Assembly (NCBI GenBank): GCA_023623175.1
Contig: JAMNXU010000027.1
Coordinates: forward strand, 1-64,000
Length of the DNA: 64,000 nt
Direction of reading: 5' to 3'
Origin: Bacillota bacterium
Lineage (GTDB): Bacteria; Bacillota; Clostridia; Acetivibrionales; JAMNXU01
The notes beneath the pieces were generated by a model. That model saw only the letters and a list, made by a program, of their open reading frames with translations. It had not been told where the DNA came from and did no database searches. Below are positions 1 to 64,000 of the stretch, one piece after another. How positions within the stretch are numbered: position 1 is the first letter of the stretch; every line of letters begins with the position of its first letter. A program made the translations under genes and the position numbers.

Positions 1-346
1 TAATGTTATTCAAAGAGACCTCTCCTTCCTTGGTGGTTTTTGTTTGGTTAATTTAATTATACCAAAGAAGATTGGTCTCTTTTACTTTTATCCTACAACT
101 ATTTTACACCGAGTTGTTATCACCCGGGGGATAAACTATAATAGAAGTGCTGAAAAATGCCGTTTTGCGGCAACCGTTGTGCAACATTAACAAAGTTTGC
201 CCTGGAATTTCATTAAATAATAAGCGCTCAAAGGCGTTATTTCCGGGAAAATAAATATATTGGGTGCAAAATCCAATATTGAGTTTGAAATTATATAGAG
301 ATTCGGTATTACAAGGTGCTGCATATTCTATTTTAACAGGAGGATT
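1..346. other. Upstream spacer of mtaB
   Basis: No gene is visible here. A 9-bp inverted repeat (AAAGAGACC at 12-20, GGTCTCTTT at 74-82) with a long loop, followed by T-rich sequence, may be the terminator of a gene to the left of the window. A second perfect 7-bp inverted repeat, ATATTGG/CCAATAT, lies at about 257-279 inside the presumed mtaB 5' leader. Confidence 0.4.
114..142 (+). promoter_or_regulatory. Sigma-A type promoter for mtaB unit
   Basis: TTGTTA at 114-119 and a perfect TATAAT at 137-142 are separated by 17 bp. The implied mtaB leader is about 200 nt, which is long for a gene of this kind. Confidence 0.6.
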
Positions 347-1648
347 ATGAAAAAAGTAGCTTTTTACACCCTTGGCTGCAAGGTGAACCAGTACGAGACG
401 GACGCGCTCAAGGGGCTGTTTTTGGGTGAAAATTACGAAATAGTTGATTTTGAACAGCCCGCGGACGTTTATGTCATAAATACATGTACAGTAACAAGCC
501 TCAGTGACAGGAAATCCAGGCAGATGATACGCAAGGCCAAAAAGAACAACCCCAATTCCATTGTCGCCGTTGTGGGATGCTATGCCCAGACATCCCCTGA
601 TGAAGTGGCCGATATACCCGGTGTGAACCTTGTTCTCGGAACGAGGGACAGGAACAGGATTTTGGATTACATCCGCGATATAGAAAAAAACGGCGGAAAA
701 CTTAATGCAGTCAGCGATATAATGAAATCAAGAGAATATGAGGAATTAAGGGGCGGCAGCTATGAGAGCAGGACGCGCGCGTACATAAAAATACAGGAGG
801 GCTGCACCCAGTTCTGCTCTTACTGTATAATACCCTATGCCAGGGGACCGGTCAGGAGCCGGTCGCCGGAAGATATTTTATCTGAAGTGGAAAACCTAGC
901 AAGGGCAGGATTCAGGGAAGTAGTGCTGACGGGAATACACATTGCTTCCTATGGACGGGATATTGGCGGTATTTCGCTCATGGATATTGTCCGGAAGGTC
1001 CATGAGGTAGACGGAATTGAGAGGCTGAGACTGGGTTCGATTGAACCTACGACTATTACCCGTGATTTTGTTGAGACAGCCATATCGTTGCCCAAGCTCT
1101 GTCCCCATTTCCATATTTCGCTTCAGAGCGGCTGCACGAGGACGCTGAAAAGGATGAACAGGAAATACACTGCCGATGAATACCGGGAAAGCCTGGCATA
1201 CCTCAGAAAATTCATGCCCGAAGTTGCCGTTACAACCGACGTGATGGTCGGATTTCCCGGCGAAACTGAAGAGGATTTTGAAGAGAGCTTCAGGTTTGTT
1301 GAAGAGATGAATTTTGCAAAGGTACATGTTTTTAAATATTCGAGGCGCAAGGGCACGCCGGCGGCATCCTTTCCCGACCAGGTCGATCCCGCTGTGAAAG
1401 AAAAACGAAGTAAAAGGATGATTGAGCTGTCGCTGAGGAAAACTGTTGAATATAACCAGAAATTCATCGGGAGGGTAATGCCCGTGCTCGTGGAGCAGGA
1501 GACGGGCGACGGAAAGACCGTGGAAGGGTTGACCCCCAATTACATAAGAGTTGTTTTAGAGGGGGATATTAACCTTAAAGGCAGCATAAAAAACGTTATC
1601 CTGAAAAATATTGCCGGGGACCACGTGACGGGCGTTTTGGCTGATTAA
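347..1648 (+). CDS. mtaB: tRNA (t6A37) methylthiotransferase MtaB
   Basis: Radical-SAM methylthiotransferase that adds a methylthio group to t6A37 in tRNAs reading ANN codons. The N-terminal UPF0004 domain begins with TLGCKVNQYETD and carries Cys residues for the auxiliary 4Fe-4S cluster (GCKVN, NTCTV, GCYAQ). The radical-SAM cluster motif CxxxCxxC is seen in GCTQFCSYCIIPYARGPVRS. A C-terminal TRAM-like stretch follows. The length of 433 residues is normal for the MtaB/MiaB family, and the KVNQYE signature favours MtaB over MiaB and RimO. The ATG follows ACAGGAGG at good spacing. The gene appears monocistronic or leads into ireB. Confidence 0.9.
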   Translation: MKKVAFYTLGCKVNQYETDALKGLFLGENYEIVDFEQPADVYVINTCTVTSLSDRKSRQMIRKAKKNNPNSIVAVVGCYAQTSPDEVADIPGVNLVLGTRDRNRILDYIRDIEKNGGKLNAVSDIMKSREYEELRGGSYESRTRAYIKIQEGCTQFCSYCIIPYARGPVRSRSPEDILSEVENLARAGFREVVLTGIHIASYGRDIGGISLMDIVRKVHEVDGIERLRLGSIEPTTITRDFVETAISLPKLCPHFHISLQSGCTRTLKRMNRKYTADEYRESLAYLRKFMPEVAVTTDVMVGFPGETEEDFEESFRFVEEMNFAKVHVFKYSRRKGTPAASFPDQVDPAVKEKRSKRMIELSLRKTVEYNQKFIGRVMPVLVEQETGDGKTVEGLTPNYIRVVLEGDINLKGSIKNVILKNIAGDHVTGVLAD

Positions 1649-1745
1649 CAGCCAGGGCCTGTTTTGCATGCCGGGGAATACAGCGGCGTATTGCAATACT
1701 TATGAGATTGTATTACTATATATCTGAGTAAAAATATACCTGTAA

Positions 1746-1778
1746 ACCATTTTATTGCCCTCGGATGGTTAAAATGGT
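1746..1778 (+). promoter_or_regulatory. Inverted repeat just upstream of ireB
   Basis: ACCATTTTA (1746-1754) and TAAAATGGT (1770-1778) form a perfect 9-bp inverted repeat with a 15-nt loop. It ends about a dozen bases before the GGGGAG ribosome binding site of ireB. There is no T-run, so it looks more like an operator or a translation-modulating hairpin than a terminator. Confidence 0.35.
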
Positions 1779-1804
1779 ATCAGTCAACAGGGGAGTGATC
1801 GCTG

Positions 1805-2056
1805 ATGTTTAACAATGAAACAATGGCGTTTAAAGTGGAAAAGGAAAAGGTTGTCCATGCCAGGGAAGTCCTTGAATCGGTCTACCAGGCATTGAAGGAA
1901 AAAGGATACAATCCCATAAACCAGATTGTTGGATATATTCTTTCCGGCGACCCCACCTACATAACGAACCACAAGAATGCCAGGAGCATAATCCGCCGTC
2001 TTGAGAGGGACGAATTACTCGAGGAGATTGTAAGGCATTACCTTGAGAACAAGTAA
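1805..2056 (+). CDS. ireB: IreB family regulatory phosphoprotein (UPF0297)
   Basis: Small cytosolic protein of 83 residues. In Enterococcus the family member is a substrate of the Ser/Thr kinase IreK and tunes cephalosporin tolerance. The family core is clear: [20 protein letters not shown] followed by DPTYIT and the [19 protein letters not shown] helix. The N-terminal NNETMAF matches the family start, which contains the phosphorylated Thr. The start ATG has GGGGAG upstream. The usual partners ruvX and a DUF1292 gene follow, as in many Firmicutes. Confidence 0.9.
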
Positions 2057-2088
2057 TGGTGAGCAACAAAAAATCAGGCAATTCGTCG

Positions 2089-2129
2089 GACATGCCCTGT
2101 AGGCAGCAGGGTATGTCTTTGTTGTTTTT
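2089..2129 (+). terminator. Probable intrinsic terminator between ireB and ruvX
   Basis: GACATGCCCTG (2089-2099) and CAGGGTATGTC (2107-2117) form an 11-bp stem with one G-T pair and a 7-nt loop. A T-rich tail, TTTGTTGTTTTT, follows. It may only attenuate, because ruvX lies close downstream without a clear promoter. Confidence 0.6.
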
Positions 2130-2175
2130 GGAGATATTTTTGAAAAATGTAGCAATATGAATACAGAGGTGTCGG

Positions 2176-2589
2176 ATGCGTATAATGGGAATCGATTACG
2201 GAGACAGTAGAATTGGGATCGCAATCAGCGATCCCATGGGCTGGACTGCCCAGGGGCTCGAAACCATACAGGCAAAAACGGGTATGGACGCGGTGCTCGG
2301 ACGTATTCGCGAGCTCGCAGAGAAATACGGGGTACAAAGAATCGTGGTCGGCTTTCCGAGAAACATGAACGGGACTGTCGGACCGCGCGGGGAAAAAACC
2401 CTTGAATTTATTGAAAAATTGAGCTCTGTGGTGGAAGCGGAGATAATAACATGGGATGAAAGGCTCACGACGGTGTCGGCCAACAGGACAATGCACGAGC
2501 TCAGAATAAAGACTTCAAGAAAAAAGCTCATTGTGGACCAGATCGCCGCGGTTCACATGCTGCAGGGTTATTTGGACAGTTTACGATAA
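2176..2589 (+). CDS. ruvX: Putative pre-16S rRNA nuclease / Holliday junction resolvase YqgF
   Basis: RNase H-fold nuclease of the YqgF/RuvX family, implicated in 16S rRNA 5'-end maturation. The family signatures are present: GIDYGDSRIGIAISD at the N-terminus (catalytic Asp), VVGFPRNMNGT in the middle, WDERLTT and a C-terminal DQIAAVHMLQGYLD (catalytic Asp). The length of 137 residues is typical. The start ATG lies downstream of CAGAGGTG. The ireB-ruvX-DUF1292 neighbourhood is conserved in Firmicutes. Confidence 0.9.
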   Translation: MRIMGIDYGDSRIGIAISDPMGWTAQGLETIQAKTGMDAVLGRIRELAEKYGVQRIVVGFPRNMNGTVGPRGEKTLEFIEKLSSVVEAEIITWDERLTTVSANRTMHELRIKTSRKKLIVDQIAAVHMLQGYLDSLR

Positions 2590-2722
2590 AGACATGCAAA
2601 AAATTTATGTTAAAAACATATAACATATGGTAATAAAAAATTATTCTGATATAATTAACTGGGTGCGGATCGGTAATAATAACCATAATGATCTAAATAA
2701 TTGCCGGAAGGAGATATGTGCA

Positions 2723-3007
2723 ATGGATGAAAGAGACGATATTTTCGTACTGATTGATGAAGATGGCAGAGAGGTAGAGTTCGAGCTACTGGACACCATT
2801 GAAATGAATGATAATGAATACGTGGTATTGCTGCCCCTGAGCGATGAGGACAGCGATGATGAAACTGATGAAGTGGTCATTCTGAGAATTGAACAGGATG
2901 AAAACGGTGAAGATTCTTTCGTAAGCGTTGAGGATGAAGATGAGCTCGACGCAGTTTTTGAGGAATTCAAATCAAGGATTGAAGATGAATATGATTTTGA
3001 AGAATAG
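2723..3007 (+). CDS. DUF1292 family acidic protein (YrzB-like)
   Basis: Acidic small protein of 94 residues that matches DUF1292, with the core DDIFVLIDEDGREVEFELLD followed by EYVVLLP and an Asp/Glu-rich C-terminal half (EDSFVSVEDEDELDAVFEEF). Its biochemical function is unknown. The frame stays open upstream to about 2627, but the AAGGAG at 2708-2713 lies 9 bp before the ATG at 2723, which fits the family N-terminus. It closes the conserved ireB-ruvX-DUF1292 group. Confidence 0.88.
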   Translation: MDERDDIFVLIDEDGREVEFELLDTIEMNDNEYVVLLPLSDEDSDDETDEVVILRIEQDENGEDSFVSVEDEDELDAVFEEFKSRIEDEYDFEE

Positions 3008-3124
3008 AATTTTCACTGTTGAAACCGAAAGCAGTTTTCAACCGGTAAAGTCGCAGCGCGCATGTAACGTGTTGCGGTTTTTTTAATCTTCCAGGTAATA
3101 CTGCCGAATTTAAACAATAAAGAA

Positions 3125-3153
3125 TTGGACAATTATAACACCGATGATATAAT
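3125..3153 (+). promoter_or_regulatory. Strong sigma-A promoter of the uronate/amino-sugar operon
   Basis: TTGGAC (3125-3130), a 17-bp spacer and a perfect TATAAT (3148-3153). Transcription should begin near 3160, about 40 nt before the chosen uxaE start. I saw no comparable promoter in the gaps up to 15.9 kb. Confidence 0.75.
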
Positions 3154-3200
3154 AAAAAATGGTTGTTATTTTTGATTGCTATTTTGTTAGGAGGAATATG

Positions 3201-4739
3201 ATGGACGGCTGGAAAAAGTTTTGCAATGAGGCAGTTCGCGAAAGCAACGCGGAAAACCTCATGAAACTTGCCAACGACAATTTTGACGAGTTTAACGTCT
3301 ATCCACGTTCAGTTAACATTGTTGACGGATCGCTGTTTTTTATTGCAAGGACATGCAGCGGGAAATCACTGGTGATTTTCGGCGACAGCTGCCGCTTTTC
3401 CGATTTTGAAGGAGAAACGCAGGAACTGTCGGGCCGAAAGGTGAAAATATGCCCGATGAACGTGCACAACAGCAGGGTTTTGAGGGAGATATTCCCCTTT
3501 ACCGCGCCCGTTAGCCACAGGGGAACGGATATTACCATAGGCCTTGGCGACAGGCTGGGAATGGCATCGCCGGGACATATAAGGCTGGTTCGCGATCTGC
3601 CTGTTTTTCCGGTACTTGCGCAGCAATCGATAAGGGAATTGAACCTCACGGGCCGTACATATGACGATGTCCTCGCTGCGGCATCCTGGGCTGTTTTCCA
3701 GGAAGGCTACCGGAAAGGTTTCGGAGCCGACGGAGACCACCTGAAAACCGCCGGGGAAGTCAGGATGGCCATTGACAAGGGATTTACAATGATAACCCTT
3801 GACTGCTCGGAGCATATAGACAACAAGGTCGTTTCCCTTTCTGAAAGCGAAGTGGAACAGAAATACGCAGAAATACCCGAAAAGGACAGGAAGGCGCTCG
3901 AGGAGAAATATCTCGGCAGGGAATTCCATGTCGGCGACGGCTTTACAATAAAATTTGATGCCCCGGAATTCAAAAGGACTGTCCTCGTTTACTGGAAGGC
4001 GATAAAGTACACGATTGACATATATAACAATATTATAAAAACCTGCGGAAGAAGCATTGATTTCGAAATGTCCATTGACGAAACGCTCACTTCCACCACT
4101 CCCGCTTCCCATTTTCTTGTGGCCTCGGAACTTATTGCAGGAGGTGTCGAGATTACAAGTCTTGCTCCAAGGTTCTGCGGCGAATTCCAGAAAGGCATTG
4201 ACTACATGGGCGACATTGAGCAGTTCAGGCTGGAATTCTCCCAGCATGTGAAAATTGCCGAGCATTTCGGATACAAGATCAGCGTCCATTCCGGCAGCGA
4301 CAAGTTCAGTGTATTTCCCATCGTAGGCAGCGTGACGCGCGGGAAATACCATCTGAAGACGGCCGGCACCAACTGGCTTGAGGCCGTTAGGATAATCGCG
4401 GAGAAAAATCCTGCGCTTTTCAGAAGAATGCACAAATTTGCGCTTGAAAATCTTGCGGAAGCCAGGAAGTATTACCATATAAGCGCCGATACCGGCAAAA
4501 TACCGGATATCGACGGCATGGAAGACAGCGAGCTTCCGAAACTCCTGGACATGGACGATTCGAGACAGGTTCTGCATATAACCTATGGCCTGATTCTGCA
4601 GGAAAAAGACAGCAGCGGAGCCTATACATTCCGCGATGAATTTTTCGATACCTTGTCAAAATACGAGAATGAATATTATGAAGCGCTGCGCAGGCATATC
4701 GGGCGGCATCTTAAGGAACTTGGAATTGCAGTGAAATAA
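3201..4739 (+). CDS. uxaE: Tagaturonate epimerase family protein (UxaE)
   Basis: Likely interconverts D-tagaturonate and D-fructuronate, linking galacturonate to the glucuronate/fructuronate route. The UxaE pattern is visible: GLGDRLGMASPGHIRLVRD (about residues 114-132), FPVLAQQSIRELNLTGRT (136-153), VFQEGYRKGFGADGDHLKT (165-183) and a following metal-binding style stretch TLDCSEHIDN. The length of 512 residues is near the family size. Of the possible starts, the ATG at 3201 sits 6 bp after AGGAGG (3189-3194), so the earlier ATGs were not chosen. It is the first gene of the operon and is followed by a uronate isomerase, which supports the assignment. Confidence 0.82.
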   Translation: MDGWKKFCNEAVRESNAENLMKLANDNFDEFNVYPRSVNIVDGSLFFIARTCSGKSLVIFGDSCRFSDFEGETQELSGRKVKICPMNVHNSRVLREIFPFTAPVSHRGTDITIGLGDRLGMASPGHIRLVRDLPVFPVLAQQSIRELNLTGRTYDDVLAAASWAVFQEGYRKGFGADGDHLKTAGEVRMAIDKGFTMITLDCSEHIDNKVVSLSESEVEQKYAEIPEKDRKALEEKYLGREFHVGDGFTIKFDAPEFKRTVLVYWKAIKYTIDIYNNIIKTCGRSIDFEMSIDETLTSTTPASHFLVASELIAGGVEITSLAPRFCGEFQKGIDYMGDIEQFRLEFSQHVKIAEHFGYKISVHSGSDKFSVFPIVGSVTRGKYHLKTAGTNWLEAVRIIAEKNPALFRRMHKFALENLAEARKYYHISADTGKIPDIDGMEDSELPKLLDMDDSRQVLHITYGLILQEKDSSGAYTFRDEFFDTLSKYENEYYEALRRHIGRHLKELGIAVK

Positions 4740-4830
4740 TTTGCGAAATTAAATGCAGGCTGCTGCCGGTTTGCCGAAACAGTCCGCATGAATCAGCCGC
4801 TGAATTTCGATATTCAAGGGAGGAATACAC

Positions 4831-6081
4831 ATGAAAATAATAAGTGCCCATGAGTTGAGAAAAGCCGTGGACAAGGCGGTGAACAGCGTACGCCTCGTCG
4901 ATATCCACACGCACCTGTATTCAACGGATTTTGGAAACATGCTCCTGTGGGGCATTGACGAGCTTTTGACCTATCATTATCTCATTGCCGAGACAATGCG
5001 CTGGACAGACATGCCCTACGAGAAATTCTGGCAGATGAGCAAGAGGGAGCAGGCCGACCTCGTTTGGGACACATTGTTCATTAAAAACAGCCCCTTCAGC
5101 GAAGCGTGCAGGGGTGTTCTTACGGTCCTTGAAAAACTGGGCCTTGATGTATCGGGAAGGAACCTTGAAGGGTACAGGAAATTCTTTGAAAATATCAGCG
5201 TGGACCGCTACGTGGATATGGTTTTTGAACTGTCAGGCGTAAAATATGTCATTATGACCAATGACCCCTTTGATGACACCGAGAGAAATGTATGGCTCGG
5301 AAGCTACAGGGGAGACGAAAGATTCAAGGCCGCGCTGAGGATTGACCCTTTGCTCAACTCGTGGAGCACAACCTGGGAAAGGCTCAGGGAATGGGGATAC
5401 AATGTGACGCGCGAGCTCAATGAGGGTACACTGGCTGAAATCCGGCGCTTCCTGTCTGAATGGATAGACAGGATGAACGCTCTTTACATGGCTGTCTCAC
5501 TGCCGCCGAGTTTCAGGATGCCCGAGGATTCCGACCGCGCCATGATAATTGAGGAATGTATAATCCCGGTATCGCGCGAGAAGAACATACCTTTTGCTAT
5601 GATGATCGGCGTCAAGAAACTCGTCAATCCGGGACTGAAACTTGCGGGCGACAGCGTGGGCAAGAGCGATATAAATACGGTGGAATACCTCTGCGCGAAG
5701 TACCCGAAGAATAAATTCATGGTAACGATGCTGGCAAGGGAGAATCAGCACGAGCTTTGCGTCGCGGCGAGAAAATTCAGAAATATGCTGGTCTTCGGGT
5801 GCTGGTGGTTCCTCAACAACCCGAGCCTGATCGAAGAAATGACAAGGATGAGGTTTGAACTTCTCGGCCCGTCCGTCATACCGCAGCATTCCGATTGCCG
5901 CGTGCTCGACCAGCTGCTGTATAAATGGGTACATTCAAGGAAGATAATAGCCGATGTACTCTTTGACAAGTATAACGATATCCTTGCAACGGGATGGCAT
6001 GTAACAGAGGAAGAGATTAACAGGGATGTGGAAAAGCTCTTCGGCGGCAATTTCCACGATTTCCTCAAAATGCAGTTTTAA
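4831..6081 (+). CDS. Glucuronate isomerase family protein (UxaC-like)
   Basis: Amidohydrolase-fold uronate isomerase, expected to convert D-glucuronate or D-galacturonate to the keto-uronate. The N-terminal VDIHTHLY (about residues 23-30) supplies the HxH metal ligands. The C-terminal HSDCRVLDQLLYKWVHSRKI corresponds to the TDSRSFxSYxRHxYFRR region of classical UxaC, but is clearly divergent. At 416 residues it is shorter than the usual roughly 470. The ATG follows AAGGGAGG. Adjacency to uxaE is consistent with a galacturonate to tagaturonate to fructuronate path. The true substrate may be a different uronate. Confidence 0.75.
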   Translation: MKIISAHELRKAVDKAVNSVRLVDIHTHLYSTDFGNMLLWGIDELLTYHYLIAETMRWTDMPYEKFWQMSKREQADLVWDTLFIKNSPFSEACRGVLTVLEKLGLDVSGRNLEGYRKFFENISVDRYVDMVFELSGVKYVIMTNDPFDDTERNVWLGSYRGDERFKAALRIDPLLNSWSTTWERLREWGYNVTRELNEGTLAEIRRFLSEWIDRMNALYMAVSLPPSFRMPEDSDRAMIIEECIIPVSREKNIPFAMMIGVKKLVNPGLKLAGDSVGKSDINTVEYLCAKYPKNKFMVTMLARENQHELCVAARKFRNMLVFGCWWFLNNPSLIEEMTRMRFELLGPSVIPQHSDCRVLDQLLYKWVHSRKIIADVLFDKYNDILATGWHVTEEEINRDVEKLFGGNFHDFLKMQF

Positions 6082-6207
6082 TCAGCGCGCATGCCTTTAT
6101 AAGGCTGAAAGTAAATATTTATAAGGGTAAATAAAAAAAGTAAAGTAAATATTTAAATGAACATTAACAATAAATACTACGGTAAAATGAACATGGAGGG
6201 TAACACT

Positions 6208-6963
6208 ATGAAGGTCAGAGTATTGAAGAACTATGAGGAACTTGGCAAGGCAGCCGGCGAATTCAGCGCCGAAATAATCAAAAAGGCCATAGCTGAAAAG
6301 GGAAAGGCAAGAATAGTATTGTCCACGGGCGCTTCCCAGTTTGAAACGCTGAAAACTCTCGTGGAAAGCGATGTTGACTGGAGCAAGGTTGAAATGTTCC
6401 ATCTTGATGAGTATATCAATCTTCCCGAATCTCATCCTGCAAGCTTCAGGAAATATCTCAAGGAAAGGTTTGTCAGCAAGGTTAACCTTAAAGCTGCCCA
6501 TTTTGTAGACGGGGAAGGAAATGTTGAAGAGACTATCAGGAAACTGACCGAGGAGATAAGGAAGGACGAAATAGACCTCGGACTCATAGGTATCGGCGAA
6601 AACGCTCATATTGCATTTAACGATCCGCCGGCGGATTTTGACACCAGGGAAGCATATATCGTCGTCAACCTTGATGACGCCTGCAAGCGGCAACAGGTGC
6701 GCGAAGGCTGGTTCCCGACCGTTGACGATGTGCCCAAGCAGGCAATTTCCATGTCCGTTTACCAGATAATGCAGTGCAAGGTTATCGTATCCGCCGTGCC
6801 GCACAAGGTAAAAGCCAACGCCATTAAACTGACACTCGAAAATGATGTTACAAATACCATTCCGGCAACCATGCTGAAGAAACATCCGAATGTCAACCTG
6901 TTCATCGACGAAGAATCGGCTTCGCTGGTAGACAAAAAAGTCCTTGAGCAATACATGGCTTAA
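6208..6963 (+). CDS. NagB-like sugar-phosphate isomerase/deaminase
   Basis: Member of the glucosamine-6-phosphate deaminase/6-phosphogluconolactonase family, 251 residues. It has the phosphate-binding STGASQFETLKTL loop (39-51), the HLDEY motif (65-69, catalytic Asp67) and the lid region. The GIGxDGHIAFNEP signature of NagB appears as GIGENAHIAFNDP (128-140). So the Asp of the ring-opening triad (Asp141 in E. coli) is Asn132, and the Glu is Asp139, while His134 is kept. The start ATG at 6208 follows GGAGGG at 6195-6200. NagA is encoded next, so an amino-sugar phosphate substrate is likely, but the substitutions leave strict NagB activity open. Confidence 0.75.
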   Translation: MKVRVLKNYEELGKAAGEFSAEIIKKAIAEKGKARIVLSTGASQFETLKTLVESDVDWSKVEMFHLDEYINLPESHPASFRKYLKERFVSKVNLKAAHFVDGEGNVEETIRKLTEEIRKDEIDLGLIGIGENAHIAFNDPPADFDTREAYIVVNLDDACKRQQVREGWFPTVDDVPKQAISMSVYQIMQCKVIVSAVPHKVKANAIKLTLENDVTNTIPATMLKKHPNVNLFIDEESASLVDKKVLEQYMA

Positions 6964-6986
6964 CAGCCGCCAAAGGAGGCATGCAA

Positions 6987-8171
6987 TTGAGCTTATTGCT
7001 TATTTACAACGGCAAGGTTATCACACCTTGCCGCTTAATTGATAACGGGTGTGTATTGGTTAAAGACGGCGTCATCGAATACGTGGGCGCAGGTCCCGTC
7101 GAACCGGAATACTGCGAGAAAATGGACGCAAAGGGAAACTACATTTCTCCGGGCTTTATCGACATACACCTTCACGGCGGCGGAGGTCACGATTTCATGG
7201 ATGGCACCGTGGAGGCCTACCTCGGTGCCGCAGAAGCTCACGCCAAATTCGGTACGACGTCCATTGTGCCCACATCGCTGACGAGTACAAATGAAGAGCT
7301 TAAAAACACTTTTGAAGTGTTTAAAAAGGCCAGGGGGAAAAACGTAAACGGGGCGAATTTGCTCGGTTTGCATCTCGAAGGTCCATACTTTTCAATGGCG
7401 CAGAAGGGGGCCCAGGACCCGAGGTACATAAGGAATCCCAGGCCCGAAGAATACATGGAAATACTGTCGTGGTCCGACGACATTATTCGCTGGAGCGCCG
7501 CTCCCGAACTTGACGGGGCAATGGATTTTGCGCGCGCCCTCAGGAAAAGGGGCATACTGCCATCCATAGCCCATTCCGACGCAATATATGAACAGGTGCT
7601 CGAAGCTTTTGAAAATGGCTTCACCCATGTAACCCATCTCTATTCCGCCACGTCCATGGTGAAAAGGATAAACGCCTACCGTTACGCCGGTATAGTTGAA
7701 AGCGCATACCTTTTTGACAACATGACGGTGGAAATAATAGCTGACGGCGTACATCTGCCGGCAAGCCTGCTGAAACTGGTGTACAAAATAAAGGGACCGG
7801 GCAAAACAGCCCTTGTTACCGATTCAATGCGCGCTGCCGGAATGGGCGAAGGGGAGACCATTTTAGGCAGCCTGAAAAACGGGCAGCGTGTCATAGTTGA
7901 GGACGGTGTCGCGAAACTCCCGGACAGAACCGCCTTTGCAGGCAGCGTGGCTACTGCCGACCGGCTCGTAAGGACCGTTATGAAACTTGCCGGCGTGTCG
8001 CTTTGCGATGCAGTGACAATGATGACACTGACCCCTGCTGAAATAATCGGCGTGGATGACAGGAAAGGCAGCCTTGTAAAGGGCAAGGATGCGGATATAG
8101 TCATTTTTGATGAGAATGTGGATGTGAAGGCGACGATTGTCGGAGGGCGCGTAATATTTAAAAAGGATTGA
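6987..8171 (+). CDS. nagA: N-acetylglucosamine-6-phosphate deacetylase
   Basis: Amidohydrolase that removes the acetyl group from GlcNAc-6-phosphate. Visible motifs are GFIDIHLHGGGGHDFMD (HxH), GLHLEGPYFS (metal-binding Glu), SIAHSDA and THLYSATSMVKR (metal-binding His residues) and VTDSMRAAG (catalytic Asp). The length of about 394 residues is typical. AAAGGAGG at 6972-6979 leaves 1 bp to the ATG at 6981 but 7 bp to the TTG at 6987, so TTG is the more plausible start. The gap to the nagB-like gene is short, so the two are probably co-translated or tightly coupled. Confidence 0.88.
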   Translation: MSLLLIYNGKVITPCRLIDNGCVLVKDGVIEYVGAGPVEPEYCEKMDAKGNYISPGFIDIHLHGGGGHDFMDGTVEAYLGAAEAHAKFGTTSIVPTSLTSTNEELKNTFEVFKKARGKNVNGANLLGLHLEGPYFSMAQKGAQDPRYIRNPRPEEYMEILSWSDDIIRWSAAPELDGAMDFARALRKRGILPSIAHSDAIYEQVLEAFENGFTHVTHLYSATSMVKRINAYRYAGIVESAYLFDNMTVEIIADGVHLPASLLKLVYKIKGPGKTALVTDSMRAAGMGEGETILGSLKNGQRVIVEDGVAKLPDRTAFAGSVATADRLVRTVMKLAGVSLCDAVTMMTLTPAEIIGVDDRKGSLVKGKDADIVIFDENVDVKATIVGGRVIFKKD

Positions 8172-8402
8172 TCAGCTGATTTCAACGGGTAATTGCAAAC
8201 TGAGTTTTTACAGAAAAAATCGAGATTTAAACTGTTTGTAAGGTTTAATGAGTTCCAGATGGGTAAATAGCAATCAAGGAGCTAAAAATAAAAACACTGA
8301 AAATGCCATATTGCCCTGAAAATGAACGCAGCCGGGTGAATGCAGCCAAATGAGCGGAATCAATTTCAGAGGGAACAAATACGCGGAAAGAGGGATGAAA
8401 CA

Positions 8403-9680
8403 GTGAAAGAAGTGGTGCTTAAGGCTTCCGGGAGCGCCGGTATTACCGATGAACAGCTCAGGGAAGCACTGTATAAAACAATAGAGGATTCAAAAAAGGA
8501 TCTGAAGAAAATCCTGCTTCTCCCGCCGGATATTACGAGGGCGAACTCCGGCGCGGGGAAAATAACGGCCATGTATTATGAAATGCTCAAGGACCATTGC
8601 AAGGTCGATATTATGCCTGCGCTGGGAACTCATATGCCCATGACCGACGAGGAAATTGACGAGTTTTTCGGCCCCGGCATTCCGAAGGAGAGGTTTCTTG
8701 TTCATAACTGGCGCACCGATATCGTGAAGATAGGAGAGATACCTGCGGAATTTGTGAGCGAAGTGTCCGAGGGGCTCATGAACGAATCGATCGATGTCGA
8801 AGTGAACCGGCGACTTGTTGATGATTCCTACGACCTGGTAATTTCCATAGGCCAGGTTGTGCCCCACGAGGTTGTGGGAATGGCCAATTACAGCAAAAAT
8901 ATTTTCGTGGGATGCGGCGGCATCAACATGATAAACCGGACCCATATGCTCGGCGCCGTTTACGGAATGGAACGCATCATGGGCAGGGACCATTCGCCAG
9001 TGAGAAAGGTGTTTGACTACGCCGAGGAGAATTTTGCAAGGAAAATACCGCTTATGTATGTGCTCACCGTTACCACGAGCCCGGGAGGAAACACCGTCAT
9101 TCACGGGTTGTTTGCGGGCAGAAACAGGAAGCTGTTCGAACAGGCGGTAAGCCTCAGCCAGGAGAAGAACCTCACGTTCATGGATAAACCGATGAAGAAA
9201 GTCGTGGTTTACCTGGATCCGAAGGAATTCAAAAGCACATGGCTCGGCAACAAGGCTATTTACAGGACAAGAATGGCCATCGCCGACGGCGGCGAACTTA
9301 TAATCCTGGCTCCCGGCGTGTTCAAATTCGGGGAAGACGACGGCAATGACGCATTAATACGAAAATACGGATATGTTGGGCGCATAAAGGTCCTTGAACT
9401 GGTCAGGAGCAATGAAGACCTGGCAAATAACCTGTCCGTCGCGGCTCACCTGATCCACGGTTCTTCCGATGATCGCTTCTCAATTACTTATGCCGTTGAA
9501 AAGCTCAGCCGCGAAGAAGTCGAAGGCGTCAGTTTCAGGTACATGCCCCTCGCAGAAGCACTGAAAAAGTATAATCCCGAAAAACTGAAGGATGGGTTCA
9601 ATACTCTGGAAGACGGCGAAGAAATCTTTTATATCAGCAATCCCGCCCTTGGGCTGTGGGTGGATAAAAGCAAGTTTTGA
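8403..9680 (+). CDS. LarA-type nickel-pincer racemase/epimerase (DUF2088)
   Basis: Homologue of lactate racemase LarA, which uses the nickel pincer nucleotide cofactor. Counting from the GTG at 8403 (AGGGATG just upstream), the catalytic His is in ALGTHMPM (His77) and the second in VVPHEVVG (His155). Lys165 lies 10 residues later in NYSKN and His181 another 16 residues later in NRTHMLG. These intervals equal His174-Lys184-His200 of L. plantarum LarA, so cofactor binding should be intact. The protein is about 425 residues. No larB, larC or larE gene is in the window. The sugar-operon context suggests a sugar acid or other hydroxy acid rather than lactate as substrate; that is inference. Confidence 0.8.
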   Translation: MKEVVLKASGSAGITDEQLREALYKTIEDSKKDLKKILLLPPDITRANSGAGKITAMYYEMLKDHCKVDIMPALGTHMPMTDEEIDEFFGPGIPKERFLVHNWRTDIVKIGEIPAEFVSEVSEGLMNESIDVEVNRRLVDDSYDLVISIGQVVPHEVVGMANYSKNIFVGCGGINMINRTHMLGAVYGMERIMGRDHSPVRKVFDYAEENFARKIPLMYVLTVTTSPGGNTVIHGLFAGRNRKLFEQAVSLSQEKNLTFMDKPMKKVVVYLDPKEFKSTWLGNKAIYRTRMAIADGGELIILAPGVFKFGEDDGNDALIRKYGYVGRIKVLELVRSNEDLANNLSVAAHLIHGSSDDRFSITYAVEKLSREEVEGVSFRYMPLAEALKKYNPEKLKDGFNTLEDGEEIFYISNPALGLWVDKSKF

Positions 9681-9722
9681 TGAAATATAAAGCATAATTC
9701 TACAAAAATAAGAATTGTATCG

Positions 9723-9801
9723 ATCTGCCTTAAACTGTAAACTGTATTTAAAGCATGCACTTGAGCCAAGTACGTGCAAATACAGGTTGTTTAAGGCAGA
9801 T
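9723..9801 (+). terminator. Large hairpin with T-run between larA-like and DUF5107 genes
   Basis: A perfect 13-bp outer stem (9723-9735 with 9789-9801; ATCTGCCTTAAAC and its complement) encloses a second stem. That stem pairs CTGTATTT at 9742-9749 with AAATACAG at 9778-9785, and continues with a nearly paired 10-mer on each side (9753-9762 and 9768-9777). ATGTTTTTT follows directly. It could be a strong intra-operon terminator or attenuator, an RNA-processing or stability hairpin, or a small palindromic mobile repeat. Confidence 0.65.
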
Positions 9802-9848
9802 ATGTTTTTTGGAGGATAAGGCGGAATATAATTTGGAGGAAATAATTA

Positions 9849-12749
9849 ATGAGTTGCGCACGCATAACGAAAGGATCCGTTACAATTCCCACTTACAGGC
9901 TTCTTGAGCCCAATCTCAATCCCATGCTTGACAGGAGACTCAATCCATATCCATATACCCTGTTGGACAAAAAGTCCTATGTTCTTGAAGATGTGGAATA
10001 TGAAGCAGTTTTTCTCGAAAATGAATACCTGAAGCTGACGGTGCTGCCCGAGCTGGGAGGCCGTTTGTACAGCGCTTACGATAAAAGGACCGGTGAGGAA
10101 GTCTTTTATAAAAACCCCGTTGTAAAGCCGCGCATGATAGCCACACGCGGGGCATGGATTTCAGGAGGCGTTGAATTTAACTTTCCCATCAGCCATTCTC
10201 CGACAACGATGGACAGGGTCAACTACTTGATTGAAAACTACGATGACGGAAGCGTATCCGTTGTTTTCGGCGATATAGAGCAGATGTCCTACATGAACTG
10301 GAAGGTTGAGCTGAGGCTTTACCCGGGCAGGGCATACATAGAACAGAATGTGTGGCTGTACAATCCCACGATGAATGAAAACCGGTATTATTTCTGGACC
10401 AATGCGGCAGTGAAAATCACTGACGACATGAGGCTCATCTATCCCTTTGACTGGAGCATAAACAACAAATGTCCCGAATACATCAAATGGCCTGTTTACA
10501 ATGGCATGAACTGCACCGATCCCAGGCAGTTTGACGATTCCTATGAAACCTTCGGAAAGCTTTTGAAGGAGAACTTTTTCGGAATTTATGATTCCAGCCT
10601 TGACCGCGGCGTGGTGCATTACGCCGACAGAAAAAAGGTCAAGGGCGCCAAATTCTTCATCTGGGGCAACGATGGAAGGTCCGTAATGTGGAACAGGGCT
10701 TTGAACGGCGAAGGCGACAAGTATATCGAGATCCAGAGCGGTCCGTTCGAAAGCCAGGGCGTTTTCAAATTCATGAAACCCCATCAGCAGTTGAAATGGA
10801 GCGAATACTGGTATCCCGTGTTCGGAACGAAGGGGTTCAGATTTTCCGAAAAGGAGCTTGCAGTAAACTACGTGCCCGTTGAAAAAGGAGTTGAGTTCAG
10901 GCTTTTTGCGACGGAGAATCTCGGAGAATGCAGGGTTAAATTCGAAGCGGACGGCAGAATACAGGAAGCAACGATCAATCTCAATCCCGACAATGTCGGA
11001 TCGGTAGTTTTTGAACTTGAAAAGCCCTTCCACATCAATACCGAATTTGAATTTGATGTGTATTGCGCCAGGGGCCATGTGATAAATATAGGACGAAGGA
11101 GCCGGAACGAATATTGTTCCGAGCCTCTCGACGTGGATTTGTACGAAGATTCAAGGGTAATAGGGAATGGTAAGGAAAAGGACGGCCTGTTCAAGGCGGC
11201 CATGCTGAATGAATCTTTTGGCGCATTCGAAAAGGCACTCGAGCTGTACAACAAAAACCTTGAAACCTGTCCCGACTGCCATGAAACCATGTACCGCCTT
11301 GCGCAGATTTATTTAAGAACAGGCATGCCTCAGAAAACGAAGGAACTTTGCCACAGGATCCTGAGATACAACAACCGCAATTCCGAGGCGAGATTTCTAT
11401 ATGCAGCCGCGGAAAAGGAACTGGGCAGCCTGGATTCCGCCAGAAGGCTGTTCATGGATATCGCAGCCGACAACTACAATTTCGAAGCGTCGGTTATTGA
11501 GCTTGTGAAACTCGATATTTTAATGGGATATTACAAGGAAGCCCGGGAATTCCTTGAAAACAACATTACAGTCAGAACAGGCTATACCGATTTTCTTGCT
11601 TCCATTTGCTACAGGAAGGAAGGCCTCGGGGAAAAGGCGAGGAAAATACTGGAGAATTCCTGCGCCAGGGATGAATTCATTCTTGCTGAGCTGTTCTGCC
11701 TTGGGGACAGCAAAGACAGGCAGGCATTTGTTGACTATACCCGCGGTGGGGCTTCCGTTGTAAAAACACTTGCCCTGGAATACGCTGCGCTGGGGCTTTA
11801 CGAGGACGCTGAAAAGTTACTCGCGACGGCAAAAGAAAAAGATGTGAAGATAAAGCTTCTTAGTCTTTATCTTTCGGAAAAGACGGGCAATCCCGGGTTT
11901 ATGCTTGAAGACATCACGTCGGTCAACATAGATTATGCCTTTGTAAACGAGAAGATTCTGGTTGATGTGCTTGAACAGAAGAAAGATCTTGACGGCACCG
12001 GGGTTTTGGATTATATCCTCGGAACATGGTATTATTCCGTGGCAAGAAAGCAGGAAGCCCTTGAACTTTTCCACAGGGCATATGACAAGGGGCTCAGGTA
12101 CACGGTACTGCTGCGAAACCTGGGTTATGCATATTACAGCTACAAGAAGGATTATGACGCAGCAGCGAGGTATTTCGAAGAGGATCTGGCGGTTAACGGC
12201 GGAGGAAATGCCGACAGTTTCACTTATCTTGATATGATTTACAGGGAAAAGGGAGATCTTGAAAGCAGGAAAAAACTCATTCCATACATGAACCAGGCCA
12301 CCAACAGGAGCCTTGTTCTTCCCTTCCTTTGCGGTATTTACAAGGACCTCGGTGAGGAGGACAAGGCGCTGGAAATTCTCAGCAGGGAAGAGTTTGAAGT
12401 TTGGGAAAACAAGGAACTGAGCGGCCGGGTCTACTGGGATGTCATGCTCAGTCTCGTGAAAAAGGCTCTTGACAGGGGCGATGTGGATGAAGCGGGCCGG
12501 TATATTGACAAAATCCGCTCTTATCCTGATAATATCAATTTCGGAGAATCCATAAGGGAACCCTATGCAGATGTCTTTTATTACATCGGTATCGTAAGGT
12601 CGCTGCAGGGAGATGAGAAGGCTGCTGTTGAAGCTTTCGAGCAGGGTATCAGGCAGCTCGAATGCAAACATCCCAACGTGGTCAAAAACAGGATTAACAG
12701 GTATTACATCTATAAATGCATGGAAGAGCTGCAGAAGAGGTTTTCTTAA
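9849..12749 (+). CDS. DUF5107 domain protein with TPR repeats
   Basis: A 966-residue cytosolic protein without a signal peptide. Residues 1 to about 400 match DUF5107, a beta-rich domain with a galactose-mutarotase-like look: PELGGRLYSAYDKRTGEEVF, then SGGVEFNFPISHSPTTMDRV and later NIEIQSGP-type strands. Residues from about 450 to the end are helical repeats typical of TPRs (AFEKALELYNKNLETCPDCH, MYRLAQIYLRTGMPQKTKEL). The family is common in carbohydrate gene clusters, but no reaction is firmly known to me. The strong GGAGG ribosome binding site fixes the ATG at 9849. It lies downstream of the large hairpin, so its expression may differ from the upstream genes. Confidence 0.8.
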   Translation: MSCARITKGSVTIPTYRLLEPNLNPMLDRRLNPYPYTLLDKKSYVLEDVEYEAVFLENEYLKLTVLPELGGRLYSAYDKRTGEEVFYKNPVVKPRMIATRGAWISGGVEFNFPISHSPTTMDRVNYLIENYDDGSVSVVFGDIEQMSYMNWKVELRLYPGRAYIEQNVWLYNPTMNENRYYFWTNAAVKITDDMRLIYPFDWSINNKCPEYIKWPVYNGMNCTDPRQFDDSYETFGKLLKENFFGIYDSSLDRGVVHYADRKKVKGAKFFIWGNDGRSVMWNRALNGEGDKYIEIQSGPFESQGVFKFMKPHQQLKWSEYWYPVFGTKGFRFSEKELAVNYVPVEKGVEFRLFATENLGECRVKFEADGRIQEATINLNPDNVGSVVFELEKPFHINTEFEFDVYCARGHVINIGRRSRNEYCSEPLDVDLYEDSRVIGNGKEKDGLFKAAMLNESFGAFEKALELYNKNLETCPDCHETMYRLAQIYLRTGMPQKTKELCHRILRYNNRNSEARFLYAAAEKELGSLDSARRLFMDIAADNYNFEASVIELVKLDILMGYYKEAREFLENNITVRTGYTDFLASICYRKEGLGEKARKILENSCARDEFILAELFCLGDSKDRQAFVDYTRGGASVVKTLALEYAALGLYEDAEKLLATAKEKDVKIKLLSLYLSEKTGNPGFMLEDITSVNIDYAFVNEKILVDVLEQKKDLDGTGVLDYILGTWYYSVARKQEALELFHRAYDKGLRYTVLLRNLGYAYYSYKKDYDAAARYFEEDLAVNGGGNADSFTYLDMIYREKGDLESRKKLIPYMNQATNRSLVLPFLCGIYKDLGEEDKALEILSREEFEVWENKELSGRVYWDVMLSLVKKALDRGDVDEAGRYIDKIRSYPDNINFGESIREPYADVFYYIGIVRSLQGDEKAAVEAFEQGIRQLECKHPNVVKNRINRYYIYKCMEELQKRFS

Positions 12750-12797
12750 TATCCGTGTTGCTTTTGCGAACGCATTGCTTTAAATAAAAGGGACCGG

Positions 12798-12869
12798 TTT
12801 AATTCTTATGAAGCATGAAAATTGAATTCTTGTAAAACATAAGGGTTGAATGCCTGTAAACATGAAGGA
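12798..12869 (+). repeat. Degenerate 24-bp tandem repeat (3 units)
   Basis: Units begin at 12798, 12822 and 12846. Each starts TTTAATTC or TTGAATTC/TTGAATGC, then CTTGTAAA-like sequence, then ACAT(A/G)A, and ends in a purine run. It lies in the spacer between the DUF5107 gene and the first Gfo/Idh/MocA gene. Confidence 0.55.
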
Positions 12870-12924
12870 ATCTGATCTGAAAGGCTGTGAAAAAGAAAAT
12901 TAACATATTAAGGAGTGGGTATTT

Positions 12925-13998
12925 ATGAAAAAAATCAGGGTTGCCATACTCGGACAGGGGAGAAGCGGCAGGGACATACATGGAAGATGCCTCAGCGGCA
13001 TGACAGACATGTATGAAATAGTCGCTACCGTCGATACCCTTGCTGACCGACGTGAAAGGTCCCGGAACGAATATGGCTGCGAGACCTTTGAAGATTACAG
13101 GAGCCTCCTTGACAGGAAAGATATTGATCTTGTAATCAATGCGCTGCCGAGTCATCTGCACGTACCGGTGACGCTGGAGTTTATCAACGCGGGTTTCAAT
13201 ATTGTTTGCGACAAACCGCTGGCAAGAAAGGTGTCGGAAGTTGACACCCTGATAGCCGCTGCGGAAAAATCCGGAAAGCTTTTTACCGTGTTCCAGCAGT
13301 CAAGGTATAGTCCCCTTTTTACGAAGATGCGTGAAATTATCAATTCGGGAGTACTCGGAAGAATCGTGCAGATCAACATCAGGTACAACGGTTTCCAAAG
13401 ACGCTGGGACTGGCAGACTCTGCAGGAATTTAACGGAGGCAGCCTTCTGAATACCGGCCCGCATCCCGTTGACCAGGCGCTGCAGCTGTTCGGAACCGAT
13501 ATTATACCCGAGGTCAAGTGCTTCATGGACCGTGTGAACACCTTTGGCGATGCGGAGGATTATGTAAAGCTTATACTGAGCGGACCCGGAAGGCCTGTCA
13601 TCGACATTGAAATATCAAGCTGCAGTGCATTCCCGCAAAATACATATGAAATATATGCAAGCAACGGCGGACTTAAGGCATCCGGATCAAAAATTGAATG
13701 GAAGTACTTCAAACCGGAGGAAGCCCCGGAGCAGCATCTGATCAAAACGCCGTTGTCCAAGGAAGACGGCACGCCGGCATATTGCTCGGAAAAGCTTATA
13801 TGGTACGAGGAATCGGCTGATCTTTCGGAAGAAACCAGGGATACCTTCAAGTTTATGACTACAAAATTTTACACGATGATTTACAGGGCCATGACCGAAG
13901 GAGCCCCGCTGGAAATAACTCCCCAGCAGGTAAGGCAGCAGATTGCTGTCATGGAGGAAGCCCACAGGCAAAATCCCCTCTCCAGGCTCGACGGGTAG
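12925..13998 (+). CDS. Gfo/Idh/MocA family oxidoreductase (first copy)
   Basis: NAD(P)-dependent sugar or cyclitol dehydrogenase-like protein, 357 residues. The N-terminal Rossmann motif is VAILGQGRSGRDIHGRCL, and the family EKP motif appears as DKPL in NIVCDKPLARKV. The C-terminal domain carries the catalytic-region NTGPHPVDQALQLFG, where His is in the expected metal-free catalytic position. The start follows AAGGAG. It forms a set with the next two genes (a second oxidoreductase and a TIM-barrel isomerase), a grouping typical of inositol or 3-keto-glycoside metabolism. The substrate cannot be read from sequence. Confidence 0.85.
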   Translation: MKKIRVAILGQGRSGRDIHGRCLSGMTDMYEIVATVDTLADRRERSRNEYGCETFEDYRSLLDRKDIDLVINALPSHLHVPVTLEFINAGFNIVCDKPLARKVSEVDTLIAAAEKSGKLFTVFQQSRYSPLFTKMREIINSGVLGRIVQINIRYNGFQRRWDWQTLQEFNGGSLLNTGPHPVDQALQLFGTDIIPEVKCFMDRVNTFGDAEDYVKLILSGPGRPVIDIEISSCSAFPQNTYEIYASNGGLKASGSKIEWKYFKPEEAPEQHLIKTPLSKEDGTPAYCSEKLIWYEESADLSEETRDTFKFMTTKFYTMIYRAMTEGAPLEITPQQVRQQIAVMEEAHRQNPLSRLDG

Positions 13999-14087
13999 AC
14001 AGCATGCAAAACAGGCAAATCAGCCGAAGCATGTTGAGATAAGGAAAAGAATCCGCAGCAACAGATAAAATGAAAGGTGGTTATTAT

Positions 14088-14972
14088 ATGTTCAAGGTTG
14101 GGATCCTGGGCTCGGACAACAGCCATGCGTTGGCCTTTTCAAAACTGGTCAATTTGAGGGACGAGAAGACGGGTGAATATCTTTTTCCCGATGTTCGCAT
14201 AGTCGGTATCTACGGCCATGACAGGGAACAGACCGAAAAAGTGGCAAAAGAGGGGAACCTGGAATTTGTGGCAGATAAACCCGAAGACCTGATGGGAAAA
14301 GTGGATGCTGTAATGGTGGTATTCCGCCATGGGAATCTGCATGCCCAATATGCACTGCCGTTCATAAAGGCCGGCATTCCCACATGGATTGACAAGCCTT
14401 TTACCATTAAAAAGGAAGACGCGCTGAAACTCATCGAAGCTGCCGATGCGGGCAATGTCCTCGTGACGGGAGGCTCGACAAACAAGTACCTGCCCGATGT
14501 AATCGAACTGAAAAATTCCGTGGAAAACGACCCGGAAATGGGCAGTATCCTCACGGGAGCATTGAGTTACACCTCGTACCTGGACAACGAGTATGGCGGG
14601 ATTTATTTCTATGGCCCGCATCTCGTTGAAATGACCATGGCCGTGTTCGGATACGACGCGAAATCGGTATATGCAAAGACCGACGGGCGTAACATAAACG
14701 CTATTGTAGGGTATGACCGTTATAACGTGGTCATGAATTTTATCGATTCGTGGAGAGGATACTTCGGAATAGTACATGGGAGCAAAAAAACCGTTGCAAG
14801 GGAAATCAACACTGCGGACGGTTACAGGCTCGGCTTTGAAAAATTTGCGGAAATGCTGCGCACCGGCAGGAGACCTTTTTCGCTTGACAAGCTGCTCATG
14901 CCGACAATCATGCTGAATGCACTGGACAGGTCGATGAAGACAGGCAGGGAAGTACTGCTGGCGGATATATAA
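14088..14972 (+). CDS. Gfo/Idh/MocA family oxidoreductase (second, divergent copy)
   Basis: Shorter oxidoreductase, 294 residues, with an atypical nucleotide-binding start (VGILGSDNSHALAFSKLVN) and the conserved WIDKPFTIKKEDALKLIE. Its C-terminal half is truncated relative to the first copy and keeps YGPHLVEMTMAVFG. The ATG at 14088 sits after AAAGGTGG; an earlier in-frame ATG at 14070 overlaps that site and was rejected. The SDNSHA replacement of the usual GxGxxG suggests altered cofactor use, or a subfamily specialised with the neighbouring TIM-barrel protein. Confidence 0.8.
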   Translation: MFKVGILGSDNSHALAFSKLVNLRDEKTGEYLFPDVRIVGIYGHDREQTEKVAKEGNLEFVADKPEDLMGKVDAVMVVFRHGNLHAQYALPFIKAGIPTWIDKPFTIKKEDALKLIEAADAGNVLVTGGSTNKYLPDVIELKNSVENDPEMGSILTGALSYTSYLDNEYGGIYFYGPHLVEMTMAVFGYDAKSVYAKTDGRNINAIVGYDRYNVVMNFIDSWRGYFGIVHGSKKTVAREINTADGYRLGFEKFAEMLRTGRRPFSLDKLLMPTIMLNALDRSMKTGREVLLADI

Positions 14973-15044
14973 GGGAAAAACAACATGTTATTGTTGCCAT
15001 GTTTAAACATGATTTAATAAATTTATCGAAGGAAGGTGACTGGT

Positions 15045-15857
15045 ATGAAACTGTCAGTAACGATGATGAGCTTCCAGGACCGCGTAAAAAGCGAAAAGAT
15101 GTCCGTCGCCCAGTTCATTGATGAATGCGCGGCTCTTGGCGTTGACGCTGTGGACATACTCGAATACTTCTGGCAGGACAAGGAAAGGGAGATTTCAGAA
15201 ATTCCCGGGCAGCTCAAGGCAAAAGGGCTTGAAATAGGAGCATTTTGCGTCGGCAACAATTTCGTCGCCCTGCCGGAGGACCATCAAAAGCAGGTGGATT
15301 ACGTGCTTGAAGGCCTCAGGACGGCTTCTAGGCTCGGTGCAAAGAGAATGAGGATTTTCGGCGGCTCTCAGACAATTCCCGAGGGTATCCGCGCGGAGGA
15401 CCGCATGGGGCTTGTGATAGACGGAATCAAAAAATGTATAGGCGCAGCGGAGAAATACGGCATTGTCATGGCGCTTGAGAATCACGGCGGAATCCCCATT
15501 ACGAGCGATGAAGTGCTGGAAATACTCAGGGCCGTGGACTCACCGTGGCTCAAGGTCAACTTTGACATGGGCAATTTCCTGAGCTATGTCGGGGAAGATC
15601 CGCTGAAAGCAGCCGAGAAGCTTTACAAATATGTTGATCTTATTCACATCAAGGATCTTAAACTTGTTGACGGCAAATATAAGTCCTGCGTGGTCGGAGA
15701 AGGCGTCGTGCCTGTAAAGGAGTGCCTTGAATTCTTCGGTAAAATGGGCTATAACGGATATGCATCCCTTGAATATGAAGGATGGGAGCTTGCAGGCTCA
15801 ACCGAAGGAGTGGCCAGGAGCGTGGAATATCTTAAAGGAGTTTTGAAAAAAGATTAA
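15045..15857 (+). CDS. Xylose-isomerase-like TIM-barrel sugar isomerase/epimerase
   Basis: AP endonuclease 2 superfamily (sugar phosphate isomerase/epimerase, IolE/IolI type), 270 residues. Metal-binding pattern residues are visible: Glu in MALENHGGIPI, Asp in KVNFDMGNF, His in DLIHIKDLKL and the terminal Glu in YASLEYEGWE. The ATG at 15045 follows GGAAGGTG; the GTG at 15036 was rejected because it overlaps that site. It is the last gene of the 3.2-15.9 kb operon and ends just before a strong terminator. It probably acts on the same metabolite series as the two oxidoreductases. Confidence 0.82.
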   Translation: MKLSVTMMSFQDRVKSEKMSVAQFIDECAALGVDAVDILEYFWQDKEREISEIPGQLKAKGLEIGAFCVGNNFVALPEDHQKQVDYVLEGLRTASRLGAKRMRIFGGSQTIPEGIRAEDRMGLVIDGIKKCIGAAEKYGIVMALENHGGIPITSDEVLEILRAVDSPWLKVNFDMGNFLSYVGEDPLKAAEKLYKYVDLIHIKDLKLVDGKYKSCVVGEGVVPVKECLEFFGKMGYNGYASLEYEGWELAGSTEGVARSVEYLKGVLKKD

Positions 15858-15865
15858 CGCTGAAG

Positions 15866-15900
15866 CTGCACCCGGACGCGAATTTTCCGGGTGCAGTTTT
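15866..15900 (+). terminator. Intrinsic terminator ending the sugar operon
   Basis: CTGCACCCGG (15866-15875) and CCGGGTGCAG (15887-15896) form a perfect 10-bp G+C-rich stem followed by TTTTCAATTCTTATTTT. Confidence 0.92.
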
Positions 15901-15976
15901 CAATTCTTATTTTCAACCGGTTTTGCCGGTTTATTTATGCCGTTTTTTCAGTTAATTTGCCGGTTTACCACCTGGT

Positions 15977-16075
15977 TTGTATTTATTTTGGCTTGTATTT
16001 ATTTTAGTTTGTATTTATTTTACCGGTTAGTTTTATGTTTAATGTTTTACCAGTTAGTTTTATGCTTAATGTTAT
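15977..16075 (+). repeat. Two adjoining tandem arrays (16-bp x3, 27-bp x2)
   Basis: TTGTATTTATTTT recurs at 15977, 15993 and 16009 (period 16). Directly after it, a 27-bp unit starting ACCGGTTAGTTTTATG repeats at 16022 and 16049 with few changes. The arrays fill the spacer before the third oxidoreductase gene and end just before its ribosome binding site. Confidence 0.85.
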
Positions 16076-16100
16076 CAGCAAAATATCGGGAGGATTCAGA

Positions 16101-17045
16101 GTGAAAAAAGCAAAAATAGTACTGATAGGAATCAACGGTTTCGGAAAATCCATCGCACGGCATTTGCAGAAATGCGAAAACATTGATTTAATCGGAATCC
16201 ATGACATAAACACCGAAGCGCTCATGGAGGTTTCGCGTCTCTTCAACTTGACCCCTATTAAAACCCTTGACGAGGTTTTGCAGAGCGACTGCGACGGAGT
16301 AGTTCTTGAAGTGCCTAACCATGTCCACCTTGCCCTCGCGAAAGCTTGCGCTGAGGCAGGCAAGCATGTCCTTGTTGAAAAACCCATTACGAATACCGTT
16401 GAAGAAGCGGAAGAAATGATAAGGATATGCAGGGAAAACAACGTTATCCTCCAGGTGGGGCATTCCACGAGATTTTGCCCCCGCTACAGGAAGGCAAAGG
16501 AACTTCTCGACAGCAATGAAATCGGGAAAGTGGTAATGATCGAGGCCAACTCTTCAAGCGAGAAGGGGAAATCACAGACGCCGGAATCGTGGAGGTATTA
16601 CAGGGACAAGTGCCCGGGAGGGCCGATGCTGCAGCTTGGAATTCACCTGATTGACACAATATTTTATCTTACCGGTTGCGTATACAGGAGTGTAACAGGC
16701 TACTTTACCGAGGGCTTTTCCGACACAGACAATGTTGATGCCGGCGCCATCGTAATGAAGCTTGAAAATGATGCGCTGGCCTATGTAGGTTCAAGCTACG
16801 TTTCGCCCCATACGCACGAAATGGTCATTTACGGCGACCGGGGCAAAATGGAGATATATACAGACAAAATAGTTATCACCAGTGCCGAGGGCAAAAAGGA
16901 AATAAACGTGGAGGAAAAGCCCGGGGATAGTTTTATTTCACAATTCGAGAGCTTTGCGCGGTGCATCCTGGAAAAATCCGAGCCGGAAGTGGATGGCAGG
17001 ATGGGGTTGATAAATCTGAAGGCGATCCTGGATGTGTTGAACTGA
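16101..17045 (+). CDS. Gfo/Idh/MocA family oxidoreductase (third copy)
   Basis: Predicted NAD(P)-dependent dehydrogenase, 314 residues. The Rossmann fold shows VLIGINGFGKSIARHL, the family motif is HVLVEKPITNTVEEAEEM, and the active-site segment is LQLGIHLIDTIFYLTG. GGGAGG (16089-16094) points to the GTG at 16101; the upstream ATG at 16035 lies inside the tandem repeat and is unlikely. It is separated from the main sugar operon by a terminator and precedes the creatininase-family gene by about 95 bp, so the two may form a small unit. Confidence 0.85.
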   Translation: MKKAKIVLIGINGFGKSIARHLQKCENIDLIGIHDINTEALMEVSRLFNLTPIKTLDEVLQSDCDGVVLEVPNHVHLALAKACAEAGKHVLVEKPITNTVEEAEEMIRICRENNVILQVGHSTRFCPRYRKAKELLDSNEIGKVVMIEANSSSEKGKSQTPESWRYYRDKCPGGPMLQLGIHLIDTIFYLTGCVYRSVTGYFTEGFSDTDNVDAGAIVMKLENDALAYVGSSYVSPHTHEMVIYGDRGKMEIYTDKIVITSAEGKKEINVEEKPGDSFISQFESFARCILEKSEPEVDGRMGLINLKAILDVLN

Positions 17046-17140
17046 TTGTGGTTAGTGCTAAGCTGTTTTTCAGTTATGAATATTAATACTAATATCATGT
17101 AATCTGACTTATGGCTAATAGCGAAAGGAGAAGTGTCTGT

Positions 17141-17935
17141 ATGCTGTGGGAGGAGTTGACAGCGAAGGAATTCGTTGAAGCCAGGGAGAAGGCCAAGGGA
17201 GTTTGTTTGCTGCCCATTGGCGTTATTGAAAAGCATGGGACACACCTGCCTTTAGGCACTGACATGCTCACGGCGAGGTACGTGGCTGTTGAAGCGGCCA
17301 AAATTGAGCCTGCCGTGATATTTCCGTACTTTTGCTTCGGGCAGATATATGAAGCAAGGCACGTTCCCGGCACCATAGCCATCAGCCCGGGACTGATGTT
17401 CAGCCTGCTGGAAGAAGTGTGCGATGAAATTTCGAGGAACGGTTTTAAAAAGATAATCATACTCAATTGTCACGGCGGTAATCCGAATTTCATAAGGTAT
17501 TTTATTCAAACAACGCTTTACAAGGAAAAGGATTATATTGTATTTTCCGCCGAGGCGGGGCTCGCGACGGAAGAGGAAAGAAAACTCGCCTGCAGGCTTC
17601 TCGGGACCGATGACCTGGGAGGACATGCGGGCAATTCCGAAACTTCCAGGGTACTCGCGATAGATCCGTCCCTTGTTAAGATGGAAGATGTGGATGTTGA
17701 AAACATTGAGAGCAAGGGAAGACTGGACCACCTGAAAAATGTCTATACCGCGATAGGATGGTATGCAAACCATCCGGCCCACTTTGCCGGTGAGCCTTTC
17801 AGGGCGACCGCAGAGGCCGGCCGCGAAATCTTAAAGACGATAATTTCCAGAGTGGCCGGTGTAATCAGGGATGTCAAGAATGACACGAAGGCATTGGAAC
17901 TTCAGAGGGAATTCTTCAGCCAGTGCAGGGGATAA
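17141..17935 (+). CDS. Creatininase family protein
   Basis: Metal-dependent amidohydrolase of the creatininase superfamily (creatinine amidohydrolase, MftE, formamide hydrolases), about 264 residues. The metal-binding motif LPIGVIEKHGTHLPLGTD contains the Glu, His and Asp ligands, and NCHGGNPNFIRYF and DLGGHAGNSETSRVLAID supply the remaining conserved His, Glu and Gly residues. AAAGGAGA at 17124-17131 selects the ATG at 17141. Creatininase proteins near Gfo/Idh genes often act on sugar-derived lactams or amides, but the substrate here is unknown. A two-sided terminator follows the stop codon. Confidence 0.85.
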   Translation: MLWEELTAKEFVEAREKAKGVCLLPIGVIEKHGTHLPLGTDMLTARYVAVEAAKIEPAVIFPYFCFGQIYEARHVPGTIAISPGLMFSLLEEVCDEISRNGFKKIIILNCHGGNPNFIRYFIQTTLYKEKDYIVFSAEAGLATEEERKLACRLLGTDDLGGHAGNSETSRVLAIDPSLVKMEDVDVENIESKGRLDHLKNVYTAIGWYANHPAHFAGEPFRATAEAGREILKTIISRVAGVIRDVKNDTKALELQREFFSQCRG

Positions 17936-17957
17936 CGTCTTGCTTCGGATCTCAAAG

Positions 17958-18001
17958 GAACGGACCACTTACGCGCCTTCTTCGCCGTGAGTGGTCCGTT
18001 C
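17958..18001. terminator. Bidirectional terminator between convergent genes
   Basis: GAACGGACCACT (17958-17969) and AGTGGTCCGTTC (17990-18001) form a perfect 12-bp stem with a 20-nt loop. It lies between the plus-strand creatininase gene and the minus-strand acyl-CoA-synthetase-like gene. A run of Ts is lacking on both sides. Confidence 0.7.
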
Positions 18002-18010
18002 GCAACTGTC

Positions 18011-19726
18011 CTATTTCTGGTCAATGCGCTCCATGTAACGCTTGATTTTCTTTGTCGTCGTTTTTGCAAATTCATCGAATTTAATGCGGAAATCCCTGAT
18101 GTATTTGTAGCTGACGAGGGATTTGTTTATTTTCTTGATTTCTTCCTGGATTATTGCGCGTATTTTTCCCTCCGAGGGTTTTTCCAGCAGAACTTCCTCG
18201 ATTTTTTCAATATCGGGCACGATAATTGCCGCAACTATTGTTTCATCGTCTTCACCGTGCTTGCCGTAAACAAGGCTTTCCTTTATGTACGGCGAACGGT
18301 CCAGCATGGACTCAATTTCTTCGGGATAGATGTTCTTGCCGTTTTTGGTGACAATGACGTTCTTTTTTCTTCCCGTGATGATTACGAAATTGTCTTTGTC
18401 TATATATCCAAGGTCGCCGGTATGGAACCAGCCGTCTTCAAAAGCTTTGGCCGTTGCTTCTTCGTCCTGGTAATAGCCCAGCATCACGCTTGGACCCTTA
18501 ACCAGGATTTCTCCGACGCCTTCACTGTTCGGCTTGTCTATTTTTACCGAAAGGTTGTGAAGGGGTATGCCGGCAGCGTTGTCCTTGAAGTCCACATCCC
18601 TGTTCAGGGCCACGATGGGAGAGCATTCGGTCAGGCCGTAACCTTGCAGGAAGTTTATACCGAAATTGCGGAATCCCCTGGCAACGGCAGGATCGATGGC
18701 AGCAGCCCCGCTTATGAACAGTCTTACATGGCCTCCAAAGCTTTCATGTATGCGCGAGAACAATTTTTTCCTCATATCTATTCCAAGTTTCATGAGAACA
18801 CTGGAAATCCTGAGAGCAATCCTGAGTTTGCGCGCCATGCCGCTTTTTGCGGCCTGGTCCCATATTCTCTTGTACATGGTTTCAAATATGAGAGGAACTC
18901 CGAGCATTATAGTGGCTTTTGACTCTGCGAGGTTTTTCATTATGTGTCTCAGACCTTCGCAGTAGGCGATTGTCGCACCCCTGTACAGCGGCGCGAGGAA
19001 TCCGCAGGTGCATTCATATGTATGATGGATGGGCAGTATGGAAAGGAAAGTGTCTTTGTCGTCAATGTATGTCATCGAGCACATTGCCATGAGGTTTGAG
19101 CATATGTTTTTATGGCTGAGCATTACAGCCTTTGAAGTATCGGTGGTGCCTGACGTGAAAAGCAGGATGCTCATGGCTTCTTCGTCTATCTTCGCATCGA
19201 TGAAGGACCTGTCGCCGCTTTTCAGAAGCTCATGGCCTTTTTCAAGCAATTCTGAAAAGGAAAGCTGATATCTTTCGCTTTTTTCGGTGTCCATGCCGAT
19301 GAAATACCTGACGCTCCCTATCTTGCCCGCAATTGACTCTATTTGTTCCTTTTTTGAGCCGGAATAAATAATTGCATCGGCTTCGGAACGCACCAGCAGG
19401 TTTTGAATTTCGTTTTCAGGCAATTCCTTGTCCAGCGGCACGACAATTCCGGTGCCGTTTACCACGGCAAGGTATGATATGGACCATTCATAGCGATTTT
19501 CGCCAATAATGGCGATTTTCGCTCCCTTGAGACCCAATGATATCAGGGCGGTTCCAAAGGCGTCCACATCATTTTTAAACTGGCGGTAGCTTATGGGCGA
19601 ATAGGTGTCACCACCCCTGCCCTTGGAAAGAAACGCTGCTTTGTCTGCAAAAAGTTCGGCGCTTGAATTTAACATTTCCTTAAGATTTCTTATCTCTCGA
19701 ACTTCGTACAGCGGTATGTTTTTCAT
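18011..19726 (-). CDS. AMP-binding long-chain acyl-CoA synthetase-like protein (copy 1)
   Basis: ANL-superfamily adenylate-forming enzyme, 571 residues, that activates a carboxylic acid. Signature A3 is LLFTSGTTDTSKAVMLSHKN, A5 is GYGLTECSPIVALN, A8 is WFHTGDLGYIDKDNFVIITGRKK and the A10 Lys is near the C-terminus (FAKTTTKKIKR). The A3 loop has TDTS where TGKP or TGxP is usual. The start follows GGGAGT. It is downstream of a YdcF gene on the same strand, 111 bp apart. A close paralogue lies at 25504-27243. Confidence 0.85.
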   Translation of the reverse strand: MKNIPLYEVREIRNLKEMLNSSAELFADKAAFLSKGRGGDTYSPISYRQFKNDVDAFGTALISLGLKGAKIAIIGENRYEWSISYLAVVNGTGIVVPLDKELPENEIQNLLVRSEADAIIYSGSKKEQIESIAGKIGSVRYFIGMDTEKSERYQLSFSELLEKGHELLKSGDRSFIDAKIDEEAMSILLFTSGTTDTSKAVMLSHKNICSNLMAMCSMTYIDDKDTFLSILPIHHTYECTCGFLAPLYRGATIAYCEGLRHIMKNLAESKATIMLGVPLIFETMYKRIWDQAAKSGMARKLRIALRISSVLMKLGIDMRKKLFSRIHESFGGHVRLFISGAAAIDPAVARGFRNFGINFLQGYGLTECSPIVALNRDVDFKDNAAGIPLHNLSVKIDKPNSEGVGEILVKGPSVMLGYYQDEEATAKAFEDGWFHTGDLGYIDKDNFVIITGRKKNVIVTKNGKNIYPEEIESMLDRSPYIKESLVYGKHGEDDETIVAAIIVPDIEKIEEVLLEKPSEGKIRAIIQEEIKKINKSLVSYKYIRDFRIKFDEFAKTTTKKIKRYMERIDQK

Positions 19727-19837
19727 ATGAATTACTCCCGGATACTATATTTTCTTGTTTTTTTGTTTTTAAACGTGAATTTTTTGTTATTATATATACC
19801 CATTTTTATTTATCTGTCAATTATGTAATCAAAAAAT

Positions 19838-20500
19838 TTATTCAATCATATGTTTCGTATAGCCCATCTTTACGAGGAATTCATAGGCTTCCATGACATC
19901 GTCGGGGACATCCTGGTGTATCTGGAAGCCTTTTTGGGGATACAGCATTATTCTCTGCAGGTCGCCTACCATAATGTTTATTACCATTTCCCGGGTAATC
20001 TCTTCATTGGGATAATCATCAAAGGAATACTGGGGCGAAGTGACAATGACGTCCAGTTCAGGCCAGACTTTTTTGAAAGTGGCATAGGTTCTTCTTTCCA
20101 TGTAGGGCTTCTGTACCGCAATTGCCTTTTTCGGAAGCAGTCCCTTTTCTTTGAGAAGCTGCCGGGTAAACGCCACATTTTCCCCGGTGTTGGTTGCCCT
20201 GTTTTCCACGAGGATCTTATCGGATGGCACGCCCATCCTTTGCGCGATTTCGGCGAATATTTCGGCTTCAGCCCTCGTCCAGTTGCCCAGCGTAAGAGTG
20301 CCTAGGTATCCCGTCGTTACCAGCAGCGGGGCCCAGCCATCAAGAAACAACTGGGCGCCCCGCTCTGCGACGCGCACATCGTGACTGCCTAAAACTATAA
20401 TACAGTCGGATTTCTCGATTGTATGATTCATATGGTGATAATCCCAGATCCTTTTGGCCATTTCATAGATTTTTTGATCATATATGGATGTTTTTCTCAT
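19838..20500 (-). CDS. YdcF/ElyC/SanA family protein (DUF218)
   Basis: A 220-residue protein with the DUF218 signature: SDCIIVLGSHDVRVAERGAQ at the N-terminus, LLVTTGYLGTLTLGNWTRAEAE, VENRATNTGENVAFTR and YMERRTYATFKKVWPE. The family is linked to envelope processes in some members (ElyC, SanA), and E. coli YdcF binds S-adenosylmethionine. No membrane segment is visible, so this one is likely cytosolic. The start follows AGGTGCAAAT. It probably shares a transcript with the downstream acyl-CoA-synthetase-like gene. Confidence 0.8.
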   Translation of the reverse strand: MRKTSIYDQKIYEMAKRIWDYHHMNHTIEKSDCIIVLGSHDVRVAERGAQLFLDGWAPLLVTTGYLGTLTLGNWTRAEAEIFAEIAQRMGVPSDKILVENRATNTGENVAFTRQLLKEKGLLPKKAIAVQKPYMERRTYATFKKVWPELDVIVTSPQYSFDDYPNEEITREMVINIMVGDLQRIMLYPQKGFQIHQDVPDDVMEAYEFLVKMGYTKHMIE

Positions 20501-20630
20501 CTATAAAATTTGCACCTGCTTTCCGAGGAAAAGGTAGTTTTTTCACGTCTTTTATATCAAATTATAACAGACATGGATGCCAAATGAAAACAAAAACTGT
20601 TCTGTATATGAAAGGCATTTATTAAAATCG

Positions 20631-20659
20631 TTTACTGCAAACTGTTGTTTTGATATACT
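20631..20659 (+). promoter_or_regulatory. Extended -10 promoter
   Basis: TTTACT (20631-20636), a 17-bp spacer and TATACT (20654-20659) preceded by TGA, an extended -10. It would drive the small membrane protein and the beta-helix lipoprotein downstream, divergent from ydcF. Confidence 0.6.
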
Positions 20660-20750
20660 TAGTATGTGGTTTGAATGGACAACGCGCAGAATTCACGGTG
20701 TACAGGCCGCCGGTTTGAAAAAGAGCGCTGCGCTGAAGAAGGAGAAATGT

Positions 20751-21050
20751 ATGAAAAAATATGAAATAAAGAGCATAAAAACGATCAGTCTTTTAAAAAC
20801 TTTTTTTTATATACTTGTATTGCCGCTGGTTCTTTACCTGCTGCTCGGGACGGTAATTCTTATTACCGGGCTCGTTACGCAGGATGATTTTTTCATCCAT
20901 GACGGTTTGCAGTATTTTCTAAGCGCCGTTCTTGTGGTTGGCGTTCTGGAAGCTGTCGCTTTTTTGACAGCGGTTATATATAATTTTCTTGCGAAGCATT
21001 TCGGTGGCTTGGTGCTTACGCTCGAGGAGAAGGAGCAAAGCAGTAAATAA
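20751..21050 (+). CDS. Small two-helix membrane protein (DUF3566-like)
   Basis: A 99-residue protein with two hydrophobic segments (about residues 15-42 and 55-82) flanked by charged ends. The pattern Lys-rich start, SLLKTFFYILVLPLVLYLLL, and a late YNFLAKHFGGLVLTLEE resembles DUF3566 transmembrane proteins. AAGGAGA ends 5 bp before the ATG. It is upstream of the lipoprotein gene by about 50 bp and presumably co-transcribed. Function is unknown. Confidence 0.65.
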   Translation: MKKYEIKSIKTISLLKTFFYILVLPLVLYLLLGTVILITGLVTQDDFFIHDGLQYFLSAVLVVGVLEAVAFLTAVIYNFLAKHFGGLVLTLEEKEQSSK

Positions 21051-21102
21051 TCCTCGTATTTGCCGCCGAGGATTCAACAAAATTAAAAGGAAGGTGCCTT
21101 GT

Positions 21103-22389
21103 ATGAAAAAGAAGTATTTCTTCCGGTTCATGTCATTGATCATGGTTCTGCTTTTAGTGCTGGGAGGATGCTCCGCGTCAAAGAATGAAGAAGAACCATA
21201 TGACAATACGGAAAAATACAAAGATATTCCGAAAGATGCGGAGAATGTCATCAGGGTTGGCCCCGACTGGGAATTTACGTCAATCCAGGCGGCGTGGGAT
21301 GCGGCACAGCCGGGTTCGCTCATTGTTATTGACGGCAGCGCAACCTATTTTGATCTGGATGCTTCGCTGATTGCAAGCGGCAAGGACAATATCACCATTC
21401 GCGGCATCAACGGCCGTCCCAGGATGGAAGTGCCGGAGGGCGAAGTATATCTTGTGCAGCGCAAAGGCATATGGGTAATAAATTCAAATAATATAACGAT
21501 AGAGAATATAGAATTTACCGGTGCGAGAAATTTCGAGAGCAAGAACGGTTCCGGGGTCCGTGTTGAGCCCGTAGTTAACATAACAATCAGGGACTGCTAT
21601 TTTCACCACAATGACAACGGTATTCTGACGTCGGCCCAGGCGGACAGCACTGTTACAATAGAAGGCTGTGAGTTTGCGTATAACGGATATGGGGACGGCT
21701 ATTCCCACAACCTTTACATAGGTGAGGTAGGCACGCTGGTTTTCAGGCATAATTACAGCCACCACGTCAAAGAGGGCCATCTCCTTAAGACAAGAGCCCT
21801 CAACAACTACATTGAATACAACAGGCTGACCGACGAAGATGTAAAGGACGGTTACAGTTCAGGCGCTGCGATTGACATGCCCCAGGGCGGCAATAACTAT
21901 ATCATCGGAAACATTATGCACCAGGGCAATGACAATAACTGCCGTTTTGTATGGTATGGCCTTGAGGAGAAGGTAAATCCCGGAAAGAACCTGTATTTCA
22001 TCAACAATACTCTCGTAAATGATCATCAGAACATGAGAGAGGAAGGATTCATTACAGTCAGGGATGATCCGGATTTGAATATTGTTGTCATAAATAATAT
22101 ATTTACGGGCGACGGAAGAATCGTCGTAGACAAAACCGGAAGAGATCTCGACGGGTTGTTTGTCGACAAGAGCAATATCAAGAATGAGGATCCCGGTTTT
22201 GTGAACAGGGCTGCATTTGATTTCCGGCTCACTAAAGACGCTGAAAAAGCTATAGACAAGGGAACGGATCCGGGTAAATCCCATGACGGCTACGACCTGG
22301 CGCCTGTTAAAGAATACAGGCACAAATGCGGCTGGGCAGAAAGAAAAGTGAGAGGCAAGGCAATTGATATAGGGGCATATGAATACTAA
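21103..22389 (+). CDS. Lipoprotein with right-handed beta-helix (pectate-lyase-like) fold
   Basis: A 428-residue surface lipoprotein. The signal peptide ends in the lipobox VLGGCSAS, so Cys is about residue 21. The body shows the recurrent short strand pattern of parallel beta-helix proteins: ITIRGINGRPRME, NITIENIEFTGARNF, NITIRDCYFHHNDNGIL and later NNYIIGNIMHQG. This is the NosD/pectate-lyase-3 class. A substrate or catalytic triad cannot be assigned by eye; polysaccharide binding or cleavage is plausible given the nearby sugar genes. AAGGAAGG upstream selects the ATG at 21103. Confidence 0.75.
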   Translation: MKKKYFFRFMSLIMVLLLVLGGCSASKNEEEPYDNTEKYKDIPKDAENVIRVGPDWEFTSIQAAWDAAQPGSLIVIDGSATYFDLDASLIASGKDNITIRGINGRPRMEVPEGEVYLVQRKGIWVINSNNITIENIEFTGARNFESKNGSGVRVEPVVNITIRDCYFHHNDNGILTSAQADSTVTIEGCEFAYNGYGDGYSHNLYIGEVGTLVFRHNYSHHVKEGHLLKTRALNNYIEYNRLTDEDVKDGYSSGAAIDMPQGGNNYIIGNIMHQGNDNNCRFVWYGLEEKVNPGKNLYFINNTLVNDHQNMREEGFITVRDDPDLNIVVINNIFTGDGRIVVDKTGRDLDGLFVDKSNIKNEDPGFVNRAAFDFRLTKDAEKAIDKGTDPGKSHDGYDLAPVKEYRHKCGWAERKVRGKAIDIGAYEY

Positions 22390-22474
22390 GGGTATGACTC
22401 GCTGACATTGTTATATTGGACTTTGGCATACTGATGAAGTATGGGCATGCAAAACAAAATAAGTACTGTGATAA

Positions 22475-22508
22475 CGGGGGCTGACCTGTATCTACAGGCC
22501 AGCCCCCG
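22475..22508. terminator. Strong bidirectional terminator
   Basis: CGGGGGCTG and CAGCCCCCG arms flank an inner CCTGTA/TACAGG stem, giving a long near-perfect hairpin. It stands between the plus-strand lipoprotein and the minus-strand 60-residue ORF and touches the latter's stop codon. Confidence 0.8.
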
Positions 22509-22691
22509 TCATAATTGTGTATCTTCCATGAGCTGGCTGTAAAGCTGCTCTATTATTTCATAGGTTTCATGGCCGAAGTTTTCCCTTTTTGCCAGGTAGT
22601 TTTCGATATCGGCCACGCTGTTGAAATGCAGGGAATATCCGGCGTCACTAAGTAGCTTGTTAATTCTTGAACAAACTATCCCGTTATCCAT
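22509..22691 (-). CDS. Small hypothetical protein (60 aa)
   Basis: I do not recognise the family. The ORF has GGAGGG 4 bp from its ATG and ends exactly at the strong hairpin, so it is probably a real gene. The protein is soluble, helical and mildly acidic (SRINKLLSDAGYSL, then DIENYLAKRENFGH). It lies alone on the minus strand. Confidence 0.55.
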   Translation of the reverse strand: MDNGIVCSRINKLLSDAGYSLHFNSVADIENYLAKRENFGHETYEIIEQLYSQLMEDTQL

Positions 22692-22936
22692 CTTTCCCTC
22701 CGGAAATCAGGCCTGAATCTGCAATATTTCTTTTGAAACTGGCCGTTTACTATTCTTAGTTAGTTTACCCAGATGTTATTAGATTATTAAAAATTATACA
22801 ATAATGCGCCAAAATGTTTAACAATTACTTGCATTTTATGCACAATACGGTAAAATTATCTTTGAAAGTTTTCATAACAAACAGGTATCCGACAACAGGC
22901 ATTTTGGCAAGTCCGGTTTTTTGGATGGGGGTAATC

Positions 22937-23629
22937 ATGGATTTAAGCAGTTTTGTGATGAAAATTATCATTTTGCTTTTGCCGGGTATACTTGCTTCAA
23001 AAATATACAGAAAATTAAGAGGGAAAAGCAATAAGAAAGACTGGGAGGACTTCACCGAGATATTTCTTTTTGCTGTCATGAGTTATGTTATTGTCGGATT
23101 TTTCAAGTCATTAAGGCTTAAGCTCCATCCGTTCAGTATTTCCTGTAATTATTCCGCTGTCACCACATTCAATGCTTTTATAGATGAAAGGGAAATCTTG
23201 AGCTGGGATGAAATTTTTCTTTCTGTAATTATAGGATTGTTACTGGCCTTCTTTGCATCTTATATTTACAGGTACAAAATTATCAATAAATTTGCACAGT
23301 TAGTTCGGGCTTCGAATAGATATGGAGATGAGGATGTCTGGGACTACTTTCACAATATGTCAGAAGTTGAATGGGTAGTTGTAAGAGACCACAAAGTTGA
23401 TTTATACTATTATTGTTGGATTAAGGCATTTTCGGAATCGGGAGCTCAAAGGGAGCTTTTGCTCGCAGATGTTTCGGTTTATAATTCTGATGGCGATTAT
23501 TTGTATGATGTGGACGCCATGTACTTGTCAAGGGACTATTATGATGTAACGATTGAGTTGCACAATATTAATGGCTTCCCGAAGAAGGAACCTGTCAAGG
23601 AGGTAACGGTAAATAATGCCCAGCAGTAA
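22937..23629 (+). CDS. DUF6338 family membrane protein
   Basis: About 230 residues. The N-terminus is hydrophobic (MKIIILLLPGILASKIYRKL), a second helix follows in FLFAVMSYVIVGF, and a third in IIGLLLAFFASYIY. A soluble C-terminal half has VEWVVVRDHKVDLYYYCWIK and ELLLADVSVYNSDG, the layout of DUF6338. The function of the family is unknown. The ATG at 22937 has GGGGG 5 bp upstream; earlier ATGs at 22814 and 22925 are less likely. The gene is A+T-richer than the sugar operon and is followed by an overlapping small ORF. Confidence 0.7.
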   Translation: MDLSSFVMKIIILLLPGILASKIYRKLRGKSNKKDWEDFTEIFLFAVMSYVIVGFFKSLRLKLHPFSISCNYSAVTTFNAFIDEREILSWDEIFLSVIIGLLLAFFASYIYRYKIINKFAQLVRASNRYGDEDVWDYFHNMSEVEWVVVRDHKVDLYYYCWIKAFSESGAQRELLLADVSVYNSDGDYLYDVDAMYLSRDYYDVTIELHNINGFPKKEPVKEVTVNNAQQ

Positions 23630-23768
23630 AGAAACACAGAATGGGAAACCGGCAATTTTTTCTATGCTGAATGAGGGCGCATCCCACAAGGGAGGGACAA
23701 ATCCTCGGCCGACCTCGCCAAAACCGAATTTTGTTCCACCTCCGCAAAAACTGAAAAATAAAGATTGA
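23616..23768 (+). CDS. 50-residue proline-rich small ORF overlapping the DUF6338 gene
   Basis: The ATG at 23616 lies 14 bp inside the end of the DUF6338 gene, after AAGGAGGT. The ORF runs 50 codons to TGA at 23766-23768. The product starts MPSSKETQNGKPAIF and has a Pro-rich tail (PRPTSPKPNFVPPPQKL). It is hydrophilic, with no membrane segment. The overlap and upstream purine-rich site suggest translational coupling. A hairpin at 23802-23819 closes the unit. Function is unknown. Confidence 0.55.
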   Translation: MPSSKETQNGKPAIFSMLNEGASHKGGTNPRPTSPKPNFVPPPQKLKNKD

Positions 23769-23801
23769 AAAAAGAGAGTACTTACAAAAATATTGATTTG
23801 A

Positions 23802-23825
23802 AAGGGGAAATTCCCCCTTATTTTA
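23802..23825 (+). terminator. Weak intrinsic terminator
   Basis: AAGGGG (23802-23807) and CCCCTT (23814-23819) with a 6-nt loop, then ATTTTAT. It lies just after the 50-residue ORF. Confidence 0.5.
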
Positions 23826-23957
23826 TGTTATGCAAGCCCTGAAACCTGCCTTTGGACTTTGGTTGGCATGCGGAATGAAGACAGCATGGACCGGGCAATG
23901 GTCTATGGCATAATGCTGGTGTACTTTGACATGGTTTAAAGTTGTGAGGTGTTCATT

Positions 23958-25043
23958 ATGGTGGAAAACCTTCTAAAAGAACGGGGATTGATGAAAATTT
24001 GGGATTGTTCAGAAACATGCTCATTAGATGAATGGGAAAAAAGAAGAAACGAAATTGTGAAACTGCTATGTAATGAAGAATATGGTTTCCCGCCAGGCAC
24101 TCCGGATAATCTAAGTTTTGAAGTTTTAACGGAGGATAAGAAGTTTTGCGCAGGAAGGGTGACATTAAGTGAAGTTTCCATTACCGCACAGTTTGGAGAC
24201 AAAAAATTTTCATTTCCGTGCTGGACTTCCATTCCAAATGGTAATAAGAAGTATCCGTTTTTTGTATTTTTGAATTTCAGGAGAGACATACCTGACAAGT
24301 ATTTCCCGACAGAAGAAATCTGTGACAATGGCTTTGCCGTACTTTCTTTCTGTTATAAAGATGTTACGTCCGATGATGATAACTTTTCTGACGGTATTGC
24401 TGGTGTTATTTATGACGGAAAGGACCGAAATGATAGTGATTGTGGGAAAATATCCATGTGGTCCTGGGCAGCATCAAGAGTTATGGATTATGCAGAAACC
24501 CTGTCAAATTTAGATTTAACCAGGGCATTTGTTGTAGGCCATTCCAGGCTTGGGAAAACTGCGCTTTTAACCGGCGCCCTGGATACAAGATTCGCGTGTG
24601 CAATATCCAATGAGTCCGGCTGCAGCGGAGCGGCCATTACCAAGGGAAAAAAAGGAGAAAGAATAAGGGAAATTTGCAACAGGTTCCCTTATTGGTTTTG
24701 CGAAAATTACAGGAAATACGTGGATAATGAACATAATCTACCTTTTGACCAGCACTTTCTTCTGGCTGCCATCGCCCCAAGGAAGGTATATGTTGCAAGT
24801 GCAAGGGAGGACATATGGGCAGATCCCGATTCCGAATACCTGTCCTGCGTTGCGGCAAGCGAAGTATATGAAAAACTTGGTTTAACGGGCTTCGTTCATC
24901 CCGACAGGCTGCCCATTGTTGGTGATGAGTTTCATGAGGGCAATATAGGATACCATATGAGGGACGGTTTGCATTATTTAAGCAGGGAAGACTGGCTGCA
25001 TTTTATTGCCTACTTAAAAAAACATTTTAATATAGCTTGGTAA
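23958..25043 (+). CDS. CE15-like alpha/beta hydrolase (glucuronoyl-esterase-type)
   Basis: A 361-residue alpha/beta hydrolase without a clear signal peptide. The nucleophile elbow is VVGHSRLGKTAL; CE15 glucuronoyl esterases have GCSRxGK here, so the Cys is replaced by His. Other CE15-like segments are NESGCSGAA, LPFDQHFLLAAIAPRKVYV and the catalytic-His region FHEGNIGYHMRDGLHYL. These enzymes cleave esters of glucuronoyl groups or related acids. GAGGTG selects the ATG at 23958; an upstream GTG at 23949 is less likely. It may process uronate-containing glycans, but a cytosolic location points to oligosaccharides. Confidence 0.7.
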   Translation: MVENLLKERGLMKIWDCSETCSLDEWEKRRNEIVKLLCNEEYGFPPGTPDNLSFEVLTEDKKFCAGRVTLSEVSITAQFGDKKFSFPCWTSIPNGNKKYPFFVFLNFRRDIPDKYFPTEEICDNGFAVLSFCYKDVTSDDDNFSDGIAGVIYDGKDRNDSDCGKISMWSWAASRVMDYAETLSNLDLTRAFVVGHSRLGKTALLTGALDTRFACAISNESGCSGAAITKGKKGERIREICNRFPYWFCENYRKYVDNEHNLPFDQHFLLAAIAPRKVYVASAREDIWADPDSEYLSCVAASEVYEKLGLTGFVHPDRLPIVGDEFHEGNIGYHMRDGLHYLSREDWLHFIAYLKKHFNIAW

Positions 25044-25209
25044 CTATTGGACAAAAAATAAGAAACAAGGCACTTTTGACCCGGTGGATGACTTTGCAGG
25101 CGATAAACAGATAAAAGATAATGTACTGATGGCTGTGGTGTTCCAAGTTGATACGGCAAGACTCGTCAGCAAACTAATGCGAGGCCTTCTTGATGGCTTT
25201 ATCCATTAA
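25036..25209 (+). pseudogene. Possible truncated gene tail
   Basis: A 57-codon open frame without a good start reads TFDPVDDFAGDKQIKDNVLM and ends RLVSKLMRGLLDGFIH. Its stop falls inside the terminator hairpin, as real gene ends often do. I do not recognise the family. It may be a gene remnant or chance. Confidence 0.25.
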
Positions 25210-25222
25210 GAAGGTTTTTTTT
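25184..25222 (+). terminator. Intrinsic terminator after the CE15-like gene
   Basis: CCTTCTTGATGG (25184-25195) and CCATTAAGAAGG (25203-25214) pair over 12 bp with one G-T pair and a 7-nt loop, followed by eight Ts. Confidence 0.9.
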
Positions 25223-25503
25223 CCACATCTAATGAGTAGCATAAGTGCCTGGAAAGCGCCAAGATCCTTCGTTTCAGGCCAAAATGCGGCAAAAGGCCCG
25301 AACTCTTTCCTGAAAGCGAGACATGCCCAGACATTTGAAAAGCGATTTTTTGGAGTTGGAGGGAATTACCTGAGCGCGAAAGACGGACTGTCGAAAGATT
25401 GATTTTTCCTGATATTGAAATTATCTTATGATAAAGTTATCATTAAATAGTATTTATTAAAAAATAATATACTCAAATAGCAAAAAAAGGAGCATCCCAA
25501 ATA
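25223..25503 (+). promoter_or_regulatory. Spacer with palindrome before acyl-CoA-synthetase-like gene
   Basis: No credible gene is seen here; an open frame at about 25190-25402 has low-complexity character and no ribosome binding site. At 25428-25443 ATGATAA-AG-TTATCAT is a 7-bp perfect palindrome in A+T-rich sequence, about 60 bp before the start at 25504. It is placed as an operator might be, possibly for a fatty-acid-responsive repressor. AAAGGAGC precedes the ATG. Confidence 0.35.
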
Positions 25504-27243
25504 ATGAAATGCGACATAAAATATCCATTGTACGAGACTACGGTCTTCGAAAATTTCCGGGTAATGGTCGAAAATGTAGCCAGGAAATATCCCGACAGGA
25601 TAGCATATTCCTATAAAAAAGATCCTCATGATACAAAAACCGTTGATGTAACTTTCAGAGAAGTACGCGACTATGTACGGAATATTGGTACAGCGTTTAT
25701 ATCTCTGGGTTGTACTGATAAAAAGGTTGCCATTGTAGGCGAAACTTCATATAACTGGATCAGCAGTTATTTTGCACTGATAGCCACAGGAGCGATCGTG
25801 GTCCCGATAGACAAGGATATGCCACTTGATGAATTAACGGGGATACTCAATTTTGCAGAGTGTGAATATATTGTCTACAGTACTTCTGTAGAAGAAAAGA
25901 TCATGAAGATCGGTGACAGCGTTCCCGTTTTAAAGACCTATATATGCATGGGTGAGCCGAAAATGGAGTCGGCCCTCAAGCTTTCAGACCTGGCTGAAAA
26001 GGGTAAGGCAGAATTCGAAAATGGCAATAATTCATACTATGACTATGAAATCGATCCCGAAAGGCTTGCAACCATAGTATTCACATCAGGTACAACAGGC
26101 AAGGGCAAGGGCGTTATGCTTTCCCAGAAAAATATCGTTTCGGACATGACACAGGGCATGTATCTCTTTGCAATTACACCCAAAACCATGGCAGTGCTTC
26201 CGCCGCACCATACCTATTGCTCTACGGTGGTTTTTGTCGGGCATTTTTCGCAGGGCTGCACCACCTTTATAAACAGCGGACTTAAGTATTTCATGAACGA
26301 AGTAAAGGAGCAACAGCCAAGTCATCTGGTCCTGGTACCGTTGTTCGTAGAAACCATGTATAAAAGGATATGGACCACCGCCCAGAAAAGCGGAAAGGCT
26401 GATATGCTGAAGCGAATGATAAAGGTCAGCAATTTTTTAAGAAAAATAGGCATAGATTTGAGGCGCGTTTTCTTTAAGAGTATACTGGAGAATTTCGGCG
26501 GAAAGCTCGAGATGATTATTTCGGGCGGCGCAGCCATTAACCAGGATATAATTGACATGTTTGACGCCATAGGTATTACCGTTCTTAACGGTTATGGAAT
26601 AACCGAATGTTCGCCATTGGTTTCATGCAACAGAAATAAGTATCAGAAAAAAGGCAGTGTCGGGATCCCGATAATTGGCGAGCAGATTAAGATCAAGGAT
26701 CCTGATGAAAACGGAGAGGGAGAGGTCTGTGTAAAGGGACCCAATGTTATGCTCGGTTATTATAAAAATCCCGAGGCTACTGCCGCAGCTTTCGATGAAG
26801 AAGGTTACTTCATGACAGGGGATTATGGAAAGCTCGACGATGAAGGATGGTTATATATTACCGGCAGACGGAAGAATATCATTATACTGAGTAACGGCAA
26901 GAATGTATATCCTGAGGAGATCGAGCAGGAGGTACAGAGGATAGACGGCGTTTCGGAAGTCGTTGTTTATGCCGGAGAAACAAAGAACCAGAACAATAAG
27001 GAAGTTATTGTTGCCGAGATATTCCCGGATTACGAATTACTCAAATTAAAGGGTATTGAAAGTGCAGAGGCTATCTATGAGTACTTTAACAAGGAAATAA
27101 AGAAGGTAAACAGCAGAATGGCACCCCATAAGACCATCAAAAAGGTGAAGATCCGCGGAGAGGAATTCATTAAGAATACTTCAAAGAAAATACTCCGCCA
27201 TGCCATAGACAAGAGTATTGATAATGAAACTTCGGATAATTGA
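25504..27243 (+). CDS. AMP-binding long-chain acyl-CoA synthetase-like protein (copy 2)
   Basis: A 579-residue ANL-superfamily ligase. Motif A3 is VFTSGTTGKGKGVMLSQKN, A5 is GYGITECSPLVSCN, A8 includes YFMTGDYGKLDDEGWLYITG and the A10 Lys lies in IKNTSKKILRHA. It has the same organisation as the 18011-19726 protein and shares many residues with it, so the two are paralogues. This copy keeps the usual TGKGKG loop. The following metallophosphoesterase gene is 51 bp downstream with its own GAGGAGG. Confidence 0.85.
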   Translation: MKCDIKYPLYETTVFENFRVMVENVARKYPDRIAYSYKKDPHDTKTVDVTFREVRDYVRNIGTAFISLGCTDKKVAIVGETSYNWISSYFALIATGAIVVPIDKDMPLDELTGILNFAECEYIVYSTSVEEKIMKIGDSVPVLKTYICMGEPKMESALKLSDLAEKGKAEFENGNNSYYDYEIDPERLATIVFTSGTTGKGKGVMLSQKNIVSDMTQGMYLFAITPKTMAVLPPHHTYCSTVVFVGHFSQGCTTFINSGLKYFMNEVKEQQPSHLVLVPLFVETMYKRIWTTAQKSGKADMLKRMIKVSNFLRKIGIDLRRVFFKSILENFGGKLEMIISGGAAINQDIIDMFDAIGITVLNGYGITECSPLVSCNRNKYQKKGSVGIPIIGEQIKIKDPDENGEGEVCVKGPNVMLGYYKNPEATAAAFDEEGYFMTGDYGKLDDEGWLYITGRRKNIIILSNGKNVYPEEIEQEVQRIDGVSEVVVYAGETKNQNNKEVIVAEIFPDYELLKLKGIESAEAIYEYFNKEIKKVNSRMAPHKTIKKVKIRGEEFIKNTSKKILRHAIDKSIDNETSDN

Positions 27244-27294
27244 AACGTCGACAAGCTTTTTCGAACAGAGGGTTCCCGAAAGAGGAGGCAGCAA

Positions 27295-28422
27295 ATGCTT
27301 GAAAAGGACATAATAAAAATAAATCTGCCTAATAAATACCGTGCTGTTTGTATATCGGATATTCATGGTAATTTCACGGCTTTTAAAAGGCTTTTAGACA
27401 AAATAAATTATCGTAAAGGGAAAGATTATCTTTTTATACTCGGTGATTTATTGGAAAGAGGCCGAGAAGAAGAAATTCCAACGATAGATTATTTATATGA
27501 GCTTTCCAGCTGCGATAAAGTATATATAATCAGCGGCAATAATGACAGAAGAATGAGATATATACAATCCGAAGATTGTCAGCGCTGCCTGGAATGGCTG
27601 AAAATACGTCCGGGTAATATATTGGCTCAGTGGGCAAAAACTATAGGTATAAATGACACTGACATAACAGAAGAAAACTGTAAAAATGTTGTTGGTATGA
27701 TTAAGCAGAAGTATCAAAATAAAATAGATTTTGTTACAAATCTGCCTCTTGTAATAGAAACAGACAAATTTATATGCGTTCACTCTGCCCTCGACAGCCG
27801 TGAGGATTGGCAGGAAACTTCTGAATGGAATGCATGGTTCGGAGATATCAATGTTCCAAACAAAACGGGAAAATGGATTATAAGTGGTCATGCTCCTACA
27901 AGACTTTTTCCTGAATCAAAAGTAACATATTTACCTGTTATCCGTTATGATAATAAAACTATAAGTATAGATGGCGGGAGCGGCTGTTTTTTTGACGCGC
28001 AGATAAATGCGCTGATAATTGAAAAAACGGACGAAAATGAAGATATTGTTTTTTCGTATGATTTTGCAGATAAATTCCCGCGGGGCGTAATAACCCAAAA
28101 TATTAAAACCGAATATATAAATGAAGTATATCTATATTATCAAGGCAAAAAAACTATCGAAATATTAAAAAAGGGTGAGTATTTTACCGAATGCAGAGTT
28201 GTCTCTACAGGCGCAAAGGGCTTGATAAAAAATGAATATATCAGGGATAAGGGAGATATTTTTGAATATTGGGACACCATGGCCAATTTCGTTTCGGTAT
28301 ATGAGGGTGAAATTGTTTCCGTGATTGATAATTCCTGCGAAGGATATACATATATACGCAATTCCCGGGGTGAATTAGGGTGGATTCCCAAAAATGCTGT
28401 CAATATATCTGAAGGCGAATGA
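27295..28422 (+). CDS. Metallophosphoesterase with C-terminal SH3-like domain
   Basis: Calcineurin-like phosphoesterase of about 375 residues, with the PPP-type motifs CISDIHGNFTAFKRLL, LGDLLERG, SGNNDRRM, CVHSALDSRED and SGHAPTRL. A C-terminal segment (about 300-372) resembles a bacterial SH3 domain (GEIVSVIDNSCEGYTYIRN, then RGELGWIPKNAV). The phosphatase core resembles Ser/Thr protein phosphatases or diadenosine tetraphosphatases. No signal peptide is seen. An SH3 domain without export is odd and could mean partner binding inside the cell. The gene is clearly A+T-richer than the core genes. Confidence 0.75.
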   Translation: MLEKDIIKINLPNKYRAVCISDIHGNFTAFKRLLDKINYRKGKDYLFILGDLLERGREEEIPTIDYLYELSSCDKVYIISGNNDRRMRYIQSEDCQRCLEWLKIRPGNILAQWAKTIGINDTDITEENCKNVVGMIKQKYQNKIDFVTNLPLVIETDKFICVHSALDSREDWQETSEWNAWFGDINVPNKTGKWIISGHAPTRLFPESKVTYLPVIRYDNKTISIDGGSGCFFDAQINALIIEKTDENEDIVFSYDFADKFPRGVITQNIKTEYINEVYLYYQGKKTIEILKKGEYFTECRVVSTGAKGLIKNEYIRDKGDIFEYWDTMANFVSVYEGEIVSVIDNSCEGYTYIRNSRGELGWIPKNAVNISEGE

Positions 28423-28504
28423 TATAAATAAATTCAAAACGCAGGTTGTCTCGGTTAAAGTTGATTCTTTTGGTAATGGGAAATATTGCAAAGGTGTGTA
28501 AAAA

Positions 28505-29077
28505 GTGGTCCAAAACTGTTTGGGAACAATCGAGTGGGGTTTTTTCTTTATAATGCTGGGATTTAGAATCCAAGGTGTTGATATATTCCCGGATATCGTC
28601 GGTTACTTGCTGTTTGCAGTTGCTTTAAACAGGTTGAGGTTTTACAGCGGTTTCTTCGCAAAAGCTTTTGTCTATAACATCCCCATGATGCTTTTGTCAA
28701 TTTTCTCTGTATATCAACCTCCGGCACAGGGTGGAAGAATTCAGTACGGGCAAAATGGTGTCCCGGGAATCATAATTTCAATTGTTTCTGTTATTCTCAA
28801 CTTGTTGACAGTTTACAATATTTTGATGGGAATAAGGGAACTCGTAGCAAGCCGGCAGGAATTATTCCTTGCAGGTGAAGCTGAAAGAATATGGAATCAA
28901 TATTTCATGCTTTATATTGCAATGCAGGTTTCTATTATAACAATTATAATTCCGTTTTTGGCTTTTGTAGTTATTATTGCCATAATTGTGGCAGCGATTG
29001 CGATATTGATTAAGATATCAGGTTTTATAAACAGGTGTATAGACTTTCTTAACAAGAATCCTGAAAATACGGATTAG
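28505..29077 (+). CDS. Multi-pass membrane protein of unknown function
   Basis: A 190-residue protein with about four hydrophobic segments: around 8-45 (with DIFPDIVGYLLFAVALNRL), 55-72, 85-110 and 130-175. It resembles the small clostridial integral membrane proteins with an N-terminal GxxxQGxDIxPDxxGY motif, but I cannot name a function. The start is GTG at 28505 with AAAGGTG 8 bp upstream. Confidence 0.65.
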   Translation: MVQNCLGTIEWGFFFIMLGFRIQGVDIFPDIVGYLLFAVALNRLRFYSGFFAKAFVYNIPMMLLSIFSVYQPPAQGGRIQYGQNGVPGIIISIVSVILNLLTVYNILMGIRELVASRQELFLAGEAERIWNQYFMLYIAMQVSIITIIIPFLAFVVIIAIIVAAIAILIKISGFINRCIDFLNKNPENTD

Positions 29078-29112
29078 AATAAACAGGTGTCAGAGCAATA
29101 AACAATTCAAAG

Positions 29113-29295
29113 ATGGCTGAAATTTTGCAGGAAATTAGAGAACTTAAGGAAATCATAAAAAAACAATATGGTATTGCATATGATGTAAAAGAAAGTTCTG
29201 ACGGATTGACTGATGTACCGAATATAAATAAGGCGGAACCAGGAAGCCCGGATAGTTGGCAAGTCCGTAGCGTAGTTAAGCAGATGTTGGGTTAA
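29113..29295 (+). CDS. Small hypothetical protein (60 aa)
   Basis: Begins with an amphipathic helix (MAEILQEIRELKEIIKKQYG) and continues with a polar tail. It lies 36 bp after the membrane protein and just before two even smaller ORFs. There is no strong ribosome binding site, so expression is uncertain. The family is not recognised. Confidence 0.4.
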   Translation: MAEILQEIRELKEIIKKQYGIAYDVKESSDGLTDVPNINKAEPGSPDSWQVRSVVKQMLG

Positions 29296-29309
29296 GGGGA
29301 TGAATAAAA

Positions 29310-29456
29310 ATGTTTCCATTTCCATCCAGAACAAAACTGCTGTCAATATTGTCAGTTATATTAATTGCTGCTTTAATCATTTGTTCGTACAAAATCCTTG
29401 ATAAAAAAGAATCAATTAATAAAGAGATGACAAATAGCGCACATTTTGATGGATGA
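29310..29456 (+). CDS. Single-helix membrane microprotein (48 aa)
   Basis: AAGGGGA at 29294-29300 lies 9 bp before the ATG. The product has a short basic start (MFPFPSRTKLL), one hydrophobic helix (SILSVILIAALIICSYKIL) and a charged tail. A competing frame from 29301 gives 33 residues but overlaps the ribosome binding site. It may belong to the 28.5-29.6 kb group of small genes. Confidence 0.45.
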   Translation: MFPFPSRTKLLSILSVILIAALIICSYKILDKKESINKEMTNSAHFDG

Positions 29457-29565
29457 ACTTAAAAAGAATAAGTGGTGGGGATTAATATGTCAAATGGCTG
29501 ATGAATTGGCCTTCGAGCAGAAGCGTCGCCATCCTACCCTATGGAATCGGCTGTTTAAACGATAA
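29449..29565 (+). CDS. 38-residue Trp-rich basic small ORF
   Basis: The ATG overlaps the previous stop region by 8 bp, which suggests coupling. The product starts MDELKKNKWWGLICQMADEL and ends PTLWNRLFKR. No strong ribosome binding site is seen for 29449; an internal ATG at about 29494 after GGTGGGG is an alternative. It may be chance. Confidence 0.3.
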   Translation: MDELKKNKWWGLICQMADELAFEQKRRHPTLWNRLFKR

Positions 29566-29646
29566 ACAGAATTGCGGAAGAACATGAGGTTTATTTAATA
29601 AATACAAGGTTTTCATGCATTATCAGAAAGAGCGCGAGGGCTGAAG

Positions 29647-30213
29647 ATGATGAAAAAATTTGTTTTTTCCACCTGTTTAAGCTTTATTGCTTACTTATAT
29701 ATTTATACTTTCCTCCATGAAATGGGACACGGGCTTATAGGAATGCTTGCAGGTGGCAGCATAGACAGGCTGGTTCTCGGATTGAATGCAAGGGTTTACA
29801 TAAGTAATGCAAATTACAATAAATTTACATTACCTTTAATGAATATAATGGGAATGCTCCTCCCATATTTGGTTTTCCTCGTAATATCATTGTTCTATAA
29901 CAAAAACTATCAACCTATTTTATATAAAATATTCCACGGTATAAGCGTAATTGGAATTTTGGGAAGTTTGGTACCCTGGGTTGTCATTCCTGTCATCAGC
30001 TTATTTGATACACCTCCGCCGGGCGACGATGTAACCCATTTTCTTGAAAATTCCTGGTTGTATCCGCTGATTGTGAGTTTTGCAGGACTTCTATTGCTCG
30101 GGCTGTTTTTTCTCGTTGCAAAGAAAAAAGGTATTCTGGAAAATTATTTTAACTTAGTAAAAAGTTTAAGAACAGTTTGGAATCAAATGAAGGTCAAAAA
30201 TAACGGCGGCTGA
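29647..30213 (+). CDS. M50-like membrane zinc metalloprotease
   Basis: A 188-residue integral membrane protein. The zinc motif HEMGHGLIG (HExxH) lies inside the first membrane segment at about residues 24-28, as in site-2 proteases. About four to five hydrophobic helices follow. A candidate third ligand is the Asp in PPPGDDVTHF at about 121-123. It is shorter than most S2P enzymes and lacks a PDZ domain. It could be a minimal S2P-like protease or a non-catalytic relative. The start ATG lies after GCGCGAGGG. Confidence 0.65.
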   Translation: MMKKFVFSTCLSFIAYLYIYTFLHEMGHGLIGMLAGGSIDRLVLGLNARVYISNANYNKFTLPLMNIMGMLLPYLVFLVISLFYNKNYQPILYKIFHGISVIGILGSLVPWVVIPVISLFDTPPPGDDVTHFLENSWLYPLIVSFAGLLLLGLFFLVAKKKGILENYFNLVKSLRTVWNQMKVKNNGG

Positions 30214-30283
30214 AAAGACTGTATTGGCGCATATAATATTAATCAATCCGAATTAAGCTTTAAGGGATACAAGGTAAAAAGCT

Positions 30284-30513
30284 ATGGAAAAAATATATGT
30301 TTTGGGGGGCGTTGCCAGCGGAAAAACAGCATTGGCGCAAAAACTCGGGATTTTGAGAAGGAACGGGAAAACTTTAAAAATATGCTGGAGGCGCAAACTG
30401 CCGGAAAGGAAATCAGGGCTATATTAGCAGGAGAAGGTTTAAGTAATCCGGCTTCTGTACGGGTGTTGGAGAAGGCCGGGATGGTGTACGAGGGAAAGTC
30501 TTACATGGATTAG
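30284..30513 (+). pseudogene. Fused debris of a P-loop kinase and an acetyltransferase
   Basis: From 30284 a short frame begins MEKIYVLGGVASGKTALAQK, a Walker A motif typical of small nucleoside-kinase-like proteins. It stops at 30425-30427. A second frame ending at 30511-30513 reads LSNPASVRVLEKAGMVYEGK, the classic C-terminus of RimJ-type GNAT acetyltransferases. Neither can be full length, so this is a chimera of two decayed genes. Confidence 0.6.
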
Positions 30514-30555
30514 AGCAAGTGAGCAAATTATTGTTACTGGAGGAAGATATATAAC

Positions 30556-31152
30556 ATGGATAGAGAGAGATTTAGCAAGCAACTGGATTTTTTAAGAGAA
30601 ATTGATAAGGTAAAGTCCATTTTCAGAAATACCGTGCTGCTTGACAAAAGCAGACGGGAAAACGATGCCGAGCATTCATGGCATATGGCTGTATGTGCCA
30701 TGCTGTTCCAGGAATATGCAAACGACAAAAACCTTGACATGTGCAAAGTTTTGAAAATGATAATGCTCCACGATGTAATAGAGATTTATTCAGGAGATAC
30801 CTTCGCCTATGACACTGCCGGCAGGGCGACACAGGCGGAACGTGAGAAAGCGGCCGCAGACAAGCTTTTTGCACTGTTGCCGCCGGATCAGGGAAAGGAG
30901 TTCAGGGCGCTGTGGGATGAATTTGAGGAATATTCCACACCGGAATCAAAATATGCCCGCCTTGTAGATACATTCATGCCCATATATCACAATTACATTA
31001 CCCAGGGATTGATGTGGCAGAAAATGGGTGTTACCAAAAGCAAGGTACTGGAAAGAAACAAGCATATAAAAGCCGGTTCAGAAGTTATATGGAATTATGT
31101 TTGCGAGATTGTCGACGATGCGGTTGCTAAAGGATATTTAAAGGATGGTTAA
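30556..31152 (+). CDS. HD-domain phosphohydrolase (YfbR/HDDC2-like)
   Basis: A 198-residue metal-dependent hydrolase with the HD pattern His...HD...Asp: NDAEHSWHMAVCAM (about residue 37) and MIMLHDVIEIYSGDTFAYDT (about 71-90). The family contains 5'-deoxynucleotidases acting on dNMPs. GGAGGAA precedes the ATG. A second HD protein of the same type is at 34125, so nucleotide housekeeping is duplicated within 4 kb. Confidence 0.8.
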   Translation: MDRERFSKQLDFLREIDKVKSIFRNTVLLDKSRRENDAEHSWHMAVCAMLFQEYANDKNLDMCKVLKMIMLHDVIEIYSGDTFAYDTAGRATQAEREKAAADKLFALLPPDQGKEFRALWDEFEEYSTPESKYARLVDTFMPIYHNYITQGLMWQKMGVTKSKVLERNKHIKAGSEVIWNYVCEIVDDAVAKGYLKDG

Positions 31153-31418
31153 TTATTAGTTATGGCGCTAGCAAGAGAATACAGGGATGCTGAATAATAC
31201 TATAAGCCAGGAAGTAAAAGTGTTATCAGAGTATGTAAAGGAAAAATATCTGTAAATCAGCTTCCGATTGAAAAAGGGCTGATTCAAAAATTCACGGCTG
31301 TTATATTTAGTTAAAGCGCGTATAAATATTTGTGTTGGCGCGGTTACCGCGAACAAGTCAGGAGTGTTATATCCCGTCATACTTTGGAAACATAATCAAC
31401 AATACAGGGGTGACTTAT
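31153..31418 (+). other. Spacer without a supported gene
   Basis: A 40-codon open stretch at about 31196-31314 reads SVIRVCKGKISVNQLPIEKG and has no start codon with a ribosome binding site. It could be decayed coding sequence, consistent with other debris nearby. Nothing else is seen. Confidence 0.25.
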
Positions 31419-32177
31419 TTGAAAATAGCAGTTTTAAGCGATATACACAGCAATCATGCAGCATTGGAAGCTTGTTACAACTATATCGACCAACAGGATG
31501 TTGACGGAATCTTTTACCTTGGCGATTATGTCACTGACTGTCCATATCCGCAAAAAACCATGGCTCTTATAAATGAATACAAAAGAAAATACAGGTCATG
31601 GTTTATAAAAGGCAACAGGGAGGATTATCTGCTGACACTCCATTATAATCCCGATGACGAGTTGAGGTATTCCCAGTACAGCGGTACGTTGTTTTATACT
31701 TATGAAAACCTTTCAAAATCGGACCTGGAATTTTTTGAATCCTGCGATATCCTGTTAAAGGTGGAAATACCCGGTTATGCGCCGTTAACCCTGTGCCATG
31801 GTTCTCCGGCATCCGCGAGAGAGATGCTTCTTCCTGGTTCAGAAAATACCGACAGCTACCTGGAGAAACTGGATACTGATTACTTGATTTGCGGGCATAC
31901 CCACCATCAATGCAAATATATTAAGCATGGCAAAATGCTTGTTAACCCCGGAACGGTAGGACTTCCGCTCAATAATCAGCCTAAACCGCAATTTGCCATA
32001 CTGCATTCGGTCGATTCGGGATGGGAGCCGGAGCTGATAAGCATAGATTATGATATTGACAAGATTTTGAGGGATTTTGAGCCGAGCGGCATCTATGAAA
32101 AAGCGGAAATGTGGTCAAAGGCAATTTACAGGCAATTAGAAACGGGAACCAAGTTCACGGACAAGTTGGGCAAGTAA
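31419..32177 (+). CDS. Metallophosphoesterase (YfcE/MJ0936-type)
   Basis: A calcineurin-like phosphoesterase of 252 residues. Motifs in order: VLSDIHSNHAALEA, YLGDYVTDCPYPQ, IKGNRED, LCHGSP and CGHTHHQCKY. This gives the two-metal site. AGGGGTGA points to the TTG at 31419, and the protein then begins directly with MKIAVLSDIHSN as the family expects; upstream in-frame sequence to 31332 is not family-like. It is unrelated at close range to the SH3-bearing phosphoesterase at 27295. The next gene is 30 bp downstream. Confidence 0.8.
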   Translation: MKIAVLSDIHSNHAALEACYNYIDQQDVDGIFYLGDYVTDCPYPQKTMALINEYKRKYRSWFIKGNREDYLLTLHYNPDDELRYSQYSGTLFYTYENLSKSDLEFFESCDILLKVEIPGYAPLTLCHGSPASAREMLLPGSENTDSYLEKLDTDYLICGHTHHQCKYIKHGKMLVNPGTVGLPLNNQPKPQFAILHSVDSGWEPELISIDYDIDKILRDFEPSGIYEKAEMWSKAIYRQLETGTKFTDKLGK

Positions 32178-32207
32178 AGACGTACGGGAAAGGATGGACA
32201 CGATATT

Positions 32208-32873
32208 ATGCCATTTCAGATGACACACCTGCATATAGCGAAAAATTTATACCGGCTTTTTCCGGAGAAAATAAAGGATCTGCCCCAGTTTTACCTGGGC
32301 AATGTGGCTCCGGACGCCGTACATAACAGGGCCGGTTATATCCCGGATTACAAAAAGGCGTCCCATTTATGTGTCGGTGATGAGCCGTGGGGAATGCTTA
32401 CAAACAACGAAGAGTGGACCGAAAATGTACTGGCATTTCTCGATAAAAACAAAGACTCGGACAACTATATTTTTATCCTTGGTTACTGTTGCCATATTTT
32501 AGCTGATATATATAACAATATTACCGTTTGGACGCCGTTTCGGCTGAAATATCCCGATGAAATCAAAAAAGGGCTTGGAGGATTATACCACCAGGAAAGC
32601 GGAAAAGTTGAAATTGAACTGGCTTTGAGAGAAGAAAACAGGGAGGATTTCTGGGTCTACCTCGAAAAAGCCAGCCCCGTGGGTTTGGATAATATTATAT
32701 TTGAAGAAGAAATCGAAAAACACAGGGAGAATATATTGAATAAATGGTTCAAAAACAAAGAACGCCCTGACATATCAACAAATAAATTAATAACCGTTGA
32801 GAGTACCATGAAATTTGTAGAAGACGCTGTGGATTTTATTACCTGCAAATTAGGCAGCCTTATTAGCCGGTGA
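32208..32873 (+). CDS. Zinc-dependent phospholipase C-like protein
   Basis: A 221-residue protein of the zinc-dependent PLC/S1-P1 nuclease fold. The conserved ligands are in MTHLHIAKNLYRLFP, LGNVAPDAVHNRAGY and GYCCHILADIYNNI (His and Asp). It lacks a signal peptide, so it is probably intracellular, unlike alpha-toxin. AAAGGATGG precedes the ATG. It sits between the phosphoesterase and the AviRa-like gene with short or overlapping junctions, so the three may be co-transcribed. Confidence 0.75.
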   Translation: MPFQMTHLHIAKNLYRLFPEKIKDLPQFYLGNVAPDAVHNRAGYIPDYKKASHLCVGDEPWGMLTNNEEWTENVLAFLDKNKDSDNYIFILGYCCHILADIYNNITVWTPFRLKYPDEIKKGLGGLYHQESGKVEIELALREENREDFWVYLEKASPVGLDNIIFEEEIEKHRENILNKWFKNKERPDISTNKLITVESTMKFVEDAVDFITCKLGSLISR

Positions 32874-32914
32874 AGCAGAAAGAGATTGAAACGAAGCAGA
32901 AAGAGAGTGCCAAA

Positions 32915-33613
32915 ATGGAATACAGGCATGCACAAAGGGACAATTACGAAGACTTTGCTGGCGGAAGAGTTTTGTACAATATAGTCGGAGCGACGAATTT
33001 TCCTGTACGGCTTATAAATGAGATATACGGCAGGTGCCTGGAGTATTCAGGCAAAAAGGCGGATATATGCCTGTTCGATTGCTGCTGCGGAAGCGGTTAT
33101 TCATTAACGGTATTGGGATTTTTAAACCAACAGACAATTTCAAAAATAATTGCCAGTGATATTGATGAAAAGATGCTTGAAATAGCTAAAGCAAATCTTT
33201 CCCTGTTGTCAGTGAACGGGATTAAACGAAGAATAGAAGAAATCCGTTCACTTTATCAAAAATATAAGAAGGAATCTCATTTGCAGGCGGAAAAGAGCGC
33301 CGTTAAGCTGATGAACCTGATACAAAAGGAAATTGAAGTTCAAATATTCAAGGCAAATGTTTTTCAGGATATTCCGATTGACATAAAACCAGATATCATT
33401 ATTACCGATGTTCCCTATTGCGATTTGGTGGACTGGCAGGGAGGAACAGATGATATCAGCTGCCTGCTCGAGTCATTGGCAAAAATATGCAGTAATGAAA
33501 CTGTAATTGCCATCTGTATGAACAAAAAACAAAAAATAATTACTACTAAGTTCAGACGCATGGAAAAACAAATAATCGGAAAGAGGAAATTTGAGATATA
33601 TAGGTTAGCATAG
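32915..33613 (+). CDS. AviRa-like 23S rRNA methyltransferase
   Basis: Rossmann methyltransferase of 232 residues with strong resemblance to AviRa, the guanine-N methyltransferase giving avilamycin resistance. Matching stretches are MEYRHAQRDN, GGRVLYN, NFPVRLINEIYGRCLEYSGK, FDCCCGSGYSLTVLG (SAM site), IIASDIDEKMLEIAKANLSL and IITDVPYCDLVDW (catalytic loop). The ATG at 32915 gives an AviRa-like N-terminus; a GTG at 32870, overlapping the previous stop, is an alternative start. Function as an orthosomycin-resistance enzyme is inferred. The gene is in an A+T-rich accessory segment, so horizontal acquisition is possible. Confidence 0.8.
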   Translation: MEYRHAQRDNYEDFAGGRVLYNIVGATNFPVRLINEIYGRCLEYSGKKADICLFDCCCGSGYSLTVLGFLNQQTISKIIASDIDEKMLEIAKANLSLLSVNGIKRRIEEIRSLYQKYKKESHLQAEKSAVKLMNLIQKEIEVQIFKANVFQDIPIDIKPDIIITDVPYCDLVDWQGGTDDISCLLESLAKICSNETVIAICMNKKQKIITTKFRRMEKQIIGKRKFEIYRLA

Positions 33614-33620
33614 AGTATAA

Positions 33621-33854
33621 GCCAGTATTTCTGGGCAGGAATCCGGGACTCATAAAACACCTTTATACAGAAATTTAAGAAATGTGTATATGTGGCTGCA
33701 GCATAATAAAGTAACAAATTTAAGGATTGCATTAAAGAAAATTGATGGCATACTCATAAAGCCGGGAGAGACGTTTTCATACTGGAAATTTATCGGAAAG
33801 CCTTCATGGTTAAAAGGATACAAGAAGGGAATTTCAGCCGGCGAACATATATAA
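33621..33854 (+). pseudogene. VanW family gene fragment
   Basis: An open frame from just after a TAA at 33618 to the TAA at 33852-33854 reads LYRNLRNVYMWLQHNKVTNL, then RIALKKIDGILIKPGETFSY and WKFIGKPSWLKGYKKG. This is the central part of VanW proteins. The N-terminal part and the GGGLCQ motif after GISAGEHI are missing. VanW was first found in VanB-type glycopeptide resistance clusters but is widespread. Only the fragment remains here, with no vanHAX genes. Confidence 0.75.
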
Positions 33855-34124
33855 CAGGCAAATGTGAAGTATACTTTTATATCCTGTGCCGTATTCAGCA
33901 TTGATTTTATCCAGCATTTGCCGGAAAACCTCATAGTTACCCATTTTATAAGAAATTTTCTATAAAAGATAGTATAAAATAAAATGTATATTATTATCCT
34001 TTGTAAAAGCAATTCATCCAAAAACGACAGAGGTTTATAAAAAGTGAAAATAAGAATTTATTATTGTATAATGGTGATATTAGTAAAAACGCTTAATAAC
34101 AGGCAGGTATACGGAGGTTATATA
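33855..34124 (+). other. A+T-rich spacer
   Basis: No gene is seen. GGAGG at 34113-34117 is the ribosome binding site of the next gene. Confidence 0.4.
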
Positions 34125-34700
34125 ATGAATGTCCGAAAATTAATCGAAATCATGGGAGTAGCTGAAAAACTGAAGAACAATACGAGGCACTCATGGACTT
34201 CCTCCAACCGCCGGGAAAGTGTGGCCGAACACAGCTGGAGATTATCATTGATGGCATACCTTGTTAAAGATGAATTTCCTGATGCTGATATTAATAAAGT
34301 AATATTAATGTGCATTTTTCATGACCTGGGTGAAGCAATTACCGGTGATATACCTGCATTTATTAAAACCGAACGCGATGAGATTATAGAAAATAGAGAA
34401 GTCCACCGGCTGCTGTGCAGTCTGCCGGAGCCATACAGGGAAGAACTGACTTTGCTGTTCCAGGAAATGCACGAACAAAAAACTGTTGAGTCCAGGATTT
34501 TTAAGGCGCTCGACAAGATGGAGACGCTTATTCAGCATAATGAGGCAGATATTTCAACATGGCTTCCCCTGGAATATGAACAAAACCTGATATATGGAGA
34601 AAAAGAAGTGGAGTTTTCAGAATATATGAAAGAGTTAAAACAGGCAATAAACGAAGATACGATGAATAAGATACGGTGCTCAAATGTATCGGTATCTTGA
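34125..34700 (+). CDS. HD-domain phosphohydrolase (YfbR-like 5'-deoxynucleotidase)
   Basis: A 191-residue HD-superfamily protein: SVAEHSWRLSLMAYL (His), CIFHDLGEAITGDIPAF (HD and E) and a later Asp in ALDKMETLIQH. The layout matches YfbR and YGK1-like phosphatases for dNMPs. GGAGG 7 bp before the ATG at 34125 defines the start; the longer frame from 34044 lacks support. It is the second such gene in 4 kb and shares the AEHSW motif with the 30556 gene. Confidence 0.82.
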   Translation: MNVRKLIEIMGVAEKLKNNTRHSWTSSNRRESVAEHSWRLSLMAYLVKDEFPDADINKVILMCIFHDLGEAITGDIPAFIKTERDEIIENREVHRLLCSLPEPYREELTLLFQEMHEQKTVESRIFKALDKMETLIQHNEADISTWLPLEYEQNLIYGEKEVEFSEYMKELKQAINEDTMNKIRCSNVSVS

Positions 34701-34892
34701 AATAAGTTTACATGGGCGGACAGTAAATTTGGAATATTGGTATGCCAATGCCTGGTACTGCCTATGCTATAATGGAATATATCAAGTGATAATGAGCTTA
34801 GGAAAAAGAAGCTTAAGGCGATGGCCGAATTATAAAAATGATAGGGCGGCTTTTGCAAACATTATAAATAGAACTGGAGTGAGCTTGATAGG

Positions 34893-35330
34893 ATGAAAAG
34901 CATAAAACCGGGTCGTGGCCCCTCGGGTATGGGTTTTATCGGATCAGTTGCAGCCGTTATTTTAGGTCTGTTTTGGACGATCATGGCAGCAAGATTGACT
35001 GCAGGCGCTCCATTTGGCATCGGCGCAATTTTTCCGCTCTTTGGGATTTTGTTTATTATACTGGGAATAGTTGAGGCTGGATATCACTACAAAAATGCAA
35101 CGGGAAAGGATCGATATTCCATATATGATATAACTGATTCTTCTGAAGAAGGAGATCCGGCAGACAGGTGGATTAAAAGAGCCGGAGATGAAAGCGAAAC
35201 CGATGAATTTCACGAGAGCGAGCAGGGTTACGAATCAAAACTGCATGGAATCAACTATTGCCCGTTTTGCGGCGTGAAACTGGATTATAATTACAACTTC
35301 TGTCCCAATTGCGGCAGGCGGATAAAATAA
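34893..35330 (+). CDS. Two-helix membrane protein with C-terminal zinc ribbon
   Basis: A 145-residue protein. Residues about 10-30 (MGFIGSVAAVILGLFWTIMA) and 38-60 are membrane helices. An acidic linker leads to a zinc ribbon at about 118-143, YCPFCGVKLDYNYNFCPNCG. Similar zinc-ribbon membrane proteins are common in clostridia without a known role. GGAGTGA precedes the ATG. A lipoprotein gene follows after 28 bp, so the two are probably one unit. Confidence 0.7.
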   Translation: MKSIKPGRGPSGMGFIGSVAAVILGLFWTIMAARLTAGAPFGIGAIFPLFGILFIILGIVEAGYHYKNATGKDRYSIYDITDSSEEGDPADRWIKRAGDESETDEFHESEQGYESKLHGINYCPFCGVKLDYNYNFCPNCGRRIK

Positions 35331-35358
35331 AACCGGACACAGGTGAGGCGACGAGAAA

Positions 35359-35751
35359 ATGAATAAAGCAATTCCTGTAATGTTATTGATTTTTATTATG
35401 CTTTCAACGTTTACGGGATGCGGCAAAAACACTGTAACAGGAGCGATAAATGTATCTGTCGGAAAGTACATAATGCTCGAGTCGGAGGAACCGTTGAAAC
35501 CATCCGTAGTTTTAGATGAAAACAATATGTTCATGTTCACATATTCCATGCTGAGCAGCTATGTACCGACAGGCTCCTATGAGGTTGCGGACGGGAAACT
35601 GATACTGAATACCAACGACGGCAAGTATAAATATGTATTTAAAATTAAAAGCAACGAACTGATATTTGATGCCAAAGAATCGTCGGAAATTCCATCCTAT
35701 GCAAATGTGCCCGACGGGGCGGTTTTCAGACGTGAAATTGATGAAATTTAG
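35359..35751 (+). CDS. Small lipoprotein
   Basis: A 130-residue protein with a lipobox at TFTGCGKN (Cys about residue 21) and a beta-rich body that includes GSYEVADGKLILNTNDGKYK. The pattern resembles DUF-type domains in clostridial lipoproteins that contain GxYxxxxxxLxL and KYxFxI strands. Function is unknown. GGTGAGG lies upstream of the ATG. Confidence 0.6.
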   Translation: MNKAIPVMLLIFIMLSTFTGCGKNTVTGAINVSVGKYIMLESEEPLKPSVVLDENNMFMFTYSMLSSYVPTGSYEVADGKLILNTNDGKYKYVFKIKSNELIFDAKESSEIPSYANVPDGAVFRREIDEI

Positions 35752-35807
35752 AGTGCTCTGAAAAGCATGTTTACATAATATGACACTAGGAAAAGCCGGG
35801 AGGAATA

Positions 35808-36131
35808 ATGCTTTTATTTGCGAAGAAAGAACACAGGGAAATTTATAAGAGGCTCAAAGGACGACGGGTCAGGGTTGTCAAGGTACGTGACGAGAACAAC
35901 CTTGAGGACGCCATTCTTGGCGAACACGGATACATCAGCTTTAACGGGAAAACGATGATCATTGTGTGCGGCGGCAGGGAAGTTTTCCGCCAGCCCCTGG
36001 ACAAGGTGAGGATCTATGATCATATGAGCCTTGATGGCAGCGATTTTGTCTACAGGGATGAAAGGACAGGGAAGGATGTAACTATTGTAGTGTATTATGA
36101 GTATTACGTAAATGAACGACGTGTAAAGTGA
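35808..36131 (+). CDS. Hypothetical beta-rich protein (107 aa)
   Basis: A basic protein that begins MLLFAKKEHREIYKRLKGRR and then has alternating strands (VVKVRDENN, GYISFNGKTMIIVCGGREVF) and DGSDFVYRD. The pattern looks like a small RNA- or nucleic-acid-binding or Sm-like barrel, but I cannot name a family. GGGAGG precedes the ATG at good spacing. The stop overlaps a GTG for the next frame by a few bases, but a better start for the next gene lies downstream. Confidence 0.55.
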   Translation: MLLFAKKEHREIYKRLKGRRVRVVKVRDENNLEDAILGEHGYISFNGKTMIIVCGGREVFRQPLDKVRIYDHMSLDGSDFVYRDERTGKDVTIVVYYEYYVNERRVK

Positions 36132-36202
36132 CAACGCTGACAGATTACAGGCTTGCCGGATTCCGGGAGAACCCCTCCGGAATACAACAGGGAGATCAAA
36201 TT

Positions 36203-37237
36203 ATGAAATATGCTTTCAACAACACCGAAATTCAGCCGTCAGTGGAGATATACCATGACGGTATTGTTTATCTTGGCGAAATCACAATGAGGGAATTTTT
36301 CTGGGACAAGGAAAAATGCGCCGAGGCCTGGAGGATTGCGGGAGAAAAAATACGGGCCTATTTCGGAGATATGCTGCCGATGCGGCCTGTTTCGGGACCG
36401 CCACTGTCATACGGGCATCTTGTGTGTTTGGGCGCGCCGATTGAGTTCACGGAGGACTCGGAACCCAATGTGAAGCCCTTTATTTCCGGTATCGATGAGG
36501 GTATTGAATTTTTAAAAGAAAAAAGGGATATTGTTTTCGCGCAGCAGCCAATATTCAGACACTATGCTGAAATGTGCGGTTATCTCCAGGAAAGATTCCC
36601 CGGGCAGAATGTAGGTTTTTCTGGCCTGGGTTCCCAGGGGCCGATAACATCGGCCGTTCTGATGCGCGGCCAGGATTTTATATTCGACATTATTGACGAA
36701 CCGGATAAAGCAAAAGAATTTCTGTCACTTCTGACTGACAGCATAATAAGGTACCGGCGACTGATAAACAGGATCAACGGGCAGCCTGAAATCAGCCCCA
36801 GGGGCTGCGGGCTTGCCGACGATTTTGCAAGTCTCATTTCTCCCGACATGTGGCCTGAATTCGTCGTGCCGTACTGGAACCAATTATATGAAGGATTGAC
36901 AACGGGCAGCAGCAGGTTTTTGCACTGCGAAAACCTTGCGCCGGCCCACCTCAGGCATTTGAAATCGGCTAAGGTGACCTATTTCCAGCCGTCGGTTTCC
37001 CCTATGCTGACGCTGGAAAAAGTAAGGGAGAATACGGATATTCCCATCGACTGGCTGCTTTATCCCTTCCACATAGTCAACATGAGTGATGAAGAGATAC
37101 AGGAATGGGTTGACACGACGGTACGGGCAGGTGTTACAATCATAAGGACCCAGTTTGGAAGGTTTGCCTGTGAAAACGGTAAACTGGACCGCATAAAAGC
37201 TTTTTACAGGGCTTTCGAAAAATATTCGGTCAAATGA
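36203..37237 (+). CDS. Uroporphyrinogen decarboxylase-family protein (MtaA/CmuA-like), copy 1
   Basis: A 344-residue TIM-barrel protein of the UroD superfamily; members are either UroD or corrinoid methyltransferases. Features: GQNVGFSGLGSQGPITSAVL, DFIFDIIDEPDKAKEFLSLL, and FLHCENLAPAHLRHLKSA near the C-terminus, where MtaA/CmuA-type proteins place metal ligands (His, Cys). The absence of the UroD signature for four-acid substrate binding argues against haem synthesis. GGGAGA at 36191-36196 lies before the ATG at 36203. A corrinoid partner protein is not encoded next to it. Confidence 0.7.
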   Translation: MKYAFNNTEIQPSVEIYHDGIVYLGEITMREFFWDKEKCAEAWRIAGEKIRAYFGDMLPMRPVSGPPLSYGHLVCLGAPIEFTEDSEPNVKPFISGIDEGIEFLKEKRDIVFAQQPIFRHYAEMCGYLQERFPGQNVGFSGLGSQGPITSAVLMRGQDFIFDIIDEPDKAKEFLSLLTDSIIRYRRLINRINGQPEISPRGCGLADDFASLISPDMWPEFVVPYWNQLYEGLTTGSSRFLHCENLAPAHLRHLKSAKVTYFQPSVSPMLTLEKVRENTDIPIDWLLYPFHIVNMSDEEIQEWVDTTVRAGVTIIRTQFGRFACENGKLDRIKAFYRAFEKYSVK

Positions 37238-37264
37238 ACAGACTATGGAACGGGGTGTGCAGAT

Positions 37265-38068
37265 ATGGCATATAAACTAATAGCAGTAGATGTGGACGGC
37301 ACATTGCTTGACAGCAACAGCAGCCTGAGCGATGAAACAAGGGAAGCAGTAAAAAAAGCCGTAGAAAAGGGCGTGATATTCACCATTTCCACGGGAAGGC
37401 CTATCCAGGGAGTAAGGCCTCTCATGAAGCAAATGGATTTGGAGGAATACGACTTCCCGGTAATTACATATAACGGCGCAATGGCGCTGACATATAAAAC
37501 GGGGGAGATCATATACAGCCAGAACCTGTCGAAGGAAGACGCGCGCCAGATCATCGAGCTTGGAAGAAAACTGAAAACCGATGTCATGGTGTGGGCGAAC
37601 AACAACCTTTATACGCTGGAACTGAATCAGAAAGCTTTGGATTACAGCAGTATTTCAAAAGTAACTCCTTACGAAATAGACGACCTTGACAAGGTGCTGG
37701 ACCTGGGCGTAACAAAGGTGCTGTGGTATGACGAGGTTGAGACTATAGCCCGTTATGAAAGGGAGATAGGCAGCGAGCTTGGCGACAATGTCAATTTCCA
37801 TTCCTCCAGGCCCTATTTCCTTGAATTTGTTGACAAAAGGGCTTCAAAGGCCATTGCAATGGAGAAAATTGGCCAGAAATACAATATTTCGAGGGAAGAA
37901 ATGATTGCCGTCGGCGATGGATTCAACGACATTTCAATGATTGAATATGCGGGAATGGGTGTTGCCATGGGAAATGCCGCTCCCGAGGTGAAGGAGAAGG
38001 CGAAATTTGTTACGCTTTCTAACGACGAGCACGGAGTTGCCCATGTTATTTATACATTTATCAAGTAA
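37265..38068 (+). CDS. Cof-type HAD-IIB phosphatase
   Basis: A 267-residue haloacid-dehalogenase-superfamily hydrolase with the Cof layout: motif I VDVDGTLLDS (catalytic Asp pair), motif II TISTGRP, motif III Lys region and motif IV VGDGFNDISMIEYAGMGVAMGN. The family dephosphorylates sugar phosphates, flavin or pyridoxal phosphate; the substrate is open. It has a weak ribosome binding site and lies 28 bp after the UroD-like gene, so co-transcription is plausible. Confidence 0.85.
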   Translation: MAYKLIAVDVDGTLLDSNSSLSDETREAVKKAVEKGVIFTISTGRPIQGVRPLMKQMDLEEYDFPVITYNGAMALTYKTGEIIYSQNLSKEDARQIIELGRKLKTDVMVWANNNLYTLELNQKALDYSSISKVTPYEIDDLDKVLDLGVTKVLWYDEVETIARYEREIGSELGDNVNFHSSRPYFLEFVDKRASKAIAMEKIGQKYNISREEMIAVGDGFNDISMIEYAGMGVAMGNAAPEVKEKAKFVTLSNDEHGVAHVIYTFIK

Positions 38069-38180
38069 CAAGTGTGACTATCCCTGAAAGCATCCAGGTA
38101 CGATGGAAAACCAAAGATGGATTGTTGTCGACTGATAATGTATAATTAAATCACAGATTGCAGATTTCGGAGAGGAAAAT

Positions 38181-39140
38181 ATGAAACACCATTTGTTCAG
38201 AATTTTGACTGTTTTGCTTATAGCTTTCGCGTTTGTCGCAGCGTCTGGCCTGGCGATGGCCTCAAATCCCGGCGGCAGTGACAACAATGCCGTGCTCCGG
38301 GGAGACTACACGGCGCTGGGGGATTCCGTCGCCGCTGGCTACGGCGACGAGGCCGGCGGAGGCTATGTCGGACGCATATACGATTACCTGGCCAAAAATG
38401 TGAAGGATTACGACATAAAGCTGAACAATTTCGGTAAAACAAGCTTTACCAGCACTGATCTTCTAAAATCTGTCAGGAAGGACCAGGAGGTCAGGAAAGC
38501 CATTGAAAATTCGAGGTTTATTACAATAAGCATCGGGGGCAACAATTTGCTGTCACCTGTAACAGACGCGGTTAAAAAGACCTTCGGTATTAAAACCAAT
38601 GATGTATACAGATTGGCCGAAGAAGTTGAAAGAGTTTATAACAGCGATCCCCTGGGATTTTTGTTTAAAGTGGCGGAATTAATGCAGCCCAATGGAATCC
38701 CCGCGGAGCTGGAGAAGGGAATAGACAGGTTTGAAGCTGACTGGCCGGAAATTATAAAGGAGATAAGGGAAATTGCTCCCGAAGCGAAAATATATGTCTC
38801 TACGGTTTTCAACCCCCTGAAAACGGGCAGTCCATTTTACGATATATTTAACGAAGCCGTCAGCGCTATAAACGAGGTTATAAAGGCTGGGGCTGTTGAA
38901 GAAGATGAGCACGGGAAACAGGTTCCAAGATACAAAATAGTAGATGTATACCAGGCTTTTTCGGATTATGAAGGCAAATCGCCTCTGACAAAATTTGATC
39001 TCTTCGGAGGTTCAATGGATCCGCACCCGACGCCGGAAGGCTATGGGATGATGTACAAAACCCACATCGAGGAAATCAAAAAAGACCTTCCGTCGGGCAA
39101 TCGCATTGTGGCAAAAATAAAAGCCAGGAAGCAAAAATAA
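38181..39140 (+). CDS. Secreted SGNH/GDSL hydrolase
   Basis: A 319-residue protein with an N-terminal signal peptide (MKHHLFRILTVLLIAFAFVA, cleavage near GLAMA-SNP). Motifs: block I ALGDSVAAGYG (catalytic Ser), block III SIGGNNLL (oxyanion-hole Gly and Asn) and block V DPHPTPEGYGMMY (Asp and His). It is an esterase or lipase of the GDSL class, exported to the cell surface or medium. A basic C-terminus (KIKARKQK) follows. GAGAGGAA precedes the ATG. Confidence 0.82.
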   Translation: MKHHLFRILTVLLIAFAFVAASGLAMASNPGGSDNNAVLRGDYTALGDSVAAGYGDEAGGGYVGRIYDYLAKNVKDYDIKLNNFGKTSFTSTDLLKSVRKDQEVRKAIENSRFITISIGGNNLLSPVTDAVKKTFGIKTNDVYRLAEEVERVYNSDPLGFLFKVAELMQPNGIPAELEKGIDRFEADWPEIIKEIREIAPEAKIYVSTVFNPLKTGSPFYDIFNEAVSAINEVIKAGAVEEDEHGKQVPRYKIVDVYQAFSDYEGKSPLTKFDLFGGSMDPHPTPEGYGMMYKTHIEEIKKDLPSGNRIVAKIKARKQK

Positions 39141-39571
39141 ACATAAGGGGAAACGTATATGGAATTGCCGGTAGTACAGAAACTTTGACCAGGATCTACT
39201 ACTCTTGCAAACAGGAAAGAATCCGGTCTTATTTTGCACGGCTTTTGTCACATACCTATATTAGAAATTTGAAGGGCAGCTTAAGCTGCCCTTATCCCGT
39301 GATACTTCCGATACCATGACATTTGCATATTAAAATAATATTAAATAAAACTTCAAATATTTAGTTGGAGTATTCCTTAATTTTTAAAACATAACATTAT
39401 AAATATTATTGACTGAAAAATAATCATAAAAAATGTCAGTTAATCTTTTCTCCCGGTTTAAAAAGATTTAAGTGTAGATGACATAAATATTTATTAATGA
39501 TTTATTGAGCCCGAAACGCGAATAAAACCTAAACACGGTACTAGAATGATCAAACTCAATATAATATTCAA
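39141..39571. other. Convergent spacer with 22-bp palindrome
   Basis: Between the plus-strand SGNH gene and the minus-strand M14 gene. At 39272-39293 lies a perfect 22-bp palindrome (arms AAGGGCAGCTT and AAGCTGCCCTT) without a T-run on either side. The rest is A+T-rich with no gene seen. Confidence 0.6.
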
Positions 39572-41752
39572 TTAATAAATATAAATTCTCGTGCCTTCGG
39601 GCATATTGTCAACAAACCATTGGGCCGTGCTGCCGGTAATTTTCAAAGGATACGCGGCGTTTTCGCATTCGGTCCTGTAATAGAGGAACCGGCCTGTTCT
39701 TGTAAGAGGGAACGACAGGACGGGACCGGTTTCGGCATAATTGCGCATATCAGTATTGCCGCCTGTTCTGCCGGTGCCGTTATCGTTTTTGTCGGTTGCG
39801 CCGGTATTGTTGCCTGTTTCGCCAATATCATTGCCTGACGCATCATCAGCGTTCACGGCTTCTTCAGAAACGCTTTCGTCGGTGGAAGGCATGTCGTCAC
39901 CCAGATTTGTTGGGAAATCTTCCATGCTGAAATCCATGTAGGTGATAAGCGGCCATTTGTATGACAGCTTTCTATATATTGCCGCTTTTCCGGTTTTAAG
40001 ATGGAACACGGCAACAAACTGCGTCGGGCTTGAGAGCCTGTTGATATCAGCGAATATCTCGAGTTCCCACTGGGTGGTCTGCAATTCGGGTGCAACCTGC
40101 TCAATGGGGAATAAAGCTACATCGCCGGCATTAATCCAGCCCGTGGATCCATCCTGGCCCTGGATGCTGTACAAATCGCCGTCCTGGTCGATTATGGCGA
40201 CCCTCGTGCCTTTTTTCAGGGAGTAACTGCTTTTTATGCCAGTTCCGTAGTATAAAGGAGTTTCCCGGATTACTTCTCCCTCGATGCGGCTCCTCGGGAA
40301 CAGTTTTTCTATGCTGTTTTTGCCGTTGAATACCGGTGTGAAGGATCCGCTGACATATATGTTCCGGCTGGCGTTTACGGCATTGAAACGCAAACCTGCA
40401 ATAGCTTCAAGGCTTCGCGCGGAAATATAGATGCTGTTGTTAATGGCTTTAACCGGATCGGGCATAACCACCGGCGTGCCGTTGACCACGGCAATTCGGC
40501 TGTCCTGGTTAAGCAAAGCCTTAAACTGCTTGTTTTCTATTTTGATGCCTTTCATTAGCTGATCCCATGTGACAGTAAGGCCAAGTCCTTCAGATACCTG
40601 TCTCAGCGGAATCCAGAGATCAGTTCCGGAATAGACCGGCTTCGGAGATTCGTAACCCTGGATGGTTCCGTTTATTATCATCTTATATGAATAATCATCG
40701 GTCCTGTTTAGATATTTCAGGATTGCCAGCGCGGCCTGGATCGGAACATTTTTGTTCTGGTTCCATATCGCGTTGTATTCGCTGAAACTAACAGGGGCAA
40801 AGGATGCACCTCTTCCGACCTCTATCGTGAAACCGGGCTTTTTGAAGGCACTTACGAACCATTCCCTTGATCCTCCGCCTCTTTCGGGGTCAATAAGGGA
40901 CTGGTACTGGGAAACCAGTGTATAACCAGTCGTTGATGACAGCATTTTTGCAATATTCAGGTCCCGCGCGGTATTGGCTGCATCCTGGTTGAAATACCAG
41001 TAGATGACCTCGCCGGAGCTGTGATATGTAATGTAAAGGTCAAACCGGTATTGCATGCAAAGATTCCTGACAGCCTGGGTTTCAAGTTCCGAAAAAGCGC
41101 CTGCGCCCGGATATCTGTCGTCAAAAGGCGTTTTGCTGTTCAGTTTTGACTTACCCCATTCGGCGTCATAGTTCCTGTTAAGGTTTACACCTCTTGCATT
41201 GGCCTTCAGTTCCGGCCATTCCTTTTTCCACGGTATCCGGAGCCTGAGAGTGGGATTGCTGATAGCGTTTGTACCGTTGATGCACAATTCCAGCCCGTCA
41301 GGGTTCACCATCGGAATGAACCAGAAGGATACGGTTTCCATGAGATACCGGGCATTGTAGCCATAAATGACCTGGCTGTTATTATAGGCATTGATAAGAT
41401 ATTCTATCTGGTTCAGCGCAAGGATAGAAGTGATGTATTCCCGGGAATGATGCTCCGCGTCGATCAGAATTTTCCTGCTGCCATTGCCGACGCGGAATAC
41501 CGGTATATTTCTGCCGTCCCAGGATCGGCCGGCATAAAAAAGTTCCGTAAAGCCGGGGTTTTCATTATGTAAATCTATTAATGCCTGTAATATGTCGCGA
41601 TATACATTTTTGCCAGTATAGATTGACTTATAATCAATACCGCCGGATCCGCCGGACGAAGCGAAGGAAAATGATATCGCATTGATAATAATAATTGCCA
41701 GTATTGCAATTGCTTTTCCTTTTAATATAGTTGATCCTTTTGTTTTACACAT
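39572..41752 (-). CDS. Secreted M14 zinc carboxypeptidase with stalk and SH3-like domains
   Basis: A 726-residue exported protein. A signal peptide covers about residues 1-32. The M14 peptidase domain (about 40-400) has the HxxE zinc motif in DAEHHSREYITS (His102, Glu105), the third His in YITYHSSGEVIYW and the catalytic Glu in FTIEVGRGA. Next comes a copper-amine-oxidase-N-like stalk domain (about 410-530; SGTDLWIPLRQVSEGLGL). A bacterial SH3 segment follows (KKGTRVAIIDQDGDLYSIQG), then a G/N/D/T-rich linker (about 650-690). AGGAGG precedes the ATG at 41752. It probably trims peptidoglycan stem peptides or proteins at the surface. Confidence 0.82.
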   Translation of the reverse strand: MCKTKGSTILKGKAIAILAIIIINAISFSFASSGGSGGIDYKSIYTGKNVYRDILQALIDLHNENPGFTELFYAGRSWDGRNIPVFRVGNGSRKILIDAEHHSREYITSILALNQIEYLINAYNNSQVIYGYNARYLMETVSFWFIPMVNPDGLELCINGTNAISNPTLRLRIPWKKEWPELKANARGVNLNRNYDAEWGKSKLNSKTPFDDRYPGAGAFSELETQAVRNLCMQYRFDLYITYHSSGEVIYWYFNQDAANTARDLNIAKMLSSTTGYTLVSQYQSLIDPERGGGSREWFVSAFKKPGFTIEVGRGASFAPVSFSEYNAIWNQNKNVPIQAALAILKYLNRTDDYSYKMIINGTIQGYESPKPVYSGTDLWIPLRQVSEGLGLTVTWDQLMKGIKIENKQFKALLNQDSRIAVVNGTPVVMPDPVKAINNSIYISARSLEAIAGLRFNAVNASRNIYVSGSFTPVFNGKNSIEKLFPRSRIEGEVIRETPLYYGTGIKSSYSLKKGTRVAIIDQDGDLYSIQGQDGSTGWINAGDVALFPIEQVAPELQTTQWELEIFADINRLSSPTQFVAVFHLKTGKAAIYRKLSYKWPLITYMDFSMEDFPTNLGDDMPSTDESVSEEAVNADDASGNDIGETGNNTGATDKNDNGTGRTGGNTDMRNYAETGPVLSFPLTRTGRFLYYRTECENAAYPLKITGSTAQWFVDNMPEGTRIYIY

Positions 41753-41820
41753 GTTGCCTCCTGGATGTTGTGATATGTCTATAACAAAAATGTCGAATAA
41801 ACAACTAATAAAGTTTAGTG

Positions 41821-41970
41821 AAGCAAGGCGTACCGCTGTTGTGTAAAATATGGCGTATTGATGTTGGGTAAAGTATGGTGTATCGATATAGATTAAGTAT
41901 GGTTCATCAATGTTGGGAGAAATAAGGCGCATCAATGTTAAGCTAAGTATGGTGCATAATAATCCGAGTT
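41821..41970. repeat. Degenerate 25-bp tandem array (6 units)
   Basis: Units start at 41821, 41846, 41871, 41896, 41921 and 41946, each exactly 25 bp. They share the outline (A/T)AGTATGG(T/C)G(T/C)AT followed by an (A/G)ATGTTGGG-like stretch and TA. The array fills the spacer upstream of the M14 gene and runs into the 3' end of the sulfatase gene. Confidence 0.8.
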
Positions 41971-43407
41971 AAGTCTTGCGTATTGGGGGAGGCCAATGCA
42001 GGCCCCGTTGCCCGCTCAGGCCATAGTCAGGTTTCGGAATGAATTCCTGGTTTGGAAGGCCGACGAGTTTTCCGTACTTAACCCAGTTTTCATCGCCCTT
42101 GTACAGATTTTTAATTAGGAAATCGACGAGCTTGTTTTGAATATCGGAGTATTCTTTTTTGTGGGCAAGGTTTTTCAATTCGTTTGGATCGTTTTCAAGA
42201 TCAAACAGCTGGATGTAATTGCCCACGGGATAATATATGAGCTTGAACCGGCCGTCGTGTACCATGCGCGTTGCGAGGGCGTTTTCGCTTATTTCGCCGT
42301 AAAGCATATCCCTTTTCCTGGTTGACACGGCTGAAATGCCTTCGACATGGGACGGTATTTCCAGGCCGCACAGGTCAAGAAGAGTCGGCATTATATCCGC
42401 AAGGCACACAAGCCTGTCGTCAACGGTACCCCTCATTGACTTGAGAGGCTTCCCGGATATGATTAGGGGAATATTGGCGGAGTATTCATACATTACCCTT
42501 TTTGCGACCATGTTGTGATTGCCCAGCATATCGCCGTGGTCGCTGGTAAAAAGAATAATGGTGTTATTCAGAAGATTTTCTTCCCTCAGCGTGCCGATCA
42601 GTATTCTCAGCTGGTGGTCAATATGGGTGCACAGGGCATAGAATGCTTTTCTTGCTGCCAGTATATCTTCCTTTTTATACATTTTGCATGAATTTTGCAA
42701 TCCTTTCAGAGGATAGACATCATCGTCGACCCAGTCTCCCACGAATGGCTCATCAATTCTGCGTCCCTGTACATATCGAGATAGCTCTGAAGAGGCACAA
42801 GGGGCGGATGGGGATGGCAGTAGGAAATATAGAAAAACGCAGGACGCGTTGGATCCTTACGCTTTATCATTTTTGCCATTTCCCTGGTGGCCCAGTTAGT
42901 TACATGGGCTTCTTCGGGCAAATGCCACGGCCGCGTGTAATACATGTTGTTTCCCATGCCGTGAAGGTATTCCCTGCCTGCGTAACCATGCTCTCCAAGC
43001 CATATCTGGTAATCGTCGACGGTGCCGTACTGGTAGCGGGCTTCTTCCTGCAGGATCACATCATCAAAACCTATGCGGTTTCTCTGGGGATAGACATGCA
43101 GCTTTCCGACTGCATAAGCCTGATACCCGTTGTCGCGAAAGGTCTGGGCAAGAGTTTTAACATCGGGCATGGGAAGGCGTTCGGAATAAACCCTGTCCCC
43201 ATGGCTCCTGGGTGACAGCCCGGTCATCAGCGATCGCCGCGCCGGTATGCAAACAGGACATTCGGAATAGCAATTTGTAAACCGTATGCCATCCCGTGCA
43301 AGGGAATCAAGGGTAGGAGTCTTGATGACGGGATGCCCTGCTGCTCCAAGCAGAGGGGCAGACCAGTGATCGACCGTTATCATCAGAACATTGGGTTTGT
43401 TATCCAA
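41969..43407 (-). pseudogene. Sulfatase with a single-base frameshift
   Basis: Two frames together make one cysteine-type sulfatase. The N-terminal part (43407 to about 42763) has the start VLMITVDHWSAPLLGAAGHP and the formylglycine motif CPVCIPARRSLMTG (C53xPAR). The C-terminal part (from about 42763 to 41969) contains LFTSDHGDMLGNHNMV and LFDLENDPNELKNLAH. The join is near 42763-42765, where YRD runs into RRIDEPFVGDW if one base is restored; GACGC would be GACCGC. It is decayed, phase-variable, or a sequence error. The upstream UroD-like gene lies 195 bp away. Confidence 0.85.
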
Positions 43408-43440
43408 TATTATTTTCCCCCCTCAGGTTAAACATCTATC

Positions 43441-43543
43441 TGAATCAAATATCTTTTAAATAAATACCTCAATAAATTATCTTTTTAAATACTTCAATTA
43501 GGTATCTTTTTAAGTATTACAATTAATTATCTTTTTAAATATC
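43441..43543. repeat. Degenerate 25-bp tandem array (3-4 units)
   Basis: Units at 43469, 43494 and 43519 are 25 bp each and share ATTATCTTTTTAAATA or close variants. A looser fourth copy is at 43441-43468. It lies between the sulfatase and UroD-like genes. The sequence is unrelated to the 41.8 kb array, but the period is the same. Confidence 0.75.
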
Positions 43544-43602
43544 TATCCTTTAATTTATTATTTAAACCAGTTAAATGCCTCCTTACCCAGAACTTTAACC
43601 GG

Positions 43603-44718
43603 TTAAAATGCCATTCTTGCCCAGCCACGGCCCGTTCTTTTCGGAAGGCCGAGCATTTCGCGGGCTGTGTCAACATAGAACCTGTAGTTTTCAAGGGGTG
43701 TGCCGTTGGGAATCCTGTGATCCAGTCCGAATACGATTCCGCCCTGCTGCATCAGGGGCTGGAGCTTGTATTCCAGCTCTTTCAGTATGTCTTCTTTGGA
43801 CCGGCGCAGCACATGCTTGTCGATGCCGCCTTTGAAAGCCAGCCGGGTGCCGTATTTTTGGCGCAGCTTCACGACATCCATGCCGGCGGCAGGTTCACAC
43901 GGATAAATGATATTAACACCACAGTCAAGGAGGGCGTCAATTATCGGCTCAATATTGCCGTCGCTGTCAAGGCTGAAGAGCCTTGTGCCTTTTGAGGATA
44001 GCATATCCCAGATTTTTCTGAAATAGGGTTTTATGAATTCATTCACCTGGTTGGGTCCTATCAGGGGACCGCTTTTGCCGGCCATGTCCTCGTGAACGGA
44101 AAGGTTGTCAATGACCAGCCTGTCGCTGATCCGGTCAAGGACCTTGAACGCCGTGTCAGCGATCGTGTTGATAATATCATGCATTAACTCGGGCTGATCA
44201 TAGTAGCAGTAACAAACATTTTCCTCTCCCATCAGCTGGCGGGGAAGATCAAACCCGCCGGGAATCCAGGCCACCACGAGAGCGCCTTCCTGCTGGGCTT
44301 TTTTCGAAGCTTCAACCCTGTCCCAGTCAATGCGGTCTTCGCTGAACTCAAACCACGGCTTGATTTTAAGCCAACTGTCCATGTCCGTAACGGGATAATT
44401 CAACGGATGGGCAATGGTCGCGCTGCTCTTGATCAGCTTTGTCGTCCTTCCCAGTTCATCGATTTTTAATGTATATTCAGGCGTATCTTCCAAAATTCTT
44501 GGCTTACAGCCACCGCGCTGACGGGTCACACCGCCGCAGTCCGCGAGCTGCAGATAATCAAAATCGAAAGCTGTTAAATCGATTTCTTCGGGTGTAGCTC
44601 CCTGGGCGGCCCATTCCTGTTCCAGGCCGACGAGCGGCCCGAACAGTTCAACAAACATTTGCCTTTCAACCTTGCCGAAAGTCATGAGTTCGATATATTC
44701 TTCACGGTTCCATTTCAT
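43603..44718 (-). CDS. Uroporphyrinogen decarboxylase-family protein, copy 2
   Basis: A 371-residue UroD-superfamily protein. Features include MKWNREEYIELMTFGKVERQ at the start, SVHEDMAGKSGPLIGPNQVN, RLFSLDSDGNIEPIIDALLD and FGLDHRIPNGTPLENYRFYV. It falls in the clade of clostridial UroD-like proteins often found in accessory catabolic clusters, probably corrinoid-dependent methyltransferases rather than haem enzymes. It lies 32 bp downstream of aroC on the same strand, so it may be read through from it. A cognate corrinoid protein is not visible nearby. It is only distantly related to the copy at 36203. Confidence 0.7.
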   Translation of the reverse strand: MKWNREEYIELMTFGKVERQMFVELFGPLVGLEQEWAAQGATPEEIDLTAFDFDYLQLADCGGVTRQRGGCKPRILEDTPEYTLKIDELGRTTKLIKSSATIAHPLNYPVTDMDSWLKIKPWFEFSEDRIDWDRVEASKKAQQEGALVVAWIPGGFDLPRQLMGEENVCYCYYDQPELMHDIINTIADTAFKVLDRISDRLVIDNLSVHEDMAGKSGPLIGPNQVNEFIKPYFRKIWDMLSSKGTRLFSLDSDGNIEPIIDALLDCGVNIIYPCEPAAGMDVVKLRQKYGTRLAFKGGIDKHVLRRSKEDILKELEYKLQPLMQQGGIVFGLDHRIPNGTPLENYRFYVDTAREMLGLPKRTGRGWARMAF

Positions 44719-44750
44719 AAAAACGCCTCCCGGAGTTAGTACGTGAATCG

Positions 44751-45851
44751 TTATGTCAGGGCTTTTTTTACAAGATCCATTCTTGACAGGATTCTCTGAA
44801 GCAGGTAATCCACAAGGGTGATCGCCACCATGGCTTCGACTGCAATGACCGCCCGTGGCACAATCACGGGATCATGCCTTCCCTTAATAATGATATCGAT
44901 GTTTTCGCCGTTTGTACTAACTGTTTTTTGCGATTTATAAATCGATGGTGTCGGTTTGATCGCAGCCCTTAGAATAATAGGGAAGCCTTCGCTGATTCCG
45001 CCGCTGATTCCGCCGGAATTGTTGCTGAATTTTCCCAGGTTGCCGGCGTCATCGAAGTACATAATGTCATTGTTTTCCGATCCTTTAAGGCGCGATGCCT
45101 CAAACCCGTTGCCGAATTCCACGCCCTTGACTGCTCCCAGGGACATTACGGCCCTCGCCAGCATGGCGTCGAGCTTTTCAAATACCGGTTCACCCACGCC
45201 TGCGGGCAATCCTTCGACAACACATTCCACGATGCCGCCGGCCGAATCCCCGCAAGCCTTGATTTCAGCGAGAAACTCCTCGGCTCTCCTGGCTGCTTCG
45301 TGATCGGGCATGCGAACATTGTTTTTATATATTTCCGAGGCATCAAAATTACTGCGGTCAATGAATATATTTCCTATGGAGAGGGTGTAGGACATGACCC
45401 TGATTCCCAGTTCGGAAAGAACTTTTTTGGCCACGGCGCCTGCAGCGACGCGCGCTGCGGTCTCACGGCCCGAAGAACGGCCGCCGCCGCGGTAATCACG
45501 GAATCCATACTTTTGATCATATGTGTAATCGGCATGCCCCGGACGGTAATACTTTGCGATCTCGCTGTAATCCGGCGAGCGGGCGTCGGTATTCCATATC
45601 AGCATGGAAATCGGGGTTCCGGTGGTCCTTCCTTCAAAGACGCCGGAAAGAATTTCGACATGGTCCGCTTCTTTCCTGGCCGTGGAAAAAGGCGACTGCC
45701 CGGGCTTCCGTTTGTCGAGGTCGGCCTGGATATCCGCTTCGTCAAGCGGCACACCTGCCGGACAACCGTCAATTACAACGCCGAGGGCCTTGCCGTGGGA
45801 TTCGCCCCAGGTTGCTACCTGAAAATTCTTGCCGATTATTGAACCCGACAT
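44751..45851 (-). CDS. aroC: Chorismate synthase
   Basis: Converts 5-enolpyruvylshikimate 3-phosphate to chorismate, using reduced FMN. The signatures are TWGESHGKALGVVIDGCPAGV near the N-terminus, GRSSGRETAARVAAGAVAKK in the middle and FKGGISEG-like segments (NNSGGISGGISEGFPIILR) later. The length of 366 residues is typical. AGGAGG lies 7 bp before the ATG at 45851. It is isolated here from other aro genes. Confidence 0.93.
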   Translation of the reverse strand: MSGSIIGKNFQVATWGESHGKALGVVIDGCPAGVPLDEADIQADLDKRKPGQSPFSTARKEADHVEILSGVFEGRTTGTPISMLIWNTDARSPDYSEIAKYYRPGHADYTYDQKYGFRDYRGGGRSSGRETAARVAAGAVAKKVLSELGIRVMSYTLSIGNIFIDRSNFDASEIYKNNVRMPDHEAARRAEEFLAEIKACGDSAGGIVECVVEGLPAGVGEPVFEKLDAMLARAVMSLGAVKGVEFGNGFEASRLKGSENNDIMYFDDAGNLGKFSNNSGGISGGISEGFPIILRAAIKPTPSIYKSQKTVSTNGENIDIIIKGRHDPVIVPRAVIAVEAMVAITLVDYLLQRILSRMDLVKKALT

Positions 45852-45984
45852 AGAATATCCTCCTGTAATAATGTCAAAAATATTCATGCAGAAAGTATTA
45901 AATTCGTTTTAAAAAGGTGTTTATACAAATTATTACATAGATATTACAGTTTTTCTACAATTAAATTACATTTGCAACAAAAAG

Positions 45985-46012
45985 GTTAAAAAAACATCTT
46001 TATTGGTATAAT
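45985..46012 (+). promoter_or_regulatory. Promoter of the short-ORF transcript
   Basis: A perfect TATAAT at 46007-46012 preceded by TGG, an extended -10 (TGGTATAAT). A weak -35, GTTAAA, lies 16 bp upstream. Transcription would begin near 46019, right at the ribosome binding site of the 15-codon ORF. Confidence 0.6.
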
Positions 46013-46035
46013 AAACTTAGAAGGAGATGATGAAT

Positions 46036-46083
46036 ATGCGTATTCTGGCATACATTATCTGGAGATTTTTAAACCGCTGGTAG
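46036..46083 (+). CDS. 15-residue leader-like peptide ORF
   Basis: AAGGAG at 46021-46026 lies 9 bp before the ATG at 46036; in-frame ATGs at 46027 and 46030 are too close. The peptide is MRILAYIIWRFLNRW, hydrophobic, with two Trp codons and no regulatory codon run. It lies in a compact unit: extended -10 promoter, ribosome binding site, ORF, terminator at 46123-46165. This could be a small membrane peptide, an sRNA with a coding part, or a leader. The next gene downstream starts only at 46629. Confidence 0.5.
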   Translation: MRILAYIIWRFLNRW

Positions 46084-46122
46084 AGCCGGGAGGTGTGGCT
46101 TTCAAGTGAGACCCACATGAGT

Positions 46123-46165
46123 AGCGTTTGCAGTACATGGTACATGCAGACGCTTTTTCTATTTT
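46123..46165 (+). terminator. Strong intrinsic terminator
   Basis: A 14-bp stem with one bulged A and one G-T pair: arms 46123-46136 and 46140-46154, 3-nt loop ATG, followed by TTTTTCTATTTT. It ends the short-ORF transcript. Confidence 0.88.
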
Positions 46166-46628
46166 AATTTTTTGTAATCTTATTTACGCATTGTTTTAAT
46201 AGTTATGGTTTATTTTATTATTTTTTCATACTATTAATAATTTAAATCTATATTACTTTATACTATTAATAACTTTAAATCCTATTAATAACTTTAAATC
46301 CTATTATAACTGCTCGGCGAAAAATCCTTTCATTGCTGTTCCGACTATTATTTGCTTTAACTGTAAAATTGGCTGATATTATTGTCCTAATGCCATTACC
46401 GACCTGATGTTGATGATGTTCCGTATATTACAGCCAGGACTGTTATTGCAGCCCTGACTGAAATCGCATTCCGACCGTATCAGCTCTGATCCATGCATTT
46501 CCGGTTAAGTTCCATAATAGCAAAAAGATACACAATGTGATATGATTGAAAAAAAGCGGGAACATGATCATGATTGGGAAACCGGGGCGGAATTGCCTTA
46601 TATCTCTGGAATTCGGTGAGGTCGGCAA
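46166..46628 (+). repeat. A+T-rich spacer with tandem repeats
   Basis: CTATTAATAACTTTAAATC is tandemly repeated at 46263 and 46282 (19 bp), with a looser copy at about 46231-46248 and a partial one after 46301. No gene is seen in the 460 bp before the response regulator. Confidence 0.7.
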
Positions 46629-47315
46629 ATGAAGATCCTTATCGTTGATGATGACGAGCTGATAACAAACCTGATTGACGAAAATCTGAAAATGGAGGGC
46701 TTTGATACGGCAATCTGCCATGATGGCATTGCCGCATTGGAGGCAGCAGAAAGCTATAAACCGGATCTTGTGATTTTGGATATTATGCTGCCGGGTATGG
46801 ACGGGTTTCATGTATGCAGGAAGCTCCAGAAACTTAACATCCCCGTTATTATGCTCACCGCAAAAGGCGACATTACCGACAAGCTCATCGGCCTCGAGGC
46901 AGGAGCCGATGACTACATGGTAAAGCCTTTCGACAGCAGGGAGCTGATTGCGAGGATCTACACCATTTTCAGGCGCATTGACAAGATTTCCAGGCGTTTG
47001 AGCGAAAAAAGCGATGAAAAGAAAGCGGGCATTTATATAAACGAAGAGGAAATGACCGTGCTGGCAGATGGCAATCCCGTCGATTTAACACCCACCGAAT
47101 ACAGGCTCCTGTCCTTTCTCAGCAGGAACCCGGGAAAGGTGTTTAACCGGAATGAATTGCTCGACGCGGTATGGGGCTATGAATTTCTCGGAGATTCCAG
47201 GACTGTGGATATACATGTACAGCGCCTGAGAAAGAAACTGGGCAGGTACAGTGCCAACATTGAAACGGTTTTTGGCATAGGGTACCGGTACAGGGAGCAT
47301 GATCATGAAGCTTAG
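46629..47315 (+). CDS. OmpR/PhoB-family response regulator
   Basis: A 228-residue DNA-binding response regulator. The receiver domain (about 1-118) has the acidic pocket IVDDDE, the phospho-acceptor Asp51 in VILDIMLPGMDG and the Lys in MLTAKGD. The winged-helix domain (about 130-228) has the OmpR motif NRNELLDAVWGYEFLGDSRT followed by VDIHVQRLRKKLG. It overlaps the histidine kinase gene by 11 bp, so they form an operon. The target genes cannot be read from the sequence. Confidence 0.93.
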   Translation: MKILIVDDDELITNLIDENLKMEGFDTAICHDGIAALEAAESYKPDLVILDIMLPGMDGFHVCRKLQKLNIPVIMLTAKGDITDKLIGLEAGADDYMVKPFDSRELIARIYTIFRRIDKISRRLSEKSDEKKAGIYINEEEMTVLADGNPVDLTPTEYRLLSFLSRNPGKVFNRNELLDAVWGYEFLGDSRTVDIHVQRLRKKLGRYSANIETVFGIGYRYREHDHEA

Positions 47316-48669
47316 GAAAAAAGTGATTTTTGCCAACATGATAATAATAACGCTCGTGCTGGTAATCAGCAGCCCGATAATAGTCGCCACGGTGGACAAT
47401 GCAAATCTCCATGCCGTATATCAGTATTTACTGAGGCAGAGCAATTTTTCACAGCAGTACCTCGCGGAATACCTGAAGACTGTTGCCGAGCCTTCGAGGG
47501 CTTTCGAGTACAACAGGCTGACGCTTGAAAAAATGCTTGAGGACCTGAGCGGATGTGAAGTAACTGTCACAAGCATTGCCGACGAAAAGGTATTCCCTAT
47601 ACAGGAATACGCCTTAAGCGGGAAAAAGACTTATCTCATCGAAACCACCGGTGATGTGCGAAAATTTTACCTTTCCTTTCCGGTTTACATGAACGGCGGC
47701 ATCGTGGGCGCCGTAACCTTTGAACAGCCCCTTTACCGCGAAGATGCCATGAAAAGGGGTTTGATCCTGGTACTTGCGATCATTTTCACTTTAGCCCTTC
47801 TCGTATCACTGGTACTGAGCCTTGTTTTTTCCCGCAGGCTGATAAAGCCGCTGGAGCTGCTCACGAGGGCTTCGGAAAAATTCTCGGAAGGAAATTTTGA
47901 GCCCGTTGCGCTGCCCAGGACGCGGGACGAACTCCGGTTTCTCACTGATTCATTTAACAATATGGGCCGGAATATTGGGGCGATGCTTCAGAAGCTGAGA
48001 AATGAACAGGAAAAACAGAAAAATTTTATTGATAATGTCACCCATGAAATCAGGACGCCGCTGACCAACATTTTGGGCTATGTCGACCTTGCTGGCAGGG
48101 TAGCCGATGAGGACAAAAGGCAGAGATATTATTCATACATAAAAAGCGAAGGCGAAAGATTGCTTGACATGGTGAACAATCTCCTGGAATTGTCGCGGCT
48201 GAATAAATACGATCTTTCTGCCAACAGGGAGAAAACCGATGTAACAATGCTGGTTATGCGCGTAATTGAGCTTATGAAACACAGGGCCGAAAGCTCTGAT
48301 ATAAAGATTATTCCCGATCTCGGGCAGGTAACCGCGGACGTTGACGCCGACAAGGTGAAGCAGGTTTTATTAAACCTGATGGACAATGCGCTCAAATATT
48401 CAGAAGGAAAGCAAATCACGGTCAGGCTTTGGAAAGAGGATAAGGTATATTTGAGCGTTTCCGATGACGGCAGGGGCATTCCCGAAGAAGACATTCCCCA
48501 TGTTGCGGAACCTTTTTACAGGTCGGACAAGTCCAGGAGCAGAAAACTGGGCGGAAGCGGGCTGGGTTTGGCGGTTTGCCGCGAGATCGCAAGGGCGCAT
48601 GACGGGGAGCTTTTAATAGAGAGCAGAAAAGGCGAAGGCACAACCGTTACAATTTCGTTACAGGGTTGA
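47305..48669 (+). CDS. Sensor histidine kinase
   Basis: About 454 residues. It has an N-terminal membrane helix, an extracytoplasmic region of about 130 residues, a second helix (LILVLAIIFTLALLVSLVL), a HAMP domain, a HisKA domain with the phospho-acceptor His in NVTHEIRTPLTNILGY, and a HATPase domain with N, G1 and G2 boxes (LMDNALKYSE, DDGRGIP, GGSGLGLAVC). GGGAG is 7 bp before the ATG at 47305, so the earlier ATG at 47299 is less likely. It partners with the preceding regulator; a lipoprotein follows. Confidence 0.92.
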   Translation: MKLRKKVIFANMIIITLVLVISSPIIVATVDNANLHAVYQYLLRQSNFSQQYLAEYLKTVAEPSRAFEYNRLTLEKMLEDLSGCEVTVTSIADEKVFPIQEYALSGKKTYLIETTGDVRKFYLSFPVYMNGGIVGAVTFEQPLYREDAMKRGLILVLAIIFTLALLVSLVLSLVFSRRLIKPLELLTRASEKFSEGNFEPVALPRTRDELRFLTDSFNNMGRNIGAMLQKLRNEQEKQKNFIDNVTHEIRTPLTNILGYVDLAGRVADEDKRQRYYSYIKSEGERLLDMVNNLLELSRLNKYDLSANREKTDVTMLVMRVIELMKHRAESSDIKIIPDLGQVTADVDADKVKQVLLNLMDNALKYSEGKQITVRLWKEDKVYLSVSDDGRGIPEEDIPHVAEPFYRSDKSRSRKLGGSGLGLAVCREIARAHDGELLIESRKGEGTTVTISLQG

Positions 48670-48778
48670 AACAAATTTTATACAGGATTGAGATAATTTG
48701 CGCTTCGCTTGCCGGTAATATTTTGGCAAGGGGATAAAATTCGGTTCCCTGAAAAAGCTGGCAGGAGGCAGGTTGAAA

Positions 48779-49660
48779 ATGATGAAGCGGATTATTTTAG
48801 TGTTGTCGGCAGTTTTACTGCTGCTTATTACCGGATGCGCCCTTTCAGATGCGGGATTTTTGACGGCTCCCAAAATGGAAAAGGGCAAGCTCACGGTGAT
48901 AGAAGAAACCGAAGGTGAAACCGATGCTGACAGGGCAAGAATGAATGAGGCAATAAGCGCTTACCTTGAAGAAAATGTCGCGTATAAATCCATTGGCGGT
49001 AAGGTTTTCGAAGCCCATGAGCTTTACGGCATCAGTTCGAAGGGCGGGAAAATTACCATTTATATGTGGAGCAGGGCTCAGGAGTACGCCGTTGAAAACG
49101 GCAAGCTTTTTGAAGGATCAGGTTTTAGCATGCCCCTCGTGATTGAACTGAAGAAAAACGAGGACGGAGGATTTGAAGTTCTCGGATATGAAGCTCCCAG
49201 GGACGGGGAAGGGTATATACCTTCTATAAAAAACATGTTTCCGGCCGAATACCAGGACAAAGTGCTGACAAGGGCGAACGTAAAGGAACTTGAGAGAATT
49301 GTCAGGCAGAAAGCGTTGAATTATTTCAACCTGGGCGGCGATCAGACCAATGATGAAGGATATGTTGATCCCGTCAGCGGAACTGACGAGGAAAAGGACG
49401 CAGAAGAAGAGATACGGGACGGCCAGTTAATGACTGATTCGGGAACGTACGTGGGCAGGATCGACATGAACAGCATAGAAATACTGATCAGCGGCGCGCC
49501 ACCCGAAAAAGCCGCGCGGGCCTTCAGGCTTACCGAAGCGCTAAGGGAGCGATTTGATGACCTTGGACTCAGGGAAGGCGAAAAAGTGGTTTTTAGTTAT
49601 TATATCAACGGATACGACCAGTTGGTCCTGACAGAGATAAAAAGTGATTCCGGTAAATAG
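48779..49660 (+). CDS. Lipoprotein of unknown function
   Basis: About 293 residues. A lipobox is seen in LLLITGCALSD (Cys about residue 20). The body starts with a 'TEGETDADRARMNEAI' stretch (charged helix), followed by mixed strands with GKITIYMWSRAQEYAVENGK, and an acidic linker at about 200-215. It may be a sensor or accessory protein of the adjacent two-component system, but no family is recognised. AGGAGG lies 10 bp before the ATG; a TTG at 48773 is an alternative. Co-transcription with the kinase gene is plausible. Confidence 0.6.
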   Translation: MMKRIILVLSAVLLLLITGCALSDAGFLTAPKMEKGKLTVIEETEGETDADRARMNEAISAYLEENVAYKSIGGKVFEAHELYGISSKGGKITIYMWSRAQEYAVENGKLFEGSGFSMPLVIELKKNEDGGFEVLGYEAPRDGEGYIPSIKNMFPAEYQDKVLTRANVKELERIVRQKALNYFNLGGDQTNDEGYVDPVSGTDEEKDAEEEIRDGQLMTDSGTYVGRIDMNSIEILISGAPPEKAARAFRLTEALRERFDDLGLREGEKVVFSYYINGYDQLVLTEIKSDSGK

Positions 49661-49897
49661 TAGGATGAACACAATAAATTTTTGAAAAGCCTTTTACGTG
49701 TGAATCCTTTGCATGCGTGAATTATTATTTCGGCACAGAGTACACAAGTACAAGATTTTTTGAAAGATTGGTTTTTTGCTGTGCAGCATATGGTTATGAA
49801 ATAATATGTTCAAGCAACCTAAAGAAAGATCCATGCAGAATTAAGAAAGAATTGAATTACAATAGTTAAGCTGTTTTTAAGCAGGTGCAGAATTAAT

Positions 49898-49930
49898 AAA
49901 GCGGATTGTAATTATTTACAATCCGCTTTT
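49898..49930. terminator. Bidirectional terminator before tRNA-Pro
   Basis: AAAGCGGATTGTAA and TTACAATCCGCTTT form a perfect 14-bp stem with a short loop and flanking A- and T-rich ends. It serves the lipoprotein unit on the plus strand and the tRNA gene on the minus strand. Confidence 0.85.
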
Positions 49931-49933
49931 ATG

Positions 49934-50010
49934 TGGTCGGAGTGACTGGATTTGAACCAGCGGCCTCTTGGTCCCGAACCAAGCGCTCTACCAAGCTGAG
50001 CCACACCCCG
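49934..50010 (-). tRNA. tRNA-Pro (anticodon CGG)
   Basis: On the minus strand the sequence folds as a tRNA: acceptor CGGGGTG with CACTCCG, an anticodon stem CTTGG/CCAAG with loop TTCGGGA giving anticodon CGG, and a T-loop GGTTCAAATCC. The discriminator A is followed by an encoded CCA (49934-49936). Total length with CCA is 77 nt. It stands alone with its own promoter and terminator. Confidence 0.95.
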
Positions 50011-50027
50011 ACGCGAGAACAAGATAT

Positions 50028-50056
50028 ATTATAGTGGATATCGATGAAATATGCAA
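50028..50056 (-). promoter_or_regulatory. Promoter of tRNA-Pro
   Basis: On the minus strand TTGCAT (50056-50051), 17 bp and a perfect TATAAT (50033-50028), about 18 bp before the tRNA 5' end. Confidence 0.8.
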
Positions 50057-50247
50057 GCAATATTTTTTCCACAGAAAGTATCAACTTGTCGCAGGACTTT
50101 CCCGTACTAAACTGCTGCAAGTAGTTGATTTAACCATGTTTCATTATATCGGCACCCAGTGATCCGATACTTGTAACATTTTCAGGTGACGAAAATCAGT
50201 TGCTTCTGAAATTCTGAGTCTTTCTTTCAATACTTAATGATTATTTT

Positions 50248-50289
50248 GGGGCAAACTATTTATTTTAAGGGCAAACTATTTTTAATGTA
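50248..50289 (+). repeat. 20-bp direct repeat upstream of the aldose epimerase gene
   Basis: GGGCAAACTATTT occurs at 50249 and 50269 (period 20) in the sequence before the start at 50352. TACAAT at 50302-50307 may be the -10 box of this gene. Confidence 0.5.
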
Positions 50290-50351
50290 TTGCGGCTATG
50301 GTACAATATTACGGGATGGAAGATATTTTCACTGATGAACGGAGGATGACC

Positions 50352-51215
50352 ATGCATAAGGTGTTGACGGACAGCGACGGTTACGCGCTTCACACGATAG
50401 AGAATTCCGATGGTTCAAACAGGCTGACGGTGATCCCGTGCAAGGGAGGGTTGATTACTTCCTTTGTGCACAGAGGCCAGGAAATATTCTATTTTGACAG
50501 GTCGACGCTCAACAGCGGCGACGTTCGCGGAGGCAATCCCGTACTTTTTCCGACGTGCGGCAGGCTCGCCGGGGGAAGCTACAAGGTTGCAGGAAAAGTA
50601 TATAACATGCCGCTTCACGGATTTGCAGGAAAGCTATGCTGGAAGGTGAAAGAGACAGGCGGGGATGATGAACCGTACATAAAAATTGAGCTGGGATCTG
50701 ACCACCTGACAAGGAGCCTGTACCCGTTCGAGTTCAGGGTTGTCCTTACTTACATTCTTACAAGCAACGGCCTTTGCATAAAGCAGCAATACATAAACGA
50801 GGGCAGCGAGGAAATGCCCTTCTATTCGGGATTCCACCCGTATTTCCTTGTAAAGGACAAAAGCAGCCTTGAATTTGAAATTAACGCAGATCATTACATG
50901 GGTGACGGCGATACGGTTTATAAATACACGGGCAGCATAGATTTCAGCAAACCCGTAGACTTTGTTTTCCCTGTAAAGGACAGGAACGGAAGTGTTTTCA
51001 GCGTCAGTGATCCGGTTCTGGGAAGGAAGATAACGATAAAGAACGGCGAACAGTTCAGGTACGTCGTGGTCTGGACCGAGGAAGGCAAGGATTTTGTTTG
51101 CGTAGAACCGTGGATGGCTCCGCCGAATGCGCTGAATACCGGCAGGGATCTGCAGAAGGTGGCGCCGGGCGAAACATTGGAAACCAGCACGGTTTATGTT
51201 GTTGAATACATGTGA
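50352..51215 (+). CDS. Aldose 1-epimerase family protein
   Basis: Galactose-mutarotase-fold protein, about 287 residues. Features: TVIPCKGGLITSFVHRGQEI, NPVLFPTCGRLAGG, MPLHGFAGKLCWKV (catalytic-type His) and YSGFHPYFLVKDK, with a late Glu in CVEPWMAPPNALN. The family includes glucose-6-phosphate 1-epimerases. GGAGG at 50341-50345 is 6 bp before the ATG at 50352; the ATG at 50298 lies upstream of the likely transcription start. It may act on aldose products of the catabolic genes, but this is inference. Confidence 0.82.
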   Translation: MHKVLTDSDGYALHTIENSDGSNRLTVIPCKGGLITSFVHRGQEIFYFDRSTLNSGDVRGGNPVLFPTCGRLAGGSYKVAGKVYNMPLHGFAGKLCWKVKETGGDDEPYIKIELGSDHLTRSLYPFEFRVVLTYILTSNGLCIKQQYINEGSEEMPFYSGFHPYFLVKDKSSLEFEINADHYMGDGDTVYKYTGSIDFSKPVDFVFPVKDRNGSVFSVSDPVLGRKITIKNGEQFRYVVVWTEEGKDFVCVEPWMAPPNALNTGRDLQKVAPGETLETSTVYVVEYM

Positions 51216-51346
51216 GATTTAGATAGTAAATTTTCGGGAATTATTTACCGGCTGTGGTTATATGCTTCGGTATATGCTTTGGCAGATTATTTTATGACTG
51301 ATAAATAAGATATTTTTAATACACAAATTGATGAGGAGGGTAAACA

Positions 51347-52276
51347 ATGGGTTTTCGCGAAAATATCATTTCATGCCTGGGCAAGCTGCCTGAAAAGGCT
51401 GACTTGAACCTTGAATTCGGAGAAATACAGGATAAGGGTACCCATTTGCTGCAGAAAATATATTATAACGTTGAACCCGGAGAGAGGGTAAATGCGTGGC
51501 TGCTGCGCCCCAAAAACATCAGCGGCAAGGTACCTGGCATCGTTGCAGCGCACCAGCACGCAGGAGAATTTTACGTCGGCAAGTCAGAACCCGCGGGCCT
51601 GAATAAAAACAGCATGTATCATTATGGACTTGAGCTCTGCCTCAGGGGCTATGTTGTAATCTGTCCCGACCACCTGTGTTTTGAGGACCGTCGCCCGCTG
51701 GAATATGAACGCAAGGAAAACACAGCGCTGGAAGGCATGAGCTACGAGAGGTTTATATTCACGAAGCTGATAATGGAAGGGAAAACGCTCCAGGGCAAAT
51801 ACCTGAGCGATCTGACGAGGGCCGTTGATGTGCTGCAGTCACTGGATTATGTGGACGCTGATAAAATAGGGGCGATCGGGCATTCGCTCGGAGGACAGGA
51901 AACGCTGTGGCTTGCGTGGTATGACAGCAGGATAAAGGCTGCGGTCGCTTCCTGCGGTTTCAGCCAGATGAAGTCCATTTTGAGGGACGGAATAAACCAT
52001 AATCTTGCTGCCTACACTTTCGGCTTCCTTAACTACGGGGACGTAGCAGACCTCGTGGCCGACCTTGCGCCTAAGCCGTTTATGATGACCAACGGAAGCC
52101 GTGACTACATATTCCCGATCGACGGCGTAAAAGAAATCGTTGCCAAGGCACAGGCGTGCTACGCGGAAAAGGGAGCTGCAGGCGATTTCAAATCCGTAAT
52201 TTTTGACGGAGAGCATTCATTCCCCGAGGAAATAAGGCGCGAGGCCTATGATTTCCTTGACAAATATCTGAAATAG
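51347..52276 (+). CDS. Alpha/beta hydrolase (dienelactone-hydrolase or acetyl-esterase-like)
   Basis: A 309-residue cytosolic hydrolase. The nucleophile Ser lies in AIGHSLGGQETLWLAWYD, the Asp in TNGSRDYIFPIDG and the His in DGEHSFPEEI. The N-terminus includes NAWLLRPKNISGKVPGIVAA followed by HQHAG, the oxyanion-hole pattern of acetyl-xylan-esterase-like proteins. The substrate is unknown. GAGGAGGG is upstream of the ATG. Confidence 0.8.
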   Translation: MGFRENIISCLGKLPEKADLNLEFGEIQDKGTHLLQKIYYNVEPGERVNAWLLRPKNISGKVPGIVAAHQHAGEFYVGKSEPAGLNKNSMYHYGLELCLRGYVVICPDHLCFEDRRPLEYERKENTALEGMSYERFIFTKLIMEGKTLQGKYLSDLTRAVDVLQSLDYVDADKIGAIGHSLGGQETLWLAWYDSRIKAAVASCGFSQMKSILRDGINHNLAAYTFGFLNYGDVADLVADLAPKPFMMTNGSRDYIFPIDGVKEIVAKAQACYAEKGAAGDFKSVIFDGEHSFPEEIRREAYDFLDKYLK

Positions 52277-52313
52277 AAGCGGGAAACCGCATAAACCATA
52301 AAGGTGGTTTAAA

Positions 52314-52742
52314 TTGCGCAAAAGAGCGATTATTGTATTTGCAACCCTCGGAATGATTTTGTCATTGATCACATATGTGGTTGTCAGTCTTTACGGGGTT
52401 TCCAGGACCACCGTCGCGGGATTGGAAATTGCCGAAACGGCTTTGAAGGATAAGCCTTTTATCTCGCTGCAGTACAGCAGCGAGAGCGAGAAGGACGACC
52501 TCGTCACAATTGTAAAAGCCATAAGATCGGCGCAGAAAATGAAGGAAGATCAGGAAACCGGCGAACCGCAATATCGCATAACCGTAAAGCTGAACAATAA
52601 CAAAACCATGGAATATGATCTGTGGCTTGGTGAAAAATCCGGCATAATCATATATGTGCCGGAACCAGGCTCAAGGTACAGGCTTTCGGAAAAGGCTGCG
52701 GACGATATAAAATCGGTTTTGGGAAAATACAGGGCTGCTTGA
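52314..52742 (+). CDS. Membrane-anchored hypothetical protein (142 aa)
   Basis: One N-terminal membrane helix (ATLGMILSLITYVVVSLYGV) is followed by an extracytoplasmic domain with a beta-rich look (PQYRITVKLNNNKTMEYDLW, GIIIYVPEPGSRYRL). No family is recognised. The TTG start is 6 bp after AAGGTGG, and the stop codon overlaps the terminator hairpin. It is 37 bp after the esterase gene and probably co-transcribed. Confidence 0.65.
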   Translation: MRKRAIIVFATLGMILSLITYVVVSLYGVSRTTVAGLEIAETALKDKPFISLQYSSESEKDDLVTIVKAIRSAQKMKEDQETGEPQYRITVKLNNNKTMEYDLWLGEKSGIIIYVPEPGSRYRLSEKAADDIKSVLGKYRAA

Positions 52743-52757
52743 CAAAGCAGCCTTTTC
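52733..52757 (+). terminator. Intrinsic terminator overlapping a stop codon
   Basis: GGCTGCTT (52733-52740) and AAGCAGCC (52745-52752) with a GACA loop and TTTT. The TGA at 52740-52742 lies in the hairpin. Confidence 0.8.
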
Positions 52758-53195
52758 CAAGTTAAATGCTCCGCCATCAGGGTAATATATGAAATATAAA
52801 TTATGAGATATATTGAGGTAAGTTGAAGTATGTTTTGGCAGAATAAACCGAACTGTGATACAAAGGGTTAAGGGAATTTCCGTAATCCAGGTTGCAGCTT
52901 TTTGAGAAAATGCAATAATGTATGAGTGATGGATGCATAGTGCATGATTGGTTGAATGCGCGGCAAACGGGCGGATTTAAACACGTTGATCCATAGTTAA
53001 TTTATTGTATTAAAACGACATTAACTTTTATAATGCGCAATAATCTGCGCAGTGCATGATAAAAGTACATTTACAAAATGTTCAGCGCGGTACTTGACCG
53101 AATTATACTTTCCGATGCACATGGCGCAAAAAAATGTTTAAACCTATGGACAATACAAGATAAATCAAGATAAATATACAACAAATGGAGGAATT
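52758..53195 (+). promoter_or_regulatory. Spacer with a promoter for the radical SAM unit
   Basis: About 440 bp without a gene. TTGTAT (53005-53010), 18 bp, then TATAAT (53029-53034) is a plausible sigma-A promoter for the TIGR03960 gene. Other parts, such as 52905-52965, contain short repeated motifs around GCAT/ATGCA, weaker than the clear arrays elsewhere. Confidence 0.45.
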
Positions 53196-55055
53196 ATGCC
53201 GGTAAGAATAAGCGACGAAATTCTTGGGCAGGTGGAGAAACCATCGAGATACGTCGGAAATGAATGGAACATGGTCCGCAAGGATCCGGGCAGCGTAAAG
53301 GCGCGGTTTGCATTCTGCTTTCCCGATGTTTATGAAATAGGGATGTCCCATCTCGGGATGAAAATACTGTACCATCTCCTCAATGAAAGGGAAGATGTGT
53401 ACTGCGAGAGAGTCTTTGCGCCGTGGGTGGACATGGAAAGCATCATGCGCCGCGAGGGCATCCCGCTTTTTGCGATGGAAACCAGGGATCCCGTAAGGGA
53501 TTTTGACATAGTGGGATTTACGCTCCAGTACGAGATGAGCTATACAAACGTGGTAAACATGCTGGATTTGGCCGGGATACCGATATTTTCCCGCGACAGG
53601 GGAGAATCTGACCCCTTTGTCTGCGTCGGCGGACCGTGCGCATACAATATAGAGCCGCTCGCCGAAATAGTGGATTTTGCCGTTATGGGCGAAGCGGAAG
53701 AAGTTATCAATGAAGTGATGGATATTTATATAAAGTGGAAAGAGGAAAAAGCGCCCAGGAGAGAGTTCCTGCACAGGATTGCTACAGTGGAGGGAGTATA
53801 TGTGCCTTCATTTTACAGCGTCTCATATACTCCCGAAGGCACGGTTTCGGAAATCAGGCCGGTCAGCCCGGAATATCCCGGGCGGATTCGCAAGAGGATC
53901 ATAAAAGATCTTGACAACGCGTATTTCCCTGAAAAGATCATCGTACCCTATGCGGGAATTGTCCATGACCGCGTGATGCTTGAAATTTTCAGGGGATGCA
54001 GCCACGGTTGCAGATTCTGCCAGGCGGGAATCATATATCGTCCAGTGAGGGAAAGAACGGTGGACGGGCTGATCGAAAGAGCCCGCAATCTCATCAGGAA
54101 CACCGGTTATGAGGAAATATCCCTTACTTCGCTCAGCACCAGCGATTATTCGCAGCTCGGGGACTTAACGGGAAGACTGCTGGAAGAGATGGAGCCGATG
54201 AAGGTGAGCTTGTCGCTCCCGTCGCTGAGAATCGACTCCTTTTCCCTTGACCTGATGCAAAAAGCCCAGAAGGTGAGAAAGAGCGGGCTGACCTTCGCTC
54301 CCGAAGCGGGAACCCAGAGACTGAGGGATGTCATAAACAAGGGAGTGAACGAGGAAGACCTTTTAAAGTCCTGTTCGCTGGCGTTCAACGGCGGCTGGAG
54401 CAATGTAAAGCTGTATTTCATGCTTGGCCTTCCCACGGAAACCCTCGATGATGTTGAAGGCATTGCCGACCTGGCCGCAAAAGTGGTCGCTGAATACAAA
54501 AAGGTACCTCGCGAGAAAAGGGGAAAAGGACTGAATGTTACGGTAAGCACTTCGTGTTTTGTTCCGAAACCCTTTACTCCTTTCCAGTGGGAAGCGCAGG
54601 ATACGATGGACATGCTGGAAATGAAGCAAAAGCATTTAAAGGAAAAAATCAGGGGCATCCGGCAGGTAAGTTACAACTGGCACGATTCGAGGCTCAGTTT
54701 TCTGGAAGCGGTCATCGCGAGAGGTGACAGGCGCCTCGGACAGGTTATCGTGAGGGCGTGGGAAAAGGGATGCAAATTTGACGGCTGGGGAGACCAGTTC
54801 AAATTTGACGCATGGATGGAGGCTTTCGACGAATGCGGCATCGATCCCGCCTTTTATGCGAACCGTAAAAGAAGTTTTGACGAGGTGCTTCCGTGGGACC
54901 ACATTGACGTGGGAGTCTCAAAGAAGTTTTTGAAGAGGGAATGTGAAAAAGCTTACCGCGGCGAGCTGACCGTGGACTGCAGGCTGAATTGCACCGGTTG
55001 CGGGGCAGGTGTTTTTGAGGGAGGTATTTGCGTTGAGCATCGCAATAAGGGTTAA
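53196..55055 (+). CDS. TIGR03960 family B12-binding radical SAM protein
   Basis: A 619-residue protein. The N-terminal part (about 40-200) is a B12-binding-like domain (FCFPDVYEIGMSHLGMKILY, VGGPCAYNIEPLAE). The radical-SAM core (about 240-470) has CxxxCxxC in RGCSHGCRFCQAGIIYRPVR. A C-terminal region ends in a Cys-rich CRLNCTGCGAG motif. Its substrate is not established. TIGR03960 is regularly followed by TIGR03936, as here, and the next gene's TTG start overlaps its stop by 23 bp. GGAGG upstream defines the ATG at 53196. Confidence 0.88.
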   Translation: MPVRISDEILGQVEKPSRYVGNEWNMVRKDPGSVKARFAFCFPDVYEIGMSHLGMKILYHLLNEREDVYCERVFAPWVDMESIMRREGIPLFAMETRDPVRDFDIVGFTLQYEMSYTNVVNMLDLAGIPIFSRDRGESDPFVCVGGPCAYNIEPLAEIVDFAVMGEAEEVINEVMDIYIKWKEEKAPRREFLHRIATVEGVYVPSFYSVSYTPEGTVSEIRPVSPEYPGRIRKRIIKDLDNAYFPEKIIVPYAGIVHDRVMLEIFRGCSHGCRFCQAGIIYRPVRERTVDGLIERARNLIRNTGYEEISLTSLSTSDYSQLGDLTGRLLEEMEPMKVSLSLPSLRIDSFSLDLMQKAQKVRKSGLTFAPEAGTQRLRDVINKGVNEEDLLKSCSLAFNGGWSNVKLYFMLGLPTETLDDVEGIADLAAKVVAEYKKVPREKRGKGLNVTVSTSCFVPKPFTPFQWEAQDTMDMLEMKQKHLKEKIRGIRQVSYNWHDSRLSFLEAVIARGDRRLGQVIVRAWEKGCKFDGWGDQFKFDAWMEAFDECGIDPAFYANRKRSFDEVLPWDHIDVGVSKKFLKRECEKAYRGELTVDCRLNCTGCGAGVFEGGICVEHRNKG

Positions 55056-55746
55056 GTTTATAAGGGGAGAAGAAGCGAAATACGTTTCCCACCTGGAACT
55101 TATAAGGGTTTTTGAAAGGGCCGTGCGGCGCGCCGGTCTGCCGATTGCCTATACCCTTGGCTTCAATCCCCATCCCAGGATGGTGTTCGGATTGCCCCTC
55201 GCGGTCGGTGTCACCAGTGAAGCAGAGTATGCTGATTTTGAGCTGGCGGAAGAAATGCGGCCCGAAGATTTCATGGACCGCCTGAACCGGCAGCTTCCTG
55301 CCGGTCTTAAAATTGTAGAGGCCTTTGTCAGACGGGGCAAAAGCAATATAATGGCTGATATAAAGGGTGCAGCCTACAGCGTGGTTGTCTGCGCCGGGGA
55401 CATGCCTGAATCGGTTGATATCCTGAAACTTACCGAAGTTTTTTTGGCACGTCCGAAGATAATGGCCGAAAAAGAAACAAAGAGCGGTGTTAAGGAAATT
55501 GACATAAAACCCATGATTAAAAAAATGAGCGTAGACGAGTCCTTTTCAATGGGGGATTCGGAAATTGCCGGCGCATGTGGAAACGGAAAAATGTTTCGCT
55601 TTGATATTGAAACCAGCGCCGGGAGCGAGGCCAATCTCAAACCGGAACTGCTTTTTGCTTCCCTGGGCGATTTTGCAGGCTTCAGGTTCAAGGTGTTAAA
55701 GGTGCACAGGACCGGGCTGTTTGTGGCTAACGACAACAGGGATTAA
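55033..55746 (+). CDS. TIGR03936 radical SAM-linked protein (DUF2344)
   Basis: A 237-residue protein found with TIGR03960 in clostridia and related groups. The N-terminal signature is KFIRGEEAKYVSHLELIRVF followed by ERAVRRAGLPIAYTLGFNPH. Its role is thought to be linked to RNA or ribosome function because of its neighbours; no activity is known to me. GGGAGG at 55019-55024 lies 8 bp before the TTG at 55033, so it starts inside the upstream gene. An earlier GTG at 55009 overlaps the ribosome binding site and is unlikely. Translational coupling is expected. Confidence 0.85.
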   Translation: MSIAIRVKFIRGEEAKYVSHLELIRVFERAVRRAGLPIAYTLGFNPHPRMVFGLPLAVGVTSEAEYADFELAEEMRPEDFMDRLNRQLPAGLKIVEAFVRRGKSNIMADIKGAAYSVVVCAGDMPESVDILKLTEVFLARPKIMAEKETKSGVKEIDIKPMIKKMSVDESFSMGDSEIAGACGNGKMFRFDIETSAGSEANLKPELLFASLGDFAGFRFKVLKVHRTGLFVANDNRD

Positions 55747-55783
55747 TGAGTTTTTATAGCTAGTTTTCAAGAGGTGCAGGTGT

Positions 55784-57019
55784 TTGGCAAACGAGGTTGT
55801 AATAGTAATTGACGCCGGCCTGGAAAAAACGAGAGTAGCTTTCCTTGAAGATGGAGATCTCGTCGGATACCAGGTAGAAACGAATAACCGGCAGAATATC
55901 GTGGGCAACATATACAGGGCCAGGGTGACCGATGTTCTGCCCGGCATGCAGGCTGCCTTCCTCGACATAGGGTATGAGAAGAACGCTTTTTTGTATGTGA
56001 CAGACGCAGTTCCTCAAAAAGGCGGCAATGCGGAAAATGTAAAGGACATTTTAAAACCGGGTCAGGAAATAACGGTACAGGTTGTGAAGGAGCCTATCGG
56101 AGCCAAGGGACCGAAAGTAACCACGCGCATAACATTGCCGGGAAGATTTGCGGTCCTGATGCCTAATGAGGACTATATCGGGGTTTCAAAAAGGATCCGG
56201 GATGAAAATGAGAGAATGAGGCTCAGGAAGCTCGCGGAAAAGCTTAAACCCGGGGGAATGGGACTGATACTAAGAACGGCATCGGAAGGCGCCGATGAAG
56301 AGGATTTGATGCGCGACGTGCACTTCCTGTGCAATTTGTGGAACCGGATAAAGGAATCGGAGCAAAAGGGCCCCGTGCCGAGATGCCTTCACAGGGAAGA
56401 AATCCTTGTTTACAGGACCGTAAGGGACCACTTCACTCCTGGTGTCAGAAAACTTGTAATTAATGACAGGGAAGAATACTACAGGATAGTAAATCTTGTT
56501 GAAATGATTTCACCGGCTTTGAAGTACAGGGTCGAATTGTTTGCAAAGGATTACGACCTGTTCGATTTTTACAATGTTGAACCCCAGGTTAGAAGGGCCC
56601 TCTCAAGGAAAGTTTGGCTTAAAAGCGGTGGATACCTCGTGATTGATACCACTGAAGCGCTGACTGTCATTGATGTAAATACGGGCAGGTATATCGGAAA
56701 CAGGAACCTGGAGGAAACGGTTTTGAAAACGAACCTGGAAGCCGTGGGAGAGATCGTGAAACAATTGCGTCTCAGGGACATAGGCGGCATTATCATTATA
56801 GATTTTATCGACATGAACGACCAGCGTCACCGGCAACAGGTTCTGGAAACGCTGAAACAAGAGGTTAAAAAGGACAGGACGGGTTCTGTTGTTGTTGGAA
56901 TGACCGGACTGGGACTGATAGAGATGACAAGGAAAAAGGTAAGGCAGAGCCTTTCGGAAATTCTAACGGTGGAATGCCCTCATTGCGGTGGCAGCGGAAG
57001 AATACCTGCCGCGAAATGA
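55784..57019 (+). CDS. rng: Ribonuclease G/E family protein
   Basis: A 411-residue endoribonuclease of the RNase E/G family. An S1-like domain (about 35-110; GNIYRARVTDVLPGMQAAFL) is followed by the 5'-sensor and DNase I-like catalytic region, with Asp residues in TVIDVNTGRYIG and IIIDFIDMND. The Zn-link Cys pair is near the end, CPHCGGSGRI. The start is TTG at 55784 with AGAGGTGC upstream. It lies in the usual clostridial order between TIGR03936 and the ribosomal protein genes, but the L21 unit has its own promoter. Confidence 0.9.
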   Translation: MANEVVIVIDAGLEKTRVAFLEDGDLVGYQVETNNRQNIVGNIYRARVTDVLPGMQAAFLDIGYEKNAFLYVTDAVPQKGGNAENVKDILKPGQEITVQVVKEPIGAKGPKVTTRITLPGRFAVLMPNEDYIGVSKRIRDENERMRLRKLAEKLKPGGMGLILRTASEGADEEDLMRDVHFLCNLWNRIKESEQKGPVPRCLHREEILVYRTVRDHFTPGVRKLVINDREEYYRIVNLVEMISPALKYRVELFAKDYDLFDFYNVEPQVRRALSRKVWLKSGGYLVIDTTEALTVIDVNTGRYIGNRNLEETVLKTNLEAVGEIVKQLRLRDIGGIIIIDFIDMNDQRHRQQVLETLKQEVKKDRTGSVVVGMTGLGLIEMTRKKVRQSLSEILTVECPHCGGSGRIPAAK

Positions 57020-57106
57020 ATGCAAAAGCAGTGAAATTAATCCAGAGGGATTTTTTTATTAAACCAAAAGGGATTGCGCGAAAATCGCGTGAACTGAAGC
57101 GAAGCG

Positions 57107-57135
57107 TTGACACGCGGAAATTATTGTGTTAATAT
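57107..57135 (+). promoter_or_regulatory. Promoter of the rplU-prp-rpmA unit
   Basis: A perfect TTGACA (57107-57112), 17 bp, then TAATAT (57130-57135). Confidence 0.75.
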
Positions 57136-57141
57136 ATAGCG

Positions 57142-57250
57142 GTAGCCGCTCGGGCAGGGCTCCCTAAATGCAGGTAAAACAGGATTTTATGCGTGTTTTG
57201 TCTGCTGCCCTGGAGCATGATGTGCTAACCCGGCGAGACTGGGAAGAGGA
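57142..57250 (+). ncRNA. Ribosomal protein L21 leader
   Basis: The approximately 120-nt 5' leader before rplU contains GGTAGCCGCTCGGGCAGGGC and complementary segments (GCAGGGCTCC with a later CTGCCCTGGAGC). It matches the position and base composition of the Firmicutes L21 leader, which binds ribosomal protein for autoregulation. The identification rests on position and pairing, not on a covariance model. Confidence 0.6.
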
Positions 57251-57260
57251 GGTGCTCTTG

Positions 57261-57575
57261 GTGTACGCAATTATTGAAAACGGAGGCAAACAGTACAAGG
57301 TACAGGAAGGCGATATCGTTTTCGTCGACAGGCTTGCTGCAGAAGAAGGTTCAACGGTTGTTTTTGACAAGGTTCTGGCTGTGTCCGGCGAGAACGGTCT
57401 GAATGTTGGAACTCCTTTTGTTGCCGGCGCTTCTGTTACCGCGAAGGTGATTGAACACGGCAAGGACAGGAAGATTATCGTTTTCAAATTCAAGCCCAAA
57501 AAGAATTACAGAAGAAAACAGGGTCACAGGCAGCCGCACACAAAGGTGCAGATTGAAAAAATAAGCGTGCAGTAA
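57261..57575 (+). CDS. rplU: 50S ribosomal protein L21
   Basis: A 104-residue protein beginning [20 protein letters not shown] and ending in the [18 protein letters not shown] block, which binds 23S rRNA. GAGGAGGTG lies about 8 bp before the GTG at 57261. An in-frame extension to 57168 is part of the leader RNA. The unit rplU-prp-rpmA is standard in Firmicutes. Confidence 0.96.
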
Positions 57576-57591
57576 ACGCAGGGTGTATTAA

Positions 57592-57921
57592 ATGATTAAA
57601 GTAAGGGTTGAAAGGGAAAAGGACCGGTTTATTCGAAAGCTCACCCTAAGCGGACACGCAGGCTACGCTCCCTACGGCAGCGACATTGTCTGCGCCGCGG
57701 TTTCGGCCATTGCCTACACGGCGGCCGGAGGGCTCGAGAACCTGGTCGGAATAAAGGCCTACCAGGACAGGGAAGGCCACATGACGATTACCTTACCCGC
57801 GGATTTGCCCTTGGAAAGAAAAAATACCGCAAGTATCATCATGGAGACTGCGGTTATCGGTTTAAAACAAATACAGTATAAATACGGTGAATATTTGAAG
57901 ATAATCGACGAGGAGGTGTAG
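57592..57921 (+). CDS. prp: Ribosomal-processing cysteine protease Prp
   Basis: A 109-residue protein (YsxB family). The catalytic dyad is at the standard positions, His22 in LSGHAGYAPYGSDIVC and Cys34 at the end of that stretch, followed by AAVSAIAYTAAGGLENL. In Staphylococcus Prp removes the N-terminal extension of L27. The L27 gene directly downstream has such an extension, so substrate and protease are encoded together. It overlaps neither neighbour; rpmA begins 3 bp after its stop. Confidence 0.95.
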   Translation: MIKVRVEREKDRFIRKLTLSGHAGYAPYGSDIVCAAVSAIAYTAAGGLENLVGIKAYQDREGHMTITLPADLPLERKNTASIIMETAVIGLKQIQYKYGEYLKIIDEEV

Positions 57922-57924
57922 TCC

Positions 57925-58203
57925 ATGATTAATATAAATCTTCAGTTGTTTGCCCATAAAAAGGGAGTATCCAGCACAAGGAACGGCCGTGACAGCGAAT
58001 CGAAAAGGCTTGGAGTAAAAAGAGGAGACGGTCAGTATGTTTTGGCAGGTAATATTCTTGTCAGGCAGAGAGGCACGAAAATCCATCCGGGAACCAATGT
58101 TGGCAGAGGCGGCGACGATACCCTTTTTGCCCTGGTAGACGGAATAGTGAAGTTTGAAAGAATGGATAAAAAGAGAAAGAAAGTCAGCGTAATAGCGGTT
58201 TAA
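57925..58203 (+). CDS. rpmA: 50S ribosomal protein L27 with Prp-cleaved extension
   Basis: A 92-residue protein. The N-terminus MININLQLF precedes [18 protein letters not shown]; in Firmicutes Prp cuts between Phe9 and Ala10 to create the mature L27 whose N-terminus reaches the peptidyl transferase centre. The core [20 protein letters not shown] is conserved. GAGGAGGTG is upstream. A strong terminator follows at 58211. Confidence 0.96.
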
Positions 58204-58210
58204 AGCCAAT

Positions 58211-58238
58211 AATCCCGGTGCTGCCGGGATTTATTTTT
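58211..58238 (+). terminator. Intrinsic terminator after rpmA
   Basis: AATCCCGG (58211-58218) and CCGGGATT (58224-58231) with a 5-nt loop, then TATTTTTT. Confidence 0.9.
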
Positions 58239-59907
<1,669 letters not shown>

Positions 59908-59920
59908 ATTGTGGACAAAT

Positions 59921-60157
59921 GGGACACGGGGACGGTTCCTGTGTACCATTTGTGGGACAAGGTGACGGTTCTCGTGTACCATCTGTGGGACAAGGGGACG
60001 GTTCTCGTGTACCAAGATCAGCGAGACAAGGGAACGGCTTCTGCGTGCCTGGCAAGCGGACGGAAGAATTGTTACCGTGTCCCTTAACTATGCAAGTGGG
60101 ACAGAAGAACCGTCCCCGTGTCCCGGGGTTGGGACAAAAGAACCGTCCCCGTGTCCC
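59921..60157. repeat. REP-like array: 7 units of about 27 bp, two orientations
   Basis: Forward units at 59921-59947, 59954-59980, 59987-60013 and a weaker 60023-60049 begin GGGACA, contain GACGGTTC and end GTGTACC. Reverse-oriented units are at 60058-60083, 60098-60124 and 60131-60157 (GGGACA..GAACCGTCCCCGTGTCCC). The spacing is exactly 33 bp between the first three and between the last two. Single units have terminal inverted ends (GGGACA/TGTCCC), like REP sequences spread by RAYT transposases. Open frames across the array are repeat artefacts. Confidence 0.9.
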
Positions 60158-60183
60158 AGTTCAGGGAAAAGGAGAAAGATGAT

Positions 60184-60474
60184 ATGTTAACGGGAAAACA
60201 GCGTAGTTATTTAAGAAGGCTTGCAAATGAAATTGAACCCATATTCCAGGTGGGAAAAGGCGGAATAAATGAAAACATGGTCAGGCAATTCGATGACGCC
60301 CTCGAGGCGAGGGAACTGGTGAAAGCGACGGTTCTGAGAAATTCGTCCGCTGATACCAGGGAGATTTGCGAAGAACTGGCCCGGAGGACCGGGGCCGAGA
60401 TTGTACAGGTGATAGGCAGCAAGTTCGTGCTTTACAGGGAGTCCAGGAAAAACAAGGTGATTGAGCTTCCGTAA
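60184..60474 (+). CDS. YhbY family RNA-binding protein
   Basis: A 96-residue CRM-domain protein involved in ribosome assembly. It begins MLTGKQRSYLRRLANEIEPI and continues FQVGKGGINENMVRQFDDAL and VIGSKFVLYRESRKNKVIEL, the full CRM pattern with its GxxG loop (GKGG). AAAGGAGA selects the ATG at 60184; the earlier in-frame ATG at 60118 lies in the REP-like array. It ends 7 bp before the end of the convergent DUF4364 gene. Confidence 0.92.
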   Translation: MLTGKQRSYLRRLANEIEPIFQVGKGGINENMVRQFDDALEARELVKATVLRNSSADTREICEELARRTGAEIVQVIGSKFVLYRESRKNKVIELP

Positions 60475-60481
60475 ACTCCCT

Positions 60482-61021
60482 TTACGAATCCCTTTGTTTT
60501 ATAAGGCTCTGGATTATTTCAGAATAGATGGACTGGGAATGCTTTTCCCAGTTTTCGCATATTTTTATGGCATCGGAACGGCTGCCGACTGTTATTTTCA
60601 AATCCATCAGCGTGAAGCTGTCTTCATTGACCCTGCATTCCACCACGAATTCCCGGTCGCTCACGGGAGTGTAGTCGGCGCTTATGTGGGTCTCATTCCT
60701 GATGTTTTTTCTTATATCAGAAACGGTATCGTCAATGCGTTTCTTTATGCCGACGGGTATCATACCGGTGAAAAATCCGAGGGTTTTTTTGCCGTCGGGT
60801 GTAATGCTGTAAAAGGATTTGCCGCCTGAGTTTTCACAGCTGATGTTGCCGTCGTTGCAAAGATCGGTCAGACAGTGCTGGAGGTAAAAGTAATTCATGA
60901 ACCTGTTCTCAAGGAAAACCTTGGTAAGCTGAAGGTTGCTTATGGGCATGTTTATTTTGTCTATAAAATACAGAAGTATTAACTTGTTTTCAGCCAATTC
61001 CCTTGCGTTGGAACTGCTCAT
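60482..61021 (-). CDS. DUF4364 family winged-helix protein
   Basis: A 179-residue cytosolic protein. The N-terminal part (about 10-90) is winged-helix-like: NKLILLYFIDKINMPISNLQ, LTDLCNDGNIS and FYSITPDGKKTLGFF. DUF4364 occurs widely in clostridia; a regulatory role is suspected but unproven. GGAAGG is upstream of the ATG. It is 35 bp downstream of the SIS-domain gene and probably shares its transcript. Confidence 0.85.
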   Translation of the reverse strand: MSSSNARELAENKLILLYFIDKINMPISNLQLTKVFLENRFMNYFYLQHCLTDLCNDGNISCENSGGKSFYSITPDGKKTLGFFTGMIPVGIKKRIDDTVSDIRKNIRNETHISADYTPVSDREFVVECRVNEDSFTLMDLKITVGSRSDAIKICENWEKHSQSIYSEIIQSLIKQRDS

Positions 61022-61056
61022 GCCATAATCGACCTTCCTTCTCTTGTTGTGATGTT

Positions 61057-62103
61057 TTATTTTGTAATAGTCACCTTGCTTAGACTCCTGGGTTTGTCAG
61101 GATCAAGACTCCTGGCCAGTGCGAGCCTGCAGGCAAACATCTGCGCCACGGCCACGTTGAAAAACGGGGAAATTATGTCGTTGTCGGTATACGGGATCTC
61201 AAAGGAACTTCTGCCCATATCCAGGAGCTCCCTGTTGTTGGAAACAACCACAAGCTCAGCTCCCGCGTCGGCAAGCTTCAGCGCCATTTCCTTTCCGTAG
61301 GGTAGGGTGGGTCCTTCCGGAGCGAATAAAATCACCGGTACGTTCCTTTCAATCATTGCAAAAGGTCCGTGATAGAAATCGGAAGTGGCGTAGGCCTTGG
61401 CCTTTACATAGGTGGTTTCCTGTATCTTAAGGGCCGCTTCAAGCGCGATCGAGTAATTTACTCCCCTTGACAAAACGAAGCAATGCTCCATATAACGGTA
61501 TCTTTCTGCTTTTTCCTTTATTATATCCGCGATTTCCAGAGCTTTGGCCATTTGACCGGGAAGCGCGGAAAGCTCGCCGTGCAGCTTGTTATCGTTGGTC
61601 CATTCGGCTGCCAGGCGCGCGAGAAGATATATCTGGGAAGTAAAGGTTTTGGTAGCCGCAACACTTTTTTCGAGGCCTGCGTCGCAGAAAAGGTGATACT
61701 TTGCCTCGGCAGCCATCGGCGAATCCTCGAAATTGGTTATGCTCACGGTCAGCGCGCCCTGGCGGTTTGCAGCCTTTAAGACTTCCAGTACGTCGGCGGC
61801 CTTACCCGACTGGGATATGCCTATTACCAGGGCGTTGCTTAAATCCGGCTGTCTGCCGTAAACCGTGAAAACCGACGGAGCGGCCAGAGCCACAGGAATT
61901 CCCATGGTTATCTCAAAGACGTAACGCGCGTAAACCGCTGCATGGTCGGAGGTACCGCGCGCTGCAATGTATATCAATTTTATATTTTGATTTTTCGCCT
62001 GTTTTACGATTTCTGCAACAGTGTTTTTGTTTTTTTCAAAGCACCGGGCCATAACGGCGGGTTGCTCCATTATTTCATTCCACATCATGACCATTGTCAG
62101 CAT
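61057..62103 (-). CDS. SIS-domain sugar-phosphate isomerase/deaminase (GlmS-C-like, NagB-II type)
   Basis: About 348 residues with two SIS domains and no glutaminase domain. Motifs: IAARGTSDHAAVYARYVFEI, VIGISQSGKAADVLEVLKAA, AATKTFTSQIYLLARLAAEW and a C-terminal LDPDKPRSLSKVT, typical of the GlmS isomerase half. Such stand-alone proteins include glucosamine-6-phosphate deaminase type II and AgaS. GGAAGGA lies close to several start codons (TTG 62106, ATG 62103, ATG 62094), so the exact start is uncertain. With nagA at 7 kb and the altered NagB it is a candidate for the real deaminase activity. Confidence 0.82.
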   Translation of the reverse strand: MLTMVMMWNEIMEQPAVMARCFEKNKNTVAEIVKQAKNQNIKLIYIAARGTSDHAAVYARYVFEITMGIPVALAAPSVFTVYGRQPDLSNALVIGISQSGKAADVLEVLKAANRQGALTVSITNFEDSPMAAEAKYHLFCDAGLEKSVAATKTFTSQIYLLARLAAEWTNDNKLHGELSALPGQMAKALEIADIIKEKAERYRYMEHCFVLSRGVNYSIALEAALKIQETTYVKAKAYATSDFYHGPFAMIERNVPVILFAPEGPTLPYGKEMALKLADAGAELVVVSNNRELLDMGRSSFEIPYTDNDIISPFFNVAVAQMFACRLALARSLDPDKPRSLSKVTITK

Positions 62104-62230
62104 CAATCCTTCCAGTCAAATACTTATTGTCTAAACACTTATTAATGAAATTATTTTATACAGTTAAATATTTTGAATTCTCAGTAATCCCATTTTACCG
62201 GACAGGATCTGGCAAGTCAACAAACAGGGG

Positions 62231-62259
62231 TGGACATGGCTCTTTTTTACTGGTAAAAT
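62231..62259 (+). promoter_or_regulatory. Promoter of the cobalamin-regulated unit
   Basis: TGGACA (62231-62236), 17 bp, TAAAAT (62254-62259) preceded by TGG, an extended -10. It lies about 30 bp before the riboswitch. Confidence 0.7.
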
Positions 62260-62289
62260 CATATTGTTGTAAAAACAGAATACTGAAGG

Positions 62290-62480
62290 CATTCAGGTGC
62301 TGTCCGGCTATTGGCCGGCAGTTAAAAGGGAAGCAGGTGAAATTCCTGCACGGTCCCGCCGCTGTGAGAGAGAGTTTCTGCCAGTATACCCACTGTCTGA
62401 CCGACGGGAAGGGGGCAGAAATGATGATACTCAAGTCAGAAGACCTGCCTGGATGCAGTCACCACAACTCTACGAGCGAT
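62290..62480 (+). ncRNA. Cobalamin riboswitch
   Basis: The class I cobalamin aptamer is plain: the B12-box-like GGAAGCAGGTGAAATTCCTG followed by GTCCCGCCGCTGTGA, a CCCACTGTCTGACCGACGGG segment and AAGTCAGAAGACCTGCCTGG. A G-rich stretch and expression platform follow, with the terminator at 62528. In the presence of adenosylcobalamin it is expected to lower expression of cobO and the downstream transporter gene. Confidence 0.95.
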
Positions 62481-62527
62481 AGGGGGGTGAGTGGAATGTT
62501 TTACGTGTATCGTGCGGATACAGGTTG

Positions 62528-62564
62528 ACCTCCCATGCCTCAATTAAGCTTTGGGAGGTTTTTT
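62528..62564 (+). terminator. Riboswitch expression-platform terminator
   Basis: ACCTCCCA (62528-62535) and TGGGAGGT (62552-62559) with a 16-nt loop and six Ts. The short distance to cobO fits transcription control by the riboswitch. Confidence 0.88.
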
Positions 62565-62617
62565 GATGTACACGGGCACGGCATATGATGTCGGCATGAT
62601 GGGGAGGTTCGGTTGCG

Positions 62618-63145
62618 ATGAAAGGCCTCGTGCATATTTACACCGGCGATGGAAAGGGAAAAACCACGGCGGCTGTTGGCCTTGGAATAAGGGCCTTCGG
62701 GCGCGGCTTCAGGGTTTTGATGGTGCAGTTTCTCAAAGGCGCTGACACGGGGGAAATTGAAACCATCAGCCGCCTCGGAGAACGTTTTGTTGTCAGGAGG
62801 ACCGAAGAAATCAAAAAATTCACATGGCAAATGACGCCCGGGGAGCTGCAGCAGGCAAAAGAAAAACAGCAGGAGCTGTTTGATTTTGCAAGATCGGAAG
62901 CTGCGCAGGGTAACTGGGACTTGATAATACTCGACGAAATCATGGCGGCGATAAATACCGGCATGATTGCAACGGAATCGGTGGAGGATTTTGTCAGGTC
63001 CAAGCCCGAGAAACTTGAGCTCGTGCTTACAGGAAGAAATGCTCCCGAAGCCCTGATCAACCTTGCCGATTACGTTTCCGACATCAGGGCCGTGAAACAC
63101 CCGATGGAACGCGGAGTTCCCTCAAGGCCCGGCATAGAATTCTAG
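62618..63145 (+). CDS. cobO: Cob(I)yrinic acid a,c-diamide adenosyltransferase
   Basis: A 175-residue ATP:corrinoid adenosyltransferase of the CobA/CobO/BtuR family, which makes adenosylcobalamin. The P-loop is IYTGDGKGKTTAAVGLGIRA, followed by VLMVQFLKG and the conserved LIILDEIMAAINTG and LVLTGRNAPEALINLADYVS. It lies 54 bp after the riboswitch terminator. GGGGAGG precedes the ATG. An ABC-transporter binding protein gene follows, so the unit combines corrinoid uptake and activation. Confidence 0.92.
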   Translation: MKGLVHIYTGDGKGKTTAAVGLGIRAFGRGFRVLMVQFLKGADTGEIETISRLGERFVVRRTEEIKKFTWQMTPGELQQAKEKQQELFDFARSEAAQGNWDLIILDEIMAAINTGMIATESVEDFVRSKPEKLELVLTGRNAPEALINLADYVSDIRAVKHPMERGVPSRPGIEF

Positions 63146-63252
63146 CAGCCGGTTATCTTAAGGTTGACAAACTGTGGCCAGACGGACATTTAATCGTTAA
63201 TCCGTATGAAACCAAATTGCTTGATTTTGTTTCGAAGAAAAGGAGATTATAT

Positions 63253-64000
63253 ATGAATATGAAAAAAGCACTTTTGTTTTTGATCATTCTGGCTATCCTG
63301 ACCACTTTCCTTCCCGCGTGCGGAAATCGGAAGGATAAATCGGAGGAAAGCAGCTTGGGAAAAGAAACCGGGGAAAAAATGGAACCCGTTGTATTTCCGA
63401 TTACGGTCAAGGATGCCGGCAATTACGAAATGACCATTGAAAAGAAGCCCGAGAGAATTGTATCACTAACCCTGGGAACTGACGAGATGCTGCTGTCGCT
63501 CGTGGATCCTCAGCGCATTCTCTCTATCACAAAGTTCTCCGATGACCCGGAAGTTTCAAACGTGGCAGAAGAAGCCAAGGCCGTAGAGAAGAGGGCTGAG
63601 ACCAATGCGGAGCAGGTAATTTCCCTTGAACCCGATCTTGTGTTCACCGATACATGGGCAGATCCTAATTTTGTACAGCAGGTTCGTGATGCGGGAATCG
63701 CCGTCTACCAGTTTAAAACGCCCGGAAGCATAGAAGAGCAGAGGGATTGTATTCGTGAGATAGCCTATGTCGTAGGAGAAAGGGAAAAGGGCGAGGAACT
63801 TGTTAAATGGTTTGACGACAAGCTCAAATATGTCCAGGACAGGTTGCAAAACCTCAAACCGGAAGAAAAGCTGTCCATTCTGTTCTATGACGAATTTGGA
63901 TACACGGCCGGAAAAGGAACCAACTTTGACAGCATCGCAAAACACGCCGGACTCGTAAACGCCGCCGCGGAGGCAGGTATAGAACTGTGGCCCCAGATTT
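63253..64000 (+). CDS. Partial ABC-transporter substrate-binding lipoprotein (BtuF/FepB-type)
   Basis: The gene runs off the right edge of the window. It starts with a lipoprotein signal (LAILTTFLPACGNRKDK) after AAGGAGA at 7 bp. The following part fits the periplasmic-binding-protein class for cobalamin, haem or siderophores: RIVSLTLGTDEMLLSLVDPQ, AEQVISLEPDLVFTDTWADP and a long helix linker. In the B12-riboswitch context corrinoid uptake (BtuF-like) is the best guess; iron-siderophore uptake is the alternative. The permease and ATPase genes would lie beyond 64 kb. Confidence 0.82.
   Translation, partial: MNMKKALLFLIILAILTTFLPACGNRKDKSEESSLGKETGEKMEPVVFPITVKDAGNYEMTIEKKPERIVSLTLGTDEMLLSLVDPQRILSITKFSDDPEVSNVAEEAKAVEKRAETNAEQVISLEPDLVFTDTWADPNFVQQVRDAGIAVYQFKTPGSIEEQRDCIREIAYVVGEREKGEELVKWFDDKLKYVQDRLQNLKPEEKLSILFYDEFGYTAGKGTNFDSIAKHAGLVNAAAEAGIELWPQI

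Follow-up and report, generated by a model that had tools for sequence, protein, structure and literature searches.

The many short tandem arrays that lie between the genes in this stretch of 64,000 nucleotides (the window) belong to a real, unusual and genome-wide mutational signature, and they carry no sign of regulatory function. We think it probable that they are the marks of a mutation process acting throughout the genome, one in which short pieces of DNA are duplicated, some duplications grow and the resulting arrays decay. The window is contig 38 of the 39-contig, 2.85 Mb genome of an uncultivated bacterium, which is estimated to be 99.99% complete. An earlier note had proposed that so many unrelated arrays in spacers reflect one generating process and not a series of separate binding-site clusters, and this idea has held up well, being favoured by the excess of arrays, by the lack of relationship among their units and by their indifference to the orientation of the neighbouring genes.

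Arrays were scored by comparing each spacer with itself over lags from 8 to 70 bp, counting +1 for a match and -1 for a mismatch, the control being dinucleotide-preserving shuffles of the spacer, 400 for each array that the note had named. Six of these eight arrays beat all 400 shuffles. The degenerate array of period 25 and about six copies at 41813-41957, also found by TRF, has a score of 26 that none of the 400 shuffles reached; it is thus as real, and its units as degenerate, as had been claimed, but they are not exactly 25 bp long, since a single 1-bp slip interrupts the regular spacing. The array is flanked by an M14 carboxypeptidase gene and a split sulfatase frame. The sulfatase occupies a pair of minus-strand frames that overlap, one at 41969-42742 and the other at 42706-43407; both match part of the sulfatase domain, and the split at 41969-43407 is a frameshift that belongs either to the gene itself or to the assembly. 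The second period-25 array, described as three units, was recovered at 43461-43542 (3.2 copies, score 37, 0/400 shuffles; TRF score 113), and its repeat unit is unrelated to that of 41813-41957. Equally clear, each with 0/400 shuffles, are the arrays at 12798-12860 (period 24, about 2.6 copies, score 19), at 15973-16022 (period 16, 3 copies, score 28), at 16018-16073, which abuts the preceding one (period 27, 2 copies, score 25), and at 46231-46311 (46172-46306 in the shuffle test; period 19, 4.6 copies with indels, TRF score 99), within which two perfect 19-bp copies lie at 46263. The two-copy repeat of period 20 at 50241-50281, which had been placed at 50249, is marginal (3/400 shuffles for 50244-50281), and the period-23 array reported at 58464 finds no support, its score of 8 being equalled by 35/400 shuffles; the best array in that spacer is a weak one of period 15 at 58326-58359 (7/400 shuffles). 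In addition, a duplication scan and TRF pick out a perfect 10-bp tandem duplication at 53156-53175, with no homology at its junction.

The suspicion that this is a trait of the whole genome proved well founded. Our sample of the genome covers 1.21 Mb (42%) and holds 183 kb of spacer, delimited by long open reading frames, so that spacer boundaries are approximate; spacers with a dispersed GGGACA/ACGGTTC element were left out of comparisons between genomes. The sampled spacers contain 98 non-REP arrays with a score of at least 20, against 0 in shuffled spacers. With REP-bearing spacers excluded, this amounts to 52 arrays of that score per 100 kb of spacer, compared with 8.4 and 9.6 in the Ku-positive and Ku-negative sets that together make up 68 other genomes, and the host spacers are therefore some 5-6 times denser in arrays. 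Likewise, 21% of host spacers carry an array with a score of at least 15, as against about 5% elsewhere (p=4e-20). The density came out at 56 and 50 arrays per 100 kb when two distinct parts of the genome were taken on their own, variation among 20-kb stretches is modest (chi2/df 1.9), and five relatives, with 100 kb sampled from each and a relationship at the level of the order, have 0-14 arrays per 100 kb. Every class of identity between copies, from >97% to <70%, is enriched (2.9-9.7 fold), and so the process looks like a continuing one and not like a single old burst.

The arrays are not a dispersed repeat family, a possibility that we considered and set aside. Their units are mutually unrelated, as the note had said, with 93 of the 98 having no match elsewhere in the own-genome sample, and the array at 41813-41957 finds a single match in its own genome and no second one. 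Short arrays of a different kind occur in the same spacers. A REP-like palindromic element (TGGGACA...GGACGGTTC; TGGGACA..GGGGACGGTTCTC..) forms arrays at 59920-60014 and 60097-60170 in the window, and its short motifs are found in about 106 of the 692 sampled spacers; this element differs from the arrays discussed here in being a dispersed family whose copies are related to each other.

What did not survive is the expectation of a genome-wide peak at 23-25 bp. The periods in this genome are broad (median 23, interquartile range 18-31) and form a hump, of which the host-specific excess is greatest at 20-27 bp. Measured against 100 other genomes with the window excluded, and in bins that were picked after the histogram had been inspected, periods of 20-27 bp stand out most, with a 16-fold excess (54/544 versus 7/1063 spacers, p=2e-19); for longer periods the excess is 8 fold (28-39 bp) and 4 fold (40-60 bp), and for shorter ones, of 12-19 bp, it is about 3 fold. 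Periods of 20-27 bp also make up a larger share of all arrays in the host (61/167) than elsewhere (7/55, p=0.0007).

Could the arrays nevertheless be clusters of binding sites for regulators? Several of them do lie upstream of genes, and repeated operators with a spacing of 20-25 bp exist in bacteria. However, spacers with arrays are as common between convergent genes (23%) as between divergent (22%) or co-directional ones (21%), and arrays are depleted within 20-40 bp of starts and over the 20 bp that follow stops; this indifference to orientation and avoidance of gene edges argue against binding-site clusters. So do the lack of any motif shared between arrays and the periods themselves, which ignore the helical repeat, there being no phasing at 10.5 bp (p=0.2). 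We disregarded weak phasing at 11 and 12 bp, with p values of 0.04-0.05 before correction. Nor do three relatives share the array that lies upstream of the chorismate synthase gene, which counts against a regulatory reading as well. The closest chorismate synthases are those of Clostridiales metagenome-assembled genomes, at 72-73% identity, and the gene itself holds a perfect in-frame 12-bp tandem duplication at 44990-45015. Altogether we consider binding-site clusters an extremely improbable explanation, and the arrays themselves are probably without function. Within genes the picture is one of strong removal, as coding regions have 2.2 clean duplications per 100 kb, 23 times fewer than spacers, and in 14 of the 19 found there the unit is divisible by three.

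The elementary events are best seen in clean two-copy tandem duplications (identity at least 85%), of which there are 73 in 145 kb of spacer and 1 after shuffling. All 73 have units of 10-28 bp, and although units up to 100 bp were scanned none fell at 29-100 bp; the lower bound of 10 bp is simply the detection threshold, but the upper one is not set by the method. In other genomes, 248 kb of spacer yielded 31 such duplications, mostly of 10-19 bp and none of 20-27 bp. Their junctions bear directly on classical replication slippage, in which short direct repeats that are already present misalign; this is the textbook route to bacterial tandem repeats, was among the origins suggested by the note, and could indeed expand those arrays that have three or more copies (54/172). 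A duplication that arises between matching ends of a given length leaves the same number of extra matching bases at its junction. Among 22 perfect duplications with units of at least 10 bp, the extra was 0 in 12, 1 in 6 (18 of the 22 thus having at most a single base), 2 in 2, 5 in 1 and 6 in 1, which is near the chance extension expected without homology. Clean duplications as a whole have a junction excess centred on 0, and in simulations 0 bp of microhomology fits whereas 2, 4 and 6 bp do not; an excess of at least 4 bp, for example, is seen in 8-15% of high-identity pairs and would be seen in 78-93% with 4-bp microhomology. Recent duplications thus lack junction microhomology, and classical slippage does not explain the seeds. 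The loss of a repair gene, which we also considered as a cause, was rejected for the genes looked at, and the same inventory counts against slippage: MutS1, RecJ, the large subunit of ExoVII (XseA) and the 5' nuclease domain of PolA are all present. Three neighbouring MutS-like matches lie on contig 26 (G000 C26:55836-63598). We therefore regard slippage as a rather improbable source of the first duplication; repair of spacer DNA, the other origin that the note had named, is a possible one.

Later growth is another matter. In arrays of four or more copies, mean similarity falls from 0.77 to 0.71 and 0.66 at lags of 1, 2 and 3 copies, as would be expected of stepwise growth, with the proviso that selection on score favours similarity at lag 1. 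About a third of the high-identity two-copy repeats (17 of 53) are not predicted by a plain model of tandem duplication, since more than 3 bp separate their copies; some of these gapped pairs may be remnants of longer arrays.

One could also imagine that duplications arise here at an ordinary rate and pile up because repeats are deleted more slowly from the spacers. In keeping with this, perfect duplications with units of at least 10 bp reach only one to three times the frequency seen elsewhere (15.2 per 100 kb in the host; 4.9, 7.5 and 11.3 per 100 kb in the three sets used for comparison), whereas degenerate arrays are 4-10 times commoner than elsewhere. Yet the youngest class is enriched too when periods of at least 12 bp are considered (9 versus 2, 7.7 fold), and slow deletion would leave unexplained both the excess at 20-27 bp and the absence of clean units above 28 bp, so that we find it unlikely as the main account.

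The mutation process that we favour would accordingly have several steps, which rest on different kinds of evidence. Stretches of roughly 10-28 bp are copied head to tail at arbitrary sites with no need for matching ends, as the statistics of the junctions show; some of the duplications would afterwards expand into arrays of 3-7 copies, probably through slippage or unequal exchange among the copies just made; and all arrays decay by point mutation, as the spread of identities shows. Events in genes are mostly removed, with most survivors in frame, and those in spacers persist except near starts and stops, as the distributions described above show. The seed could come from a staggered double-strand break whose two ends are filled in and then joined, leaving the overhang copied, and homology-free junctions together with a bounded length would fit such fill-in end joining. 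Of the several molecular routes that can be envisaged this one strikes us as the likeliest, tentative as it is. The genome does encode Ku, an ATP-dependent ligase and a LigD-type PrimPol, as separate proteins in one operon on contig 19 (L131:16397-19676, L132:22-1092), and these might conceivably perform the fill-in joining. The operon is followed by an IS200-like transposase, and the stretches around it (L130-L132) are among the array-richest of those sampled. The presence of Ku, however, did not predict array density elsewhere (19.6 versus 24.8 arrays with a score of at least 15 per 100 kb, p=0.55), and hence end joining is not enough on its own to bring the arrays about.

A bounded length and absent homology would equally suit target duplications left by a mobile element, or by some other enzyme whose cuts are staggered by as much as about 28 bp. 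Against this, no element or footprint was seen between the copies, IS200-like transposases (the one family searched) number 3, which is not unusually many, and array density does not track REP content, all of which makes such a cutter very unlikely in our eyes. A link of the arrays to REP elements and Y1 transposases was likewise rejected, given the ordinary Y1 count and the lack of correlation with REP content.

For fill-in and joining there is an instructive parallel in mammalian cells, in which fill-in of complementary overhangs followed by Ku-dependent joining gives small tandem duplications that are independent of homology, as shown with Cas9 nickases and Pol alpha-primase (PMC8355091). 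Those duplications resemble the ones described here in spanning tens of bases, in needing neither repeats nor homology and in being explained by staggered breaks; the differences are that our host is a bacterium, that the case is made from standing sequence, and that Ku is not predictive in other genomes. Bacterial non-homologous end joining by Ku and LigD (PMC7719229, PMC8656161) is similar in gene content, as the host has Ku, the ATP-dependent ligase and the LigD PrimPol; we found no published link between this system and tandem duplications in spacers, and its suggested role here is our own proposal. Bacterial intergenic minisatellites, or VNTR loci, are similar in being head-to-tail spacer arrays of short units in 2-7 copies, but the host arrays are mostly of two copies, highly degenerate, bounded in unit length and far denser than those in 100 other genomes. 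The literature that we searched, with most subscription journals outside its scope, held no bacterial precedent.

What this means is that the spacers of this organism record a signature unlike that of slippage, made of homology-free duplications with a sharp limit on length. It is possible, if somewhat speculative, that duplications in this lineage come from an enzyme-driven mutator whose own workings cap their length near 28 bp, perhaps PrimPol end joining at staggered breaks; such a mutator would have continually rewritten the spacers and be a bacterial counterpart of the eukaryotic fill-in pathway of tandem duplication. The signature furnishes a caution, namely that repeated units in spacers should not be taken as operators, and through it one can begin to test by which enzymes bacteria create new non-coding sequence.
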